The notes beneath the pieces are model-generated. The model had not been told where the DNA came from. It did not search any database and saw only the letters and a program-made list of their open reading frames with translations. 64,000 bases of DNA from an uncultured Opitutia bacterium. GTDB lineage: Bacteria > Verrucomicrobiota > Verrucomicrobiia > Opitutales > Opitutaceae. Shown here piece by piece: positions 1-64,000 of this stretch (positions within the stretch are counted from its first letter, which is position 1; each line of letters starts with the position of its first letter). The stretch is taken from assembly GCA_903900845.1 (NCBI GenBank), contig CAIUOU010000167.1:1-64000 (forward strand), written 5' to 3'. Both the position numbers and the translations under genes were made by a program.

Positions 1-143
1 CAGCGGGGTGAGATGGCGAGGACATTTTCAGAGGCGAAAGACCGAGGCATACCCGGAGGCTATGGCGACGGGAGAGAGCCACTGAAAGGTGCCGTCAGAT
101 CACCTCGATGCGACCTGATCAACTGCATGAGTCCGGCTAAGCC

Positions 144-434
144 GTGAGCGCCCAAGGAGAATTCATTTTTGAGCCGGGTGCCGCATCGCCCGTTCCCGAC
201 GCTCATCCCCTCGCCGGCCTGATCGGGGAAATCAGCCGGGGCTGGTCATTGCCCGTGGGGCGCCAGGTGCGCGTAGACCTCGCCGGAGAGCCGATCGACG
301 AACTGCGCGGACGCCTCGAGCTCGCCGCCCCACCCGACCTGCCGCTCGACCCGCGGCAGCCGCTCAGGCTTCGCATCGGGAAAGTGGCGTTTTCGAGCCG
401 GCAGATCACGGGGTGGGCCGAGTTGGCGGAATGA
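144..434 (+). CDS. small hypothetical protein (96 aa)
   Basis: I do not recognise a family. The frame opens with GTG and ends in TGA. The product has no signal peptide, membrane segment or cysteine. It is rich in Leu, Arg and Pro, with a conserved-looking core of alternating hydrophobic and charged residues (RVDLAGEP, LRLRIGKVAFSSRQ) that suggests a small beta-rich cytoplasmic domain. No Shine-Dalgarno sequence is visible. The following 260 bases are non-coding and hold a structured element. Because the composition is protein-like and the antisense frames look worse, I think it is real, but short length and lack of homology keep confidence moderate. Confidence 0.5.
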   Translation: MSAQGEFIFEPGAASPVPDAHPLAGLIGEISRGWSLPVGRQVRVDLAGEPIDELRGRLELAAPPDLPLDPRQPLRLRIGKVAFSSRQITGWAELAE

Positions 435-468
435 CCGGCAATCTTCCTTTGGATGGGTCCGGTTATAG

Positions 469-616
469 CCGAGGGCGCCCCCACCTAGGAGATAAGGATT
501 CCGGTTTCGAAATTCTCCTGCCCAGGCAGGCCGGAACACACTTCGGGGATTCGTCCGTGGAGAATACCGGATCTCGTAATCGCCTCCGGCCGTGAAGCCC
601 TCGGACCAATCCGAGG
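469..616. ncRNA. candidate structured RNA or regulatory element between genes
   Basis: The non-coding stretch 435-694 holds nested inverted repeats. CCGAGGGC (469-476) can pair with GCCCTCGG (597-604). Inside it, CCGGT (501-505) and ATTCTCC (512-518) pair in order with GGAGAAT (559-565) and ACCGG (566-570), leaving a small asymmetric bulge, and CTGCC/GGCAG (518-522/525-529) forms a short inner hairpin. The 3' closing arm can alternatively pair with CCGAGG (611-616) as a local hairpin, so two folds exclude each other. Layout and size recall 6S-like or riboswitch-like RNAs, but I could not match any known family. Strand is unresolved. Confidence 0.3.
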
Positions 617-694
617 CGGGCGGCCTCGGCTGCACCAAACCACTCTCGCAAACGTCCCGCATGGGAAGGGGCCTCCGATGGCGCGTGAAGCGAC

Positions 695-1588
695 CTACCG
701 CTTTGCTCTCGGGGTGGGCTTTTTCGCTTCTGCCGCCTTGGCGGGATCCACTTCGGCGACAGGGATCGCGTTGGACTGCATGTACTCCACGACCGTCGGG
801 TCGCCGATCCGCACCTCGGCCTTGAACTTATCGGTCGCCTTCACGGCAACCGGCCTCGCCGTCTCGCGTCCGATGTTCGGACCAGCCAGGGCCAGCATCA
901 CCGGCAACGTCTCTGGCATGCCCAGGCCGCGCGACGGGCAGCTGATCTTGGTCGTCCAGAGCAGGACTTTTTCCTTTCTCGTCGCAGCGGCGTAGTCGTA
1001 GGCGGCGATCGCCGCAACGTAGAGATCCTCCGTCGAGAGGTCGTTGATGAGATCCTGGTCGGCGTCGCGGAAGATCACGCCCTGCATCAGGGTGTCGTCC
1101 AACATCGCGTTAGGCTCCTTTGCCACCAGACCCAGCTTGTAAGCGCCCATGAACCGCAACAACTGGCGACGGTTCACTTGGCGCCCCTCGGTGTCGTCGG
1201 GGTTGAAGCTGTAGACCCGGTCCGTGTTCATCGTGCCCCAAGTCCAGAGGAGAAGGAGCGACGCCGGCTTGCCCTCGCCCGCCGGAAGGTAGCCCTGCTT
1301 CGCGAGCACTTTGCCCATCGCTTGGTAGACCGCCTCCTTCGGCGGAGCCTTCTCCCCGGCCACGATTCCGCCGAAGTCGCGGAACCCGGCGCTCACGGCC
1401 GCATAGTAGACCGGGTTGGCCGCCGAAACCGGACGGCGCAGGGCACCCAACGGAGTGGTGTCCGTAACTGTGACGACCTGGATGTCGTGCTTGGGGAAAA
1501 GCCAGTCGAGGACGCCGGCGCGCACCAGCCCGGTGCAAACAAGCAGCGCCAGCCCGAAGCGGAGTCGGCGTGCGGTTCCCACGGTCAA
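695..1588 (-). CDS. secreted protein of unknown function (297 aa)
   Basis: I do not recognise a named domain. The N-terminus, from a TTG start, is a plausible signal peptide: basic residues, then a hydrophobic run (FGLALLVCTGLV) ending near Ala25. The mature part is mixed alpha/beta. It contains LLLLWTWGTMN and a Tyr/Asp/Ala-rich helix (YVAAIAAYDYAAA), and the C-terminus is Lys/Ala/Pro-rich, as in many Verrucomicrobial periplasmic proteins. It begins 16 bases after the stop of the TonB receptor on the same strand and is probably co-transcribed with it, so a role as an accessory envelope protein for that receptor is reasonable but unproven. Confidence 0.65.
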   Translation of the reverse strand: MTVGTARRLRFGLALLVCTGLVRAGVLDWLFPKHDIQVVTVTDTTPLGALRRPVSAANPVYYAAVSAGFRDFGGIVAGEKAPPKEAVYQAMGKVLAKQGYLPAGEGKPASLLLLWTWGTMNTDRVYSFNPDDTEGRQVNRRQLLRFMGAYKLGLVAKEPNAMLDDTLMQGVIFRDADQDLINDLSTEDLYVAAIAAYDYAAATRKEKVLLWTTKISCPSRGLGMPETLPVMLALAGPNIGRETARPVAVKATDKFKAEVRIGDPTVVEYMQSNAIPVAEVDPAKAAEAKKPTPRAKR

Positions 1589-1604
1589 AGCCGGCGGGGC
1601 AAAC

Positions 1605-4358
1605 TCAGAGCCTCACCGTGACGCTGAAGGTCCAGGTGGTCGGTTCGGCGTAGCGGTAGATGAAGTTCGGGCGATTCTGCGTGGTGTTGAACGAAGTGGC
1701 GCCCGTGACGCGGTAGCGGCCGTCGCCGACCATCACGTCGTAGAGGTTGTTCACGCCGAGGCGGAAGGTCGTCTGGTAGCGCTGCAGGATCCGGCGGTCG
1801 TACATGAGGTAGCCGTTGAGCGGGAAGGAGGCGCCGGCGCGGTAGGGCTGTCCCTCGCGGATGTAGACGTTGTAGTCCGGCGTGAAGACGCCGTTAAGGC
1901 CCACGCGAAAGCCGCGGACGCGCGGCACCTGGTAATCGAGCACGAAGCTACCCGTGTAGGGAACGCTGCGGCGGCCGGCCACCTGGTCGGTCAGGGTGTT
2001 CGAGGTGAGGACATTCCGGGCGTTGGCCAGCACCGCGGGCTGCTCGGCCATGGTGCGATCGCCTCCCGGCGCGTTGGCGGCGGCGGTGCGCTCCTCGGCG
2101 GCCTTCAAGTAGGCGCTGAACTGCGAGAAGTCGGCCTGCGCCCGGACGCGGTTGGCGGAGAACGAGAAGCGCGTCTGCAGGCCGAGCCAGCGCTGGCTCT
2201 GGAGCGTCACCTCGACGCCGCGCGACTGCTCGTTGGAGTTCACAGTGCGCCGCTCGTTATTGAGTCCGTTCACCACCTCGAGGTACCGGGGGTCGGCCGG
2301 GAGGAGATTATTCGGATTTATCAGGTCCTCGAGCTGGGCGAGGTTGAGCACGTCGGGATTCCACGCGTAGGCAGCGTTCACGCGCTTGGTGTCGTACAAC
2401 GAAACGGAGGCCGTGAATTTCCGCGGCAGCTCGAGACGGAGCCCAACCTCGTTCGTCTTGCCGCGGACCGGACCGATGTCGGGCCCGTAGAACACCTGGC
2501 GCGACTGCCAGTTGAACGACTCGGAGGCCGAGGCAATCGCGACGAGGCGGGCCACGTCGCTCCGCCACACCTCCACCGTGAGACCGGCCATCTTGCTCTG
2601 CGCGGAGAGATCGAAACGCGGGTCGTATTCGTAGGCACCGGGGTTCTGGTGCGGCATGCCCGGGTGGACGAAGATGCCGCGAGCATCGGTCGCGTAGGCG
2701 GACTCCCTCGGGATCTTGCGGGTCAGGGCGTTCCAGCTGACGCCGATGAGCGTGTTGACACGACCCTTGAAGTACTCGCCCGAGAGCGAGGCCGTCTGGG
2801 TGCGCGCGTAGCGGATGTCGACGAAGGGACCGGTGATCGTCGTGCTGTGGTAGAAGGCGGGCTTGAAGTCGGCGGTCACGGGCAGGTTAGGCACGAGGAA
2901 CTGGTCGAAGAACTTCTCCGAGCCGAAGGCCGGGTCATCGAGGTAGGCGCGCAGGCGGATGCCGTTGTTGACGGCGAGGCCGGGAGCGGCCGAGTTGTAG
3001 AGGCCGAAGCGCTCGGAAAGCTTGAGGTCCTTCTGGTGCAGGGCGGTGACGACGAGGAGCTGTTTACCGAGGCGGCCGAAGTCGAACGGGTACACGGCGG
3101 CGACTCGGCCGGCCTTGACCACATTGCCGAACACCTTGAAGGCGGCGCCGCCGAAGGCCGCGTCGATATAGGGGCGGCCGGCGCCATCCACGCTCAGCAC
3201 GGGCGGGGTCTGGCTCGTCCCGAAGGAGTTGTCGTTCCGGTCCTCGTGCTGGAACTGCTGGTTGTAGGCGAACTCGAGCGCGAGCTTCCCGATGCGCTGC
3301 TCCACCGTGACGTTGGCGACGTTGAAGATGCGGTTGTTGTAGTCCACCGCGCCGAGCATGTTGCTGTACTGGTCGAAGCCGGTGAAGGAGCGGAAGGTGC
3401 CGTTGGGCAGACGCACGGCCTGCGTCTGCCCCTGCAGCAGCGAGACCTGGTTGCCGGTGGGGCCGCTGCGGTCGATCGCCAACGGCGGGTTGGTGGCGGT
3501 GCGCTGGATGATCTCCCGGTCGGAGGTGACGTACCACTGGTTGTTCGTGCTGAAGCCGCGGCCGGCGGCGGCCACGTCGTTGATCGCCAGCGCGCTGTCA
3601 GCGCGCATCCGGAAGGTGGAACCGCGTTCGGCCTCGAGGCGGATCGTTGTTGTCCGGAACGGCTCGTACGTCAGCGCGATGTGCCCGGCGCGGAAAACAT
3701 CGTTCGTGCCCCGCACGTAGGTGCGGTTACGGCGGTTGGCGAGATTCACCCGCAGGAAGACGCGGTCGTGCAGCTTGCGGTTCTCGTCCAGCTGGAACCG
3801 GAAGGTGTCGTAGGAGCCGTAGCTGGCGAACAGCTCGGTCGCGTTGCGGGCCCGGGCGCGCTTGGTGTAGACCGTCGCCTGGCCGCCCGGGGAGGAGTCG
3901 CCGAACATCAGCGAGTTCGAGCCTTTGGAGAAATCGTAGCGCTCCACGTTGTAGGCGTCGGACGGCACATACCAGGTGAAGAAGTTGCGCGAGATACCGC
4001 CGGTGCTGAGACCGCGGTAGTTCACGCGCTCGTCATTGCGCGACTCTAGGCGCGGGGTGACGTCCACCCCCGCGACGAAACGAGCGGCGTCGTCGAGGCT
4101 GAACGCGCCGAGGTCGCGCATGAACTCGGAAGTGATCACATCGACGTTCACCGGCACCTTGAGAAGTTCCTGGCTCGTGCGGCTGCCGATCAGCGTGGTC
4201 GTGGCCTGCCACGACTTGTCGTCCGTGTCCGACACCGTGAACGGTGAAAGCGTGACGACCTCGGCGGGCGACGGGGCCTTCACGGGATCGGCGGCGCGGA
4301 GGCCGGCGACGGCGAGGGTCGCGACGAGGCAGGGGATGATCGAGCGGGGAGCAGGCAT
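1605..4358 (-). CDS. TonB-dependent outer-membrane receptor
   Basis: An outer-membrane beta-barrel transporter of 917 aa, presumably for an oligosaccharide or other large substrate taken up with TonB/ExbBD energy. A signal peptide covers about residues 1-22. A TonB-box-like VVTLSPF sits at 34-40, the form common in Opitutaceae receptors. A plug domain follows at about 55-160 (VPVNVDVIT, GGQATVYTKR), and the rest is a long barrel rich in aromatic and Asn/Arg residues with a final strand ending in FSVTVRL rather than the usual aromatic. There is no carboxypeptidase-like N-terminal extension, so it is not a classic SusC. Nearby periplasmic oxidoreductase, PSCyt and sulfatase genes suggest a glycan ligand. 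The secreted unknown follows after 16 bases. Confidence 0.92.
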   Translation of the reverse strand: MPAPRSIIPCLVATLAVAGLRAADPVKAPSPAEVVTLSPFTVSDTDDKSWQATTTLIGSRTSQELLKVPVNVDVITSEFMRDLGAFSLDDAARFVAGVDVTPRLESRNDERVNYRGLSTGGISRNFFTWYVPSDAYNVERYDFSKGSNSLMFGDSSPGGQATVYTKRARARNATELFASYGSYDTFRFQLDENRKLHDRVFLRVNLANRRNRTYVRGTNDVFRAGHIALTYEPFRTTTIRLEAERGSTFRMRADSALAINDVAAAGRGFSTNNQWYVTSDREIIQRTATNPPLAIDRSGPTGNQVSLLQGQTQAVRLPNGTFRSFTGFDQYSNMLGAVDYNNRIFNVANVTVEQRIGKLALEFAYNQQFQHEDRNDNSFGTSQTPPVLSVDGAGRPYIDAAFGGAAFKVFGNVVKAGRVAAVYPFDFGRLGKQLLVVTALHQKDLKLSERFGLYNSAAPGLAVNNGIRLRAYLDDPAFGSEKFFDQFLVPNLPVTADFKPAFYHSTTITGPFVDIRYARTQTASLSGEYFKGRVNTLIGVSWNALTRKIPRESAYATDARGIFVHPGMPHQNPGAYEYDPRFDLSAQSKMAGLTVEVWRSDVARLVAIASASESFNWQSRQVFYGPDIGPVRGKTNEVGLRLELPRKFTASVSLYDTKRVNAAYAWNPDVLNLAQLEDLINPNNLLPADPRYLEVVNGLNNERRTVNSNEQSRGVEVTLQSQRWLGLQTRFSFSANRVRAQADFSQFSAYLKAAEERTAAANAPGGDRTMAEQPAVLANARNVLTSNTLTDQVAGRRSVPYTGSFVLDYQVPRVRGFRVGLNGVFTPDYNVYIREGQPYRAGASFPLNGYLMYDRRILQRYQTTFRLGVNNLYDVMVGDGRYRVTGATSFNTTQNRPNFIYRYAEPTTWTFSVTVRL

Positions 4359-4481
4359 GGGAGACAGGACTCGCGGGGGTGGAAAGTGCGGCGGGCGGCG
4401 ACCTGGGTCGCAACGCCATGGAGATTTGATGGCGGAAGGAGGACGCGAAGGGCCGCGAAAGGTTCCGCGCCGCCGGCTGGG

Positions 4482-4516
4482 AAAAAAACGCCCGCCGGGC
4501 TTTCGCCAGGCGGGCG
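4482..4516 (-). terminator. Rho-independent terminator after the Gfo/Idh gene
   Basis: On the minus strand CGCCCGCC (4516-4509) pairs with GGCGGGCG (4496-4489) and is followed directly by seven T residues (4488-4482). It lies 14 bases past the oxidoreductase stop and separates that operon from the downstream TonB receptor gene. Confidence 0.85.
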
Positions 4517-4529
4517 CGAGAGGAGGGAC

Positions 4530-5870
4530 TCAGCCGTTGATCGCCCAGCCGTCGCGGTACTTGCGGCCGAGGAACTGGTTCGCGCCGGCATCGTCGGTGA
4601 GACCCGTCTTGCCGTCGTATTTCAGCTTCTTGCCCGCGCGGTAGGCCACGAGGCCGAGCGCCATCTGCTCGGTCATGAGGCCGTTGTAGTCAAAGTTGCA
4701 CGAGGTCTTCGTAGGGTCGCCCTTGCAGGCGTTGATCCACTCCTCCTGGAAGTCGCCCACCTCGGGCAACTGAGCCTCCCTCGGGCGGATCTTGTAGTCC
4801 GTGAGGTCGGCCTTGGCATCGGGGATGAGCATCCGCGAATTGAAATCCGACAAGAGCACGCCCTTGTTGCCCTTGAACATCGCGCCGTGGCCGATGCCGT
4901 CGAGGTCGATGTACTTCTTCGGCGAAGTGGGGAATACCTTGCCTTGGTACCAGCTCACGCGGATCGGCCCGCGCCAGTCGTTAGCGGGGTGCTCGAAGTG
5001 CGCCTCGAGTTTCACCGGCGTGACATCGGGGTTGAAGGCATCGCCCTTCGCCTCAACGGCGGTGGGGTACTTCGCGTCGATGGCGTTCCACGCGAGGTCC
5101 ATCGTGTGCGCGCCCATGTCGCCGATCTGGCCCGTGCCGAAGTCCCAGAACATGTTCCACTGAAGGCAATTCGCCCCCGGCCCGCCGGAGAAATAACCGG
5201 GGTTGTACGGGTGGTAGGGCGAAGGCCCGATCCACTGGTCGTAATGGAGCGACTTCGGAGGCGAACCCTCGGCGGGCAGGTAACCGGGACGCGGCAGCTG
5301 GCGGTTGCCCCAGGCGAAGACGCCCTGCAGGTTTCCGACGGCACCGTCGCGCACCATTTCCTTCACGCGGTTGAAATTGGGGAGCGCATGGCGCTGCGTG
5401 CCGGCCTGGGTGGCGAGCTTCGAGCGCTTCTCCAGGTACTTGGCGCGGACCAGGCGCGACTCCTCGACGGTGAGCGCGATCGGCTTCTCCATGTACACGT
5501 GCTTGTCGCGGTTCATGGCCCAGATCGCGATGTGGGCGTGATGGTGGTCCGGCGTGCAGCAGACGACGGCGTCGATGTTCTTCGACTCCTTGTCGAACAG
5601 CTGGCGCCAGTCGGTGTAAGTCCTCGCGCCGGGGAACGCCTTCAGCGCGTCCGGGAATCGCAGCTCGTTCACGTCGCACAACGCGACGACGTTTTCCTTC
5701 CGCAGCGTGTTGTAATGCGCGAGGCCTCGGCCCCAGACGCCGATCAGGGCGACGTTGAGCTTGTTGCTCGGACGATTCTGGCCGAAGAGCGTCCCGGTGG
5801 GGAGAAGCAGGAGGCCGGCGCCGGAGGCGGAGGCCGACTTCAGGAAGTGGCGGCGATTGAGGGGTTTCAT
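4530..5870 (-). CDS. Tat-exported Gfo/Idh/MocA family oxidoreductase
   Basis: An NAD(P)-dependent sugar oxidoreductase of 446 aa, expected in the periplasm. The N-terminus has a twin-arginine motif (NRRHFLKSA, 5-13) and a hydrophobic stretch. The Rossmann part starts near residue 38 with IGVWGRG at 43-49, an unusual form of the glycine motif with Trp in place of a small residue. TPDHHHA (106-112) and EKP (128-130) are the family hallmarks. The C-terminal half is the alpha/beta substrate-binding domain, with the GDMGAHTMDLA motif typical of this subfamily. It is the last gene of a same-strand set with the DUF1501 and PSCyt/PSD genes, 53 bases downstream of the former, and is followed by a strong terminator. 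The substrate is not deducible. Confidence 0.9.
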   Translation of the reverse strand: MKPLNRRHFLKSASASGAGLLLLPTGTLFGQNRPSNKLNVALIGVWGRGLAHYNTLRKENVVALCDVNELRFPDALKAFPGARTYTDWRQLFDKESKNIDAVVCCTPDHHHAHIAIWAMNRDKHVYMEKPIALTVEESRLVRAKYLEKRSKLATQAGTQRHALPNFNRVKEMVRDGAVGNLQGVFAWGNRQLPRPGYLPAEGSPPKSLHYDQWIGPSPYHPYNPGYFSGGPGANCLQWNMFWDFGTGQIGDMGAHTMDLAWNAIDAKYPTAVEAKGDAFNPDVTPVKLEAHFEHPANDWRGPIRVSWYQGKVFPTSPKKYIDLDGIGHGAMFKGNKGVLLSDFNSRMLIPDAKADLTDYKIRPREAQLPEVGDFQEEWINACKGDPTKTSCNFDYNGLMTEQMALGLVAYRAGKKLKYDGKTGLTDDAGANQFLGRKYRDGWAING

Positions 5871-5923
5871 CGGGGCGCAATCGTGACGCGCCCCGGACGC
5901 GCGGTCAACGCCGCGCCCTTTGC

Positions 5924-7368
<1,445 letters not shown>

Positions 7369-7372
<4 letters not shown>

Positions 7373-10300
7373 GGCTTCATGAGGAACTCATCGAGGTTCA
7401 GGAGCACGTTGGCCACGGCGGTCCACGCCGCCAGCTCCGCCGGCGCGAAAGTCGCGGGCGGGGGATTCGCGGGGTTGGCGATCATCGCCGCCGCCAACTC
7501 GGGCTCGCGAGTGTAGGTCGCGTGCGAGGACCGGTACAGCGCGGCCAGCGGGGCGACCTCCGCGTCCGCCGCCGGACGCAGTAGCACCCGGCGCAGGCCG
7601 TCGCGCACCTTTTCCTCCACCGCCGCCGGGCCATGGCCGATCAGGCGAGCAAGCGATTGCGCCGCCTCGACGTAGACCGGGTCGTTCAGGGTCACCAGCG
7701 CCTGCAGCGGGGTGTTGGTGCGGTTGCGGCGCAACGTGCACACCTCGCGATTCGGAGCGTCAAAGGTCACCATTGACGGGTACGGGCTGCTGCGCCGCCA
7801 CTCCGTGTAGAGCCCTCGCCGGTACTTGTCCTCCCCCTCGCTGGTCTTCCAATCAAGCGCGCCACCAAAGGCGGCCCTGAGGTCGAAGGCCGGCTGGTAG
7901 GGACGCGCCGGCGGACCGTACAGCTTGGGGCTGAGTAACGCGCTCGCGGCCAGAGTCTGGTCCCTCACCACCTCGGCGGCCGCCCGGTGACGCGGGCCGC
8001 GCGAAAGGAGGCGGTTGTCGGGGTCGGCCGCCAGCGTCTCCGGGGTCACCCGCGAACTCTGCCGGTAGGTGGACGAAGTCACGAGCAGACGGAGGAATTT
8101 TTTCTGGTCCCAGCCGCCCGCGACCATCTCCATCGCAAGCCAGTCGAGCAGCTCCGGGTGCGACGGCAGCTCGCCCTGCGAACCGAATTCCTCGCTGGTG
8201 CGGACGAGACCGGTGCCGAAGATCGACTCCCAGAGCCGGTTTGTGAGCACGCGGGCGGTGAGCGGGTTGGCGGGGTCGACCAGCCAGCGGGCCAGCGCCA
8301 GCCGATCGGCGGGCGCGCCGGCCGGCAGCGGGTGGAAGGCGGCCGGCACCCCGGGCGCGACCTCGTCGCCAAGCGTGAGGTGGTTGCCGCGCAACTGGAC
8401 GTGGGTTTTGCGACGCTGGTCGGCGGCGAGCTCGCGCAGGATCGGCGTACTGGTGGGATCCTGGGCTTCCACCTGTTTTCGCAACACGGCGAGGCGCCGA
8501 CGGTCCGCCTCCCGTTCCGGCGCCACCTCGCGCACGTAGTGATCCAGCAGCCGTTCCTCCTGCTCGGCGGTGCGCTCGACCCCGGGAACGCGGAGCAGGG
8601 CAAGTTCCGCGGGCGGCGTGCGCAAAAACTCAGCGATACGCGGCTCCCCGGTGAGACCCACGCGGAAATGATTCAGCGTCGCCTTCGCCACGGCCGACTG
8701 TTGCTCGATCGTGATCACCAGCCGCTCGCCTTCCGCCAAGGTGAAGGCCTGCTTCGTCTGCACCATGAGGACGTGCGGGGCCTGCTTGGCGCCTCCAACC
8801 GCCCAGCCCTTGCGCGGCGGCGCCTTCTTGCCGCGTGCCGGACGCGCGGGCTCCGTGTCGCCGATGACCAGAGAGGCGTCGTAAGCCGCCTGGGTGAAAT
8901 CCGCCGCGGCGCGAGCCAGCGGGATCTCCCGCGGACCTCCGACATCCGCGGTCTCGCTGGGTCGCGGCGCATCGCGCAGCACCGTCTCAAAGACCGGTTG
9001 GCGTTGCGCGTCGAGCGCGAGGACCCGCACGCCCGCGGGCGTCGCGTCCTCGCCCAAGCGGCCCCACACCACCACCCGCTCGATGGGAAGCGGGGCCCCG
9101 AGATCGACTTCCCACCAGGGATCGTCGCCCGCGGCGGTCTGCGCGATCGATCCGGCCGCCGGATTCCCCGCGGTGTCGCCATCGATCGCCCGCGCCGGAG
9201 CCATCCCGCCGGCCGTCGGCCCCTGGGAGGCGGAGCCCGTCACGGCAACGTTGCGCCCCCCCGAAAAAACCTCGACCTCCGCCAGCGGCAAAATCCGCGC
9301 CTTGCCGGGCAACTCGACGCGCACGAAACGGGCGACGCGATGCGGCAGGGCGGGCCGGATGCCCGCCCGCACCCGGGTGACCACAAAATTTCCGTCAGCT
9401 CCACCCGCTCCTTTACCGGGGAGGTCGGCGGCGGGGAGCGACTCCAGCCGGAAGGCCGTGAACGCCTCACCCGCGGGTGCGGCGATCTCCACGGTCGTCG
9501 TGTCCTTGGTCTGCCCCGGGGTCACCTTCACGCGTGATTCCGCGTCGATCGCGACCGCGGCTCCGGCGGAGCTGCGCGCCTCCACCGGAAGCGGGGTGCT
9601 CCACCCGGGGCTGGCGGGAAACTCCCGGGCCCAGCGTCGGGCCGCCTCCGCGTGCGCGGGCCGGGCGGCGTTCATTTTCGCCCCCAGCGCGGCGATCTCC
9701 GACTCCCACCCTTCGCGGGTCCGTTGTTGCGCGGGGGTGAAAAATTCCAACACCGGCGACTCGTCGTTCCGGTCGGCGTCCTCCGTCTGATTGAAGAACG
9801 CGTACATCCGGAAATAGTCGTGCAAAGAAATCGGGTCGTACTTGTGCGTGTGGCACTGGGCGCACGCCATCGAGGTGCCCATCCACACCGCCATGGTGGT
9901 GTTGGCCCGGTCGATCACCGCCACCGTGCGGAACTCCTCGTCGTCGGTGCCGCCCTCGGTGTTGTTCATCGTGTTCCGGTGGAATCCGGTCGCGATCCGC
10001 TGCGCGCGGGTCGGCTCCGGCAGCAGGTCGCCGGCGATCTGCTCGATGGTGAAACGGTCAAAGGGCAGGTTGTTGTTGAACGCGTCGATCACCCAGTCGC
10101 GGTACGGCCAGATGCTGCGGGGCTGGTCGTCGGCGTAACCCTTCGAGTCGGCGTAGCGCGCGAGGTCGAGCCAGCCGCGGGCCCAATGCTCGCCGTAGGC
10201 GGGCTTCGCGAGCTGCCGGTCGACGTATCGCTCGTAGGCGCCGGGCGCCGCATCGGCGACGAACGCCTCCACCTCATCGAGCGAGGGCGGGACACCCGTG

Positions 10301-10848
10301 AGATCAAGCGCGACCCGGCGCGCCAGGACGTGGCGACCAGCCTCGGGTTGCGGCCGCAGTCCGGCGCGTTCGAGATGGGCCAGAATGAAGCGGTCGACCG
10401 CATTACGCGCCCACCCGGCATCCCGCCCGACCGGCGGCTCCGGTCGCACCGGCGGCTCGTAGGACCAATGCCGGGCGTAGGGCGCCCCGCCCGCGATCCA
10501 GCGCCGGAGGATGTCGATCTCCGCCGCCGCCAATTGCTTCCCGGACTTCGGCGGCGGCATCAGTTCATCGGCCTCGGTGGTGATCAGCCGCTTCAGCAGC
10601 TCACTCTTTTCCGGCTGGCCGGGGACGATCGCAAAGGCCCCGCCGCCCAGGTCCTCCATCGCGCCTTCACGGGTGTCGAGTCGCAGCCCCTTCTGGCCGC
10701 CCTTCCGGCCCTCCTCGTCGGGACCATGGCACAGGAAACAGTTGTTCGAGAGGATCGGGCGGACTTCGCGGTTGAAATCGGGCACGTCGGCCGCGGGCAG
10801 GGACGAGGCGGCCGCGAGCAGGGTAATCGCAACGGTGAACAACCGCAT
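7369..10848 (-). CDS. PSCyt1-PSCyt2 (DUF1549)-PSD1 (DUF1553) diheme protein
   Basis: A secreted multidomain cytochrome of 1159 aa, counted from the ATG at 10848. A frame extending 13 codons upstream is open but lacks a signal peptide; from 10848 residues 1-20 form a good one. PSCyt1 carries a heme site CFLCH at 37-41. DUF1549 (about 145-370) carries a second, CAQCH, at 328-332. A discoidin/F5-8 type C-like module (ARAIDGDT, WWEVDLG) lies at about 530-625, and PSD1/DUF1553 fills about 870-1140 (LTNRLWESIFGTGLV). Two hemes suggest electron transfer, perhaps taking electrons from the partner oxidoreductase; the discoidin-like module may bind carbohydrate. It is the first gene of the operon. TTGACG at 10887-10882 may be its -35 element. 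Confidence 0.93.
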
Positions 10849-11009
10849 GGGAGGACAAAGTGGGCGCCCGCTCCGCCGCCGCGTCAACTCCGCCGTCTTG
10901 ATATTACCGGAAGCTGCCGGGCCTTACCGACCTCCCCGATCGGCCATCACCTCCGGCGCCACCCAGCTCCGTTGACATCAAGCGGCCGGATTTCACGGTC
11001 GGCCCCACC

Positions 11010-12536
11010 ATGCCCCGCCCCGTCCGGCTCCACCTTTTCACCGCCTTGATTCCCGCGCTGGTGTTCCTGATGGCGCCGGCCGCACCGGCGGCGGACTCAA
11101 GGCCGAACGTCATCCTCTTCATCGCCGACGACATCAGCTGGGACGACCTCGGTTGCACAGGAAATCCGACGGCGCGCACGCCGCATCTCGACCGTCTCGC
11201 GGCGGGCGGGCGTCGCTTCGACGCCGCCTTCCTCACCGCCAGCAGTTGCAGCCCGAGTCGCAGCAGCATCGTGACCGGAAGGTATCCGCACAACAACGGC
11301 CGCGCTTCCGAACTTCATGAGCCGATCGCGTCCCACCTGCCGTGGTTCCCACGCCTGCTCCGCGAGGCGGGTTACCACACGGTGCTGAGCGGGAAAAACC
11401 ACCTGAGCTCCGCGCCGCCCGCGCCGGGTGAGCAGTCCCAGCCGAAGGCTTTCGACGTGATCGATGCCGGCAAGGCGGAGGGCAACGGCGGGGGCCACGC
11501 CAACTGGGTGCGCCTCCTGCGCGAACGTCCCGCGGACCGGCCCTTCTTCGGCTGGTACGCCGCGCTCGACGCCCATCGCGGGTGGGAGGCCGACGCCGAG
11601 TGGAGGGAGGAAGCCTACGGGCCCAAGCACGATCCCGCCAAGGTGCGCGTACCACCGTTTCTGCGCGACGACGTCCCGACCCGGGCCGACCTCGCCTCGC
11701 ATGCGAACGAGGTGACGCGATTCGACCACTTCGTGGGCCTCGTCGTCGCGGAGTTGGAACGTCAGGGCCAGCTCGCCAACACCCTTATCCTCGTGATGGC
11801 GGACAACGGACGTCCCTTTCCGCGGGCGAAGACGCGGCTGCACGACTCCGGCATGAAGACCTACCTGATCGCGCACTGGCCGGCCGGCATCGCCCGGCCC
11901 GGGATTCCTGCCACCGGTCTGGTGAGCGCGATCGACCTTGCGCCAAGCATCCTTGAGGTCGCGGGCGTACCCGCCGCGCCCACGATGCAGGGCGTGAGCC
12001 TCCGGCCGATGCTCCGGGATCCCGCGGCCACGGTGCGGCGCGCGGCGTTCTCCGAGCACAATTGGCACGACTACGAGGCGCATGGTCGCGCCGTGCGCGC
12101 CGAGGGCTACCTCTACATTCGCAACCACCGGCCCGGCCAACCCTGGCAGGGTCCGGCGGATTCCGTGCGATCCCCCTCGCACCAGGCGCTGCGGCAGGCG
12201 CGCGAAGCCCGGGAACTCACACCGGCGCAGGCCGATGTCTTCCTCGCCCCGCGACCCGCGGAGGAACTCTACCAGACGGCCGAGGATCCTCATCAACTGC
12301 GGAACCTTGCCGGCGACCCCGCGCATGCCGCGGCCCGGGCGCGGCTGGCCCGACTGCTCGCCGAATGGACCACGGCGACCGGAGACACGGTCCCCGCGCA
12401 GCTCACCCCGGATCTTTTCGACCGCGACACCGGCGCCGCGGCCGCGAAGGGAAAAAAGGGTCGCGGTAACTCCCGAGGAACCCCCGCCGGTGCCGAGCGG
12501 CAGGCCGACCGCATCAACGCTCCTGGTCCGCGCTAG
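11010..12536 (+). CDS. secreted sulfatase (S1 family)
   Basis: A formylglycine-dependent sulfatase of 508 aa, likely periplasmic, releasing sulfate from sulfated glycans. A signal peptide covers about 1-28. The metal-binding aspartates lie in FIADDISWDDLG. The sulfatase signature is C-S-P-S-R with Cys80 as the residue converted to formylglycine, so a maturase must be encoded elsewhere. ADNGRPFPRAKTRLHDSG supplies further metal and active-site residues. The C-terminus is a low-complexity Lys/Gly/Arg/Ala tail. The gene is transcribed divergently from the PSCyt operon. A perfect TTGACA at 10972-10977 lies just upstream, though no good -10 box follows it. Substrate specificity cannot be read from sequence. 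Confidence 0.94.
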   Translation: MPRPVRLHLFTALIPALVFLMAPAAPAADSRPNVILFIADDISWDDLGCTGNPTARTPHLDRLAAGGRRFDAAFLTASSCSPSRSSIVTGRYPHNNGRASELHEPIASHLPWFPRLLREAGYHTVLSGKNHLSSAPPAPGEQSQPKAFDVIDAGKAEGNGGGHANWVRLLRERPADRPFFGWYAALDAHRGWEADAEWREEAYGPKHDPAKVRVPPFLRDDVPTRADLASHANEVTRFDHFVGLVVAELERQGQLANTLILVMADNGRPFPRAKTRLHDSGMKTYLIAHWPAGIARPGIPATGLVSAIDLAPSILEVAGVPAAPTMQGVSLRPMLRDPAATVRRAAFSEHNWHDYEAHGRAVRAEGYLYIRNHRPGQPWQGPADSVRSPSHQALRQAREARELTPAQADVFLAPRPAEELYQTAEDPHQLRNLAGDPAHAAARARLARLLAEWTTATGDTVPAQLTPDLFDRDTGAAAAKGKKGRGNSRGTPAGAERQADRINAPGPR

Positions 12537-12545
12537 CGCCCCACT

Positions 12546-12944
12546 TCACTTCGCGGCGGCCTTGATCAGCGGCTTTTCCAGCAGGGTCCGGTACCAGGAC
12601 CAGCGTCGGTACAGCAGGACCGCGACCGCCGCACCCGTCGTGTCCGCGACCCAATCCCCCAGCTCCGTCTCACGGCCGGGCACGAAACTTTGGTGCCACT
12701 CGTCGGTCGCCCCGTAGGCGGAGACGGCGACCAGCGCCCACCATGGGCCCCCGCGCCCCGGCGCCGTGCGGCAGGCCAGGGTACCAAGCAGGCCGTAGAC
12801 GCAGAAGTGGACCACCTTGTCGAAATGCAGTATCCGGGGTCCGGCGACGCTGGGACGGCTTGACGCCGAGAAGATCAGGGCCGCCATCACCAGCGGCCAG
12901 AGCCAGGCGCGACGCTCCCTGGAAAACCACCGCTGGCGGCTCAT
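12546..12944 (-). CDS. VanZ-like membrane protein
   Basis: A 132-residue integral membrane protein of the VanZ-like family, whose cellular role is mostly unknown. It has about four hydrophobic segments (LWPLVMAALIFSA, VVHFCVYGLLGTLA, WALVAVSAYGA, ADTTGAAVAVLLY). The family signature DEWHQSFVPGR is followed by ELGDWVAD, including the typical Asp residues. The ATG at 12944 overlaps the stop of the upstream receiver-GGDEF gene by 4 bases, which fixes the start; a much longer open frame upstream is arginine-rich, non-membrane sequence antisense to nothing recognisable, and was discarded. It converges on the sulfatase gene with only 9 bases between. Confidence 0.88.
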   Translation of the reverse strand: MSRQRWFSRERRAWLWPLVMAALIFSASSRPSVAGPRILHFDKVVHFCVYGLLGTLACRTAPGRGGPWWALVAVSAYGATDEWHQSFVPGRETELGDWVADTTGAAVAVLLYRRWSWYRTLLEKPLIKAAAK

Positions 12945-13831
12945 GGCGTCGCGCCCCGGGGGGATTCCGTCCAGCCGACGGCGCGGTTTCTCCCCTCCCC
13001 CTTGGCCGCGTAGAGCGCGCGGTCGGCCGCCGCCAGCAGGGCATCGGCGGAACATGCCTCCCCGGAAAGCGAGGCCGCTCCCGCGCTGACCGGGAACCCC
13101 GCCCCGGCCGCCACGGCGCACATTCTTCGCGCCGCCGCAAGCGCTCCCGCCCCGTCGGCCGCCGGCAGGATCATCCCCAACTCGTCCCCGCCGACGCGCG
13201 CCACGCGGTCGATTTCCCGCCCCGTGGCGGGCAGGCGCTCCGCGAGCGCGCGCAGCGCGGCGTCTCCCGCGGCGTGGCCGCGCGTGTCATTGATGCGCTT
13301 GAAGTGGTCCACATCGGCGAGCACGAGGCCGAGCGGCTGCCCCAGCCGCCGCGCACGCTCCGCCTCGAGCGCCAGCAGGCGATCGAACTCCCGGCGGTTG
13401 AGCAACCCGGTGAGGGCGTCGCGTGTCGCCAGCCGGCGCAACTCCGCCAGGGTCGCCCCCAGCCGCAGGGCGTAACGCAACGCGCGCTCCAGGAGGCGCG
13501 GCGTGATCTCGCCCTTCACCAGGTAATCCAGCGCCCCGGCCTCCATCGCGGCGAGATCGACGCGCTCGGCGGACTCGGCCGTGAGAAAGATGATGGGCGT
13601 CTCGCAGCCGCGGGCCGCGGCCTCGCGGATCAGCTGCAGGCCGTCGCGCGCTCCCAGCTGGTAATCCAGCAGGCACACGGCGTGCCCGGCCGTAAGCAGC
13701 CGCGCGAGGCCGTCCTCGTAACTCCCCGCCCATTCCAGCTCGAAATGCTCACCTTGGAACGCGGCGAAATGCGCGGCGGTCAGACGGTGCTGCAGCCGGT
13801 CGTCGTCGATCAGCAGGACTCTGCGCGCCAT
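12941..13831 (-). CDS. response regulator with GGDEF domain
   Basis: A putative diguanylate cyclase response regulator of 296 aa. The receiver domain (about 3-120) has the acidic pair Asp10/Asp11, phosphoacceptor Asp56 (LLDYQLG), Thr84 and Lys106. The GGDEF domain (about 133-290) has the metal Asp in LADVDHFKRIND and the active-site loop as GGDEL (214-218). The usual Phe is replaced by Leu, a conservative change that may still be active. RxxD at 205-208, five residues before the loop, is a standard inhibitory I-site, favouring a working cyclase that binds c-di-GMP. I chose the ATG at 13831; a TTG eight codons upstream is possible. It overlaps the VanZ-like gene and starts 34 bases after trpA. 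No histidine kinase is nearby. Confidence 0.9.
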   Translation of the reverse strand: MARRVLLIDDDRLQHRLTAAHFAAFQGEHFELEWAGSYEDGLARLLTAGHAVCLLDYQLGARDGLQLIREAAARGCETPIIFLTAESAERVDLAAMEAGALDYLVKGEITPRLLERALRYALRLGATLAELRRLATRDALTGLLNRREFDRLLALEAERARRLGQPLGLVLADVDHFKRINDTRGHAAGDAALRALAERLPATGREIDRVARVGGDELGMILPAADGAGALAAARRMCAVAAGAGFPVSAGAASLSGEACSADALLAAADRALYAAKGEGRNRAVGWTESPRGATP

Positions 13832-13865
13832 GGCCGAGACGGGGTCGCCGGACAAACGGGGGCGA

Positions 13866-14669
13866 TCAGGTGCGGGCGGTACCGGCGGAAAGGTCCGCCG
13901 CCCGCGCGCCGAGCTTCCCGGGCAGCCCCGCGCGATCGCCGAGATTATCCCGGATGCAGTTCACCAGCGCGCTGCCGACGACCACACCGTCGGCGTGGGC
14001 CGCGACCTCCGCCACCTGGGCCCGCGTGCCGATCCCGAAACCGACCACCGTCGGCAGATCCGTCCGCGCGCGGATGCGCTTCATCGCCTCGGGAATGTTA
14101 CCCGCCACCTGGTCCCGCACCCCGGTCACGCCTTCCCGGGAAACGTAGTAAAGGAACCCCGTCGTGACGGAAGCGATCCGGGCGATCCGTTCGTCCGGGG
14201 TGGTCGGCGCGACGATGAAAACGGTGTCGACCCCGTGTTTTCGGCCGGCCTCCAGCACCTCCCCCGCCTCCTCGGGAGGCAGGTCGAGCGTGAGAATGCC
14301 GTCCACTCCCGCCGCGCGTGCGGCGCCGACGTAGGCGTCGACGCCGTTGGCAAAGACGAGGTTGTAATAGGTGTAGAACACGACCGGCGCGTCGCTGAAT
14401 TCGCGGATACGGCGCACAAGCTCAAAGACGCGCGCCGCGGTCATCCCGCCCTCGAGCGCCCGCTGCGCCGCGAGCTGGTTGGTGAGACCGTCGGCCAGCG
14501 GATCCGAGAACGGCACGCCGAGCTCGAGAATGTCGACTCCGTTGGCGAGCAGCGCGCGGCAGACCTCGACCGACGTCTCGAAGTCAGGGTCGCCCGCGCA
14601 GACATAGGCGACGAAAGCCGCGCGACGCGCGGCGCGGCACTGGGCGAAGACCGGCTGGAGACGGGACAT
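13866..14669 (-). CDS. trpA: tryptophan synthase alpha chain
   Basis: Cytoplasmic TrpA, 267 aa, cleaves indole-3-glycerol phosphate to indole and glyceraldehyde-3-phosphate within the alpha2-beta2 complex. The catalytic residues are present: Glu49 (DILELGVPFSDP) and Asp60 (PLADG). The TIM-barrel strands continue with VVFYTYYNLVF, GILTLDLP, TVFIVAPTT and VVGFGIGT, and the phosphate-binding GSALV near the end. Length is normal. The start is the ATG at 14669, giving MSRLQPVFAQ. Unusually trpB is not adjacent: the upstream neighbour is a nuclease-fold protein and the downstream one a c-di-GMP regulator. Confidence 0.96.
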   Translation of the reverse strand: MSRLQPVFAQCRAARRAAFVAYVCAGDPDFETSVEVCRALLANGVDILELGVPFSDPLADGLTNQLAAQRALEGGMTAARVFELVRRIREFSDAPVVFYTYYNLVFANGVDAYVGAARAAGVDGILTLDLPPEEAGEVLEAGRKHGVDTVFIVAPTTPDERIARIASVTTGFLYYVSREGVTGVRDQVAGNIPEAMKRIRARTDLPTVVGFGIGTRAQVAEVAAHADGVVVGSALVNCIRDNLGDRAGLPGKLGARAADLSAGTART

Positions 14670-14733
14670 GGAGGATGCACCGTGGCCGCTCCTGCGCGCG
14701 AAGGAAACCGCAATTTTGCGGCGCGCCGGCGGC

Positions 14734-15504
14734 TCAGAAGGAAAACTCCGCCCAGACCGGCAGATGGTCCGAAAGCAGGGAGGCCACGACCTCGGAGCGC
14801 ACCTCGGTGCAACCCTCGGGCAGGAAAACGAAGTCGAGGGCCCGGCGCGGCAGGGGTGACGGGAAGGTGCGGCCCGCGACCGGATGCAGGGAGTACTCGC
14901 AGTAATCGGAGAGGTGGCTGAGCAGCGACGCGGTGGCGTCGTCCCGCGAACGGGGGTTGTTGAAGTCCCCGCAGATGATCGGGGGGATGGCCCAACGTTT
15001 CCCGTGCAGCCGGTGTTTCTCCCGCAGCCAGTCCACGAGATGGTCGAGCTGCCGCAGCCTTTGCTGCCGCGATCCGAAATGGAGGTGCAGGTTGACGAGC
15101 GGCACGCAGCGACCCGCGACCTCGAGTTCGGCGTAAAGGAAACCCTTCTCGCCGAGCCGCCGCTGGCCGAACACGACCGTCTCCGCGGCGCGGATATCAT
15201 GCCGCGAGAGCAGCGCGTTGCCGTAGGAAAGGTTGATCAGCCCGGACCGCCGGTTGTTGATGCCGAACACCGAATGCGGGAAGCGCGTGTGCACCCGGAG
15301 GTAGTCGAGGTGGTCGAAATTGCCCGCCCAGCTCGAGCGTTCGTCGATCTCCTGCAGCGCCACCACGTCGGGCTTCAGCCGGTCGAGCAGCGCCGCGATG
15401 CGGCGCAGGTTGGCGCGGAGCTTCCGCGGCGTGGTCAGTCCCTGGATCGGGTTCAACCCGCGTCCGTGCGCGATGTTGAACGTGAGCAGGCGAAGTCTCG
15501 GCAT
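14734..15504 (-). CDS. endonuclease/exonuclease/phosphatase family protein
   Basis: A 256-residue metal-dependent hydrolase with the DNase I-like fold. The whole set of family motifs is visible: LLTFNIAHG with Asn10, LQEIDER with Glu52, LVNLHLHFG, CGDFNNPRS with Asp180, and SDHLPV with the Asp246-His247 pair. No signal peptide is present, so it is probably cytoplasmic. The substrate (nucleic acid, phosphoinositide-like or sphingolipid-like phosphodiester) cannot be told from sequence. The start is the ATG at 15504, giving MPRLRLLTFN, where the fold begins at once; a longer open frame upstream encodes no domain. It lies 64 bases upstream of trpA and 46 downstream of the hydrolase. Confidence 0.9.
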   Translation of the reverse strand: MPRLRLLTFNIAHGRGLNPIQGLTTPRKLRANLRRIAALLDRLKPDVVALQEIDERSSWAGNFDHLDYLRVHTRFPHSVFGINNRRSGLINLSYGNALLSRHDIRAAETVVFGQRRLGEKGFLYAELEVAGRCVPLVNLHLHFGSRQQRLRQLDHLVDWLREKHRLHGKRWAIPPIICGDFNNPRSRDDATASLLSHLSDYCEYSLHPVAGRTFPSPLPRRALDFVFLPEGCTEVRSEVVASLLSDHLPVWAEFSF

Positions 15505-15550
15505 CCCGGGCGGTGAGACTACCGGGCCGACCCGGCGCGGCAAGCCGAGG

Positions 15551-16426
15551 TCACGGCCGCGCGGTGCCGAGAAACCCGCGGTCGCCCAGCCAATCGTGGA
15601 ACCGCGATATCCACGCGCCCGCGGGCCCCTTGTTCGTTTCCCTGACGCCAAAGCCGTGCCCGGCCCCGGCGTAGATATGCAGTTCCGCGGAGGCCCCGGC
15701 GCGCTTCGTCCGGAGATAGAATTCAGCGAGTCCCTCGGAGATGTTCTGCCGGTCCCCGTAACCCGCCGCCAGAAACACGGGCGGCGTGGACTTCGCCACC
15801 TGGATGTCGGTGCGCGGCAGCCCGCCGGGATAGACGAGAGCGTAGAAGTCCGGCCGCGCGTCGAGACGGTCCACCGCGTCGGTCGCCGCGGAGGCGGGGA
15901 CTTCCGGCCGGGTCGCCGCGAGCAGCGCGACCTCACCCCCGGCCGAGAAACCGATGATGCCCACCGCGCCCGGGTTGACTCCCCACTCGGCGGACCGCGC
16001 CCGCACCAGCCGGACCGCTCGCCGCGCGTCGGCCAGGGCGTCGCGATCCACCGTATAGGGCTGGAGCGCGCCCGGGGGCGCGGCGTCATCCTTGGCGAGC
16101 CGGTATTTCAGGACGAAAGCCGCGACCCCCCGCTCGGCGAGCCACCGCGCGACATTCCACCCTTCATGCTGGATCGCGAGCCGCGCATGGCCGCCGCCCG
16201 GCGCGACAATCACCGCGCAGCCCGTCGCCCGGCCCGCTTCCGGCAGGTGCACGGTGAGGGAGGGATGGTGGATGTTCGAAAGGTTGGACCCGGCGGTCTT
16301 TTCCGGCTCGGCACGACGCTCGACGGAACCAGGGGCGCCGGTCGGCCAGAGGGGCACCGCCTCGGCCGGTTCAGCCCCCGCCAGAACACCGGCGCCGGCC
16401 AGCCAAAATACAAACGCGGCACGCAT
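15551..16426 (-). CDS. secreted alpha/beta hydrolase (acetyl-esterase-like)
   Basis: A 291-residue serine esterase-type hydrolase. A signal peptide covers about 1-18 (FVFWLAGAGVLAGA). VIVAPGGGHARL is the oxyanion-hole region. The nucleophile elbow is GFSAGG with Ser161, a catalytic Asp probably lies in the region near 225, and His257 sits in GAGHGF. The pattern is that of secreted carbohydrate (xylan) acetyl esterases and related BD-FAE-like enzymes, and the substrate may be an acetylated sugar. It begins 14 bases after the LTxxQ-type gene on the same strand, so it is likely the last gene of the ECF sigma operon, which is an unusual place for an esterase. Confidence 0.87.
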   Translation of the reverse strand: MRAAFVFWLAGAGVLAGAEPAEAVPLWPTGAPGSVERRAEPEKTAGSNLSNIHHPSLTVHLPEAGRATGCAVIVAPGGGHARLAIQHEGWNVARWLAERGVAAFVLKYRLAKDDAAPPGALQPYTVDRDALADARRAVRLVRARSAEWGVNPGAVGIIGFSAGGEVALLAATRPEVPASAATDAVDRLDARPDFYALVYPGGLPRTDIQVAKSTPPVFLAAGYGDRQNISEGLAEFYLRTKRAGASAELHIYAGAGHGFGVRETNKGPAGAWISRFHDWLGDRGFLGTARP

Positions 16427-16440
16427 GACCCGGGCCGCCT

Positions 16441-16911
16441 TCAGGAACCGACCTTCGGGGCGGGCTTGGCGGCCACGTCGGGCGCGGCTCCCGGCTCGCC
16501 GCGCTTCTCCTTCTCCCGGCGCACGCGTTCGCGCATCTCCTGCCGCATCTTGTCGAGCTTCGAGCGCTGAACGGGGGTGAGCACGGCGGCCACATCCTCG
16601 TACATGCGTTCCGTGGTGCGGGAGGTGTCGGCCAGGTGCTCCCGCTGCATGCGTTGCAGATCCTCGGCCGCCCTCGCGACGATCGGCGTGATCGCCTTTT
16701 GCTGCTCCGCGGTCGGATTCAACCGCTGCGTGAATTGACGCATGAGCTGCGGATAGATCCTCCCTCCCGGCTCCTTGGCGGCCTGCTTGGCCGCCTTGCC
16801 CGCGCGCTCCGGAGCCCCGTCCGCCGACCGCAGGCTGAAAACCCCGCCGAAAATCGCGCCCGCGATGAAGACGCCGACAAACGCGAGGATGACCTTCCAA
16901 GGGCGGTCCAT
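16441..16911 (-). CDS. membrane-anchored LTxxQ-type periplasmic protein
   Basis: A 156-residue protein with one N-terminal transmembrane segment (about 7-26, VILAFVGVFIAGAIFGGVFS) and a helical, charged periplasmic part. The motif LTPVQ at 111-115 and an earlier related LNPTAEQQ (64-71) place it with the CpxP/Spy/CnrX-like group of stress and metal sensors (heavy-metal resistance fold). The C-terminus is Lys/Arg then Ala/Pro-rich. It begins two bases after the 103-aa membrane protein and is in one operon with the ECF sigma factor, the position CnrX holds in the CnrYXH metal-stress system. It is therefore probably the envelope sensor of this sigma factor. The ligand is unknown; no His/Met/Cys-rich metal site is visible. 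Confidence 0.8.
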   Translation of the reverse strand: MDRPWKVILAFVGVFIAGAIFGGVFSLRSADGAPERAGKAAKQAAKEPGGRIYPQLMRQFTQRLNPTAEQQKAITPIVARAAEDLQRMQREHLADTSRTTERMYEDVAAVLTPVQRSKLDKMRQEMRERVRREKEKRGEPGAAPDVAAKPAPKVGS

Positions 16912-16913
16912 GG

Positions 16914-17225
16914 TCAGTCCGCGAGGGCGAGCACGACCGCGACCGTGTCGTTGAGACCGAGCAGATCGTCGCCGGATCCGAACCAGAGGCCGTCACCCAG
17001 GCCGATGGCGAGGCTGAGGACCGCCACGAGACCGGCGAGGCCGACGGCGCGAAGCGCGAAGGCTTCGAGCAGGGCGCGGCCATCGGGGGCGACCGCCAAT
17101 CCGAGCGCCGCCACGCGCGTGGCGAATCCGAAGGGCGCGGCCTCGGGCGGCGTTTCGCCGGCTGGGCGGGCCGCGCGGGCGAGGCGCGACCATGCCGAGA
17201 GCGGACCGGATGATGCGGATTTCAT
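16914..17225 (-). CDS. small single-span membrane protein, candidate anti-sigma factor
   Basis: A 103-residue protein I do not recognise by family. It has an N-terminal soluble part of about 55 residues, one clear transmembrane segment (about 58-77, LRAVGLAGLVAVLSLAIGLG) and a short C-terminal segment ending in a second weaker hydrophobic run (VAVVLALAD). The start codon overlaps the stop of the ECF sigma gene by 4 bases, so translation is coupled. Position and topology are those of a membrane anti-sigma factor such as CnrY: sigma-binding N-terminus inside, one span. No zinc-binding HxxxCxxC motif is present, so it is not a ZAS-type anti-sigma factor. The role is an inference from context. 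Confidence 0.7.
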   Translation of the reverse strand: MKSASSGPLSAWSRLARAARPAGETPPEAAPFGFATRVAALGLAVAPDGRALLEAFALRAVGLAGLVAVLSLAIGLGDGLWFGSGDDLLGLNDTVAVVLALAD

Positions 17226-17821
17226 GATTTTTCCCTCCTCTTAAGCTCCTGGAATAATTTCTGCAACTTGCGCCGGGCCCGGAAGGCCCGGACTTTGACC
17301 AGCGACTGGTTCCACCCCGTCGCGGCCGCGATTTCGGCGATGCTGCGCTGCTCGAGGTCGAGCATGCGCACCACGAGCTGGTCCTCAGGCTTGAGCTGGG
17401 AAAGAAGCTTGTGGACCAGTTCGCGGGCGGCGAGCGCGTCGTTCGCGGCGACCTCGTTCTCGCTGGTGAGCACGGCGTCGAGGACCTGCGCCTCGTTCTC
17501 GGACAAGTCGGCCCAGCGGAACTCCGGCCGGCGCCGTTGCGCCCGCAGGTGGTCGATGCAGGTGGTCACCGCGATCCGCGACACCCAATGCGTGAAGGGT
17601 ACGGCCCCCTGGTACTGTCCGAGCCGGGAGAACATTTTCAGGAAAACCTCCTGGCAGAGATCCTCCTCGGCGACGCGCCGCGGCAGATGCGCGCGCACGA
17701 TGCGGACCACCAACGGGTAGAGGTGCTCCACCAGTTCCCGCGCCGCCTGCTGGTCGCGACGGCGCACCCGCTCGAGACACGCCGCCACGTCGATGGGCGG
17801 CGGGTCGACGGCGTCGGGCAT
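17222..17821 (-). CDS. ECF-type RNA polymerase sigma factor
   Basis: A 199-residue extracytoplasmic-function sigma factor with only regions 2 and 4. Region 2 (about 22-95) contains AEEDLCQEVFLKMF and the DNA-melting and -10-binding helix (FTHWVSRIAVTTCIDHLR). Region 4 (about 135-190) contains the helix-turn-helix RSIAEIAAATGWNQSLVKVRAFRAR split over two helices. The acidic linker is typical. It overlaps the small membrane protein by 4 bases and leads a four-gene operon with an LTxxQ-type sensor and a secreted hydrolase. Self-regulation from a promoter in 17822-17900 would be expected; a palindrome GTGATCAC lies about 20 bases upstream of the start. Confidence 0.95.
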   Translation of the reverse strand: MPDAVDPPPIDVAACLERVRRRDQQAARELVEHLYPLVVRIVRAHLPRRVAEEDLCQEVFLKMFSRLGQYQGAVPFTHWVSRIAVTTCIDHLRAQRRRPEFRWADLSENEAQVLDAVLTSENEVAANDALAARELVHKLLSQLKPEDQLVVRMLDLEQRSIAEIAAATGWNQSLVKVRAFRARRKLQKLFQELKRREKS

Positions 17822-18178
17822 CCGGCTATCGATGCAAGGGTGATCACGTCACGCAAGACGCGGCTTGGTGGAGCGGGTTACAGGAGCGCGCCGCGCCCGC
17901 GGACGGCGGAAAACCCGGCGACAGACCGCCGGTCCGGGCGCGGACCTTGACTTCAGGTTGACGCCGCCGCTACCTCTCCGCGCCCATGGCAACGCGGCCG
18001 CCAGCCCTTCGACTTACGAGCGCGCACGACCTCTGAGCAGCCGTTCGCGGCGGGTCGTGCGTGGGAGCCCCGCGCGCCGGAAATCCGGTCCGCGTCGTGT
18101 CAGCCAAAGACCGTTTCTTCACGGGAACGGACCGTAGACCGCCCTCAACCAACCACTTTGTCAGTCGATTTCCCGGCC
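17822..18178. other. divergent intergenic region between sigma operon and leuA
   Basis: These 357 bases contain no convincing full-length gene. The left part (17822-17945) is the expected promoter region for the sigma operon. The right part holds a promoter-like TTGACT, a possible 16-residue leader peptide and two hairpins, listed separately. The rest shows nothing I can name. Confidence 0.6.
17947..18134 (+). promoter_or_regulatory. possible leuA promoter, leader peptide and attenuator hairpins
   Basis: TTGACT (17947-17952) is followed 17 bases later by CTACCT (17970-17975), a weak promoter candidate. An ATG at 17986, which would be nearly the first transcribed base, opens a short frame to a TGA ending at 18036 with product MATRPPALRLTSAHDL, containing three leucines, the last just before the stop. 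Its final codons overlap the 5' arm of a perfect 9-base-pair hairpin, CGCACGACC (18023-18031) with GGTCGTGCG (18053-18061). CACGAC in that arm can also pair with GTCGTG (18094-18099). A second hairpin pairs CGGTCCG (18086-18092) with CGGACCG (18128-18134). The arrangement resembles leader-peptide attenuation; no U-run terminator is present, so it stays tentative. Confidence 0.3.
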
Positions 18179-19846
18179 ATGCAACCCGCCCCTGTCACCA
18201 AGTACCGGCCTTTCCCGCCGGTCCACCTCCCCGACCGCCAGTGGCCGTGCCGCACGCTCACGCGCGCGCCGCTCTGGTGCAGCGTCGACCTGCGGGATGG
18301 CAACCAGGCGCTCGCCCAGCCGATGAGCGTGGAGGAGAAGCTGGAGTACTTCGCGATGCTTGTGCGCATCGGCTTCAAGGAGATCGAGGTCGGCTTCCCC
18401 AGCGCCTCGCAGATCGAGTTCGATTTCTGCCGGCGCCTGATCGAGGGAGGGCTCATCCCCGACGACGTCGCCATCCAGATCCTCTGCCAGTGCCGCGAGG
18501 AACTGATCGTGCGCAGTCTCGAGGCGCTCCGCGGCGCCCGGCACGCCATCTTCCACCTCTACAACTCCACCTCGCCCGCGCAGCGACGCCATGTCTTCAA
18601 CGCCTCACGCGACGACATCCGCCGCATCGCCGTGCAGGGCACCGCGTGGGTGAAACGCCACTCGGCTCCGCTGATCGCCGCCGGCACCCGCCTGCGCCTC
18701 GAGTACTCGCCGGAGAGCTTCACCAGCACCGAGCTGGATTTCGCCCTCGAGGTCTGCGAGGCCGTCACCGACGCTTGGGGACCGACCGTCGAGGACAAGA
18801 TCATCCTGAACCTGCCGGCGACGGTGGAGTACGCCACGCCCAACGTGCATGCCGACCAGATCGAGTGGATGTGCCGCCGCCTCACGCGGCGCGACCGCAC
18901 GCTGGTGTCGCTCCACACCCACAACGATCGGGGCACCGGCGTCGCCGCGACCGAGCTCGCGTTGCTCGCCGGCGCCGACCGCGTCGAGGGCACGCTCTTC
19001 GGCAACGGCGAGCGCACCGGCAACCTCGACGTCGTCACCGTCGCCCTGAACCTTTACACCCACGGCATCCACCCGGGCCTCGACTTCGGCGACATCAACG
19101 GCCTCCGCGAGGTCTACGAGCGCTGCACCCGCCTGGAGGTGCCGCCGCGCCAGCCCTACGCCGGCGAGCTCACCTTCACGGCCTTCAGCGGTTCCCACCA
19201 GGACGCCATCAAGAAATCCTGGGCCGCCCAGAAGGCCGGCGAGCCGTGGGATGTGCTCTACATCCCGATCGACCCGGCCGACATCGGCCGCAGCTACCGC
19301 GCGATCATCCGTATCAATGCCCAGTCGGGCAAGGGTGGCGTCGCTTACGTGCTGGAGAACGAGTTCGGCTACTGCCTGCCGAAGGCGATGCACAAGGAAA
19401 TCGGCCGCATCGTGAACGATGTCGCCGACGCCAAGGGCACCGAGCTTCCGCCGGCCGAGATCCTCGAGGTCTTCCGCCGCGAGTACCTCGACCGGACCGA
19501 GCCGGTTTCCCTCCGCCACTTCAAGAGCACCGAGAGCGACCACGCCGTGAACTGCGAGGCGGATCTCGTCATCGACGGAACCGCGCAACGCCTCACCGGA
19601 GCGGGCAACGGCCCGATCGACGCGTTCACCCGCGCGCTGGCATCGACCGCGCTGCCGCGCCTGGAAGTGCTCAGCTACGCCGAGCACTCGCTCGGGCAGG
19701 GCTCCGAGGCTCGCGCCGTGAGCTACATCCAGATCCGCACCGACCGCGGCCAGTCCCTCTTCGGCGCCGGTATCGACACCAACATCGAGCTCGCGTCGAT
19801 CAAGGCGATCATCAGCGCCCTCAACCGCGCCTTGGCGCCGGACTGA
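18179..19846 (+). CDS. leuA: 2-isopropylmalate synthase (long LeuA form)
   Basis: Cytoplasmic LeuA, 555 aa from the ATG at 18179, condenses acetyl-CoA with 2-ketoisovalerate in the first committed step of leucine synthesis. The N-terminal TIM barrel carries SVDLRDGNQAL with the metal-binding Asp, EVGFPSASQ, HTHNDRGTG with the metal histidines, and LFGNGERTGN. The C-terminal part (about 420-555) is the leucine-sensing regulatory domain (YIQIRTDRG, GAGIDTNIE). The sequence is of the LeuA2 type seen in actinobacteria and fungi rather than the E. coli type. A TTG seven codons upstream would also be in frame. Expression may be controlled by the hairpin-rich leader just upstream. Confidence 0.96.
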   Translation: MQPAPVTKYRPFPPVHLPDRQWPCRTLTRAPLWCSVDLRDGNQALAQPMSVEEKLEYFAMLVRIGFKEIEVGFPSASQIEFDFCRRLIEGGLIPDDVAIQILCQCREELIVRSLEALRGARHAIFHLYNSTSPAQRRHVFNASRDDIRRIAVQGTAWVKRHSAPLIAAGTRLRLEYSPESFTSTELDFALEVCEAVTDAWGPTVEDKIILNLPATVEYATPNVHADQIEWMCRRLTRRDRTLVSLHTHNDRGTGVAATELALLAGADRVEGTLFGNGERTGNLDVVTVALNLYTHGIHPGLDFGDINGLREVYERCTRLEVPPRQPYAGELTFTAFSGSHQDAIKKSWAAQKAGEPWDVLYIPIDPADIGRSYRAIIRINAQSGKGGVAYVLENEFGYCLPKAMHKEIGRIVNDVADAKGTELPPAEILEVFRREYLDRTEPVSLRHFKSTESDHAVNCEADLVIDGTAQRLTGAGNGPIDAFTRALASTALPRLEVLSYAEHSLGQGSEARAVSYIQIRTDRGQSLFGAGIDTNIELASIKAIISALNRALAPD

Positions 19847-19867
19847 CCCCGGCGTCGCCCTCCTCCT

Positions 19868-19889
19868 GCCCGGCTTGGACTGTCCGGGC
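19868..19889 (+). terminator. weak hairpin after leuA
   Basis: GCCCGG (19868-19873) pairs with CCGGGC (19884-19889) across a 10-base loop, 22 bases after the leuA stop. The following GGGCGTTCCGTTGT is only partly T-rich, so it may be a weak terminator. Confidence 0.35.
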
Positions 19890-19936
19890 GGGCGTTCCGT
19901 TGTCGCGCGCGGCGCGGCGCGCCCTATTCCAGGATC

Positions 19937-22507
19937 ATGCGCCTCTTCGCCCTGCCCGCGTGGCTGCTCATGCTCGCCCTCTCCGTCATGGTCCGCGCGG
20001 CGGGTTCGCCGTGGCCGGAAATCACCCGGGAGAACAAGCCGTGGACGCGCTGGTGGTGGCCGGGCAGCGCGGTGGACCGCGCGAGCCTGACGGCCCAATT
20101 GGAGCAACTGGCCGCCGCTGGTCTCGGCGGCGTGGAGATCACGCCGATCTACGGTGCGAAGGGCGGCGAGTCGCGCTACCTGAATTTTCTCTCGCCGGAG
20201 TGGATGGCGATGCTCGAGCACGCCGGGCGCGAGGCGCGACGCCTCGGCCGCGGCGTCGACATGGCGACGGGCACCGGCTGGCCTTTCGGCGGCCCCTGGA
20301 TCGATGAGACCCATGCGTTGCAGCGCGCCGTGCTGCGCGAGGGGCGCGTGGCCGGCGAACCAGGCCGCATGATGGTCAAACGCGCGGCGCCGGGCGGCGA
20401 GGGGCTCGTCGTGGATCCCTTCTCCACCACCGCGCTGGAAAAGTACCTAGCGCCGTTCGACCGCGCTTTCGCGGCCTTCCCCCGCGATCTCGTGCGCGGG
20501 CAATTCCATGATTCCTTCGAGTACTTCAACGCGAGCTGGACGAGCCGTCTGCCCGAAGTTTTCCGGCAAAGGCACGGCTACGATCTGCAGGAGTACGCGG
20601 CGGAACTGCTCGCGCGGGACCCGGCCGCGGTGACGAGGATCGACCGCGAAACCCTCGCCCGCGTGAAGGCCGACTACCGCGAGACGTTGGGGCTCCTTCA
20701 CCTCGATTACCTGCGGGCCTGGGTGGCCTGGTCGCACCAGCGGGGCTGGAAGGTGCGCAACCAGTCGCACGGAGCGCCCGCCAACCTCCTCGACCTTTAC
20801 GGCGCGGTCGACATCCCGGAGACGGAGATCTTCGGCTCCACCCCGTTCCCCATCCCCGGACTGCGCCGCGAGGCGGACGAGGTGCGGCACGACCAGGATC
20901 TGCCCGAGCCGCTGGTGGTGCGCATGGCGTCGTCCGCCGCCCACGTGATGGGCCGCCCGCTCGCCTCGAGCGAGAGCGCGACCTGGCTGCGCGATCACTG
21001 GAAAGAGTCCCTCGCCTACGTGAAGCCCGAGTTGGACCGCATCCTCGTCGAGGGCATCAACCACATCTTCTACCACGGCACTGTCTTCTCCCCGCGGGAC
21101 GCCCCGTGGCCCGGCTGGCTCTTCTACGCTTCCACGCAATTCAACCCGAACAACACCTGGTGGCGCGACTTCGCGGAGCTCAACCGCTACGTGGCCCGCG
21201 TGCAGTCGGTGCTGCAGCGGGGACGGCCCGACAACGACCTCCTGCTCTACTGGCCCGCGGCGGACGTCTGGGACGACCCGAAGGGGCTGGCGAAGACGCT
21301 GACGGTCCACCATGTCGGGTGGCTGACGGAGGAACCGGCGGGGAAACTCGCGCGCGTCCTCGGGGAGCGGGGCCACACGTTCGACTACGTCTCCGACGGG
21401 CAGCTCGCGGCGACCCGCGTCGAGAACGGCGCGCTCGTGACTCCCGGCGCGCGTTATCGCGCGCTCGTGGTGCCCGCGTCACGCCGGATGCCGGAGTCGA
21501 CGATGCGGCGGATCGCGGATCTCGCGCAGGCCGGCGCCGAGGTGATCCTCGAGCGCCTGCCGGAGGATGTGCCCGGCCTCGGCCGGCTCGCGGAACGCCG
21601 GGCCGAATTCCAAGCGGCGCGCGCGGCGGCGACGAAGGCGGGCGTGACCGTCGCACCCGATGTCACCGCCGCGCTCGCCCCGGTGGCGCGGCGCGAGGCC
21701 CTCGCCACGGCCGGACTTCATTTCATCCGCCGCGCGACGGAGCACGGGCACGACTACTTTGTCGCCAACCTCGGGGCCCGGGGGCACCGCGGATGGATCC
21801 CGATCGCGGAAGCCGCGGACCTGCTGGTGATGGACCCGCTCGACGGCGGCACGGGGCTCGCCCCGCGGCGGCCGGCGGCGGCCGGCGGGAACGAATTCCT
21901 GCTGCACCTCGAACCCGGAGAGTCCCTCGTGCTGCGCGGGACCCGCGCGTCGGCCACCGGGGCGGGGCCCCGGCCGCCGACGGAACCGGCGGGAACGCCG
22001 GTGGCGCTTCGGGGCGAGTGGCGGGTGGAGTTCATCGCCGGGGGGCCGGAGCTGCCGCCGCCGTTCACAACCGCGATCCTGAAAACCTGGACGGAACCGG
22101 GTGGAGAGGCCGCGCAACGCTTCGGCGGGACGGCGCGCTACACCCTCGAGTTCGACGCGCCGGCCGTTCCCGCCGACGATTGGCGGCTGGATCTGGGCGA
22201 CGTACGGGAGAGCGCGCGCGTGACCATGAACGGGACGCCGGCCGGAACCGCCTGGTCCGTGCCGTTCCAGTTGCGCGTCGGCCCGCTGCTCCGTCCCGGG
22301 CGCAACCGCCTTGAGATCGAGGTGACCAACCTAGCGGCCAACCGCATCCGCGATCTCGACCGCCGGAAGGCGGCCTGGAAGGTCATGCGCGAGATCAATT
22401 TCGTGAACATCAACTACCAGACCTTCGACGCCGCAGGCTGGCCGTTGACCCCCTCGGGCCTCCTCGGCCCGGTGACGCTCACCCCGCTGCGCGCCGCGCG
22501 CCCGTGA
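19937..22507 (+). CDS. GH106-like glycoside hydrolase (putative alpha-L-rhamnosidase)
   Basis: A secreted 856-residue glycosidase-like protein. Residues 1-21 form a signal peptide. The body starts with RWWWPGSAVDRASL and GLGGVEITPIYGAKG, the usual opening of the glyco_hydro_106 family, followed by DMATGTGWPFGGPW. An alpha/beta barrel runs to about residue 430 (FHDSFEYFNASWT, NQSHGAPANLLDLYGAVDIPE split over two motifs, SSESATWLRDHWKESL), and C-terminal beta-sandwich modules end near 840 (WRLDLGDVRESARVTMNG). Characterised relatives remove L-rhamnose from pectin or flavonoid glycosides, but many GH106-like proteins are untested. It is probably periplasmic and forms part of the glycan-degrading repertoire of this region. 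Confidence 0.85.
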   Translation: MRLFALPAWLLMLALSVMVRAAGSPWPEITRENKPWTRWWWPGSAVDRASLTAQLEQLAAAGLGGVEITPIYGAKGGESRYLNFLSPEWMAMLEHAGREARRLGRGVDMATGTGWPFGGPWIDETHALQRAVLREGRVAGEPGRMMVKRAAPGGEGLVVDPFSTTALEKYLAPFDRAFAAFPRDLVRGQFHDSFEYFNASWTSRLPEVFRQRHGYDLQEYAAELLARDPAAVTRIDRETLARVKADYRETLGLLHLDYLRAWVAWSHQRGWKVRNQSHGAPANLLDLYGAVDIPETEIFGSTPFPIPGLRREADEVRHDQDLPEPLVVRMASSAAHVMGRPLASSESATWLRDHWKESLAYVKPELDRILVEGINHIFYHGTVFSPRDAPWPGWLFYASTQFNPNNTWWRDFAELNRYVARVQSVLQRGRPDNDLLLYWPAADVWDDPKGLAKTLTVHHVGWLTEEPAGKLARVLGERGHTFDYVSDGQLAATRVENGALVTPGARYRALVVPASRRMPESTMRRIADLAQAGAEVILERLPEDVPGLGRLAERRAEFQAARAAATKAGVTVAPDVTAALAPVARREALATAGLHFIRRATEHGHDYFVANLGARGHRGWIPIAEAADLLVMDPLDGGTGLAPRRPAAAGGNEFLLHLEPGESLVLRGTRASATGAGPRPPTEPAGTPVALRGEWRVEFIAGGPELPPPFTTAILKTWTEPGGEAAQRFGGTARYTLEFDAPAVPADDWRLDLGDVRESARVTMNGTPAGTAWSVPFQLRVGPLLRPGRNRLEIEVTNLAANRIRDLDRRKAAWKVMREINFVNINYQTFDAAGWPLTPSGLLGPVTLTPLRAARP

Positions 22508-22517
22508 GCGCGAGCCG

Positions 22518-22548
22518 CGGGCTTGTGACGTATTGCGTCACGAACCCG
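22518..22548 (+). terminator. hairpin after the GH106-like gene
   Basis: CGGGCTTGTGAC (22518-22529) pairs imperfectly with GTCACGAACCCG (22537-22548) around a 7-base loop, with ten Watson-Crick pairs, one G-U and one mismatch. It lies 10 bases past the stop and has no T-run. The remaining bases up to 22676 show no other feature. Confidence 0.35.
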
Positions 22549-22676
22549 GGAGGGTCGCTTCCGGACGGAGGAGCAGGCGGTGGGCAGGGCGGATGGAAAT
22601 CGTTTGAGGGGGGGCGCGGGAGCGGCATGGTGGCGGCGGTGAGGAACCTGCATTCCAAACCCGGGACCTGCTGAAC

Positions 22677-23993
22677 GTGGAGACGCTGCACGTATCGCTG
22701 GAGATCATGCTGGTCCTGGGTCTCGTGGCGGCCAACGGCTTCTTCGTGGCGGCGGAGTTCGCGCTGGTGAAGATCCGCGCGAGCCAGCTGCGGCCGATGG
22801 CGAAGACCGGCGGATGGCGCGTACGGATGGCGTTGTTCGCCACGAGCCACCTGGACGCGGTGCTTTCCTCGACCCAGCTCGGCATCACGCTGACCAGCCT
22901 CGGCCTCGGCTGGATCGGCGAACCTGTCATCGGCCGGCGGATCGAGCCGCTGCTCGGCGGTTTCGGGGTGTCGGATCCGGCGGCGGTGAAATCAGTCTCC
23001 TTCGCCCTCGCCTTCTCCGTGATTACCTTCCTGCACATCGTGCTCGGCGAACTGGCGCCGAAGTCGCTGGCGATCCAGCGGCCGAAATCCGTCTCCCTGC
23101 ACGTCGCGGGGCCGCTGGTCGTCTTCTACCGCGCGTTCTTCCCCTTCATCTGGCTCCTCAACGGGGCGGCCAACCGAATCCTGCGCCTGGCCGGCCTGCA
23201 GCCCGCCCGGGAGGGGGAGCACGGCTTCAGCCCCGAGGAGCTCGAATACGTCTTCAGCCAGGCCCGCCACACCCACCCCGGCGACGCGCTGATCAACCGC
23301 ATCATGGTGAGCTCCCTCCGAATCCGTTCGGTCACCGCCCAGCAGGTCATGCGTCCCCGCGAACAGATCGTGGCCCTGTGGCTCGACCAGCCCATGACCG
23401 AAAACCTCCGCATCGCGCAGACCGCCGGCTTCAGCCGCTTTCCCGTCTGCCGCGGCTCACTCGACAACGTGCAGGGCGTGGTGCTGGTGCGCGAGTGGCT
23501 CTGGCAAGGCCACTTGCTCGGGCCCGAGACTTCTTTCGAGCCGCTGCTGCGCCCCGTGCTCACCTTCATGCTCAAGACGCCGGTGCACACGATGATCGAG
23601 ATGTTCCGCAGCTCCCGCGTGCACCTCGCGCTCGTGCTCGACGCGGATCTGCGGACGGCGGGGCTGGTGAGCCTCGAGGACGTGCTGGAGGAGATCGTGG
23701 GCGACATCCGCGACGAGCTCGACATCGGCCGGGGCCCCGTCTTCGACCGCGACGAGACCTCCATCACCGTGAGCGGGCGGTTCACGATGCGCGAATTGCA
23801 GGCCGAGACCGGCTGGATGTTCGACTGGCAACCGCGCGAGACCGTCGCCGTCTGGGCGGAACGGAACCGCGGCCAACCGCTGCGCCGCGGCGAGTCCTTC
23901 GTCACGGGGGAATTCCGCGTCACCGCGAACGAGGTCGGCGCGGAGACCGCGCGCCGGGTGCGCGTGGAGCGCCTGCCGGCGTCGGGCGCCTGA
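22677..23993 (+). CDS. CNNM/CBS/CorC domain membrane protein (HlyC/CorC family)
   Basis: A 438-residue inner-membrane protein of the CNNM-CorC family, linked in other bacteria to Mg2+ or other cation efflux and formerly called hemolysin-like. It begins with GTG. The CNNM transmembrane domain covers about 1-185, with hydrophobic segments near 8-28, 100-125 and 142-164. The conserved FFVAAEFALVKIR and STQLGITLTSLGLGWIGEP motifs are present. Two CBS domains follow (about 205-330, QQVMRPREQIVALW and LVSLEDVLEEIVGDI), then the CorC/HlyC C-terminal domain (about 345-430, VSGRFTMREL). Its neighbours do not suggest a pathway. There is no obvious RBS. Confidence 0.93.
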   Translation: METLHVSLEIMLVLGLVAANGFFVAAEFALVKIRASQLRPMAKTGGWRVRMALFATSHLDAVLSSTQLGITLTSLGLGWIGEPVIGRRIEPLLGGFGVSDPAAVKSVSFALAFSVITFLHIVLGELAPKSLAIQRPKSVSLHVAGPLVVFYRAFFPFIWLLNGAANRILRLAGLQPAREGEHGFSPEELEYVFSQARHTHPGDALINRIMVSSLRIRSVTAQQVMRPREQIVALWLDQPMTENLRIAQTAGFSRFPVCRGSLDNVQGVVLVREWLWQGHLLGPETSFEPLLRPVLTFMLKTPVHTMIEMFRSSRVHLALVLDADLRTAGLVSLEDVLEEIVGDIRDELDIGRGPVFDRDETSITVSGRFTMRELQAETGWMFDWQPRETVAVWAERNRGQPLRRGESFVTGEFRVTANEVGAETARRVRVERLPASGA

Positions 23994-24025
23994 AACCCTC
24001 CGGGGAGACCGACCGGACGCGTCGC

Positions 24026-24052
24026 TTGATTTTTGAGGGCGGCCGTTAAACT
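24026..24052 (+). promoter_or_regulatory. possible htpG promoter
   Basis: TTGATT (24026-24031) and TAAACT (24047-24052) resemble -35 and -10 boxes but are only 15 bases apart, shorter than optimal. They lie 25 bases before the htpG start. No CIRCE or similar heat-shock operator is visible. Confidence 0.3.
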
Positions 24053-24076
24053 CGCCGTTCACCTTTTTAACCAACC

Positions 24077-25918
24077 ATGTCCAACACCACGCCGCAGACG
24101 TTCGAATTCCAGGCCGAGATCAAGCAGCTGCTCGATATCGTCATCCACTCGCTCTACACGGAGAAGGAGATCTTCGTGCGCGAGCTGATCTCGAACGCCT
24201 CCGACGCCCTGGAGAAACTCCGGCACACGCGGATCACCGAACGGGACGTCCACGACGAAAAACTGGAGCCGGAGATCAACGTCACGACGGACGACAAGGC
24301 AAAGCGCATCACGATCCAGGACTTCGGGATCGGGATGACACGTGAGGAGCTGACGCGGAACCTTGGCACGATCGCGCATTCGGGCTCAAAGGCCTTCCTG
24401 AAGGCCCTCGGGGAGGGCGCGCAGAAGAACAGTAACCTCATCGGGCAGTTCGGCGTGGGCTTCTACTCGGCCTTTATGGTCGCCAAGTCCGTGAAGGTCT
24501 ACGCGCGCTCGTGGCGGAAGGACGAGCCGGGTCACGTGTGGTCGAGCGAAGGCGCGGGCAGCTACACCATCGAACCCAGCGAGGGCGAGCGGCGCGGGGC
24601 GAAGATCGTGATCGAGCTGAAGGACGACTGCGGCGAGTTCGCGCAGGACTGGCGCATGAAGGAGATCCTCGAGCGGTACAGCGCGTTCGTGTCGTTCCCG
24701 ATCAGCCTGAACGGCAAGCGCGTGAACACCGTCCAGGCCCTCTGGCTGCGCAACAAGAATGAGATCAAGGAGGAGGAGTACACCGAGTTCTACAAGTTCC
24801 AGGCCCATGCGCACGACGAGCCGCGCCTGCGGCTGCACTTCAGCGCCGACGCGCCGCTGACGATCAACGCCCTGCTGTTCACTCCGAAGGAGAACACGGA
24901 GAAACTCGGATTCTCCCGTTTGGAGCCGTCGGTGGCGCTCTACTGCCGCAAGGTGCTGATCGACGCGAAGCCGAAGGACCTGCTCCCGGAGTGGCTGCGG
25001 TTCCTCAAGGGCGTCGTCGACAGCGAGGACCTGCCGCTGAACATTTCGCGAGAGACGATGCAGGACAAGTCACTCGTCGAGAAACTGAACCGCGTCATCA
25101 CGAAGCGCTTTCTGAAGTTTCTCGACGAGGAAGCGCGCAACCGCGCCGAGGGCTACGAAGCGTTCTACCAGGAGTTCGGGGTCTTCCTGAAGGAGGGAGC
25201 CGCGCTCGATTTCACCCACAAGGAGCAGCTGACGAAACTCCTGCGGTTCGAGTCGTCGCTCACCGAAAAGGGCAAGACCACCTCGCTGGCGGACTACGTG
25301 TCGCGGATGAGCTCCGAGCAAAAGGAGATCTATTACCTCGTGGGGCCGAGCCGGGCCGCGATCGAGAGCGGGCCGTACCTGGAGGGCTTCAAGGCCCGTA
25401 ACCTCGAGGTGCTGCTCTGCTACGAGGCGGTCGACGAGTACGTGATGAACAACGTGCGCGAGTTCGACGGCCGGAAGCTGACCGCCGCCGACCACGCCGA
25501 CGTGAAACTCGCTGATCTGCCCAAGCCCGAGGGCGCCTTGGGTGAAAGGGAAATCAAGGACCTCGCGAACTGGCTGAAGGACACGCTCGGCGAACGCGTC
25601 TCCGAGGTGAAATCGAGCGACCGCCTGGTCGACTCCCCGGTGCTGGCCTTGAACGCCGACAAGTTCATGTCGCCGCACATGCGCCGGATGATGAAGGCGA
25701 TGAATCGGGATGGTGCCGAGAACCCGCTGCGGGTGAGTCTGGAATTCAACCCCCGCCACGCCGTCATCAAAAGGCTCTTCGAGACGCACACCGCCCACCC
25801 GGAACGTGCGAAGCTGGTGGCGGAACAATTGCTCGATAATGCCCTGATCGCCGCCGGACTACTGGAGGACCCCACCTCGATGGTAGCGCGGCTCAACAAG
25901 TTGCTGGAGAGCGTTTAA
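24077..25918 (+). CDS. htpG: molecular chaperone HtpG (Hsp90)
   Basis: Bacterial Hsp90, 613 aa, a cytoplasmic ATP-dependent dimeric chaperone. The N-terminal GHKL ATPase domain begins TFEFQAEIKQLLDI and has IHSLYTEKEIFVREL, ELISNASDALEKL (ATP/Mg Asn), DFGIGMTREEL and GQFGVGFYSAFMV. The middle domain includes DLPLNISRETMQ with the conserved Arg that contacts ATP, and the C-terminal dimerisation domain ends LLESV without the eukaryotic MEEVD tail, as expected. In the Asp-Asn-Gly-type motif the Asn is Phe (DFGIGM), a small departure from E. coli HtpG. It is monocistronic, with the vapBC pair beginning 113 bases downstream. Confidence 0.98.
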   Translation: MSNTTPQTFEFQAEIKQLLDIVIHSLYTEKEIFVRELISNASDALEKLRHTRITERDVHDEKLEPEINVTTDDKAKRITIQDFGIGMTREELTRNLGTIAHSGSKAFLKALGEGAQKNSNLIGQFGVGFYSAFMVAKSVKVYARSWRKDEPGHVWSSEGAGSYTIEPSEGERRGAKIVIELKDDCGEFAQDWRMKEILERYSAFVSFPISLNGKRVNTVQALWLRNKNEIKEEEYTEFYKFQAHAHDEPRLRLHFSADAPLTINALLFTPKENTEKLGFSRLEPSVALYCRKVLIDAKPKDLLPEWLRFLKGVVDSEDLPLNISRETMQDKSLVEKLNRVITKRFLKFLDEEARNRAEGYEAFYQEFGVFLKEGAALDFTHKEQLTKLLRFESSLTEKGKTTSLADYVSRMSSEQKEIYYLVGPSRAAIESGPYLEGFKARNLEVLLCYEAVDEYVMNNVREFDGRKLTAADHADVKLADLPKPEGALGEREIKDLANWLKDTLGERVSEVKSSDRLVDSPVLALNADKFMSPHMRRMMKAMNRDGAENPLRVSLEFNPRHAVIKRLFETHTAHPERAKLVAEQLLDNALIAAGLLEDPTSMVARLNKLLESV

Positions 25919-25965
25919 AACGCGTATTAATTACCTAAGTTCATCATCGGAAGCCGCTAATTAAT

Positions 25966-26019
25966 AGTATGGCTTTAATGCCATACTTAAAAATTGATCG
26001 TATGGCATTGATACCATAT
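25966..26019 (+). promoter_or_regulatory. palindromic operators upstream of vapB
   Basis: AGTATGGC-N6-GCCATACT (25966-25987) is a perfect inverted repeat. A second related site, TATGG-N8-CCATA (26001-26018), lies 13 bases downstream. Both share the half-site TATGG and occupy the AT-rich promoter region just before the antitoxin start. This is the usual arrangement for autorepression by the VapB-VapC complex. Confidence 0.75.
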
Positions 26020-26030
26020 CCAGGGCCGCG

Positions 26031-26306
26031 ATGAAGATGACGATGCACATCGAGGAGAATGTCTTGGAACGCGTGATGGAGATCACCGGTGCGCCCACCA
26101 AGACCGCCGCGGTCAAGATCGCACTGCACGAGATGGCCCGGCGTCAAAAGATGAAGGATTTGTTCAACGCGGGGCTGGGCATGAGCCCCGAGGCATTGCG
26201 CAACGCGATTGATCCCGCCTCCTACCCGGATCCCGAAGCCAAGGTCCCGCTGATCGCCGAGCCGCCTTCCCCGCCCAAAGATGGCCCCCGTAATCCTGCC
26301 GGATAG
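26031..26306 (+). CDS. vapB: VapB-type antitoxin
   Basis: A 91-residue antitoxin of a type II toxin-antitoxin module. The N-terminus (MKMTMHIEENVLERVMEITG, then TKTAAVKIALHEMAR) fits a ribbon-helix-helix DNA-binding domain: one short beta strand then two helices. The Pro-rich, charged C-terminal half would wrap around the toxin. It overlaps the vapC start by 26 bases, so the pair is translated together. Two TATGG/CCATA palindromes upstream are its likely binding sites. The flanking 25919-26030 is much more AT-rich than the rest of the window, which hints that the module arrived by transfer. Confidence 0.85.
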   Translation: MKMTMHIEENVLERVMEITGAPTKTAAVKIALHEMARRQKMKDLFNAGLGMSPEALRNAIDPASYPDPEAKVPLIAEPPSPPKDGPRNPAG

Positions 26307-26673
26307 CAGCATCTTCATCGGCGACCTGCGGGAGGGGCGCGATCCGTTCGCGCGCTTCGCCCCCTGCCCCGACGACTGCGAGTTCGCGACCTGCGGCATG
26401 GTCATGACGGAGGTTTGCCGCGGCGTGCGCGACCCGGATCTGCTGCGACGCGTGCGGGCGCGCTTCGAGGTGATGGTCTACATTCCCACCTCGAACGTGA
26501 TCTGGGAGCGGGTGACCCAGCTCTCGTGGGCGCTGGACCGCCGGGGAGTCGCGCTGCCCGCGAGCGATCTGTTGATCGCGACCTGCGCGCTCCACGTGCG
26601 CGCGGCGATCTTCACGCACGACGCGCACTTCAATCACATTCCAGGCCTGGAGGTGATCCACTCCCTGGAGTGA
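26281..26673 (+). CDS. vapC: VapC-type PIN-domain ribonuclease toxin
   Basis: A 130-residue PIN-domain endoribonuclease. All four metal-binding acidic residues can be placed: Asp8 (LPDSSIF), Glu44 (MTEVCRG), Asp96 (PASDLLIATCA) and Asp114 (FTHDAHF). The length is typical. Known VapC toxins cut tRNA or 23S rRNA and are inhibited by VapB bound in the active site. The reading frame begins inside the antitoxin gene. A hairpin just after the stop separates it from the convergent DUF1080 gene. With an intact active site and operator, the module looks functional. Confidence 0.9.
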   Translation: MAPVILPDSSIFIGDLREGRDPFARFAPCPDDCEFATCGMVMTEVCRGVRDPDLLRRVRARFEVMVYIPTSNVIWERVTQLSWALDRRGVALPASDLLIATCALHVRAAIFTHDAHFNHIPGLEVIHSLE

Positions 26674-26680
26674 CGACATG

Positions 26681-26706
26681 AAAAAGGCCGCCTGGAAGGC
26701 GGCCTT
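26681..26706 (-). terminator. Rho-independent terminator between convergent genes
   Basis: AAGGCCGCC (26684-26692) and GGCGGCCTT (26698-26706) form a perfect 9-base-pair stem with a 5-base loop. Read on the minus strand it is followed by a run of T (complement of A at 26681-26685), so it terminates the DUF1080 gene. It may also slow transcription coming from vapC. Confidence 0.8.
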
Positions 26707-26729
26707 GAGAGCTGGGCTTGAAACGCCGC

Positions 26730-27389
26730 TCAGGGCAGGACGCGCACCTTGATGTTGCGATAGAGCACGCGGCTCTCCGGGTCGTGTCCCTGGATGGCGA
26801 AAGTGCCGCTGGAAAGCATGCGGCCCTTCATGTTGGGCGGCGGCGCGGGCGGGGTCGGCTCGGTGAAGTCGATGATCTGCTTCCCGTTCACGAAAGTCTG
26901 GATGCGTTTGCCCTCCACGCGCACGACCATCGTGTACCACTCGCCGTCCTTGGCCGGCGCCTCGGCGTTGTCCTTGATGGCGTACAAACCGGCGCCCTTC
27001 TTCACATCCTTGTGGGTGTTGTTGACCTGCACCTCGTACCCTTTGTCGGGCCAGCCGGTCTCCTGGTAGGCGGTGTGGATGTAGACCCCGGAGTTCGCCT
27101 TGGGGAACGTCTTGATCTCGAGGCTGAGCTCGAAGTTGCGGAAGTTGGCGCCGTTCACCGGGCCGGTGTAAAAGAGGTGCGAGCGTTTGCCGAAGACGAC
27201 GAGCTCGCCGTTCTGCACGGAAAACGTCCCTTGGTTCTCGCTGGATTTCCAGCCGTTGAGGGATTTGCCGTCGAACAGGAGCTGCCAGCCGGAGGATTTC
27301 TCGGCGGACGACAGCGTGTTGCTTTCAGCGGCGGCGAGGCGCGCGCCGAGAAACAGGGCGAGGAGCGACAGGGTCAGGATGGGTTTCAT
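26730..27389 (-). CDS. secreted DUF1080 (3-keto-disaccharide hydrolase-like) protein
   Basis: A 219-residue exported protein with a single DUF1080 domain. A signal peptide covers about 1-21 (ILTLSLLALFLGARLAAA). The concanavalin-like fold starts with WQLLFDGKSLNGWKSS and includes ELSLEIKTFPKANSGVYIHT, YEVQVNNTH and WYTMVVRVEGKRI, all typical of the family. Characterised DUF1080 proteins act on 3-keto-glycosides, so this is probably a periplasmic lyase or hydrolase of oxidised sugars. The start is the ATG at 27389; the longer open frame upstream adds no signal peptide. It is a monocistronic gene with a strong terminator, 3' to vapC. Confidence 0.9.
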   Translation of the reverse strand: MKPILTLSLLALFLGARLAAAESNTLSSAEKSSGWQLLFDGKSLNGWKSSENQGTFSVQNGELVVFGKRSHLFYTGPVNGANFRNFELSLEIKTFPKANSGVYIHTAYQETGWPDKGYEVQVNNTHKDVKKGAGLYAIKDNAEAPAKDGEWYTMVVRVEGKRIQTFVNGKQIIDFTEPTPPAPPPNMKGRMLSSGTFAIQGHDPESRVLYRNIKVRVLP

Positions 27390-27465
27390 GGTGGGGAAGA
27401 AAGCGGACGCTAGAACGCGAGGCGCGGAAAGGGCGAGTCCGGACCGGCACAGCCGCCGGGCCGCC

Positions 27466-27975
27466 TCAGCGCGCCCGGGCGGGACGCCGACGCCACGTGT
27501 GGAAGAGCACGGCGTAGCCGATGACACCGCCGAGGAGGCCGACCACCACCGAACCGACGTAAAGGGAGATGGCGGCGTCCCCTGAGAGTAGACTGCTCGT
27601 TTCCTCCGTCACGCCCTGCCACACGCGCGCGATGCCGCGCCCGCGCACCAGTTCGCCCACGAAGTAGCACACCGGCAGGTGCACGGGAGCGGTGAGCGGC
27701 GTGGAGAGGAACTGCATCGCGATGCAAAGCAGGAGATTCCCTCGGACCATCAGCGCCGCGATCGTGGCGAACACCGACTGCAGCGGGAGAAACGGCGTGA
27801 CGGTGATCGGGAAGCCCACGAGCCAAGCGCGGGCGAGCGACTGGTGAGTCGGCAACCAGAGGTCCTTGGCGAGAACGCGATCGCCGAACCATCGGTGAAG
27901 CCGGCTGCCGCGCATGTGGCGCCGCGACAACTTCTGGCGATGAAGCCAGCGGAGAGTTTTCAGCGGAAGCCGCAT
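27466..27975 (-). CDS. DUF2062 family membrane protein
   Basis: A 169-residue inner-membrane protein of the DUF2062 family, function unknown; some relatives sit next to glycosyltransferases. A basic N-terminal part (LRWLHRQKLSRRHMRGSRLHR split over two motifs) is followed by the family core WLVGFPITVTPFLPLQSVFATI. Three or four membrane segments follow, including LLLCIAMQFLSTPLTAPVHL and LYVGSVVVGLLGGVIGYAVLF. I start it at the ATG at 27975; an earlier in-frame start 16 codons upstream is less likely. It is divergent from the tandem DUF1080 operon. Confidence 0.82.
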   Translation of the reverse strand: MRLPLKTLRWLHRQKLSRRHMRGSRLHRWFGDRVLAKDLWLPTHQSLARAWLVGFPITVTPFLPLQSVFATIAALMVRGNLLLCIAMQFLSTPLTAPVHLPVCYFVGELVRGRGIARVWQGVTEETSSLLSGDAAISLYVGSVVVGLLGGVIGYAVLFHTWRRRPARAR

Positions 27976-28154
27976 GGGGTGGGAAGGGGGCCGCGACCGT
28001 AGGAAGCCCGTCGGGCAATGCAACGGAAGAGAACGCCGGACGCTCGGCAGATTCGGGTTGCGGCATCACCGCGCAAAATCACGATCCTGACCTCCCCGAT
28101 TTCCGGCGGAAACCGCGCCCCGTGTTTTCCGTCATGAAGCATTGATCCCCTCTT

Positions 28155-29534
28155 ATGTCCGCCCGCCTCCTCCTCGCCTCCCTACTCCTTTTCACCGCGG
28201 CCCGCGCCGCCCAGCCGCCCGCCGGCTTCACGCCGTTGTTCAACGGCAAGGACCTCGCCGGCTGGCGCGGCGGCAGCACGTTCGACCACCGCAAGCTGCT
28301 CGCGATGCCCGCGGCGGAGCGCGAGGCGCAGATCGCGAAATGGTCCGCGACCATGATCGCGCTCAAGGACGGCCAGCCCCACTGGCGCGCCGAGGGCGGC
28401 GTGCTGGTCAACGACGGCCAGGGCGACTACGCCACGACGGAGAAGGATTACGGTGACTTCGAGCTGCTGCTCGACTTCAAGCTCGCGCCTGGCGCCGACT
28501 CGGGCGTGTACCTCCGCGGTGTGCCGCAGGTGCAGATCTGGGACTTCACGATGCCCGACCCGAAGGGCCACGGTTACGCGCTCGGATCCGGCGGACTATG
28601 GAACAACACAAAGGGAACGCCGGGACGCGATCCGCTGGTGAAGGCCGACCAGCCGGTCGGCGAGTGGAATTCCCTGCGCGTCCTCATGGTGGGCAGCCGC
28701 GTGAGCGTGTGGCTCAACCAGAAGATGGTCGTCGACCACGCGATCCTCGAGAATTTCTACGACAAAAACGACAAGAAGCTTAAGCCCGAGGAGCGCCGCC
28801 CCGTGCCGGCGCGCGGGCCGATCCAGCTGCAGACCCACGGCGGGGCGACCCATTGGCGCAACGTCTACATCCGCGAGATCGGCGGCGACGAGGCCAACCG
28901 CCTCCTCGCCGGCCGCGGCGGGGAAGGCTTCAAGCCGATCTTCAACGGCCGCGACTTCACCGGCTGGAAGATCGAGGAGAAGGGCGGCAACAAAGGCGCC
29001 GGCGACGTGATGGAGGTGAAGGACGGCGCGATGGTCTGGCGCAACGGCAAGGGCGGCACCCCCTACTGGCACGAGGAGCTCGCTGACTTTCAGGCGCGCC
29101 TGATGTTCCGCATCCCACCCGGCGGCAACAACGGCCTCGCCATCCGCTATCCTGGCAAGGGCAACGCCGCCTACGACGGCGTGACCGAGCTGCAGATCAT
29201 CGACGAGAACTACTACGCCGCGCGGAAACAGCCCGAGAAGAAGCTCGATCCCCGGCAATACCACGGCTCGGCCTACGGCATGGTGCCCGCGGCGCGCGGA
29301 TACCTGCGCCCCTCCGACCAGTGGAATTTCCAGGAGGTCACCGTGAAGGGCTCCCAACTCCGCGTGGAGCTCAACGGCAGCGTCATTCTGGACGCCGACG
29401 TCTCCAAGGTCGACCTCGCGACGGTGATGGGGAAGACAGCCCACCCCGGCAAGGATCGCCGGGCCGGCTACTTCGGGCTCGCCGGTCACAGCGACCCGGT
29501 CGAGTTCAAGGATCTGTCGATCAAGCGTCTCTGA
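28155..29534 (+). CDS. secreted protein with two tandem DUF1080 domains
   Basis: A 459-residue exported protein with a signal peptide (about 1-19) and two DUF1080 domains. The first, about 24-243, starts FTPLFNGKDLAGW; the second, about 258-458, starts FKPIFNGRDFTGW. Each keeps the family motifs: DFELLLDFKLAPGADSGVYL and VQIWDF in the first, ADFQARLMFRIPPGGNNGLAI and TELQIID in the second. Family members cleave or rearrange 3-keto-glycosides. A fused pair suggests two successive or paired steps, such as elimination then hydration, or a lectin-like role for one copy. It is followed after two bases by a TIM-barrel gene and then by a Gfo/Idh gene. Confidence 0.9.
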   Translation: MSARLLLASLLLFTAARAAQPPAGFTPLFNGKDLAGWRGGSTFDHRKLLAMPAAEREAQIAKWSATMIALKDGQPHWRAEGGVLVNDGQGDYATTEKDYGDFELLLDFKLAPGADSGVYLRGVPQVQIWDFTMPDPKGHGYALGSGGLWNNTKGTPGRDPLVKADQPVGEWNSLRVLMVGSRVSVWLNQKMVVDHAILENFYDKNDKKLKPEERRPVPARGPIQLQTHGGATHWRNVYIREIGGDEANRLLAGRGGEGFKPIFNGRDFTGWKIEEKGGNKGAGDVMEVKDGAMVWRNGKGGTPYWHEELADFQARLMFRIPPGGNNGLAIRYPGKGNAAYDGVTELQIIDENYYAARKQPEKKLDPRQYHGSAYGMVPAARGYLRPSDQWNFQEVTVKGSQLRVELNGSVILDADVSKVDLATVMGKTAHPGKDRRAGYFGLAGHSDPVEFKDLSIKRL

Positions 29535-29536
29535 CC

Positions 29537-30439
29537 ATGCTGCGCCGCGAATTCGTCCGTTCCTCCGCCGCGCTCGCCGCCTTCGCCCCGCTGGCCGTGG
29601 GCGCCGCCGAAAAGCCGAAGCGCCGGCTGCGCAAGGGATATATGTTCGGCGGGCTCCGGCCCAACGCCAAGAACGGCGGCTCGCTCCTCGATCGATTCAA
29701 GCTGCTGAAGGACGCCGGCTTCGACGGCGTCGAGGTCAGCGGCGCGATGGACCAGAAAGAGGTTCTCGCCGCCCGCGACGCCGCCGGTCTGGAAATCCCG
29801 AGCGTCGTCATCCACAACCATTGGACACACCCGATCACCTCCCCCAACCCGGGCGCGAGGGAGATAGGGCTCGAGGGCCTCCGGCAAGGGCTGCGCGACG
29901 CGAAGGCCTACGGCGCCAGCTCCGTGCTCTTCGTGCCGGCGGTGGTCAACCAGGACACCTCTTACGCCGACGCCTACACCCGTGCGGTCGAGGGAATCCG
30001 CCAGGCGATCCCGCTGGCGGAGGAACTCGGTGTCGCGATTGCGATCGAGAACGTGTGGAACAAGTTCCTCCTGAGCCCGCTCGAGGCGGCGGCCTTCGTC
30101 GACCAGTTCAAGACCCCCGCGGTGAAGTGGCACTTTGACGTTGGTAACGTGGTCGATAGCGGCTGGCCCGAACAGTGGATCCGGATCCTCGGTTCGCGGA
30201 TCGTGAAAATCCACGTGAAGGAATACAGCCGCAAGCTGCGCGACAAGGAGGGCCCCTACGCCGGCTTCCGCACGGAGCTGTTCTCCGGCGACAGCAACTG
30301 GCCCGCCGTGGTATCCGCGCTCGATGCGGTCGGCTATTCCGGCTGGCTCATCTCCGAGCAATACCGCACCCCGGGGCTTTCCGACCCCGAGTGGCTGAAG
30401 AACCTCGCCGGCCAGATGGACCGAATCATCGCCCTTTGA
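29537..30439 (+). CDS. xylose-isomerase-like TIM-barrel sugar phosphate isomerase/epimerase family protein
   Basis: A 300-residue protein of the AP endonuclease 2/xylose-isomerase-like TIM-barrel family with a Tat-like N-terminus (RREFVRSS, 3-10, followed by AALAAFAPLAVGAA). Barrel strands and metal ligands appear as GFDGVEVSG, VVIHNHWTHP, SVLFVPAVV, VAIAIENVWNKF (Glu), VKWHFDVGNVV (Asp, Asn), VKIHVKEY and LISEQY (Glu). Members act as isomerases, epimerases or hydro-lyases of keto-sugars. Its location two bases after the tandem DUF1080 gene and 19 before the oxidoreductase makes it a likely partner in oxidised-sugar metabolism outside the cytoplasm. The exact reaction is unknown. Confidence 0.88.
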   Translation: MLRREFVRSSAALAAFAPLAVGAAEKPKRRLRKGYMFGGLRPNAKNGGSLLDRFKLLKDAGFDGVEVSGAMDQKEVLAARDAAGLEIPSVVIHNHWTHPITSPNPGAREIGLEGLRQGLRDAKAYGASSVLFVPAVVNQDTSYADAYTRAVEGIRQAIPLAEELGVAIAIENVWNKFLLSPLEAAAFVDQFKTPAVKWHFDVGNVVDSGWPEQWIRILGSRIVKIHVKEYSRKLRDKEGPYAGFRTELFSGDSNWPAVVSALDAVGYSGWLISEQYRTPGLSDPEWLKNLAGQMDRIIAL

Positions 30440-30458
30440 GAATCATCCCCCGAACATC

Positions 30459-31754
30459 ATGAACACAAACAAACCCGCCGTCGCCCGCCGCCAATTCCTT
30501 CGGACCTCCACCGGCCTGGCCGCCGGCGCCGCGATCACCGCGGCCACTCCCCGCTTCCTCACCGCCGCGGAGCGCGCCCGCTCCATCGGCGCCAACTCCC
30601 GCATCCGCATCGCCCAGATCGGCTGTGGCAGCCGCGGTGTCGGCGCACACATGTCCGGCATCCAGAAGCACGCGGCCGCGACAAACATCGAGGTCGTGGC
30701 CGTCGCCGACACCTGGAGCCAGGCCCGCGAGAAGGCAAAGGCTCGTGCGAAGGAGTGGTTCGGCAGCGACGCCAAGGCGTTCTCGTCCTACCGCGACGTG
30801 CTCGCGATGAAAGACGTCGACGCCGTGATGATCGCGTCCCCCGACCATCTGCACACGCTGCACCTCGAGGCCGCCGCCAACGCGGGCAAGCACATCTACG
30901 TCGAGAAGCCGCTGGCGACGGAGTTCGATAAGCTGCTGAAGGCTTACGACGCCGCCAAGGCCGCGCAGGGTCGCGGCAGCATCATCCAAGTCGGCACCCA
31001 GCTGCGCAGCCTTCCCGGCGTCGCCGGCGCCCGCGAGCTGGTGAAGAGCGGGATCCTCGGCAAGATCACGCGCGTCGACGAGACCCGTAACGCCGAGAAA
31101 CCCTATTGGTACAGTTACCTCGGCCGCGAGGTGAAGGAGTCGGAAGTGGACTGGAAGGAGTTCCTCAACGACCGGAAGCCCCGGGCGTTCGACGCCCGCC
31201 AGTACGCCGCATGGTACGGCTACTACGAATTCTGCCAGGGTCCCGTGCCCCAATGGGGCGCGCACTTCCTCGACCTGATGCACTACGTCACCGACTGCGG
31301 CCTCCCCGAGTCCTGCATGTGCATCGGTGGAGTGACCTATTGGAAGGACGAGAACAAGTTCACCACGCCCGACAACGTGATGGCCACGTGGATGTACCCC
31401 GACGGCATGGTCGTCACCAGTTCCAACAATTTCGGCAACAGCTCGGGCAACCTGCGGAAATTCTTCGGCGACAAGGGCACCCTCGACGTCGGCAACTGGA
31501 ACGTCCCGACCTACAGCGCCGAGGGCGGCCCGAAGCGCGACGGCAAAATCCGCGGTAAGCAGGAAGTCGCTCCCGTCGAGCGGCCCGACCACTTCCTCAA
31601 CTGGCTCCAGTGCATGCGCGACAACAAGACGCCGCATGCCTCGATCGACGCCGGCTACCAGCACGCCGTCGCGGTCCTGATGGCTGTCATCTCGTACGAT
31701 ACCGGCCGTAAGACGATGTACGACCGTGCCAATCGGCGGATCACGACCGCCTGA
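30459..31754 (+). CDS. Tat-exported Gfo/Idh/MocA family oxidoreductase
   Basis: A 431-residue NAD(P)-dependent oxidoreductase. The twin-arginine signal is ARRQFLRTSTGL (9-20) followed by an Ala-rich hydrophobic segment. The nucleotide-binding motif IGCGSRGVGAH is canonical, and ASPDHLHTLHLEAA and VEKPLATE are the family strings. The substrate domain includes PQWGAHFLDLMHYVTDCG, typical of this export subfamily. It is the last gene of a three-gene operon with a tandem DUF1080 protein and a TIM-barrel protein, and a strong terminator follows 24 bases later. In the glycoside-oxidation pathway such an enzyme converts a sugar C3 hydroxyl to a ketone; here that role is inferred from neighbours. Confidence 0.93.
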   Translation: MNTNKPAVARRQFLRTSTGLAAGAAITAATPRFLTAAERARSIGANSRIRIAQIGCGSRGVGAHMSGIQKHAAATNIEVVAVADTWSQAREKAKARAKEWFGSDAKAFSSYRDVLAMKDVDAVMIASPDHLHTLHLEAAANAGKHIYVEKPLATEFDKLLKAYDAAKAAQGRGSIIQVGTQLRSLPGVAGARELVKSGILGKITRVDETRNAEKPYWYSYLGREVKESEVDWKEFLNDRKPRAFDARQYAAWYGYYEFCQGPVPQWGAHFLDLMHYVTDCGLPESCMCIGGVTYWKDENKFTTPDNVMATWMYPDGMVVTSSNNFGNSSGNLRKFFGDKGTLDVGNWNVPTYSAEGGPKRDGKIRGKQEVAPVERPDHFLNWLQCMRDNKTPHASIDAGYQHAVAVLMAVISYDTGRKTMYDRANRRITTA

Positions 31755-31777
31755 TCCGGACCAGTCGACCAGCTCCC

Positions 31778-31813
31778 GGCCCTCGTCGCCCCAAGGCGCG
31801 AGGGCCTTTTTTT
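31778..31813 (+). terminator. Rho-independent terminator of the tandem DUF1080 operon
   Basis: GGCCCTCG (31778-31785) pairs with CGAGGGCC (31799-31806), with a further short internal hairpin in the loop, and is followed by seven T residues (31807-31813). Confidence 0.88.
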
Positions 31814-31854
31814 CGGACTACCGGCGGGGTGCGGCCGGAAACCCCTTTCAGGGA

Positions 31855-33198
31855 TCAGCGCTTCTTCTTGCCACCCTTCTTGCCGGCCCCAGCCGGAGCG
31901 TCGGGCGCGCTGGGCTCGGCCTGCTCCGCGCTCCATTTGTCCCATAGCGCCTGCAGTTCGCGGACCCGGGCGGGCTGGACGGCGGCGAGGTCCCGGGTCT
32001 CGCCGATGTCCTTTGAAAGATCGTACAACTCGGGCTTTCCACTTCCGCCCTTCGAGACGACCAGCTTCAGGTCGCCGTGGCGCACGGCCCATTGCGGACC
32101 GTACCGCCAGAAGAGCGTCTGGTGCGGCCGGGCGGGATTGGCGCCGGCCACGAAGGGCGCGAGGTCCACGCCGTCGAGCCGCCAGGAGGCTTCGGGTTTA
32201 CCTCCCGCGGCGGCGACCACCGTCGGGAGGACATCGAGGTTGAGCACGGGGAAATCGTAGACCTTGCCGGCGGGCCAGCGCCCCTTCCATCGCGCCACAA
32301 AAGGCACGCGCGGCCCGCCCTCGAAGGTGGTCATCTTGAAGCCCCGCAGCGCACCGTTGCCGGAGGTCGTGCTTTGCGTCGGCCCGCCATTGTCGGCGAT
32401 GAAGAAAACGATCGTGTTATCCTCCTGTCCAAGGGCCTTCACCTTTCCCATCACGCGGCCGACCGCGTCGTCCATTGAAGAGAGCATCGCGGCGAAGATC
32501 CGGCGCTTCTCATCCGTGATGCCGGAAAAACGATCGAGGTACTTCTTCGGCGCCTGGAGCGGGGCGTGCTGGGCGTTGAACGGGAGATAGAGGAACCACG
32601 GCCGGTCACGGCTGCGCTCGATCCAATCCACCGCCCGTTCGGCATAGGCATCGGTCGTGTAAAACGCGGGGTCCGCGACGGGCCGGACGTCGTCGGAGAT
32701 GCGCGAGTCGACGAAGTTCGTCGGATGGAAGAAGGGCGCGTTGGCGAGGGTGCCGTAGAACTCGTCGAAGCCGCGCCGCGTGGGCCGGTACTCCAGGCCG
32801 CCGCCGAGGTGCCACTTGCCAATGCAGGCCGTCGCGTAACCGAGGGAACGGAGCCGGTCGGCAATGGTCGTCTGGTCGAGGCGGAGGCCGGACCGGTTGG
32901 CGACGCTGTTGAACTCATGACCGAATCGCGTCGGGTAACGCCCGGTGAGCAGGCCGGCGCGCGACGGGCTGCAATACGTGGCGGCGACATAGCCGTTGGT
33001 GAACCGCACCCCTTCACGGGCAATGGCGTCAATGTGAGGTGTCGGGATCTGCGGGTTGCCTTGGCAGCCGAGTTCACCCCAGCCGAGGTCGTCGGCGAAA
33101 AAGATCACGACATTCGGCCGGGCGGCGAAGGAAACGGACGGAGGAAGGAGGCCGAGGAGGGCCACGAGGAGCGTGAGCAGGCGGGCACGGGGCATCAT
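31855..33198 (-). CDS. secreted sulfatase (S1 family)
   Basis: A formylglycine-dependent sulfatase of 447 aa with a signal peptide (about 1-25). FFADDLGWGELGCQG supplies the two metal aspartates. The signature is YCSPSRAGLLTGRYP with Cys76 as the formylglycine precursor. IGKWHLGG and FIADNGGPT are the remaining catalytic and metal motifs. The C-terminal tail is Ala/Pro then Gly/Lys-rich (KKGGKKKR), a disordered end similar in style to that of the sulfatase at 11 kb. It is convergent with the DUF1080 operon and divergent from a sialidase-like gene, and is probably periplasmic. Confidence 0.94.
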   Translation of the reverse strand: MMPRARLLTLLVALLGLLPPSVSFAARPNVVIFFADDLGWGELGCQGNPQIPTPHIDAIAREGVRFTNGYVAATYCSPSRAGLLTGRYPTRFGHEFNSVANRSGLRLDQTTIADRLRSLGYATACIGKWHLGGGLEYRPTRRGFDEFYGTLANAPFFHPTNFVDSRISDDVRPVADPAFYTTDAYAERAVDWIERSRDRPWFLYLPFNAQHAPLQAPKKYLDRFSGITDEKRRIFAAMLSSMDDAVGRVMGKVKALGQEDNTIVFFIADNGGPTQSTTSGNGALRGFKMTTFEGGPRVPFVARWKGRWPAGKVYDFPVLNLDVLPTVVAAAGGKPEASWRLDGVDLAPFVAGANPARPHQTLFWRYGPQWAVRHGDLKLVVSKGGSGKPELYDLSKDIGETRDLAAVQPARVRELQALWDKWSAEQAEPSAPDAPAGAGKKGGKKKR

Positions 33199-33323
33199 GG
33201 TTATTGGGGGCGGCCGGATACAGCGGTGAAAACGGCCCGGAGGCGAGACGTGAGGCGGCGGTTGACTCCGCTCCGTCCCATGACCCGGTTTGCCACCGCG
33301 GCGGCGTTTACCATGCTCCTGCC

Positions 33324-34592
33324 ATGCCCCGCTCCCGTCCTACCCTGCCCGGCGGCGTCGCGCTGCTCGCACTGCTAGCACTGCTCGCCCTTGGTCCGCG
33401 GACCGACGCCGCGCCGCTGCACCAGAGCAACATCCTCTTCGCGCCCGAGTCATGGCACAACCACGCCTCCTGTGTGGTGGAACTGCCGAACGGCGACCTC
33501 CTCGCGTGCTGGTTCCACGGCTCCGGCGAGCGCACCGCCGACGACGTGAAGGTGGAGGGCGCGCGCCTACGCCGGGGCGCCAAGGAATGGGGCCCGCGCT
33601 TCAGCCTGGCGGACACCCCGGGTTTCCCCGACTGCAACCCGGCCATGTTCCTGGATCCGCGAGGCCGGCTCTGGCTCATCTGGATCACGATCCAGTCGAA
33701 CCGCTGGGAATCGTCGCTGCTCAAGTTTCGGCGCTCGGACGATTTCCTGGGTGACGGCCCGCCCCGCTGGCACGAAAGCGGAGTGATCCATCTCAAGCCG
33801 CCCGAGGAATTCGCCGCAGCCGCCCTCGCGCACTATGACCGCGTCGAGCCGGTCCGCCTAGCGGCGGCGGCCGACGAGGAAGCGCGCGGCAAGGTACGGG
33901 AGGAGTTCGCGACCTACCGCTCGCTCGCACGGGACCGCCTCTCGCAACGCCTCGGGTGGATGCCGCGCGCGCATCCGTTCGTGCTGGAGGACCGGCGGAT
34001 CATCCTGCCGCTCTACTCGGACGGTTTTGATTTCTCGCTGATGGCACTGAGTGACGATGGCGGGGAAACCTGGCGCACCAGCACGCCGGTCATCGGCGAG
34101 GGCAACATCCAGCCCAGCATCGTGCGCCGGCGCGACGGGAGCCTCTACACGCTGATGCGCGACAACGGACCGCCGCCGAAGCGCCTCCTGCAGTCCGAGT
34201 CGCGAGACGGCGGGGAATCCTGGTCGGCCGCGACCGACAGCGCGGTCCCGAATCCAGGCTCCGGCGCCGAGATCATCGGCCTGCGCGACGGCCTTTGGGC
34301 GTTGATCTCGAACGACACCGAAACGGGGCGCCACCGGCTCACGGTGAAGTTCTCGGACGACGAGGGCCGCACTTGGCGCTGGCAACGCGCGCTGGAGGAG
34401 GATCCCGCCGGGTCGTCGGGCGGGCGCTATCATTATCCCAGCCTGATCGAGGCGGCCGACGGGACGCTGCACGCGACGTACAGCCATCACGCGAACGCTG
34501 CGGCGGAGGCCGGCGGCGCCCAGCGCAAGACGATCAAGCACGCGCATTTCAACCGGGAGTGGGTCAAAGCGGGCGGCGCGACCGCCCGCTGA
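33324..34592 (+). CDS. sialidase-like (BNR/Asp-box) secreted protein
   Basis: A 422-residue exported six-bladed beta-propeller protein. A signal peptide covers about 1-29 (ALLALLALLALGPRTDA). Three Asp boxes fit S-x-D-x-G-x-x-W: SDDGGETW (about 243), SRDGGESW (about 292) and SDDEGRTW (about 343). VVELPNGDLLACWFHGSGE and NIQPSIVRRRDGSL are typical of the bacterial exo-alpha-sialidase-like group. This is the subfamily found beside sulfatases in Planctomycetota and Verrucomicrobiota; true sialic acid activity is not assured. The start is the ATG at 33324 because it gives a good signal peptide. It is divergent from the sulfatase gene. Confidence 0.87.
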   Translation: MPRSRPTLPGGVALLALLALLALGPRTDAAPLHQSNILFAPESWHNHASCVVELPNGDLLACWFHGSGERTADDVKVEGARLRRGAKEWGPRFSLADTPGFPDCNPAMFLDPRGRLWLIWITIQSNRWESSLLKFRRSDDFLGDGPPRWHESGVIHLKPPEEFAAAALAHYDRVEPVRLAAAADEEARGKVREEFATYRSLARDRLSQRLGWMPRAHPFVLEDRRIILPLYSDGFDFSLMALSDDGGETWRTSTPVIGEGNIQPSIVRRRDGSLYTLMRDNGPPPKRLLQSESRDGGESWSAATDSAVPNPGSGAEIIGLRDGLWALISNDTETGRHRLTVKFSDDEGRTWRWQRALEEDPAGSSGGRYHYPSLIEAADGTLHATYSHHANAAAEAGGAQRKTIKHAHFNREWVKAGGATAR

Positions 34593-34641
34593 GGGACGGC
34601 ACGCTTGCCAAGCGAAAGGCCGCGCGCATCGTTCGCCTCCC

Positions 34642-35289
34642 ATGCATTTCGACCACCTGCAGGCCTCCCTTTCAGCCCCGGTCCCGCGTCTCGACGACGA
34701 GGAGGACGAGCCGGAGGAAGGCGGCGCGAAGAAGGCGCCGGGACCGGTCGCGATGATGATCGCGCGGAAGTTCCTGGAGCAACGGAAGATCTTCCTCTGG
34801 GGCGCGGTGACCGACGAAACCGCGAAGGATATCACCGAGAAACTGCTTTACCTCGAGAGCGCGGCGCCGGGGAAGGACATCACCTTCTACATCAACACGC
34901 CGGGCGGCTCGATCACCGCGGGCATGGCCGTTTACGACACCATGCAGCTGATCACGTCGCCAATCACCGTGGTGGTCACCGGCATGGCCGCGTCCATGGG
35001 TTCGATCCTCCTTTCCGGCGCGAAAAAAGGGCGCCGGCTGCTTTACCCGCACTCGCGCGTCCTGATCCACCAGCCGCTCATCTCCGGGCGCATGATCGGT
35101 CCGGCGAGCGACATCAACATCCAGGCCCGCGAGATGGAGAAGTTGCGCTCGGAGTTGAACCAGATCCTCGCCACCGCCTCCGGACAGCCGCTGGAGCGGA
35201 TCAACCGCGATACCGACCGCGACTTCTATCTGAACGCGACTGAAGCCATCGAGTACGGTCTCGCCGACCGGATCGTCGACAAGGTCTGA
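34642..35289 (+). CDS. clpP: ATP-dependent Clp protease proteolytic subunit
   Basis: A serine protease of the ClpP family, 215 aa. The catalytic triad is visible: Ser118 in GMAASMGS, His143 in LIHQPL, and Asp190 in RINRDTDRD. YINTPGGSITAGMAVYDTM and GQPLERI are also conserved. It differs from canonical ClpP by an N-terminal extension of about 35 residues that is acidic (DDEEDEPEEGG), which may be a propeptide. No clpX or tig gene is adjacent, so it looks like an extra ClpP paralogue. It would form a barrel with a Clp ATPase supplied in trans. Confidence 0.93.
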   Translation: MHFDHLQASLSAPVPRLDDEEDEPEEGGAKKAPGPVAMMIARKFLEQRKIFLWGAVTDETAKDITEKLLYLESAAPGKDITFYINTPGGSITAGMAVYDTMQLITSPITVVVTGMAASMGSILLSGAKKGRRLLYPHSRVLIHQPLISGRMIGPASDINIQAREMEKLRSELNQILATASGQPLERINRDTDRDFYLNATEAIEYGLADRIVDKV

Positions 35290-35298
35290 ACGCGGCGT

Positions 35299-36954
35299 TC
35301 ACCGCCCGGACGCGGCGGCCGGTGGCAGCCTGAGCAATTCCGCCTGCCACCCTTCCGCGTCCGACATTGAACCGGCGTCGCGCGCCGCGCGAATCGCTTC
35401 CGGCAGCCATTGGAGGCGGAGGTTCGCGCCGAGCGCCGGCAATGCTAGCAGCCGGCGCCACCACTCCAGCGCGGCGTCGCCCTTCCCCGCTGCTTGCAGC
35501 GTCACCGCCGCCTCCCGCCAAAGGGCCCACTCGTCCACCGGAACCTTCGCGGCCGGCCGTACCGAGGCGAGCGCGGCGGCCCCCTCGGCGGCGTCGCCGC
35601 GATCCAGCAGCCGCCTCGCCACCGCCAAGCCCAGCGTGAGTCCGGGCGCACGCCGATGCTCGATCCGCGCCAAATCCAGCGCCTCGTCGGCCCTGCCCTC
35701 GGCCTCCATCCGTTTCACCCGGCGCAACACGTTGTAGGCGTCAGGGGAGCCCGGCTCCGGAATCCGGGCGGACGGGAGCCGAAGATCATCCCGCGCGAAA
35801 GGCCGATACAGGGGATCACCGATCGCCACCGCCTGCCAGCTGAGCGCCGGCAGTGAGAAATAAACCGCCTCGACCCAGGTTGCTCCGCGCGCCAGGGCTC
35901 GCAGCAGAAGATGGGGCGCATGGGTGAATGAAAGGTAGGGCTCGTGCACGTTTCCCACGGTGGCCGTGACCCCGCGCGCGACAAACGGCCCCGTCCAGCC
36001 GGAATTCGGCGAGCGCAGCGTTGCCGCCGAGTAACTGTGCAGATGGAGCGCGATCGCCCCCGGGGGGAAACGAAAGCCAGGCAGAGCGAAAGGCCCCTCC
36101 ACCGAGCCGGCGTACCAACCGAAGTAAAGCACTGGTGCATCGAAGCGCGCATGCGCGGGAAACGTCCCGGGCTCCCGGTCGATGGTCGGATCGAACCCGA
36201 GATCAGCCAACTGCCGGGCCACCGCCTCGAACCATGCATCGCCGATCTCGTCGCGATTCGCGATGTCCACGTAAGCCCTGCCCCGGAGCCCGTCGCGTTC
36301 CGCCGCGAGCGCGCGTTCCACCAGCGCCGCGGCGTCGGCCGCCGTGGGCCCGTCGAGCCGCGCGACCCGCACCACCTGCCGGAGGTCGCCGCCGGCCGGC
36401 GAGGCGTTCTGGAAAAGCGGATTGGGAACGAACGCGTTGATCGGGTAATTGGGACTCGCGAGCAGGCTCAGCTCGGCGTCGACCGACCCCGCGTTGGTCC
36501 GGAACTCGCCGCGGCGCGTGAAGGGAGGCGCGTCGACGTAGAGCGACGGATCGTGCTCCAGCTTGAGCGGAACACCGCGGCAGACGACCAGCGCGGCGAT
36601 GCGGTGACCATTGGGCGCGTGCTTGCGCCGGCCCGCGGCGTCGCGCGTCGCCATCGGGATCGCGTCGATCCAGCGTTCCGCCACCAGCCGCTCCAGCAGC
36701 GGGTTCCAGATCGTGTTCACGAAATCCCGCCAGCCGATCGATTCGGCGACCGGCATCCTCCAGGCGAGCACGTTCGACTCCGGCACCGCCCGCGCGGCGA
36801 CATAACGGCGCGCGAGGTCGAGCGAGTCCGCGTCCGCCGCATTCGCGAGCACCAGGACGCGTGCGGGCACGGGGGAGCTCCCTGGGTCCCAATCCGCCGC
36901 CGGCGCCGCGAGGCCGAGCAGTCCCGGCAGCAGGAAGCGGAGGGTGCGCGGCAT
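35299..36954 (-). CDS. TIGR03790 family secreted protein
   Basis: A 551-residue exported protein of the TIGR03790 family, function unknown. A signal peptide covers about 1-20. The core contains PARVLVLANAADADSLDLARRYVAAR in its opening (the family's usual list-and-path start), VVCRGVPLKL, GWYAGSVEGPF, FPPGAIALHLHSYSA and FVARGVTATVGNVHEPYL, where His and Glu residues suggest a hydrolase-like site. The last 160 residues are TPR-like helices (RRVKRMEAEGRADEALDLA). It lies 15 bases after the S1/P1-type nuclease gene on the same strand and is probably in its operon. The activity cannot be inferred with confidence. Confidence 0.8.
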   Translation of the reverse strand: MPRTLRFLLPGLLGLAAPAADWDPGSSPVPARVLVLANAADADSLDLARRYVAARAVPESNVLAWRMPVAESIGWRDFVNTIWNPLLERLVAERWIDAIPMATRDAAGRRKHAPNGHRIAALVVCRGVPLKLEHDPSLYVDAPPFTRRGEFRTNAGSVDAELSLLASPNYPINAFVPNPLFQNASPAGGDLRQVVRVARLDGPTAADAAALVERALAAERDGLRGRAYVDIANRDEIGDAWFEAVARQLADLGFDPTIDREPGTFPAHARFDAPVLYFGWYAGSVEGPFALPGFRFPPGAIALHLHSYSAATLRSPNSGWTGPFVARGVTATVGNVHEPYLSFTHAPHLLLRALARGATWVEAVYFSLPALSWQAVAIGDPLYRPFARDDLRLPSARIPEPGSPDAYNVLRRVKRMEAEGRADEALDLARIEHRRAPGLTLGLAVARRLLDRGDAAEGAAALASVRPAAKVPVDEWALWREAAVTLQAAGKGDAALEWWRRLLALPALGANLRLQWLPEAIRAARDAGSMSDAEGWQAELLRLPPAAASGR

Positions 36955-36969
36955 CGCCGTCGGGCAGAC

Positions 36970-38016
36970 TCAGGGCGCGGTCTTCGCCGCGCCGGCCTGC
37001 CGGCGCACCAACGCGGCCCGCAGGTAGGTGTCGGGCACGGCGCCACGCCACGCGGTGAGCCAGATCGCGGACAACATGCGGCCGCCGTCCAGCATCCGCT
37101 GCTCCACGAAGGCGCGCGCCTCGTCGTGCACCCTCGCGCCCGCGGCCTGCCCAAGCTTGCCCTCCTTCTCCATGACGTAGAGCGGCTCGACCATCGTGTG
37201 CTGCCGGCGCAGGTAGTCGAAGACGGCGACAAACATGGGGTCGCGGCGATCCTCGCGCGGAGCGAGCGAGATCACGATCGCGGGCGGGACGCGCGGCAGA
37301 AGAGGCTCGAGACGGATGCCGGCCTTGGCGGCGAGACCCCCGTCGATCCAGGAGTGGATCCCGTTCCACGTGGTGTAGCCGCGGGGATTTTCACCCGCCC
37401 AGCCGTTGTAGTGCTTGGTGGTGTGGAGCGGCTGGGCGCAATCGCCGACAAAGTGGCCCAGGACGCCCATCATGTAGACGACGTTGGCCCGGGCGTTCTC
37501 CACCTCCTCCGGCGTCCCCAATTCCTCGTAGACGCGCAGGTAGGAGAATCCAGAGCGCAGGCGGCCGAAGTGTTCGGTGATGGCCCACGGCGCGAACCCC
37601 GGCCACTCCTGCGTGCGATCGGCGTTCCGCGCCGGATCGATCGGCTGAAAGTTGCGCGCGTTAGCGGCGCGGCCGGCCGCGAACTGCACGACGAACTCGT
37701 ACCGGAACGAGGACACGGTCTCGAGATCGAGCCCCGCCTCAGGAATATACTCCAGGTCACAGAAATGGTCGGTCCAGCTGCCGCCGGAATGCTTCACCGG
37801 CAGATCCGGCACGTTGCGCCAGCGGTCGGCCTCCCCGGAAAGGAAGGCGATGCGCTCGGCGTTGGCCGGCGTGCGCACGAACGCGGGGAACTCGGTCGGC
37901 AGCGCCGCGAGGGCCAGGTGGTGGACGATGCGGTGGCCCTCGTAGTCCCACGCGCGGGACACGGCGGCGGGGGACAGCGGGAGCAGGGCCGTCAGGGTGA
38001 GGAGGGCGGGCTTCAT
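36970..38016 (-). CDS. S1/P1-type nuclease family secreted protein
   Basis: A 348-residue exported protein resembling zinc-dependent S1/P1 nucleases. A signal peptide is expected to end right before Trp23, in WDYEGHRI; in this family the new N-terminal Trp and the next His (here His28) bind zinc. GHFVGDCAQPLHTTKHYNGW (about 183-202) matches the HxxxD metal motif, and NGIHSWIDGG follows with another His/Asp pair. The family cleaves single-stranded nucleic acids or removes 3' phosphates. The spacing within the C-terminal half is unusual, so a phospholipase C-like relative is possible. It lies between the amidase and the TIGR03790 gene, all on one strand. Confidence 0.82.
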   Translation of the reverse strand: MKPALLTLTALLPLSPAAVSRAWDYEGHRIVHHLALAALPTEFPAFVRTPANAERIAFLSGEADRWRNVPDLPVKHSGGSWTDHFCDLEYIPEAGLDLETVSSFRYEFVVQFAAGRAANARNFQPIDPARNADRTQEWPGFAPWAITEHFGRLRSGFSYLRVYEELGTPEEVENARANVVYMMGVLGHFVGDCAQPLHTTKHYNGWAGENPRGYTTWNGIHSWIDGGLAAKAGIRLEPLLPRVPPAIVISLAPREDRRDPMFVAVFDYLRRQHTMVEPLYVMEKEGKLGQAAGARVHDEARAFVEQRMLDGGRMLSAIWLTAWRGAVPDTYLRAALVRRQAGAAKTAP

Positions 38017-38050
38017 GGGTACGGTGGAATCGGCGCGGGCGCGGCGGACC

Positions 38051-39148
38051 TCACTTCGCCCGGGCGCGGGCGAGCACGGCGGCGTAATCGCGGAGACCGG
38101 CCGCGATGGCGACCGCCAACTGCTGGCGGTGGGCGGGAGAGGCGATCTTCCTCGCCTCGGCGTCGCTGCTGAGAAACCCGCACTCAACCAGCACGCCCGG
38201 GCAATCCAGCGGGCGCAGCACGGCCAGGTGCATGAGCTTCTTGCCACGGTCGTCGGATTTGAGGTCGTTGACGAAACGGCGGTGCAGCGCGTGGGCGAGC
38301 AACACGTTCCAATGGTCGTGCCGGTTGGCCGGCGAGGCGAACTCCTCGGTGTCGTCCCGCGCGCCGGCACCCCAGGCGTTGGTGGAACGTTGGAACCGCG
38401 GGGCGAAGGTGTAGACCTCGACGCCGGACGTGCGGTTGTCGCGCGGCACGGCGTTGAAATGAATGCTGACAAAAACGTCCGCCTTGGCGGCCCGTGCGGC
38501 CGCCGCGCGCTGGGGCAGGGCGACGAAGGAGTCGTCGTCCCGCGTGAGCAGCACGCGATGCCCGTCGGCCTCGAGGAGGCGTTGCGCGCGCCGGGCAACG
38601 TCGAGCGTGAGCGTCTTTTCGCTGATACCCAGCCGATCGTTGATCTTGCCGGGATCGGTCCCGCCGTGGCCGGGATCGAGCACGATCACTCGGGGCGCGG
38701 CCCGCGGGGCCTGACCGTGGCCCGGCCTTAGCAACGGCAGCAGGCAGCGCTCGTGATCGACGCGGCTCACGAAGGCGTCCCCACCGCTGGCGACGACCGG
38801 ATCACCGAGGAACACGCGCAGGCCGTTCACCGTGATCTCACGGCTGTCGGTCTCGACTTCCGCGCGACCACCCGGCCCCTTCAACTCGAGGCGGCGCCCG
38901 GCTTCCAGCCAGTTCAGCCGGGCGCCGAGCCGCGGCGCGGCGGCGGCGAGGGAAACGTATTCGATCCGCCCGAAGCGCTTTCCGGGCAGCGGCTTCTCGC
39001 CGGAGGGCGCGGCCGGAGCGGAGGCGGACGGCACCGCGGGGGACGCCGCGCCCGGCCGGGTGGGCGCGGATCGCACGGAGTTCTCGGCCGCCCCGGCGGG
39101 AAACGCCGGGACGATCGCGAGGAACAGCAGGAACGCCGCCCGGATCAT
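38051..39148 (-). CDS. N-acetylmuramoyl-L-alanine amidase (AmiC-like, Amidase_3)
   Basis: A 365-residue periplasmic zinc amidase that cleaves the lactyl-peptide bond of peptidoglycan. A signal peptide covers about 1-20, followed by an Ala/Pro-rich linker to about 55. Residues about 58-130 form an AMIN-like or copper-amine-oxidase-N-like domain (RLELKGPGGRAEVE). The Amidase_3 domain (about 150-360) carries VIVLDPGHGGTDPG (zinc His), ISEKTLTLDVA (zinc Glu), FVSIHFNAV (zinc His) and LVECGFLSS (catalytic Glu). All zinc ligands are present. It begins 13 bases after infC on the same strand, an unusual neighbour. Confidence 0.92.
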   Translation of the reverse strand: MIRAAFLLFLAIVPAFPAGAAENSVRSAPTRPGAASPAVPSASAPAAPSGEKPLPGKRFGRIEYVSLAAAAPRLGARLNWLEAGRRLELKGPGGRAEVETDSREITVNGLRVFLGDPVVASGGDAFVSRVDHERCLLPLLRPGHGQAPRAAPRVIVLDPGHGGTDPGKINDRLGISEKTLTLDVARRAQRLLEADGHRVLLTRDDDSFVALPQRAAAARAAKADVFVSIHFNAVPRDNRTSGVEVYTFAPRFQRSTNAWGAGARDDTEEFASPANRHDHWNVLLAHALHRRFVNDLKSDDRGKKLMHLAVLRPLDCPGVLVECGFLSSDAEARKIASPAHRQQLAVAIAAGLRDYAAVLARARAK

Positions 39149-39161
39149 GGCGGCGACAACC

Positions 39162-39818
39162 TCAGGTCGGACCAGCGCCGGTAGCCTGGTTTTCCTCTTC
39201 GGGCTCCACGTCCTCGGTCTCCTGAAGGAACCTGGGCTTCCGCTTGTTGGCGGGCAGCGGCGTCAGCATCACGTGGATGTTGCGCCCGATAAGTTTGGGG
39301 TCGGCGTCGGGATGAGCCATCCCGGCGAGTTCGGTGACGGCGCGCTTCATCACGTCGAAACCAATCTCGGTGTGCGCCATCTCTCGGCCGCGGAACTTGA
39401 GGCGCATCTTCACCTTGTTGCCATGGTCGAGGAACTCCTCGGCATGGCGCAGCTTCGTCTCAAAGTCGTGCTGCGCGATGCGCGCGGTGAACTCGATCTC
39501 CTTGATCTTGCTGGCCGTGGACTTCGCGTTCGAGGTCTTCTTCTGCTCCTCGTACACGTACTTGCCGAAGTCCATGATGCGGCAGACCGGCGGCGTGGCG
39601 TTCGGAGCCACCTCCACGAGATCCAGGCCGTTCTCCAGCGCGAGATTGATCGCCTTGGTGGTGTCGATGATTCCCAGTTGCTTGCCCTCGGGGGAGATCA
39701 ACCGCACCTGAGGAACCTTGATCCGGTGATTGCGGCGGATGGCCGCGAAGGGGTCGACGTTGCGACGCTGGTAGGAACCGGGGCGGCCGCCTGGGGCGGA
39801 GGGAGACGATAGGGCCAT
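39162..39818 (-). CDS. infC: translation initiation factor IF-3
   Basis: IF-3, about 218 aa from the ATG at 39818. The N-terminal domain has NHRIKVPQVRLISPEGKQLG and INLALENGLDLVEVAPNA; the C-terminal domain has PPVCRIMDFGKYVYE, IEFTARIAQHDFETKL, KVKMRLKFRGREMAH and MLTPLPANKRKP. The C-terminus has a Glu-rich extra tail. A longer frame starts 20 codons upstream; the ATG at 39818 agrees better with family length. The normal rpmI and rplT genes do not follow; instead an amidase gene starts 13 bases after the stop. No L20-type leader is obvious. Confidence 0.96.
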   Translation of the reverse strand: MALSSPSAPGGRPGSYQRRNVDPFAAIRRNHRIKVPQVRLISPEGKQLGIIDTTKAINLALENGLDLVEVAPNATPPVCRIMDFGKYVYEEQKKTSNAKSTASKIKEIEFTARIAQHDFETKLRHAEEFLDHGNKVKMRLKFRGREMAHTEIGFDVMKRAVTELAGMAHPDADPKLIGRNIHVMLTPLPANKRKPRFLQETEDVEPEEENQATGAGPT

Positions 39819-39912
39819 CAATAGTTGCGGTAGTGAGACGGGACCAGACCTTGTCGCTCGAACCCTTCCTCTCGGCAAGGGTTATTTCCACCGGCCCCGC
39901 ACGACGCGGCGT

Positions 39913-40326
39913 TCAAACACTGAAACTCTCGCCGCAGGAGCAACTGGCCTTCGCGTTGGGATTGGAGAACTTGAACCCACCCGCCACCAACGCGGCGGAG
40001 TAATCAACCTCCGTGCCTTTGAGGTAGAGCGCGCTGCGGCTGTCCACCACGACCGCCACGCCGGCGGTCCGGACCAGGATATCACCCCGGCGCGGTTCGG
40101 GAACGAACTTCATCTTGTAACTGAGGCCGTTGCAGCCGCCGCCGGTAATCGCCACGCGCAGCAACTCGCCTTGGGCCTCACGCACGATCAAAGCGCGGAC
40201 CTTGTCGCCGGCCGACGGCGTCAGCCGCACCAGGCTCTCCCCACCTTCCCGGACCCCGTCGGGCAGACCGGGGCCGTTCACCCCCGGCGCGGAGGAAACG
40301 GGAGGAGTCAGGACGGCGGAGGACAT
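39913..40326 (-). CDS. HesB/IscA/ErpA-type iron-sulfur assembly protein
   Basis: An A-type iron-sulfur carrier of 137 aa. The three conserved cysteines are present in GGGCNGLSY and ASCSCGESFSV (pattern C-x(n)-C-x-C), and the fold is intact through VRLTPSAGDKVRALI and VAVVVDSRSALYLKG. It is a soluble cytosolic protein that transfers clusters to target enzymes. The first 35 residues are Pro/Gly-rich and not part of the domain. I chose the ATG at 40326 over one three codons earlier. A sufU gene lies about 3.4 kb away, suggesting the local presence of a SUF-type assembly set. Confidence 0.9.
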   Translation of the reverse strand: MSSAVLTPPVSSAPGVNGPGLPDGVREGGESLVRLTPSAGDKVRALIVREAQGELLRVAITGGGCNGLSYKMKFVPEPRRGDILVRTAGVAVVVDSRSALYLKGTEVDYSAALVAGGFKFSNPNAKASCSCGESFSV

Positions 40327-40433
40327 CCACCACACGAAATCGCCGGTTCAGGGCGGCGCAACTTTCGAGTGACAGCCCGGACCGGAAGATTTCGGCTGAC
40401 GCCCCGACGCGGACATGCGCGGCTGAGTCCGTC

Positions 40434-42671
40434 ATGAGAAACATCCAGCCGCCCGCCCGTTTCTCCGCCGGCACCGCGATCGTCCTCGTGCTCGGGGTCA
40501 TCGTCGTGGAGGCCGTGATGGAGGCCTTGTTCACGCGGGGGCTGCGGGCCGCGGCGGCGTACGGACGGTTCGCTTCGCCGGCGGGTTGGGAGGAGATCGA
40601 AGCGTCGCTTTTGATCGCGACCAAGCTGCTGGCGACCGCGCTGGTGGCGGGCTGGGCGTTGCGCCGCAACGACGAGACCTGGGGGTACGCGGGACGCATG
40701 GGGTTCCAACCCGGCCACCTGGCCGCTGCGTTCCTCCCGATCGTGGCGGGCATCATCGTGTGCCTGTCCGAGCTGGATAATCTTTTCCGCGCCGTGCTGC
40801 CGGGCGCGCTCCTCGAGCAGCTGGATTTCGCGCCCGACCTGGACGCGCTGGTCAACATCTCCTGGCAGGGCCCGGTGCTCGCCGTCGTGATCGCGCCCCT
40901 CACCGAGGAGCTTGTGTTCCGCGGACTGATCCTGCGCGGCCTGCTGGGGCGCTGGCGGCCCGCGGCGGCGGTCACGGCGTCCGCCCTGCTTTTCGCGGCC
41001 ACGCATCTCAATCCCGCGCAAGTGCCGGTGGCGATGCTGCTCGGGCTGATCCTGGGCTGGACCTACGTGCGCACGCGCTCGCTCGGGCTCTGCGTCGCGG
41101 GCCACGCCCTGAACAACGCCTCGACCTACGTGAGCGACTTCCCCTTCGAGGTTAGCGGCTTCAACTTTGTCCCGGAGGCAGCAGCGGTGGTCTTCCATCC
41201 CTGGTGGTTCAACGCGATCGGCGCGCTGCTGCTGGGCGCAGGCTTGTGGTGGATCCATCGTCACGCCCCGCCCGCCGCGCCATGGAGGCGCCCCGCCGAA
41301 CCCGGCCCGCGGAGGGAAGAACCGCCGCTACTCTCGCCGCCGCCACTCCTAGTTGGGGGTTGTCAGGCCGGGACCGCCCGCGACAGTGGCGGACCCATGT
41401 CCGGCGATCTCGGCCAGCTCGTCACGTCCATCGCGCGCCGCGCGCGTGCCGCCTCGTTCACGCTTGCGACGACGCCGCGGGCGACCAAGGACGACGCCCT
41501 GCTGCGATTGGCGGCCCTGCTGGAGGAGTCGACCGCCGAGTTGCTCTCCGCGAACGCCCGCGATCTCGCGTCGCCCGAGGCCGCCGCCCTCACGCCCGCG
41601 GCGCGGGACCGGCTGGTGCTCACCGAGGAACGCGTGCGGCACCTCGCCGAGTCAGTCCGGCAGGTCGCCGCCCTCCCGGACCCGGTGGGCACCGTGCTGG
41701 AGGAAACCAGGCCGGCGAACGGCCTGCGGCTGCGCAAGGTCCGCGTGCCGATCGGGGTGATCGGGATCATCTACGAGTCGCGCCCGAACGTGACCATCGA
41801 CTGCGCGGTGCTTTGCGTGAAAAGCGGCAACGCCGCTGTCCTGCGCGGCGGCAAGGAATGTTTCCATACGAACCTCGCGCTCGCGGCGCTGGTGCAACGC
41901 GCGCTCGCCGCCGCCGGTCTGCCCGCCGACGCGGTGCAACTCGTGCCGACGACCGACCGCGCGGCGCTCGCCGTGCTGCTGAAACTGAACGATCTCATCC
42001 ACTGCCTCATTCCCCGCGGCGGCGAGGGGCTTATCCGGCACGTCGCCGAGAACAGCACCATCCCGGTCATCAAGCACTACAAAGGCGTCTGCTTCGTCTA
42101 CGTCGACGCCGCGGCCGACCTCGGAATGGCGGAGACGATCACCGTCAACGCGAAGGTTTCCCGGCCCAGCGCCTGCAACGCGGCGGAGCAGCTGCTGGTG
42201 CACCGTTCAGTGGCGGAACGCTTCCTGCCGGCCGCCGGCCGCGCCCTCGCCGCCCGCGGGGTCGAGCTGCGCTGCGATCCGGCCGCCGCCGCCATCCTCG
42301 CCCGCGAGGGCATCGCCGCCGTGGCGGCGGGCCCCTCCGACTTCACCGCCGAGTTCCTCGGCCCGGTGCTGGCGGTGCGCGTGGTGGAGTCGCTCGACGA
42401 GGCGGTAGCGACGATCAACCGCGACGGATCCGCGCACAGCGACGCGATCATCACGGCCGACGCGGCGGTGGCGCGGCGCTTCCTCGCGGAGGTGGACAGC
42501 GCCGCGGTATTCTGGAACGCGAGCACGCGCTTCAACGACGGCTTCGAGTTCGGCTTCGGCGCGGAGATCGGCATCAGCACCGACCGGCTCCACGCGCGCG
42601 GCCCGATGGGCCTGCCCGAGCTCTGCAGCTACAAATACCTCGTCGAGGGCGACGGGCAGATCCGCGGCTGA
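40434..42671 (+). CDS. CPBP intramembrane protease fused in frame to ProA
   Basis: One uninterrupted frame of 745 aa joins two unrelated proteins. Residues 1-280 are a CPBP (CAAX/Abi) family membrane protease with Glu158-Glu159 and Arg163 (EELVFRGLI), His191 (FAATHLNP) and His224/Asn228 (GHALNN), plus several membrane spans. Residues about 322-745 are glutamate-5-semialdehyde dehydrogenase. The join (about 281-321) is Pro/Arg/Gly-rich, with codons that look like translated spacer DNA. No in-frame stop occurs between them. It may be a real fusion, two genes in which the CPBP stop was lost, or a sequencing difference. An ATG at 41397 could start ProA separately. Confidence 0.75.
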   Translation: MRNIQPPARFSAGTAIVLVLGVIVVEAVMEALFTRGLRAAAAYGRFASPAGWEEIEASLLIATKLLATALVAGWALRRNDETWGYAGRMGFQPGHLAAAFLPIVAGIIVCLSELDNLFRAVLPGALLEQLDFAPDLDALVNISWQGPVLAVVIAPLTEELVFRGLILRGLLGRWRPAAAVTASALLFAATHLNPAQVPVAMLLGLILGWTYVRTRSLGLCVAGHALNNASTYVSDFPFEVSGFNFVPEAAAVVFHPWWFNAIGALLLGAGLWWIHRHAPPAAPWRRPAEPGPRREEPPLLSPPPLLVGGCQAGTARDSGGPMSGDLGQLVTSIARRARAASFTLATTPRATKDDALLRLAALLEESTAELLSANARDLASPEAAALTPAARDRLVLTEERVRHLAESVRQVAALPDPVGTVLEETRPANGLRLRKVRVPIGVIGIIYESRPNVTIDCAVLCVKSGNAAVLRGGKECFHTNLALAALVQRALAAAGLPADAVQLVPTTDRAALAVLLKLNDLIHCLIPRGGEGLIRHVAENSTIPVIKHYKGVCFVYVDAAADLGMAETITVNAKVSRPSACNAAEQLLVHRSVAERFLPAAGRALAARGVELRCDPAAAAILAREGIAAVAAGPSDFTAEFLGPVLAVRVVESLDEAVATINRDGSAHSDAIITADAAVARRFLAEVDSAAVFWNASTRFNDGFEFGFGAEIGISTDRLHARGPMGLPELCSYKYLVEGDGQIRG
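41397..42671 (+). other. proA: ProA module: glutamate-5-semialdehyde dehydrogenase (alternative start)
   Basis: From the in-frame ATG at 41397 the product would be a normal 424-residue ProA, which reduces gamma-glutamyl phosphate to glutamate-5-semialdehyde in proline synthesis. IGVIGIIYESRPNV, GGKECFHTNLALAAL and SRPSACNAAEQ (catalytic Cys) are conserved, and STRFNDGFEFGFGAEIGIST is the usual C-terminal motif. The length matches stand-alone ProA, so translation may start here in the cell as well as from 40434. No Shine-Dalgarno sequence precedes it. proB is not in the window. Confidence 0.9.
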
Positions 42672-42685
42672 GCGCCGCGGAACCT

Positions 42686-43627
42686 TCAGGCCGGGCCATC
42701 CCTGAAACCGCACGCGAGCAGCGTCTCGAAGTGCGGCTCGACCGGCTCGCGGGCCACCATGGTGACCTCGACCTTGGCGAAGCCCGCCTTCCGCAGGAAT
42801 CCGTGGAGGGCGCTCTCCTTGAAACCGAGCCAGCGGTCGGCGTAGAGCTCGCGCGCCTTGGCAAAGCCGTGCTCGTTGAGGTCGAGCACCAGCAGCTGGC
42901 CGCCCGGCCGCAGGATGCGCCACGCCTCGTCGACCGCCTTCTGCGGGTGCCGCGCATGGTGGAGCGCCTGGCTCAGGATCGCTAGGTCGACGGAGACATC
43001 GGGCAAAGGCACCTGCTCGATATCGCCGAGCTTGTAGGCGAGGTTTGCCAGCCCGTTGCGCCGGGCCAGCTCCGTGCCGACTTCGACCATGCGGGGAGAG
43101 CTGTCGATGCACCACACCTGCCGCGCCCGGCGCGCCAGCAGCTGCGACACGAGCCCCTCGCCCGCACCTAGGTCGGCGATATCGATCGCCGGGGCCAGCC
43201 GCAGCGCCAGGTGGCCGATCGCCTCCCATGATCGCCCCGGACAATAGTTCCGGCCCAGACGCCCCGCGATGAGGTTGAAATACTGCTCCTGCGTGCGGCG
43301 ACGCTTCTGGAGGATGCGGTCGAGATTCTCCCGGTCCTCCGCCAGGACCGGGAGATCGGCAACGGAGTCGAGCGCCGCGCGGGTCAGGGCCTGGGTGCGC
43401 GCCGGCTGCCGCGCGCGGAGCGAATAGAACGCGTTCTTTCCCTCCCGGCGGTCCGAAACGAGGTTGACGGTGCGCAGCAGAGCAAGCTGCGAGGAGATGC
43501 GCGACTGGCCCATCCCAAGGATCTCCTGCAGCTCCGCGACCGACAGCTCCTCGCGCGAGAGCAGGGCAAGCAGACGGAGCCGCGTGGGATCCGACAACGC
43601 CTTCAGGATGTCCCAGGATTCGTTCAA
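42686..43627 (-). CDS. ArsR-type regulator fused to a SAM methyltransferase
   Basis: A fusion of about 313 aa. The N-terminal 85 residues are a winged-helix ArsR domain (ILKALSDPTRLRLLALLS, LQEILGMGQSRISSQLALL). Residues about 125-300 are a class I methyltransferase (IADLGAGEGLVSQLL, LVLDLNEHGFA). This ArsR-methyltransferase architecture is known from many phyla, often near methionine/SAM-cycle genes. The start is uncertain: I use TTG at 43627, which begins MNESWDILKA. The frame is open back to a GTG at 43774, which would overlap sufU. No SAM-cycle gene is present beside it. Confidence 0.85.
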   Translation of the reverse strand: MNESWDILKALSDPTRLRLLALLSREELSVAELQEILGMGQSRISSQLALLRTVNLVSDRREGKNAFYSLRARQPARTQALTRAALDSVADLPVLAEDRENLDRILQKRRRTQEQYFNLIAGRLGRNYCPGRSWEAIGHLALRLAPAIDIADLGAGEGLVSQLLARRARQVWCIDSSPRMVEVGTELARRNGLANLAYKLGDIEQVPLPDVSVDLAILSQALHHARHPQKAVDEAWRILRPGGQLLVLDLNEHGFAKARELYADRWLGFKESALHGFLRKAGFAKVEVTMVAREPVEPHFETLLACGFRDGPA

Positions 43628-43689
43628 GCGAAGCCGAACGTGGGCGGCGCTACCGCCGAAGGCAATGGAGGAGACGGTCGCTCGGCCGC

Positions 43690-44145
43690 TCAACCCGCGG
43701 CGCCCTCGGTGGAGGCGGGGGCGACCTCGCCCTTCAGCGCGTTGAGGGCCGCGTGCCAGCCGAGGGTGGCACACTTGATTCGCGCCGGAAACGCATGCAC
43801 GCCGGCGAAGGCCGCCAGATCGCTGATCTCCTCCGGCGCCTCGCCGGTGGTGACGATCCGCTTGAACTCGTCGTACATCGAGCGGGCCTCGTCAGCCGTG
43901 TGGCCCTTGACCAGCGTGGTCATCAAGGACGCGCTGGCCTGGGAAATGGCGCAGCCGGCGCCGTCGAAGGAGATTTCCGCCACCCGGTCGCCCTCGATCC
44001 GCAGGTAAACACTGCACTGGTCGCCGCAGGTCGGATTCTCGCCATGCGCCACGCGATTAGCGGTCGGCAAACGGCCGCGATTACGCGGCCGCTTGTTGTG
44101 GTCGAGGATGACCTGCTGGTAGAGCTCGGAAAGGTCGCCGGACAT
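43690..44145 (-). CDS. sufU: SufU-type iron-sulfur cluster scaffold/sulfur-transfer protein
   Basis: A 151-residue IscU/SufU-like protein. The metal ligands Cys40 and Asp42 (PTCGDQC), Cys65 (GAGCAIS) and Cys125 (IKCATLGW) are conserved, and the extra loop before Cys125 makes it SufU rather than IscU. In Gram-positive SUF systems SufU receives sulfur from SufS. MSGDLSELYQQVILDH is a typical beginning; a longer frame upstream adds nothing. No sufS or sufBCD gene is adjacent in this window. It lies 56 bases after the 221-aa membrane-associated protein on the same strand. Confidence 0.92.
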   Translation of the reverse strand: MSGDLSELYQQVILDHNKRPRNRGRLPTANRVAHGENPTCGDQCSVYLRIEGDRVAEISFDGAGCAISQASASLMTTLVKGHTADEARSMYDEFKRIVTTGEAPEEISDLAAFAGVHAFPARIKCATLGWHAALNALKGEVAPASTEGAAG

Positions 44146-44201
44146 GCGAGACAAGGGTGGCGCCGCGCCGGGGAGGCGCAACGCGGGTTTTCAGGACCAG
44201 T

Positions 44202-44867
44202 CTAGCGCAGGCCGACCGGCGTTCCGAGCACCTCGCGAAGGATAACGGCGCGACGGACCGAGGCCGCGTCGCGCAATTCCTCCGCCAGCCCGCCCCGCGC
44301 GGACCGCACGGCCGCCGCGGCCGCGGCGGCCCCGGCCGAATCGCGTGCGGTACGCCGCCGCGCTTCCGCTCGTTCCGCCTCCAGCTGCCGCAGATCCTCG
44401 GCGAGCCGGCGCTGCCGCTCCAGCTCCGCGGCCCGGCGATCCGGCACCTCAAGGATGGTTGCGGCGGCGGCCGGTGGGGCGGCGGGAGCCGGAGCCGGCT
44501 CGGGCTCGGGGTTCAGCGCCCGCTCGAACTCACGCACCATGCGCCGCAGCGGATCCTCGAAAGGCTCCGGCCTGCGGGTGGTCTCGGGCGCCTCGACGGG
44601 AGCCTCCCGACGCGCGAGCGGCGGTGGTTCGGGCGCGGAAGCCGGCGGCGGCACCTCGCCGCGCCGTTCCGCGATCCGCCGGCGGATCTGCTCCTGGATC
44701 TCCTGGACCCGCCGCTCCTCGTCGAGGGCGTCGGGTTTGGAGGCGGGCGGCGGCGGCGTCTGCCGCCGCGCCTGGAGCAGGCCGCGGATGATCTGGACGA
44801 CAAAGATGACGACGAAGATGACGACCCCCAGGCGGTCGAGCAGCCAGTCGAGCAGCGACGCTTTCAC
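44202..44867 (-). CDS. membrane-anchored coiled-coil protein of unknown function
   Basis: A 221-residue protein, unrecognised. One N-terminal membrane segment (about 10-30, LDRLGVVIFVVIFVVQIIRGL) is followed by a charged helix (RRVQEIQEQIRRRIAERRGE), a Pro/Ala/Glu-rich linker (about 72-140) and a long basic-acidic coiled coil (RAAELERQRRLAEDLRQLEAERAEARRR in total). Topology is probably a cytoplasmic tail anchored in the inner membrane. It begins 24 bases after floA on the same strand, so it is probably co-expressed with flotillin and may be part of a membrane microdomain scaffold. No enzymatic motif is visible. Confidence 0.7.
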   Translation of the reverse strand: MKASLLDWLLDRLGVVIFVVIFVVQIIRGLLQARRQTPPPPASKPDALDEERRVQEIQEQIRRRIAERRGEVPPPASAPEPPPLARREAPVEAPETTRRPEPFEDPLRRMVREFERALNPEPEPAPAPAAPPAAAATILEVPDRRAAELERQRRLAEDLRQLEAERAEARRRTARDSAGAAAAAAAVRSARGGLAEELRDAASVRRAVILREVLGTPVGLR

Positions 44868-44891
44868 GCGCGAAGGCGAGAGATGGGCGGG

Positions 44892-45893
44892 TTACTTCTT
44901 GCCCTCGGGATGGGCGATGGAGGAGCGCATCTGGGTGTCGGCCTGGACGTTCTCCATGCGATAGAAGTCCATCACGCCCAACCGGCCGCTGCGGAAGGCC
45001 TCGGCCTGCGCGAGCGGCACCTGCGCCTGGGCCTCCACGACCTTGGCCTGCATTTCCTGCACGCGCGCCTTCATCTCCTGCTCCAGCGCCACCGCCGCGG
45101 CGCGGCGGATTTCAGCCTGAGCCTGCGCCATATTTTTGTTCGCCTCGGCCTGCGCCTCCTGGAGCTTGGCGCCGACGTTCTCGCCGACGTCGACGTCGGC
45201 GATGTCGATGGAAAGGATCTCGAACGCGGAGCCCACGTCCAGGCCGCGCTTGAGCACGGTCTTCGAGATGCTATCCGGCGACTCGAGCACGGTCTTGTAG
45301 GACTCGGCCGAGCCGATGGTCGTGACGATACCTTCGCCGACGCGCGCGATGATGGTCTCCTCCTTGGCGCCGCCGACGAAGCGGTCGAGGTTGGTCCGCA
45401 CGGTCACGCGGGCCTTCACCTTCACTTGGATGCCGTCCTTGGCGACGCCGTCGATCGTGGTGCGGCCGCCTTCGGGATTGGGGCAGTCGATGACCTTGGG
45501 GTCGACGGACGTGCGGACGGCCTCGACGACGCTCTTGCCGGAGCCCTTCGTCGCGAGATCGATGGCGCAGGCACGGTCCCAGCCGAGCTCGATGCCGGCC
45601 TTCTGGGCGGCGATCAGGGCCTGCACGGTGGGGACCACGTTGCCACCCGCCTGGAAATGCGACGCGATCTGGTCGGCGTCGATGTTGATACCAGCGCGGA
45701 CCGCGGTGATGCGGGCGTCGACGATCAGCCCGTAAGGGATGCTCGCGAACTTGAGGGCGACGAGTTTCGACAGAGGCACGGGGGCGCCGTTGAAAAGCGC
45801 CTTAACCCAGGCGCCGATAAGGCTGAAAATGATCGCCCCGACGACGAGGATGATCAGGCCGATTAGGACGAAACCGATGAGGGTCAGGCTCAT
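44892..45893 (-). CDS. floA: flotillin-like protein FloA
   Basis: A 333-residue flotillin-like membrane scaffolding protein. A short N-terminal hydrophobic hairpin ([20 protein letters not shown]) anchors it. The family core includes [46 protein letters not shown] and [19 protein letters not shown], followed by a long Glu/Ala/Gln coiled coil with the typical repeats ([19 protein letters not shown]). It forms the usual operon with two NfeD-domain proteins: its start overlaps the stop of the short NfeD gene by 4 bases. In Bacillus this pair organises membrane microdomains. Confidence 0.95.
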
Positions 45894-46387
45894 GATGGAG
45901 TTGGTTGGGAGGAGTTAGGGTTAGTGGAAAGGGTGACAATGACGCGAAAAGTATCGAAGCCGACGACCTCGACAGCGGAACCCGCCGGCACATGTCCGCT
46001 CCGGGCGAAGGCCTCGTAACGGCGTCCATCGCATTCGATCAGGCCGCTGGGGGCGAGCGTGGTGGCGGCGACCGCCTGACGGCCGACCAGGGAGGCTTCG
46101 GCCACGGCCGGCTGGCTCGTTCCGCCGACCGTGGCCGTCATGGAAAACCTCCGGGCGAGGCGGCTCCGCGGGAGCAGCACGAACTCGAGATAGAAAGCCA
46201 CTCCGCCGATGAGGAGCGCCGCGGCGCTGGCCAGCGCTCCGCCCTCGGCGCCAAAGCGGTCGAAGGAAAGACCGACTCCCACCATAAGGAGGATTCCTCC
46301 CACGATCCCCAGGACGGCGCCGGGCACGATGACCTCGAGGGCAAGCAGCAGGATACCGCAGGCGAAAAGCAGTACCACCGCGCTCAC
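45890..46387 (-). CDS. short NfeD-family membrane protein
   Basis: A 165-residue NfeD-like protein without protease domain. It has two or three hydrophobic segments ([53 protein letters not shown]) and a C-terminal OB-fold-like NfeD soluble domain (about 95-150, [38 protein letters not shown]). Overlaps of 4 bases on both sides (ATGA) tie it to the long NfeD protease upstream and FloA downstream. It probably binds FloA in the membrane. Confidence 0.9.
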
Positions 46388-47829
46388 GGACGTGTCTCCT
46401 TTTCGACCAGCAAACCAAAGTCGGTGCGCCGGCGGACCACAACCCGGGCTCCCGGCTCGGCCACGCCGAAAGCCAGCCGCGCCTCGAAGCGGCGGCCGTC
46501 GATTTCAACCTGTCCGCTGGGGAAAAGCCCCGTGGCGGTCACGGCGACGCGCCCCACGAACGCGTCGATCTCCGGCCAGGTCGTCGGATCGGCGCCAGCA
46601 ATCTGGGCGGATCCGGTGACGGGGCCGGCCACCGCGAGACGGGAAAAAAACCACCCCTTGGGGATGAGACGCGCGAACAGGAAGGCGAGTCCGACGGCGA
46701 TGGCCAGACCGAGGCCAAGGTCGGTGAGAGGGCCGAGGAAGAGATCGTCGCTAACCCGGACCGGCTGATCAGGCCAGATGTCAGCCATCGACCACACCAG
46801 CGAGCCGAGCATGAGGGCGAGCCCCGTCACCGCGAAGATCACCGCGCCGGGCATGAAGAAGATTTCCGCGAAAACGAGGGTGAGCCCGAGCCCGAAGACC
46901 AGCATGGGCTCCTGCCCGGAAAGCCCGGCCACGTAGTTGCTGAGGAACACGACCGCGAGGCAGGCGATGCCCACCGCGCCGAACACCCCGAAACCGGGCG
47001 TCTTGAATTCAACATACAGCGCGAGGAGGCCGAGGCCGAGCAGTACCGGGACCAGCGAACGCAGGAAAACGGCGAATTTCTCCGACCAGGTGATCTCCAG
47101 CGTGGTGACGGAGTGGCCGCCCTCGCCGAACTTCTGGCGGAGGAGTTCAGGGAGGTCTTTCGCGATTCCCGCCGCGAGCAGCGGCTGCGGCGGCTCGCCA
47201 TAGGTCTCGGCGGCCTCCTTTGCGGTGAGGGACAGCAACTCACCCTTCCCCTTCAAAACCTTGTCCTCGATCTTCAGCTCGTAGTCGGCGTCGATCATCG
47301 CGGAGATGACCTTGCCGCGGTAACCTCCCTTGCCCTCGCTCGTGGCGCGGACGCGCGCCTTGAGGTAGCTCACGATCTTCTGGCGCATCGTGGCGTCGAT
47401 CTCCTGGCCGGTGGACATCACCGGCGCCGCTGCCCCGATCACGCCCTCAGGGGAAAACCAGATCTCATCGGTGGTGGCGGAGATGAAGGCTCCGGCCGAG
47501 ATGGCCTCGTCGTTCACGAAGGTGAGGGTTTTCCCGGGGAACTTACCGATCGCCTCCATGATCTCGAAGGTGGAGTCGAGCGCCCCGCCGGGCGTCTTCA
47601 TGTCGAGAACCACGAGTTCCGCCTTGTCCTCGATCGCCTGCTTCAACCCGCGCCGGATGATGAACAGCATCGGCGAGTCGATCTGGTCGCGCACCGGGAT
47701 TACCACCACGCGCGGCGGCGGGGCGGAGGCGGACGCGTCACCGGCCACCGGCGCGGCCGCGGCGACTCCGGCGGTCATGAGGACCGCCAGGAGGGCGAGT
47801 GCGCGGGATTTGAGCCGGGACAAAATCAT
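46384..47829 (-). CDS. NfeD-family membrane-bound serine protease (ClpP-class)
   Basis: A 481-residue long NfeD protein (nodulation formation efficiency D, ClpP-like serine protease fused to membrane and NfeD domains). A signal peptide or leading membrane segment is followed by the ClpP-like domain (about 40-230): LVVLDMKTPGGALDSTFEI, FVNDEAISAGAFISATTDEI (catalytic Ser in AISAGA). A group of membrane segments follows at about 275-400 (VPVLLGLGLLALYVEF and others), then the NfeD OB-like C-terminal domain (about 425-478, FVGRVAVTATGLFPSGQVEI). It leads the nfeD-nfeD-floA operon. I begin it at the ATG at 47829. Confidence 0.93.
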   Translation of the reverse strand: MILSRLKSRALALLAVLMTAGVAAAAPVAGDASASAPPPRVVVIPVRDQIDSPMLFIIRRGLKQAIEDKAELVVLDMKTPGGALDSTFEIMEAIGKFPGKTLTFVNDEAISAGAFISATTDEIWFSPEGVIGAAAPVMSTGQEIDATMRQKIVSYLKARVRATSEGKGGYRGKVISAMIDADYELKIEDKVLKGKGELLSLTAKEAAETYGEPPQPLLAAGIAKDLPELLRQKFGEGGHSVTTLEITWSEKFAVFLRSLVPVLLGLGLLALYVEFKTPGFGVFGAVGIACLAVVFLSNYVAGLSGQEPMLVFGLGLTLVFAEIFFMPGAVIFAVTGLALMLGSLVWSMADIWPDQPVRVSDDLFLGPLTDLGLGLAIAVGLAFLFARLIPKGWFFSRLAVAGPVTGSAQIAGADPTTWPEIDAFVGRVAVTATGLFPSGQVEIDGRRFEARLAFGVAEPGARVVVRRRTDFGLLVEKETRP

Positions 47830-47948
47830 TACGCCACCGTAACAGCCCCGCCCCGCCCCGCAAGCGCCCCGGTCCTTTCGCCGCCCCTCGCGGGAAGCGG
47901 CGAACAAAACCTTTGCGCCCGCCCTGGCGCGCCGGTACCCCGCCGCGA

Positions 47949-48869
47949 ATGGAAAAAATCGCTTACCAGGGCCAGACCCTCACCCGGTGGCAGGTCGGCA
48001 ACTCGACGTTTCTCGCCCTGCCCGAGCGAGGCGCGCGGCTGATGAACTGGAATCTGCGGCTGGGCGACGGCTCCGTGCGAGATGTCATCTACTGGCCGGA
48101 GAACGCCGACTTCGGGGAAATCGCCAAGGTACGGGGAGGCAATCCGATCCTGTTCCCTTTCAACGGGCGATGCTTTGACCGCGGCGACATCTTCCACTGG
48201 CGGGCGCCGGACGGGGTGCGGCGCCCCATGCCCCTGCACGGGATCGCGCGCCAGGGGGATTTCAAGGTCACGCGGCTCGACGCCCGCGGGTTCGACGCCG
48301 TCTTGGTCCCGGGCGACGAGGCCCGCGCCTGCTACCCTTACGACTATGAGTTCGTCGTCGCCTACCGATTCGAGCCACTCGGACTGTCGTGCGAGTTTTC
48401 GTTGACCAACCTCGGCGCCGAGCCCCTGCCGTGGTCGGCCGGCCATCACTTCTACTTCACCCTCCCGTGGACCGAGGGAACCAGCCGGTCGGACTACTCC
48501 ATCCGCATCCCGTCGACCAAACGCCTGCGCCACGACCCCACTGGGGCTCTGGTTCAAGGCCCGGAACTCGGCGACAAGGAGACCTTCGGCAACGCTTCCC
48601 TGGTGGACTGCATTCACGGCGGTCTGCGTTCGCACGAGGCGGTTTTCAGCGAGGAGGGGCGCACCGGCTCAATCACCGTGCGTCTCGGCACCGATCCGGT
48701 GCCCCCGCCCGAAGCGGTCTTCGTCACGTGGACACTCGCCGAGACCTCGCCGTTCTTTTGCGTCGAACCTTGGATGGGGCCGCCTAACGCACCGGAAACC
48801 AAGACCGGCCTGCATTGGGTGAAAAAGGGCGAGACACGGAAATTCTCGGTTTCGGTGAATCTGCGTTGA
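47949..48869 (+). CDS. aldose 1-epimerase-like (galactose mutarotase superfamily) protein
   Basis: A 306-residue cytoplasmic enzyme of the galactose-mutarotase/D-hexose-6-phosphate mutarotase superfamily. GARLMNWNLRL, NPILFPFNGRC, PLHGIARQGDF with a catalytic-type His, and SAGHHFYFTLPW with the second His are family motifs. It interconverts alpha and beta forms of a sugar or sugar phosphate. The exact subfamily (YeaD-like or GalM-like) is uncertain. It starts at the ATG at 47949, 120 bases from the divergently transcribed NfeD gene. It ends 34 bases before tatA. Confidence 0.86.
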   Translation: MEKIAYQGQTLTRWQVGNSTFLALPERGARLMNWNLRLGDGSVRDVIYWPENADFGEIAKVRGGNPILFPFNGRCFDRGDIFHWRAPDGVRRPMPLHGIARQGDFKVTRLDARGFDAVLVPGDEARACYPYDYEFVVAYRFEPLGLSCEFSLTNLGAEPLPWSAGHHFYFTLPWTEGTSRSDYSIRIPSTKRLRHDPTGALVQGPELGDKETFGNASLVDCIHGGLRSHEAVFSEEGRTGSITVRLGTDPVPPPEAVFVTWTLAETSPFFCVEPWMGPPNAPETKTGLHWVKKGETRKFSVSVNLR

Positions 48870-48903
48870 GCGGGATGCGTCCTTTGATTTCTCTTCCCCC
48901 CGC

Positions 48904-49326
48904 ATGATGTCCGTCTCCGTGCCGACCAACCTGCTTCCGCCGCTCGCTTTCATCGACGGGCTCGGCGGGCCGGAGATGCTGCTCGTCCTGGTGATCGTGC
49001 TGCTGCTCTTCGGCGGCGATAAGCTGCCAGAGTTCGCCCGCGGGATGGGCAAGACGATGCGGGAGCTGAAAAAGGCCGCCTCCGGCGTCGAGGACGAGTT
49101 TCGCCGCGCCATGGAAGATGATGAAAAGAAGAAGGCGGCCGCGGCCTACGCCGCGGAAAACCCCTCCCCTCCCCCGGCCGAAACCGGCGTGGAGCCGGCG
49201 GCATCCGCGACCACCGAATCGGGACCAACTGCAGCAGGTCCCGAGGCCCCCGCGGCCCCGGAGCCCGCGCCCGCGCCTTCACCCGCCCCGGCCAAGCGAG
49301 TCATAGCGAGCGAAGACTGTCCGTGA
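48904..49326 (+). CDS. tatA: Sec-independent translocase TatA-type subunit
   Basis: A 140-residue TatA/E-type protein. After a short N-terminus, GGPEMLLVLVIVLLLFGGDK forms the single membrane helix with the FG-x-LPE (FGGDKLPEF) hinge, and ARGMGKTMRELKKAA is the amphipathic helix. The C-terminus is an Ala/Pro/Glu-rich disordered tail, longer than in E. coli TatA. It builds the protein-conducting part of the Tat translocase, and this window encodes several Tat substrates with RRxFLK signals. No tatC is adjacent. It overlaps the smr gene by 4 bases. Confidence 0.92.
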   Translation: MMSVSVPTNLLPPLAFIDGLGGPEMLLVLVIVLLLFGGDKLPEFARGMGKTMRELKKAASGVEDEFRRAMEDDEKKKAAAAYAAENPSPPPAETGVEPAASATTESGPTAAGPEAPAAPEPAPAPSPAPAKRVIASEDCP

Positions 49327-49622
49327 TCGCGCCGAGGATGACCGGTGAGGCCATGCCCGACCCGGTGCCGGTGCCGATCACCGGGGAGCTGGACCTGCAC
49401 ATGTTCCGGCCCTCTGACCTCGGGGAATTGTTGCCAGCCTACTTCACGGAGTGCCGCGCGCGTGGCATTCACCGTGTCCGGGTGGTCCACGGCAAGGGCA
49501 CTGGTACGCTCCGCACGACCGTCCACACCCTCCTCCGCCGCTGCCAACAGGTTCGGGGATTCAGCGCCTGCGACGAGATGAATGGTTCGTGGGGAGCCAC
49601 CTGGGTGGAGCTGCTCCCATGA
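49323..49622 (+). CDS. Smr-domain protein
   Basis: A 99-residue single Smr domain protein, start GTG at 49323 overlapping tatA. LDLHMFRPSDLGELLP contains the LDLH motif and VRVVHGKGTGTLRTTV the HGxGxG motif. Smr domains in larger proteins (MutS2 and others) nick branched DNA or, in recent work, cut ribosome-stalled mRNA. As a lone domain it may bind or cut nucleic acid. The ATG codons at 49338 and 49353 are alternative starts. Its last codon overlaps the next gene (ATGA at 49619). Confidence 0.88.
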   Translation: MIAPRMTGEAMPDPVPVPITGELDLHMFRPSDLGELLPAYFTECRARGIHRVRVVHGKGTGTLRTTVHTLLRRCQQVRGFSACDEMNGSWGATWVELLP

Positions 49623-50851
49623 AAACGCTCACGACCCTCGGATTGGTCGTACTGCTGGCGGCGATCGCCGGCGAGAACCGCGGAGCGGGCGCCGATTCGC
49701 CGCTGATCCTGGTGTCGCTCGACGGTTTCCGCCACGATTACTGCGATCTTTACCCGGCCGAGAGCCCGACGCTGCGCGACATGCGCGCGGCGGGTTCATC
49801 CGCCCGCGGTCTTATACCGGTCTTCCCGTCCAACACTTTCCCGGGGCATTACTCGCTGGTGACCGGCCTGCATCCCGGCCGGCACGGGATCATCAACAAC
49901 GACTTCTTCGACGCGGAACGCGGCACGTTCTTCCACTACTTCCAGCCGTCCTCCTTCCGCGATGGATCCTGGTGGGGCGGCGAACCGATCTGGGCGACCG
50001 CCGAGCGCCAGGGGCGGAGGGCCGCTGCCCATTTCTGGGTGGGGTCGGAGGCCGTCATCGGCGGCCGGCGGCCGACTTTCTGGAAACCCTTCGATTACTC
50101 GGTGCCCTTCGCGCGCCGCTTGGACGAGGTGAGCGAATGGCTGCGGAAACCCGCCGCGGAAAGACCTTCCTTGGTCGCCTTCTATCTCGAGGAGGTGAAC
50201 GGCGCGGGCCACCGGTTCGGTCCCGACTCACCCGAGGTCGCCGCCGCCGTTCGCCAGGTCGATCATCATCTCGCCGAGCTTCGGCGGAGATTCCGCGAGC
50301 TCGGCCTCACGCCGAACTTCGTCGTGGTTTCCGACCACGGCATGACCGCCACCGCCTTGGAACGGGTGGTCGTGCTCGACGACATCCTCGATCCCCGCAC
50401 CGTGCAGATCGACTCCGACGGCAGCCTGCTGGCACTGCGCCCTCTGTCCGGAACCGCGGAGCAACTGGTGGAGAAGTTCCGGGACGTGCGTCACGTGCGC
50501 GCCTTCCAGTCGGCCGACTTGCCCGCGCACTTCGCGCTGAAACCGGGGCCACGGGTGGCGCCCGTCTGGGTGCTGCCCGAAGAAGGCTGGCACATCGCTC
50601 CGCGTTCCACGGTCGAGCGACTGCGCCGCAAGTACGCCGAGAAAGGCTATCTCGCGGGCGACCACGGCTATGACCCGCTGATCAGCTCGATGCACGGGAT
50701 CCTCATCGCCGAGGGCCCGGCGTTCCAGCGCGGGCGGGTCGCGGACGCGGCCTCCGCCGTCCATGTCTATCCGCTGCTGTGCATGGTGCTGGGACTGCAG
50801 CCCGCGCCGAACGATGGCGACGACCGGCTCGCGCGCGCGCTCCTCCGCTGA
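49619..50851 (+). CDS. ectonucleotide pyrophosphatase/phosphodiesterase family protein
   Basis: A secreted 410-residue phosphodiesterase of the NPP (ENPP) branch of the alkaline phosphatase superfamily. A signal peptide covers about 1-22. LVSLDGFRHDY gives the first zinc Asp, PSNTFPGHYSLVTGLHPG contains the nucleophile Thr, and VVSDHGMT and DHGYDP carry further metal ligands. It cleaves phosphodiester or pyrophosphate bonds in nucleotides or lipids. ATGA overlap couples it to smr, giving an odd three-gene string tatA-smr-npp. Confidence 0.92.
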   Translation: MKTLTTLGLVVLLAAIAGENRGAGADSPLILVSLDGFRHDYCDLYPAESPTLRDMRAAGSSARGLIPVFPSNTFPGHYSLVTGLHPGRHGIINNDFFDAERGTFFHYFQPSSFRDGSWWGGEPIWATAERQGRRAAAHFWVGSEAVIGGRRPTFWKPFDYSVPFARRLDEVSEWLRKPAAERPSLVAFYLEEVNGAGHRFGPDSPEVAAAVRQVDHHLAELRRRFRELGLTPNFVVVSDHGMTATALERVVVLDDILDPRTVQIDSDGSLLALRPLSGTAEQLVEKFRDVRHVRAFQSADLPAHFALKPGPRVAPVWVLPEEGWHIAPRSTVERLRRKYAEKGYLAGDHGYDPLISSMHGILIAEGPAFQRGRVADAASAVHVYPLLCMVLGLQPAPNDGDDRLARALLR

Positions 50852-50918
50852 ACCGGGCAAGGAGCGACTTTTCGCCCTGCCGCGGGGTTATAGGGATAGG
50901 AACCAACCCGCACCACTG

Positions 50919-51110
50919 ATGAAAACCCTGATCGTTCTGGCAATCGCGAGCCTCTCCGGACTCGCCGCACTGGTGGCCGGCCTAGCCCTCGGGCTGGGCG
51001 TCGGACCGCTCTTCGCCCTGACGCTCGCGGCACTTTTGCTGTTGTTGTGGGCGGGAGACTACCGGACGTACCGACACTTGGGCGCCCACTTCATTCCGCG
51101 TCGGCCCTGA
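50919..51110 (+). CDS. small hydrophobic membrane protein (63 aa)
   Basis: A 63-residue protein with two hydrophobic segments (about 3-24, [22 protein letters not shown], and 27-46, [17 protein letters not shown]) joined by a short turn, then a basic C-terminus ([16 protein letters not shown]). I do not recognise a family. The preceding 67 bases include TATAGG as a possible -10. It is short but has a clear membrane-protein composition and an ATG start, so I consider it probably real. Confidence 0.55.
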
Positions 51111-51208
51111 CCGGGGAGACCGGGCTTTGTCGTGCTGATCTTTCCCGTTGGCTCCCAGTACAGCCCGCAGTCACGCTCCATTCGGAAACTGGCTTCCGGA
51201 CCTTATTC

Positions 51209-52033
51209 ATGATGAACCAACCGCCCCCGCTGGCGCCGCGCATGCACGCGATCCAGCATACCCTTCACGGCAGCGAGATGCAGTTCGTCGAGATCGAGCT
51301 TGACCCGGGGGAGTCCGTCGTGGCCGAGGCCGGAGGGATGATGTACATGGAGGATGGCATCGGCATGGAGACCATCTTCGGAGACGGGTCCGCCGTCGAA
51401 GGAGGCCTCGTGGGCAAGCTGCTGGGGGCGGGCAAGCGCCTGCTCACCGGCGAATCGCTCTTCATGACCCTCTTCGAGAACCGCTCGGCCGCCAAGCGGC
51501 GCGTCGCGTTCGGGGCGCCCTATCCCGGCCGGATTTTGCCCGTGAATCTCGCGGACCTCGGCGGTGAATTGCTGGCCCAGAAGGACTCATTTCTTTGCTC
51601 GGCCCGGGGCGTGACGATCGGCATTGCCTTCCAGAAGCGGATCGGCGCGGGACTCTTCGGCGGCGAGGGCTTCATCATGCAGCGCCTGCAAGGCGACGGC
51701 TGGGCGTTTGTGCACGCCGGCGGCACGCTCCACGAACGCACGCTCGCCGCGGGAGAGACGCTGCGGGTGGACACGGGCTGCATCGTGGCCTACCAGCCCA
51801 CGGTAGATTTCGACGTCCAGTACGTTGGCGGGATCAAGACCGCGCTCTTTGGCGGTGAGGGCCTCTTCTTCGCCACCCTGCGGGGCCCGGGCCGGATCTG
51901 GCTGCAATCGCTGCCGTTCTCGCGCCTCGCCGGTCGGATCATCGCCGCGGCGCCAGGCGTCGGGAAAGGCGGCCGGGAGGAAGGATCGGTGCTGGGCGGC
52001 CTTGGCCGGAGGCTCGACGGGGACAACTCCTAG
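51209..52033 (+). CDS. AIM24/TIGR00266 family protein
   Basis: A 274-residue AIM24-family (TIGR00266) protein. [42 protein letters not shown] and AVFxT-like strings such as [19 protein letters not shown] and [16 protein letters not shown] are typical of the family, forming a double beta-helix. The function in bacteria is unknown; the mitochondrial relative affects membrane organisation. It lacks a signal peptide. The start is the ATG at 51209, the first of two consecutive Met codons. The following gene starts 26 bases later. Confidence 0.9.
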
Positions 52034-52059
52034 CGGGACCGACCCGCACCGAACCTTAC

Positions 52060-52587
52060 GTGAGGACACCACTCGTCTACGGTGCAGGCATCGCGATCGC
52101 GAACGCGTTGGTCAATCTGGGTTTCTTCTTCGCCGGGGTGCATTCCAACTCCGAGCGCCTCGCGGCCATGCAATGGCTCGGTACCACGCTGGTCATAGCG
52201 ACCTTCAGCGTGGGACTGACTCTCGCGGTTCGCGAAAGACGGCAAACACTGCCGCCGGAGCAAGAGTGGGGGTTTGCGCGGGCCTTCGGCGCCGGCGTCC
52301 TCACGGGACTTTTCGCGACGCTGCTCGGGATCGTGCCGAGCTACCTGTATTTCGCGGTCATCAATCCCGGCTTCAGCGACGTACTGGCCGAGATGCAGCG
52401 CAACGCACTCCTAGACCGCGGGCTTTCCTCGGTCGAAGTGAACCGCTTGATGCCGATAATGGCCAAGTTTACCGGACCCGCGGTCCTCACGGCCTCCGGG
52501 ACCTTCATCGGCTTCATCTGGGCCAGCCTGACCGCGCTGGTCGTGGCCTTCTTCCTGCGGGGCCGCGCAGCCGCGGCCAAGGCGTGA
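52060..52587 (+). CDS. DUF4199 family membrane protein
   Basis: A 175-residue integral membrane protein with four hydrophobic segments (LVYGAGIAIANALVNLGFFFAG; LGTTLVIATFSVGLTLAV; FGAGVLTGLFATLLGIVPSY; FIGFIWASLTALVVAFFL), resembling DUF4199. It starts with GTG. The acidic/polar loop between spans three and four (FSDVLAEMQRNALLDRGL) is a typical feature of that family. Function unknown. It follows the AIM24 gene on the same strand and converges with the PDZ-domain gene. Confidence 0.75.
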   Translation: MRTPLVYGAGIAIANALVNLGFFFAGVHSNSERLAAMQWLGTTLVIATFSVGLTLAVRERRQTLPPEQEWGFARAFGAGVLTGLFATLLGIVPSYLYFAVINPGFSDVLAEMQRNALLDRGLSSVEVNRLMPIMAKFTGPAVLTASGTFIGFIWASLTALVVAFFLRGRAAAAKA

Positions 52588-52618
52588 ACCTAGGGGTCAG
52601 CGCCTTCAGCGCGAGGCC

Positions 52619-53305
52619 TCAAAGTGATTTTGGCTGAACCGGCTGGCCCGGATTTTCGGGCCGCGGGTAGTCGGGAGCCACGCTCCCTTCAGGCGCGGGC
52701 TCGACCGGACCCGGCTGGGAACGTGGCCCGCCGGGACCGCCACGCGGAAAGGCGCGCGGAGGCATCGGTACGGGCATGCCCCCAAGGGGATACTTGGGCA
52801 TATCCTGAGCGATCAACTTCACCTTGGCCGCGGCCTTGGTCCCGCCGCGCAGGTAAGTCAGCATCACCTCGTCACCCTCTTTGCGGTTGCGGACAAGCAC
52901 CATGAGTTGCCGCACGTCGATCAGGATCTGGTCGTCGAGATGGGTCAGGACGTCGTGCTCCTTGAGCACGCCCGCGACCGGACCGCGGGGCGCCAACCGT
53001 TCGACCACGAGACCGGTCCCCCTTGGTAATCCCAATTGGGCGCCCAAGGCGGGCTGTACCAACGTGACGTCGACGCCGAGAAAGGTGGTGCGCTCAACCT
53101 CAGACCAGTCCCGGCGCGGTCCCGGCTGCATCCTTCGTTCCATGCCAAGCCCGGCGTCGGGCCCACCTCGGCGGGAGCCCGGAGCTGGATTGGGGCCCCG
53201 CGGAGGGACATCCGTAGCCACGGTTTCCGCGGCCGGCAGCACGGAGAACAACAAACAGGAGCTGGCGAGCAGTGCCAGACGGCGGACGGGAGCGGGTAAT
53301 TTCAT
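52619..53305 (-). CDS. secreted PDZ-domain protein
   Basis: A 228-residue exported protein with one PDZ domain. A signal peptide covers about 1-25 (LALLASSCLLFSVLPAA). The Pro/Arg/Gly-rich segment up to about 65 is followed by the PDZ domain at about 75-165 (FLGVDVTLVQPALGAQLGLP, GVLKEHDVLTHLDDQI, RKEGDEVMLTYLRGG). The C-terminus is a Pro/Gly/Arg-rich, disordered tail. There is no protease domain, so it is not DegP. It might bind or guide periplasmic substrates. It is 158 bases downstream of a small membrane-protein gene, with a terminator between them. Confidence 0.82.
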   Translation of the reverse strand: MKLPAPVRRLALLASSCLLFSVLPAAETVATDVPPRGPNPAPGSRRGGPDAGLGMERRMQPGPRRDWSEVERTTFLGVDVTLVQPALGAQLGLPRGTGLVVERLAPRGPVAGVLKEHDVLTHLDDQILIDVRQLMVLVRNRKEGDEVMLTYLRGGTKAAAKVKLIAQDMPKYPLGGMPVPMPPRAFPRGGPGGPRSQPGPVEPAPEGSVAPDYPRPENPGQPVQPKSL

Positions 53306-53396
53306 GGCGTGAATTCCTCTCTTGTTAAGACGACTGGAGCGGGCAGGACATCCGACGGGACGCGCCCTCGCGAAAAAAAGAACGCCCTTTCACGGA

Positions 53397-53433
53397 AAAG
53401 AAAAGGGGCCCGGATTTCTCCGGGCCCCGTTTT
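53397..53433 (-). terminator. Rho-independent terminator, possibly bidirectional
   Basis: GGGGCCCGGA (53405-53414) and TCCGGGCCCC (53419-53428) form a perfect 10-base-pair stem with loop TTTC. Read on the minus strand, a T-rich tail (complement of 53397-53404) follows and terminates the small membrane-protein gene. On the plus strand GTTTT also follows. Confidence 0.85.
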
Positions 53434-53463
53434 AGGCGTCGTGGAAACGATGAGCGGCCGCGA

Positions 53464-53646
53464 TCAGGCGCGGGTGCTCGACCGACGCGTGACGACGCGA
53501 TAGTCGAGCATGGCCACGGCGAGCAAGGCGCCCACGCAGGTCCAGCCGATGACCGACTCGACCGTCACCTTGGAGTAGAAAGAAAGCACAGAAGCGGCGA
53601 CGGCGGAAAAGCCGAAGGGGACCGCGATGAGGACGTTATTTTTCAT
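53464..53646 (-). CDS. small membrane protein (60 aa) divergent from LysR gene
   Basis: A 60-residue protein with a short hydrophobic N-terminus (NVLIAVPFGFSAVAASVLSF), a short polar turn, and a second segment (GWTCVGALLAVAMLDY), then a basic C-terminus (RRSSTRA). No recognised family. It starts at ATG 53646, and a strong terminator lies just after its stop, so it is transcribed as its own unit. It shares a 107-base intergenic region with the LysR-type regulator and is a likely target of that regulator. Confidence 0.65.
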   Translation of the reverse strand: MKNNVLIAVPFGFSAVAASVLSFYSKVTVESVIGWTCVGALLAVAMLDYRVVTRRSSTRA

Positions 53647-53709
53647 GTTCTTGTTAGTTTGCCGGAGGCGACATCGCCTCAGCGGGGACAGACTACTCCA
53701 TTCTTTACG

Positions 53710-53733
53710 ATAGGTGAAATCGATCTTATCTAT
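53710..53733 (+). promoter_or_regulatory. possible LysR-type operator between divergent genes
   Basis: ATAG (53710-53713) and CTAT (53730-53733) flank a central palindrome ATCGAT (53719-53724) in the AT-rich gap, giving a 24-base imperfect dyad of the T-N11-A type recognised by LysR regulators. It lies about 20 bases before the regulator gene and 64 before the small membrane-protein gene. Confidence 0.4.
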
Positions 53734-53753
53734 TCTTCTCATCGCTTTTAACT

Positions 53754-54662
53754 ATGGAACTAACCCAACTTCGCTACTTTGTAGCCGTGGTTGAAGCCCA
53801 GAACTTCACCCGCGCCGCAGAGAAGAGCAACGTCACTCAACCATCTTTAAGTCAGCAGATTATAAATCTCGAGCGAGAGCTTGGACAGCGCCTGTTTCAC
53901 CGGCTTGGCCGCAAAGCTGTACCGACCGAGGCCGGGAATGCCTTTCTCCAACGCGCCAGGGGTATTCTTCGCGATGTCGAGGATGCCGCACGGGAAATGG
54001 GCGACCATTCCGGGCAAGGTCGTCGCATCGCGATCGGGGCAGTTCAGACCGTGATGCCCTACCTCATCAGCGACCTCGTCATCCAATGCCGAACGTCGCA
54101 CCCCCACCTGATGATCGACGCTCATGAGGGCTTCCGGGCCGACTTGGTTCGCGGGGTGCTCGAGGGCACCCTCGATTTGGCGGTGGTTCCCCTTCCGGTG
54201 AAGGATCGTCAGCTCGCGATCGAGCCGCTCCTTTCCGAGCCGCTGCTTCTCACCGTCGGGCGCGATCACCCTTTCGCCAGCCAGCCAGAAATCGACATCC
54301 GCGCGATCGCCGGGGAAACCTTCGTCGGATTGGGCGACTCCAGCGCGTTGGCGGCGCAAGTGCGCGCCTTCTTCGGCGATCAGAAGCTGGAGCCGCGCAT
54401 CGGCATCCGCTGCACGCAGGTCGCGACCCTGAAGCGCTTCGTCGCCGCGGGGCTCGGTATCTCGCTTCTGCCCCAACTCGCCCGACACGAGGAGGACCGC
54501 GAGTCGCTCGTCTACCTTCGCCTCACCGGCGACGAACCGCGCCGCGAACTGGTCGTAATCCGGCATCCGCAGCGCTACCAGACGCGAGGCGCCGAAGAGT
54601 TCCTCAAGCTGATGCGTCAGCACGTCCGTTCCCGATTCCCGGCTCCAGCCGGGCATGCCTGA
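53754..54662 (+). CDS. LysR-family transcriptional regulator (OxyR/CynR-like)
   Basis: A 302-residue LysR-type regulator. The winged helix-turn-helix fills about 1-65 (LRYFVAVVEAQNFTRAAEKS, VTQPSLSQQI) and the co-inducer domain about 90-295 (IAIGAVQTVMPYLI, DLAVVPLPVKDRQL, GLGISLLPQLAR). It resembles OxyR-type members but has only one cysteine in the right region (GIRCTQVA), so it cannot form the OxyR disulfide switch. The inducer is unknown. It is divergent from a 60-residue membrane-protein gene, with a dyad in between. Confidence 0.92.
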   Translation: MELTQLRYFVAVVEAQNFTRAAEKSNVTQPSLSQQIINLERELGQRLFHRLGRKAVPTEAGNAFLQRARGILRDVEDAAREMGDHSGQGRRIAIGAVQTVMPYLISDLVIQCRTSHPHLMIDAHEGFRADLVRGVLEGTLDLAVVPLPVKDRQLAIEPLLSEPLLLTVGRDHPFASQPEIDIRAIAGETFVGLGDSSALAAQVRAFFGDQKLEPRIGIRCTQVATLKRFVAAGLGISLLPQLARHEEDRESLVYLRLTGDEPRRELVVIRHPQRYQTRGAEEFLKLMRQHVRSRFPAPAGHA

Positions 54663-54703
54663 CGACGGTTGCGCTCGGGCGCGGGAGCGCCACCGTCCCC
54701 ACG

Positions 54704-57280
<2,577 letters not shown>

Positions 57281-57292
57281 CCCGCCGGCCGG

Positions 57293-57320
57293 CGCCCGGA
57301 TTCGCGCACGGGCGTTTTCC
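57293..57320 (+). terminator. Rho-independent terminator after the U32 gene
   Basis: CGCCCG (57293-57298) pairs with CGGGCG (57309-57314) across a 10-base loop and is followed by TTTTCCTT. It is 12 bases past the U32 stop codon. Confidence 0.65.
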
Positions 57321-57364
57321 TTGTCTAATTCCAATCCGCTTCTCCCAATCTCCCAGACGCCGCC

Positions 57365-58582
57365 ATGCCCGCCGAGTCCAAGATCCACGCCTTGTCCCCC
57401 GCGGGCACGCCCAAGCTCACCGATCTGGAGATCAAAGACGCGCAGCTGATCTTCACCGCCCTGTGGCGGGACCTGGAGGCGGAAGTCGGCCGGCAAAACC
57501 TGCGTTTCCCAAAGGAAATCATCCTTCTGGGCGGCGCTCCGGGCGCCGGCAAGGGCACCAACACCGATTTCATCGCGAAGGCGCGCGGCCTGACCTGCCC
57601 GCCCATCGTGATGAGCGCGCTGCTCGACTCCCCGGAGGCACGCAAACTGAAGAACGCCGGCAACATGGTCGGCGACCGCGAAGCCGTCGGCCTGCTGCTG
57701 CGCGAGCTGCTTAAGCCGGACTACCGCGACGGGGTGATCATCGACGGCTTTCCCCGAACCAAGGTCCAGGTCGAGTGCCTGAAGCTGCTCGTCGACCGCA
57801 TGCAGGCGCTGCGGAAGGAATTCTACCAGACCCCGCTCAGCATCCACTTCCGTCAGCCGACGATCCACATCATGGTGCTCTTCGTCGACGAGAAGGAGTC
57901 GATCGTCCGCCAGCTGAAGCGCGGGCGCGAAACCCGCGCCCACAACGAGGAGGTCGCGCGGACGGGCATCGGGGAGCCGATGGAGGACCGGCCCACCGAT
58001 CACGACGAGGCGCTCGCGTCACGCCGCTACCGGGTCTTCAAGGAGCAGACTTGGGAGGCGCTGCAGTCCCTCAAGGAGATCTTCCACTACCATTTCATCA
58101 GCGCGCAGGGCCCGGTGCACGAGGTGGAGCGCAACATCCTCCATGAGCTGGAGTACCAGAGCACGCTGGAACTCGACCCGCGCACAGTGGACCGCTTGCG
58201 CGGCGTGCCGGTGGCGAGCGAGATCATCATCCACGCCCGGCAGGACCTGGTGAAACGCCTCGACGGCTACGAGCTGGAGCACCCCGAGCGCTTCGCGCGC
58301 GTCGTCAGCTTCATCGAGAAGAAGATCGTGCCGATCGTGTTGCGCCACGCGATTTCCGGAGTGGCGCACATCAACGCCGAGGACCCGGTGCTGGAAGACC
58401 CCCTCGCGCTAACCATGCTGATCGATGTTTTCTCAGAGCGCGGCTACCATGCGGTCGTAGACATCCACAAGATAGAGATCCCCGAGCACGTCGACCTCGC
58501 CACCGGTCAGATCCGCTGCCGCACGAAAAAGGTCTACCGGATCCAGATCCGTTTTCAGGGCTCCGAAATCCGGCGCGGCTGA
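57365..58582 (+). CDS. adenylate kinase-like protein with long unassigned C-terminal region
   Basis: A 405-residue protein with a P-loop kinase core. The N-terminal 50 residues are an unknown lead. GGAPGAGKGT at 56-65 is the P-loop, LLDSPEARKLKNAG and GNMVGDREAVGLLLRELL resemble the AMP-binding/NMP helices, and VIIDGFPRTKVQVECL is the classic adenylate-kinase strand-helix. Residues about 170-230 may include the LID (FVDEKESIVRQLKRGRETRA). The last 170 residues (about 230-405) do not match a domain I know and end with a basic strand (KKVYRIQIRFQGSEIRRG). It is almost twice as long as Adk. The substrate may be another nucleotide. Confidence 0.8.
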   Translation: MPAESKIHALSPAGTPKLTDLEIKDAQLIFTALWRDLEAEVGRQNLRFPKEIILLGGAPGAGKGTNTDFIAKARGLTCPPIVMSALLDSPEARKLKNAGNMVGDREAVGLLLRELLKPDYRDGVIIDGFPRTKVQVECLKLLVDRMQALRKEFYQTPLSIHFRQPTIHIMVLFVDEKESIVRQLKRGRETRAHNEEVARTGIGEPMEDRPTDHDEALASRRYRVFKEQTWEALQSLKEIFHYHFISAQGPVHEVERNILHELEYQSTLELDPRTVDRLRGVPVASEIIIHARQDLVKRLDGYELEHPERFARVVSFIEKKIVPIVLRHAISGVAHINAEDPVLEDPLALTMLIDVFSERGYHAVVDIHKIEIPEHVDLATGQIRCRTKKVYRIQIRFQGSEIRRG

Positions 58583-58600
58583 GTCCGCGCCCACGGGCCG

Positions 58601-59842
58601 TCACTCGTAACGGAGTGACTCGATCGGATCGAGGCGAGCGGCCTTCATGGCGGGGTAAAGGCCCGCCGACACCCCGATGACGGTGCAGGTGAGCAGGCCG
58701 ATCACGGCCCAGTCCCACGGGAAAACAACGGCGGCGTTGAGCCAGACGGCCAGGAGGTTGCCCGTGACGACCCCGATGGCGATCCCGACGACCCCGCCGG
58801 ACACGGAGAGCACGACGGCCTCGATGAGAAACTGCAGCAGGATGCTGCGGGACCGGGCGCCGATTGATTTCCGGATGCCGATCTCCTTGGTGCGCTCGGT
58901 GACGCTGACGAGCATGATGTTGGTGATGCCCACGCTGGCGGCCAGCAGCGCGATGGCGGAGATCACCAGGGCTCCGGCGCGCACGATGTCGGCCACCTGG
59001 GCGAAGACGGCGATCAGCGAATCGTTGGAGTAGAGTTCGAAATCGTTCTCCTGCTCGGCCTGGAGGCTGCGTACCATGCGCATCGCGGTGATCGCGCGGT
59101 CGACCGTCTCGTTGTAAACCTCCTGCGAGGGCGCCTGGGTGGCGATGTTGACCGAGAAACGCGCCGCGCCGTAGTCCGAGAGGAAACGCGTGATGGGTGT
59201 GATCACGATGTCATCCTGGCTCTGCCCGAAGTTGCTGCCCTTGGCGGCGAAGGTGCCGATGACGGTGTAGGTGCGCGAGCCGACCTTGATCATCTTCCCG
59301 AGCGGCGACTCGGCAGGGAAGAGCCGCCGCAGCACGTCCTGGCCGATGATCGCGAAGGGGCGGGCCAGATCGATGTCCTCCGGCGTGAAATTACGCCCCG
59401 CTTCGATGGAATACTGGTTTGCGACCAGGAAGTGCTCGTTGGTTCCACCGAAATTGACGCCCGGTTCGGTCTTGCGGTTGGCGTAGGTGACCTGGACGGG
59501 GCCGTCGCGGCCGAAGACCTTGAGGCACACGACATCGGTCCAGCCCTCCATGAGCTGGCGGTAGCGCTGGGCCTGCTCGAGGGTAATGTTGCGCCGCTGC
59601 TCGACCCGCCGCCGGTTCTCGCCGCTGAGCTGGATGCCGGTCGGGTTCTTGCCGATCTGGAACATGTTCACGCCGAGTATACTCAGCCCCGTCTCGATGG
59701 AGCCGCGCATCGCGGTGACGGTCGTCATCACGCCGATCACCGAGAACACCCCGATGGTGATGCCGGACATGGTGAGGAACGACCGCAGCTTGTTCACGCC
59801 CAGGGAGCCGAACGCCATGCGAAGGATCTCGGAGAAGAGCAT
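58601..59842 (-). CDS. ABC transporter permease, MacB-like
   Basis: A 413-residue inner-membrane permease of the MacB/FtsX type. An N-terminal membrane helix (LRSFLTMSGITIGVFSVIGVM) is followed by a large periplasmic core domain (about 50-285) and three membrane helices at the C-terminal end (ALVISAIALLAASVGITNIM; FLIEAVVLSVSGGVVGIAIG; WAVIGLLTCTVIGVSAGLYP), with ERTKEIGIRKSIGARSRSIL typical of the family. It ends with the conserved RLDPIESLRYE. It is the last gene of an operon with another permease, an ATPase and a membrane-fusion protein, 7 bases after the other permease. The cargo is unknown. Confidence 0.93.
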   Translation of the reverse strand: MLFSEILRMAFGSLGVNKLRSFLTMSGITIGVFSVIGVMTTVTAMRGSIETGLSILGVNMFQIGKNPTGIQLSGENRRRVEQRRNITLEQAQRYRQLMEGWTDVVCLKVFGRDGPVQVTYANRKTEPGVNFGGTNEHFLVANQYSIEAGRNFTPEDIDLARPFAIIGQDVLRRLFPAESPLGKMIKVGSRTYTVIGTFAAKGSNFGQSQDDIVITPITRFLSDYGAARFSVNIATQAPSQEVYNETVDRAITAMRMVRSLQAEQENDFELYSNDSLIAVFAQVADIVRAGALVISAIALLAASVGITNIMLVSVTERTKEIGIRKSIGARSRSILLQFLIEAVVLSVSGGVVGIAIGVVTGNLLAVWLNAAVVFPWDWAVIGLLTCTVIGVSAGLYPAMKAARLDPIESLRYE

Positions 59843-59849
59843 GGCGCGG

Positions 59850-61100
59850 CTACTCGTAACGGAGAGCGTCGACCGGATCGAGGCGGGAGGCTCCGAGCGC
59901 CGGGGCGAAACCGGAGATGATACCGGTGAGGATCGAGACCACCATGCTCACCAGCATGAGGCTGCTGGAGAACTCGACCGGAAGCTCCGGGAGGGCGCCG
60001 CTGATGCCGAGGCAGGTCACATAGGTGATGGCCAGACCGACGGCACCGCCGATCAGGCAGATGGAGACGGCCTCGATCAGAAACTGCAGCAGGATGGTGC
60101 GACGCCGCGCCCCGAGCGCCTTGCGCGTGCCGATCTCCTTCGTGCGTTCCTTCACGCTCACGAAGGTGATGTTCATGATCCCGATCGCGCCCACGAAGAG
60201 CGATAAACCGGTGATGAAGAGCCCCGCCACAGCGATGCCGGTCTTGACCGGGTCGAGCTGCTCCTTGAAAGCCTGCTGCTGGTTGATCGAGAAATTGTCT
60301 CGCTCGGCGGGGAGCTGCCCCCGCACGCGGCGCATGGCGCCGGTCAGCTCCTCCTCCGCCTCCATCAGTCGCGTCTTGTCGGTGACCTTCACCCGCAGCT
60401 GCAGGTCCATGCGGTTGCCCCAGAGCTTCCGCATGGCGTTCAGCGGAAGGATGATCTGGTTGTCGAAGCTGAACAGGCCGAGAAACTCGCCCTGCTTCGC
60501 CAGCACCCCCACCACGGAGAACTGCTGGCCGCGGATGTCGACCGACTGCCCCAGGGAGGGCCGCCCGGGGAACAGGTTCTCGGCCACGGCGGAGCCTAGG
60601 ACGCACACCGGACGCCCGGCGTTGGCCTCGAAATCGGTGAACAAACGTCCGTCCGCCACCTCGGCCGTGACGATCCGCGAGTAGTCGGCGTTCGTGCCGA
60701 AGAGCATGATGCCGCCGAGCTTCACGTCGCCGGCCTTGACGCTGGAGCCCCGGGCGCCGACGGGCACCGCCACCTCGAGGAGGGAATTGGGCGTCGCCTC
60801 GAAGATGCGGTTCAGCCGCTCCGCGTGCTCCACCTGGATGGCGGGCCGGTTCACGTAATTCCACCAGTCGGGCACGCGGCGCCACGGCCACCGCTGCACG
60901 TAGAGCACGTCGTCACCCAAAAGGGCGAGGCTACGGTTGAAGCCGATGTCGATCCCGTTGATCGCGGTCCCCATGAGGGTCACGGCGACGATGCCGATGA
61001 TGACGCCCAGCGCGGTCAGCACCGACCGCATCGCGTTGGCCCGGATCTGGCTGAAGGCGATGCGGAAGGACTCGGTGAACTCGTAGATCGCGCGGGTCAC
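59850..61100 (-). CDS. ABC transporter permease, MacB-like (first copy)
   Basis: A 416-residue MacB/FtsX-type permease, second of its kind in the operon. Helix 1 (AMRSVLTALGVIIGIVAVTLM) is followed by the periplasmic core, with later helices (AVAGLFITGLSLFVGAIGIMN split over two motifs; FLIEAVSICLIGGAVGLAI), the VKERTKEIGTRKALGARRRT motif and the final RLDPVDALRYE. The N-terminal half (ESFRIAFSQIRANAM) matches the family start. The two permeases share family motifs but are clearly different and could form a heterodimer. It is separated by 2 bases from the ATPase gene. Confidence 0.93.
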   Translation of the reverse strand: MTRAIYEFTESFRIAFSQIRANAMRSVLTALGVIIGIVAVTLMGTAINGIDIGFNRSLALLGDDVLYVQRWPWRRVPDWWNYVNRPAIQVEHAERLNRIFEATPNSLLEVAVPVGARGSSVKAGDVKLGGIMLFGTNADYSRIVTAEVADGRLFTDFEANAGRPVCVLGSAVAENLFPGRPSLGQSVDIRGQQFSVVGVLAKQGEFLGLFSFDNQIILPLNAMRKLWGNRMDLQLRVKVTDKTRLMEAEEELTGAMRRVRGQLPAERDNFSINQQQAFKEQLDPVKTGIAVAGLFITGLSLFVGAIGIMNITFVSVKERTKEIGTRKALGARRRTILLQFLIEAVSICLIGGAVGLAITYVTCLGISGALPELPVEFSSSLMLVSMVVSILTGIISGFAPALGASRLDPVDALRYE

Positions 61101-61102
61101 GC

Positions 61103-61837
<735 letters not shown>

Positions 61838-61889
61838 GGGCGGAAGGGGTAGGTTTCCGGAAAGAGACGCCGGCCAGGAAGGGCCGGCT

Positions 61890-63305
61890 TCAGCGCTTTT
61901 CGCCCTCCTTGGCCGGCTTGGCGATCGTGACGGCCATGCCTTCTTTCAGCTGCCGGCTGATCGCCGCGTAGCTGCCGGCGACCACCACATCGCCGGGCTT
62001 AACCCCGGACTTCACCTCGATGTGGGTGGTGTCGGCGATGCCGACCTCGACGCTCTGCTGGCGCACCTTGTCGCCCGTCTTGATGAAAACGACCTTGGAG
62101 AGAACCTCTCGCGTGCGGCGCGCCTCTCGCTTCTCCGCCGCGGCGTCCAGGCTGCCGCCAGATTTGTTCTCGGCATCCTTGGCGGCCTTCTTCTGCAGCT
62201 CCTCGGTCGTGAGGCCGCCGGTCGCCCGCACGGTCACGCTCTGGATAGGCACGGCGACCACATTCTCGACCGTCTGCGTCTCGATGTCGGCCGTGGCGCT
62301 CATGCCGGGCCGCAGCTGCACTCCGGGGTCGTTGACGCGGATCTTGACGAGGAAATTGGTCACGTCGTCGGACATCGCCGCGAGCTGGGAGGCCGCGCCG
62401 CCGCCCTGGGCCGAAGAGCTGATTTCAGAAACGGTGCCGCTGAATTTGCGCGTGGGATAGGCGTCGATCGAGATGACGGTGCGATCCCCCACCTTCACGT
62501 TCACGATGTCGTTCTCGTTGACGCGCACGCGGAGCTCCATCGCGACGAGGTTGGCCACGCGCATGATCTCCGTGCCGGCGAAGGAACCCGTGCCCACCAC
62601 CCGTTCACCGACCTCGCTGTTCTGGGAGCTGATCGTGCCGTCCATCGGCGAGTAGATGACGGTCTTGGAGAGTTGATCGCGCGCCTGGCTGAGCGAGCCC
62701 TCGGTGCGCTTGATCTGCGCCAGAGCGTTCTCGTAGGTGGCCTGGGCGACCTCGAGCGCGGTGCGGGAGGCCGTGAAATCGGAGTCGGAGATCAACCTCT
62801 TGCCGAAGAGATCCTCGGCGCGCTTAAAATCCTCCTGAGCCTTGGCCATCTGCGCGCGGGCCTGGACGGAGGACGCCTTGGCGGCGACCAGATTGGCGTC
62901 CTGCTGATCGACCTGGGCCTGGTAGATGTCCGGCTTAATGCGGACGAGCAGATCGCCCTTGCGGACCTTGGACCCCTCGGGAAACGGCATCTCGATGATT
63001 TCACCGGCAGCCTCCGTGGAGATCTTCACCTCGACCTCCGGCTGGATCTTCCCGCTGGCCGTGACGATCTGGGTGATGGTCTTGAGCACGGCCACGTCGG
63101 TGGTGACCGCGACCGGCTTGGTGGAGCCCTTGGAACGATAGTAGGCGGCTGTCCCCCCGCCGCCCAAGAGGAGTAACCCTGCCAGAAAGTACCACGCGAC
63201 GCGCGACTTACGAGGGGCGGGATCGGAGGGAGCGGAAGTGCCCGCATGTGCCCCGGGGGGCGGACTGGAAGTGGCTTTGGAGTGCAAGGTCAGCGAGGCG
63301 TGCAT
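61890..63305 (-). CDS. MacA/HlyD-like membrane-fusion (periplasmic adaptor) protein
   Basis: A 471-residue periplasmic adaptor. A short basic N-terminus and one membrane segment ([21 protein letters not shown], 36-56) anchor it. The lipoyl-like half ([39 protein letters not shown]), an alpha-helical hairpin (about 115-200) and the beta-barrel ([37 protein letters not shown]) are in order. C-terminal extensions include a Lys/Ala-rich insertion near 365-400. It is the MacA-type partner for the downstream ATPase and two permeases. No TolC-like protein is encoded nearby. Confidence 0.94.
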
Positions 63306-63343
63306 CAGACGGAGGCGGACTTGGGAGGGGCGGAAGGAGCGAA

Positions 63344-63363
63344 GTTTGCCCGAAAGGGCAAAC
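63344..63363. other. perfect hairpin upstream of the transporter operon
   Basis: GTTTGCCC (63344-63351), loop GAAA, GGGCAAAC (63356-63363) form a perfect 8-base-pair stem with a GNRA-type tetraloop on the plus strand. It lies 39 bases before the adaptor-protein start and after the GreA stop. With no T-run it could be a terminator for the upstream gene that is Rho-assisted, or an RNA processing site. Nothing else is recognisable between 63306 and 63441. Confidence 0.35.
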
Positions 63364-63441
63364 CTGCCGCCTAAAACCCTTACGGTGGCGAAAAGTCGCA
63401 GCTACTCGCCGCAGCCGGGTACGGCCACCGGAGACGGGAGC

Positions 63442-64000
63442 TCAACCCGCCTGATCGGCGAACCGGGCGATTTTCACCACCGAGTATTCTTCCTCAGCCG
63501 CGCCGGTCTTCACCCGCACCGCGTCGCCCGCCTTCCGGCCGAGCAGGGCGGCGCCCAGCGCGGTCTTGTACGAGATGATGTGGCGATCGGGATCACCGTC
63601 CCAAGCCCCGAGGATGGTGTAGGTGGTGGAGGTTCCAGAGGTCGCGTTGCGCACGTCGACGACGGTACCGACGCCGACCTGATCGGTGGATGCGTCCTTG
63701 AAGTCGGTCACACGGGCCCGGGCGAGATCGCGCTCCAGCTGGGCCTTCTGCGCCATGAGCACGCTCTGGTCCTGCTTGGCCATCTTGAACTCCGAGTTCT
63801 CGCGCAGGTCGCCGTGCTCGCGCGCGGCGGCGATCGCCTTGGAGTTCTCCGGAATCTTCTTGGAGACGATCGTCTCGTACTCCTCACGCTTGCGGTCGTA
63901 GCTGCCGCGCGAAACAAGCAGCTGCTCTTCGCGACCCTCGGCCTCCGCCGCCACCAGCGACTGGATGGTGGGGAAGATCTTGATGAAGCGCGCGAGCAGC
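63442..64000 (-). CDS. GreA/GreB-like transcription elongation factor, 3' part
   Basis: The visible 185 codons encode the GreA coiled coil and C-terminal domain, and the frame is still open at the window edge, so the 5' end is missing. The coiled-coil region has EEYETIVSKKIPENSKAIAAA and AREHGDLRENSEFKMAKQDQ, where the acidic tip of Gre factors (normally Asp-x-x-Glu) corresponds to GDLRENSEF. The C-terminal domain follows (VGVGTVVDVRNATS, YTILGAWDGDPDRHIISY, GRKAGDAVRVKT). The upstream residues (LLARFIKIFPTIQS) do not belong to standard GreA, implying an N-terminal extension or fusion. Gre factors rescue backtracked RNA polymerase. Confidence 0.88.
   Translation of the reverse strand, partial: LLARFIKIFPTIQSLVAAEAEGREEQLLVSRGSYDRKREEYETIVSKKIPENSKAIAAAREHGDLRENSEFKMAKQDQSVLMAQKAQLERDLARARVTDFKDASTDQVGVGTVVDVRNATSGTSTTYTILGAWDGDPDRHIISYKTALGAALLGRKAGDAVRVKTGAAEEEYSVVKIARFADQAG

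Follow-up and report, generated by a model that had tools for sequence, protein, structure and literature searches.

The operon formed by dufT, tim and gfo is predicted from its sequence to encode a periplasmic, redox-neutral, non-hydrolytic glycosidase system, a reading to which we assign a probability of roughly 0.6. It occupies positions 28155-31754 on the forward strand of the analysed window (the whole 64,000-nucleotide stretch, from an uncultured Opitutia bacterium), where the open reading frame list places the three genes one after another with gaps of 2 bp and 19 bp (Table 1). These open reading frames, the gaps and the Pfam matches bear out the compact operon of three tightly packed genes described in the initial annotation, and the strong terminator that it placed at the operon end was confirmed as a stable hairpin (z = -2.9). 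A search for the same gene order elsewhere, which had been suggested as a check, found dufT-tim-gfo in 13 other genomes of the same genus, a conservation far above chance expectation. The dufS gene, missed by the initial annotation, is also syntenic within the genus and is a possible partner outside the operon. Genes for a sulfatase (31855-33198) and a BNR protein (33204-34592) were rejected as operon partners because their synteny extends no further than the closest one or two genomes.

Table 1 Features of the dufT-tim-gfo operon and its surroundings (positions in the window)
Feature	Position	Strand	Description
dufS	26730..27389	-	Divergent single-domain secreted DUF1080 protein; start set to the Met that precedes the signal peptide
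dufT	28155..29534	+	Secreted tandem DUF1080 (PF06439) protein, 459 aa
D1 (Gln type)	28224..28874	+	PF06439, 129 bits alone; invariant PQVQIWD ... SGxLxNN ... QxH
Codon Gln125 (D1)	28527..28529	+	Aligned with Glu139 of 3OSD (BT2157)
Codon His228 (D1)	28836..28838	+	Equivalent of BT2157 His275 (hydration), by alignment
D2 (Glu type)	28926..29525	+	PF06439, 111 bits alone; invariant ExQxxD ... QxHGSxY ... GH
Codon Glu345 (D2)	29187..29189	+	Glu of the E-x-Q-x-x-D motif, by alignment
Codon His445 (D2)	29487..29489	+	Equivalent of BT2157 His275, by alignment
tim	29537..30439	+	TIM barrel with Tat signal, PF01261 (sugar isomerase/epimerase-like), 300 aa
gfo	30459..31754	+	Tat-signal Gfo/Idh/MocA oxidoreductase, 431 aa
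Intrinsic terminator	31778..31813	+	12-bp GC stem (31778-31806) and U7

PF06439 (DUF1080, 3-keto-disaccharide hydrolase) was matched by two stretches of DufT (236 bits for the whole protein), each of which alone scored above the curated cut-off of 26.8, and the two domains share only 25% identity. An AlphaFold model of DufT (mean pLDDT 79) had as its top PDB match the tandem protein BT3469 of Bacteroides thetaiotaomicron (4JQT; E 1e-25 over 499 columns), followed by 3-keto-glycoside eliminase/hydratases of the BT2157 type. PDB titles of DUF1080 relatives name a 3-keto-glycoside eliminase/hydratase (8RR2, 9FBE) or a 3-keto-2-hydroxy-glucal hydratase (8TDA, 8V31). With BT2157 (3OSD, 8TDA, 8RR2, 9FBE), DufT shares the PF06439 fold, the hydration His in both domains and the Glu motif in D2; BT2157 differs in being a single domain, with about 20% identity, and in having Glu where D1 has Gln. 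The Glu of the E-x-Q-x-x-D motif, which is common to the solved single-domain DUF1080 members aligned, was present in 73/73 D2 members, whereas each of the 72 D1 members that could be read has Gln in place of the family Glu. The equivalent of His275 was kept in 72 D1 and 73 D2 members, and the B. thetaiotaomicron H275N lyase is deficient in hydration (PMC13273386); the 9FBE chain carries an H-to-N change at this His. The conserved pocket expected of both domains was thus only partly found in D1, which has lost the family Glu and kept the hydration His. Since the two domains differ at this motif, and BT3469 has the same Gln-then-Glu order, D1 and D2 probably perform different jobs.

BT3469 further resembles DufT in its similar length and in keeping both His residues, and differs in that its first domain belongs to another Gln subtype (GYQFEID), with about 21% identity over the tandem. 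No published function for BT3469 was found in the literature searched; a close homologue in B. finegoldii adjoins two Tat-type Gfo genes. A protein of Parabacteroides distasonis with the arrangement HEAT-D1-D2 is 38% identical over both domains and has the PQVQIWD and ExQxxD motifs, and its locus carries two Tat-type Gfo genes upstream; unlike DufT, it has extra N-terminal HEAT repeats and its gene adjoins no TIM barrel gene. The search found 66 tandem DUF1080 loci, and tandems also occur in Bacteroidota, where they neighbour a pair of Tat-type Gfo genes within loci for glycan use (phyla other than Verrucomicrobiota were sampled through plasmid records only). The source genome has about two dozen DUF1080 copies, and none of the viral contigs searched contained a DufT relative. 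D1 and D2 are distinct subfamilies that occur fused as D1-D2, fused as D2-D1, and alone. The fusion of two different DUF1080 domains noted previously is therefore real, but the 66 loci, the Bacteroidota tandems and the solved BT3469 show that it is not unusual; what is new here is the pairing of a Gln-type with a Glu-type subfamily, recurrent in many bacteria and fused in both orders.

Two assignments of the domains were weighed. In a two-site 3-keto-glycoside lyase, D2 would carry out elimination and D1 would hydrate the glycal, the unstable intermediate being passed within one chain. We consider this exact division of labour unlikely; if it held, the D1/D2 partnership would be general, because the same subfamilies are fused in both orders in Verrucomicrobiota and Parabacteroides and BT3469 is a parallel Gln/Glu pair. 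It is rather doubtful, too, that D2 alone is catalytic for both elimination and hydration, with D1 a catalytically inactive module that shares the jelly-roll fold and serves carbohydrate binding or structure. The loss of the Glu throughout the readable D1 members, the closeness of the fold to galectin, LamG and CBM66 domains, and the lower scores of D1 than D2 against BT2157-type chains would fit such a module, whereas a near-invariant polar set over 72 members (R121, Q125, Q127, D130, N150/N151 and the hydration His, H228) and the existence of D1 as a stand-alone secreted protein would be odd for a mere helper.

Sequence features give good support for the export of the three gene products. 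DufT begins with a Sec-like hydrophobic leader, the N-terminal twin-arginine motif R-R-x-F was present in 20/21 TIM barrel homologues and 14/14 Gfo homologues, and TatC is encoded in the source genome, so that a conserved motif and a tat system coincide for both Tim and Gfo. The earlier suggestion that the whole pathway is exported is consistent with these signals; its description as unusual is not, as Tat-type Gfo/Idh partners are the rule beside tandem DUF1080 loci.

Gfo matched the PF01408 Rossmann domain with 65 bits (64.8), above the Pfam cut-off, and the EKP lysine was conserved (E149-K150-P151 in 13/13 readable homologues). The motif Q265-W-G-A-H269 was found in the same proportion (13/13), with H269 kept and Gln265 replacing the usual Asp. 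Gfo therefore lacks the Asp that begins the D-x-x-x-H dyad in 8TDF and many relatives (8TDF/8TDH being the nearest solved relatives of Gfo). This Asp/His dyad varies across the Gfo superfamily, and its absence does not exclude membership. Against NF058561, the NCBIfam model for the BT_2158 family glycoside 3-dehydrogenase, Gfo scored 93.5 bits with an equivalog cut-off of 750, and its assignment as a BT_2158 equivalog was rejected in favour of a relative outside that family.

Tim matched PF01261 with 128 bits, and its putative metal ligands (E171, D201, H226, E274) are invariant among homologues. It resembles the beta-eliminases AtOGE and PuCGE in being a Mn-type TIM barrel in the same kind of pathway, and AtOGE has its catalytic His two residues after the strand-5 metal ligand (His132/His134) (PMC10628242). 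Tim has Val173 at this +2 position, within E171-N172-V173 (invariant in 20/20 readable homologues; the position was assigned by motif, not superposition), and it was rejected as an OGE/CGE beta-eliminase. The best sequence and fold matches were ketose 3-epimerases, with the 3-keto-glucoside 4-epimerase YcjR also matched. Together with the four putative ligands and the Val in place of the AtOGE/CGE base His, these matches raise the possibility, which we hold tentatively and at somewhat less than even odds, that Tim is a 3-keto-glycoside C4 (or C2) epimerase/isomerase like E. coli YcjR and that the role of the operon goes beyond cleaving common glycans to the remodelling or scavenging of unusual sugars. 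Against this, the match is at about 20% identity only, and PF01261 also includes the 3-keto-glycoside eliminases/hydratases LgdB1 and LgdB2 (PMC10066097), with a role of this kind proposed for AtHYD (PMC10628242).

In the proposed glycosidase system, Gfo would be exported already folded and carrying its nicotinamide cofactor, and would oxidise the glycosyl C3-OH. The acidified C2-H would then be removed and the glycosidic bond would leave by beta-elimination to give a 2-hydroxy-3-keto-glycal. The likely site is D2, in which both residues of the known eliminase/hydratases, Glu and His, are retained, and the TIM barrel may assist. Water may be re-added at D2 and/or D1, where the relevant residues are present, to give a 3-keto-sugar, which Gfo would reduce, regenerating its cofactor; alternatively, the TIM barrel may first epimerise or isomerise the 3-keto-sugar. 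D1 would be a specialised second domain that acts in hydration only, accepts a different (e.g. acidic) sugar, or serves in binding.

Glycan cleavage via 3-keto intermediates, as the initial annotation had it, draws its support from homology, namely the keto-sugar DUF1080 structures and the weak BT_2158 match. The BT2156-BT2159 operon of B. thetaiotaomicron likewise combines a DUF1080 lyase with a Gfo/Idh dehydrogenase, and we take BT2156 to be a PF01261 protein, so that the third member of the kit would also be shared. Unlike the operon in the window, it has a second Gfo gene and its DUF1080 protein consists of one domain, and Gfo is distant from BT2158. A genetic role has been reported for BT2156-BT2159 (PMC12385236, PMC9007349), where either BT2156 or BT2157 can partner BT2158 (PMC12385236). 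Gfo genes adjoin 33/66 tandem DUF1080 loci, with only 61 Gfo genes in the source genome, and the accompanying members are repeatedly non-orthologous. The source genome is rich in genes for DUF1080, Gfo and PF01261 proteins, and co-occurrence is for this reason weak evidence.

Counting against a 3-keto pathway are the Gfo score (93 versus 750 bits), Gln265, the lack of the family Glu in D1, and a report of the DUF1080 enzyme THTE_1561 as an ordinary endo-glucanase (PMC10881899). Hydrolysis by that enzyme has been reported for xanthan, lichenan and beta-glucan (PMC10881899), and Gfo and Tim give weak hits to models of inositol dehydrogenase and inosose dehydratase, as might be expected if the DUF1080 proteins were ordinary glycoside hydrolases on intact polysaccharide and Gfo and the TIM barrel served a separate polyol/inositol step. 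We regard this as quite improbable, given the repeated company of non-orthologous Gfo members and the fact that the characterised solved DUF1080 relatives are keto-sugar enzymes.

It is only recently that cleavage by oxidation and elimination came to be regarded as an alternative of broad occurrence to the classical glycosidases. The operon is a compact exported set, and solved structures (4JQT, 9FBE) exist for judging the split of roles between D1 and D2. If Gln-type and Glu-type domains do divide hydration and elimination, a lyase could be distinguished from a hydratase by its sequence alone throughout DUF1080, a very large family of which most is uncharacterised.

The three open reading frames of the operon are present as predicted (see table), all on the plus strand with intergenic gaps of 2 and 19 bp, and the hairpin followed by U7 that lies 3′ of them is a genuine terminator-like structure, in keeping with the strong terminator of the initial annotation. 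A Pfam search matched dufT to PF06439 twice, tim to PF01261, and gfo to PF01408 plus C-terminal Gfo domains. Close relatives of this 4.4-Mb verrucomicrobial genome (G000) are labelled Opitutaceae or Verrucomicrobia MAGs, and the gene order of the genus is hsp90, dufS, DUF2062, dufT, with hsp90 beyond dufS/DUF2062 in several genomes.

Features of the operon, its surroundings and related loci
Feature	Position	Strand	Remarks
dufS, third DUF1080 gene	26730-27389	-	single-domain, secreted; divergent from operon; syntenic through genus
dufT, tandem DUF1080	28155-29534	+	
tim, TIM barrel	29537-30439	+	
gfo, Gfo/Idh oxidoreductase	30459-31754	+	
Gfo residues 265-269, QWGAH	31251-31265		Gln265 where the Gfo/Idh D-x-x-x-H dyad usually has Asp
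Arylsulfatase	31855-33198	-	converges on operon; adjoins it only in closest genomes
BNR/sialidase-like protein	33204-34592	+	adjoins operon only in closest genomes
HEAT repeats before D2-D1 or D1-D2 pair	L138:6866-11230; L145:3036-6935; L169:5775-9239		very large, secreted

A search for the same order in other genomes showed that dufT-tim-gfo is kept in 13 further genomes of the genus, and a variant order (dufT, another Gfo, tim) was seen at two further loci. The full tandem was found at 12 loci (56-88% identity) when one genome per species was scanned, and in most genomes of the genus among 57 relatives. A wider sample gave 66 tandem loci, 53 with the first, Gln-type domain (D1) preceding the second, Glu-type domain (D2) and 13 in the order D2-D1; a TIM barrel gene accompanies 20 of these loci, and a same-strand Gfo gene lies within about 1.6 kb at 33. 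Gfo adjacency at half of the tandem loci is far above chance, given just 61 Gfo/Idh matches in the whole of G000 (alongside 33 to PF01261 and about two dozen DUF1080 domains), though many of the loci are kin by descent.

Alignment to the 3-keto-glycoside eliminase/hydratase BT2157 (3OSD, assigned to BT2157 from its PDB title) places Gln125 of D1 and Glu345 of D2 at Glu139, and H228 and H445 at His250. The D1 motif, PQVQIWD with few conservative changes, has Gln in 72/72 readable members, and the D2 motif, ExQxxD then QxHGSxY, has Glu in 73/73; most other G000 DUF1080 proteins with a readable motif have the Glu form and a minority the Gln form. The structure 9FBE, solved with 2-hydroxy-3-keto-glucal, has H to N at the His250 position as its sole difference from wild type in the aligned stretch, and a Bacteroides thetaiotaomicron lyase H275N variant is deficient in hydration with elimination retained (PMC13273386). 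His250 of the 3OSD chain can thus be equated with BT2157 His275, on an offset of 25 from chain to full-length numbering, under the assumptions that residue 290 is the last of that chain and that BT2157 is the lyase carrying H275N.

The best fold match across the whole dufT tandem is BT3469 (4JQT), which like dufT has Gln in its first domain, Glu in its second and His in both, so that the Gln-type then Glu-type order, judged from sequence, recurs in two distinct tandem lineages. In Bacteroides finegoldii and Persicobacter, a BT3469-type tandem gene is accompanied by two Gfo genes and by a gene for FAD:protein FMN transferase, which suggests a flavin-linked redox partner. A Pseudoalteromonas megaplasmid carries a single DUF1080 gene with a GMC oxidoreductase, a gluconate 2-dehydrogenase subunit 3-like protein and two sugar phosphate isomerase/epimerases, likely a membrane-linked version of the keto-sugar route.

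At 25% identity to each other, D1 and D2 represent two separate subfamilies, both with stand-alone members (D1 at L101, for example, in G000 itself; D2 at L144). The opposite D2-D1 fusion occurs in other verrucomicrobial families, in some cases preceded by HEAT and F5/8 type C domains, and reverse-order proteins group apart from forward-order ones in per-domain trees, the D2 tree being a quick tree with weak deep forks. At L169, Parabacteroides distasonis encodes a HEAT-D1-D2 protein (38% identity, motifs as in dufT). Two Gfo genes of the Tat type lie next to it, as do an arylsulfatase and a SusD-type protein. F5/8 type C domains also precede the pair in two of the three HEAT proteins in the table, and a Tat-type Gfo gene adjoins each. 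Fusion in both orders together with separate copies, a Rosetta-stone pattern, indicates that D1 and D2 probably work together.

The putative metal ligands of tim (E171, D201, H226, E274) are all invariant; the AtOGE catalytic His was sought at +2 from E171, where tim has Val. Ketose 3-epimerases were the best match to the tim model, and YcjR, titled 3-keto-D-glucoside 4-epimerase, matched too. Levoglucosan breakdown draws both its eliminase and its hydratase from the same Pfam family (PMC10066097), so tim may act at one of several pathway steps.

For gfo, the closest solved structures are 8TDF/8TDH, whose accessions adjoin that of the DUF1080 hydratase 8TDA, and the top NCBIfam match is the BT_2158 glycoside 3-dehydrogenase, with a score far under its cut-off. 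Gln265 is invariant in every close homologue of the gfo subfamily, and some other Gfo neighbours have NWGPH, with Asn at the dyad Asp position. By analogy with glucose-fructose oxidoreductase, itself Tat-exported, we infer that gfo would recycle a bound cofactor in a self-contained manner.

Predicted export of the whole three-protein set is well supported by the Sec-like leader of dufT, the twin-arginine motif kept in 20/21 tim and 14/14 gfo homologues, and TatC encoded in G000. A periplasmic DUF1080 step has likewise been proposed for Caulobacter lactose use (PMC9007349). The fusion and the export had both been considered unusual; neither is so in itself, as 66 loci and BT3469 are likewise tandem, and a Tat motif is found in most Gfo proteins adjoining other tandem DUF1080 genes and in those beside DUF1080 in Parabacteroides, Bacteroides and Persicobacter. 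Glycan cleavage through 3-keto intermediates outside the cytoplasm is the best explanation of the operon, with a probability of roughly 0.6. What is new, and testable, is the pairing of a Gln-type with a Glu-type domain, which is seen in either order and across two phyla.
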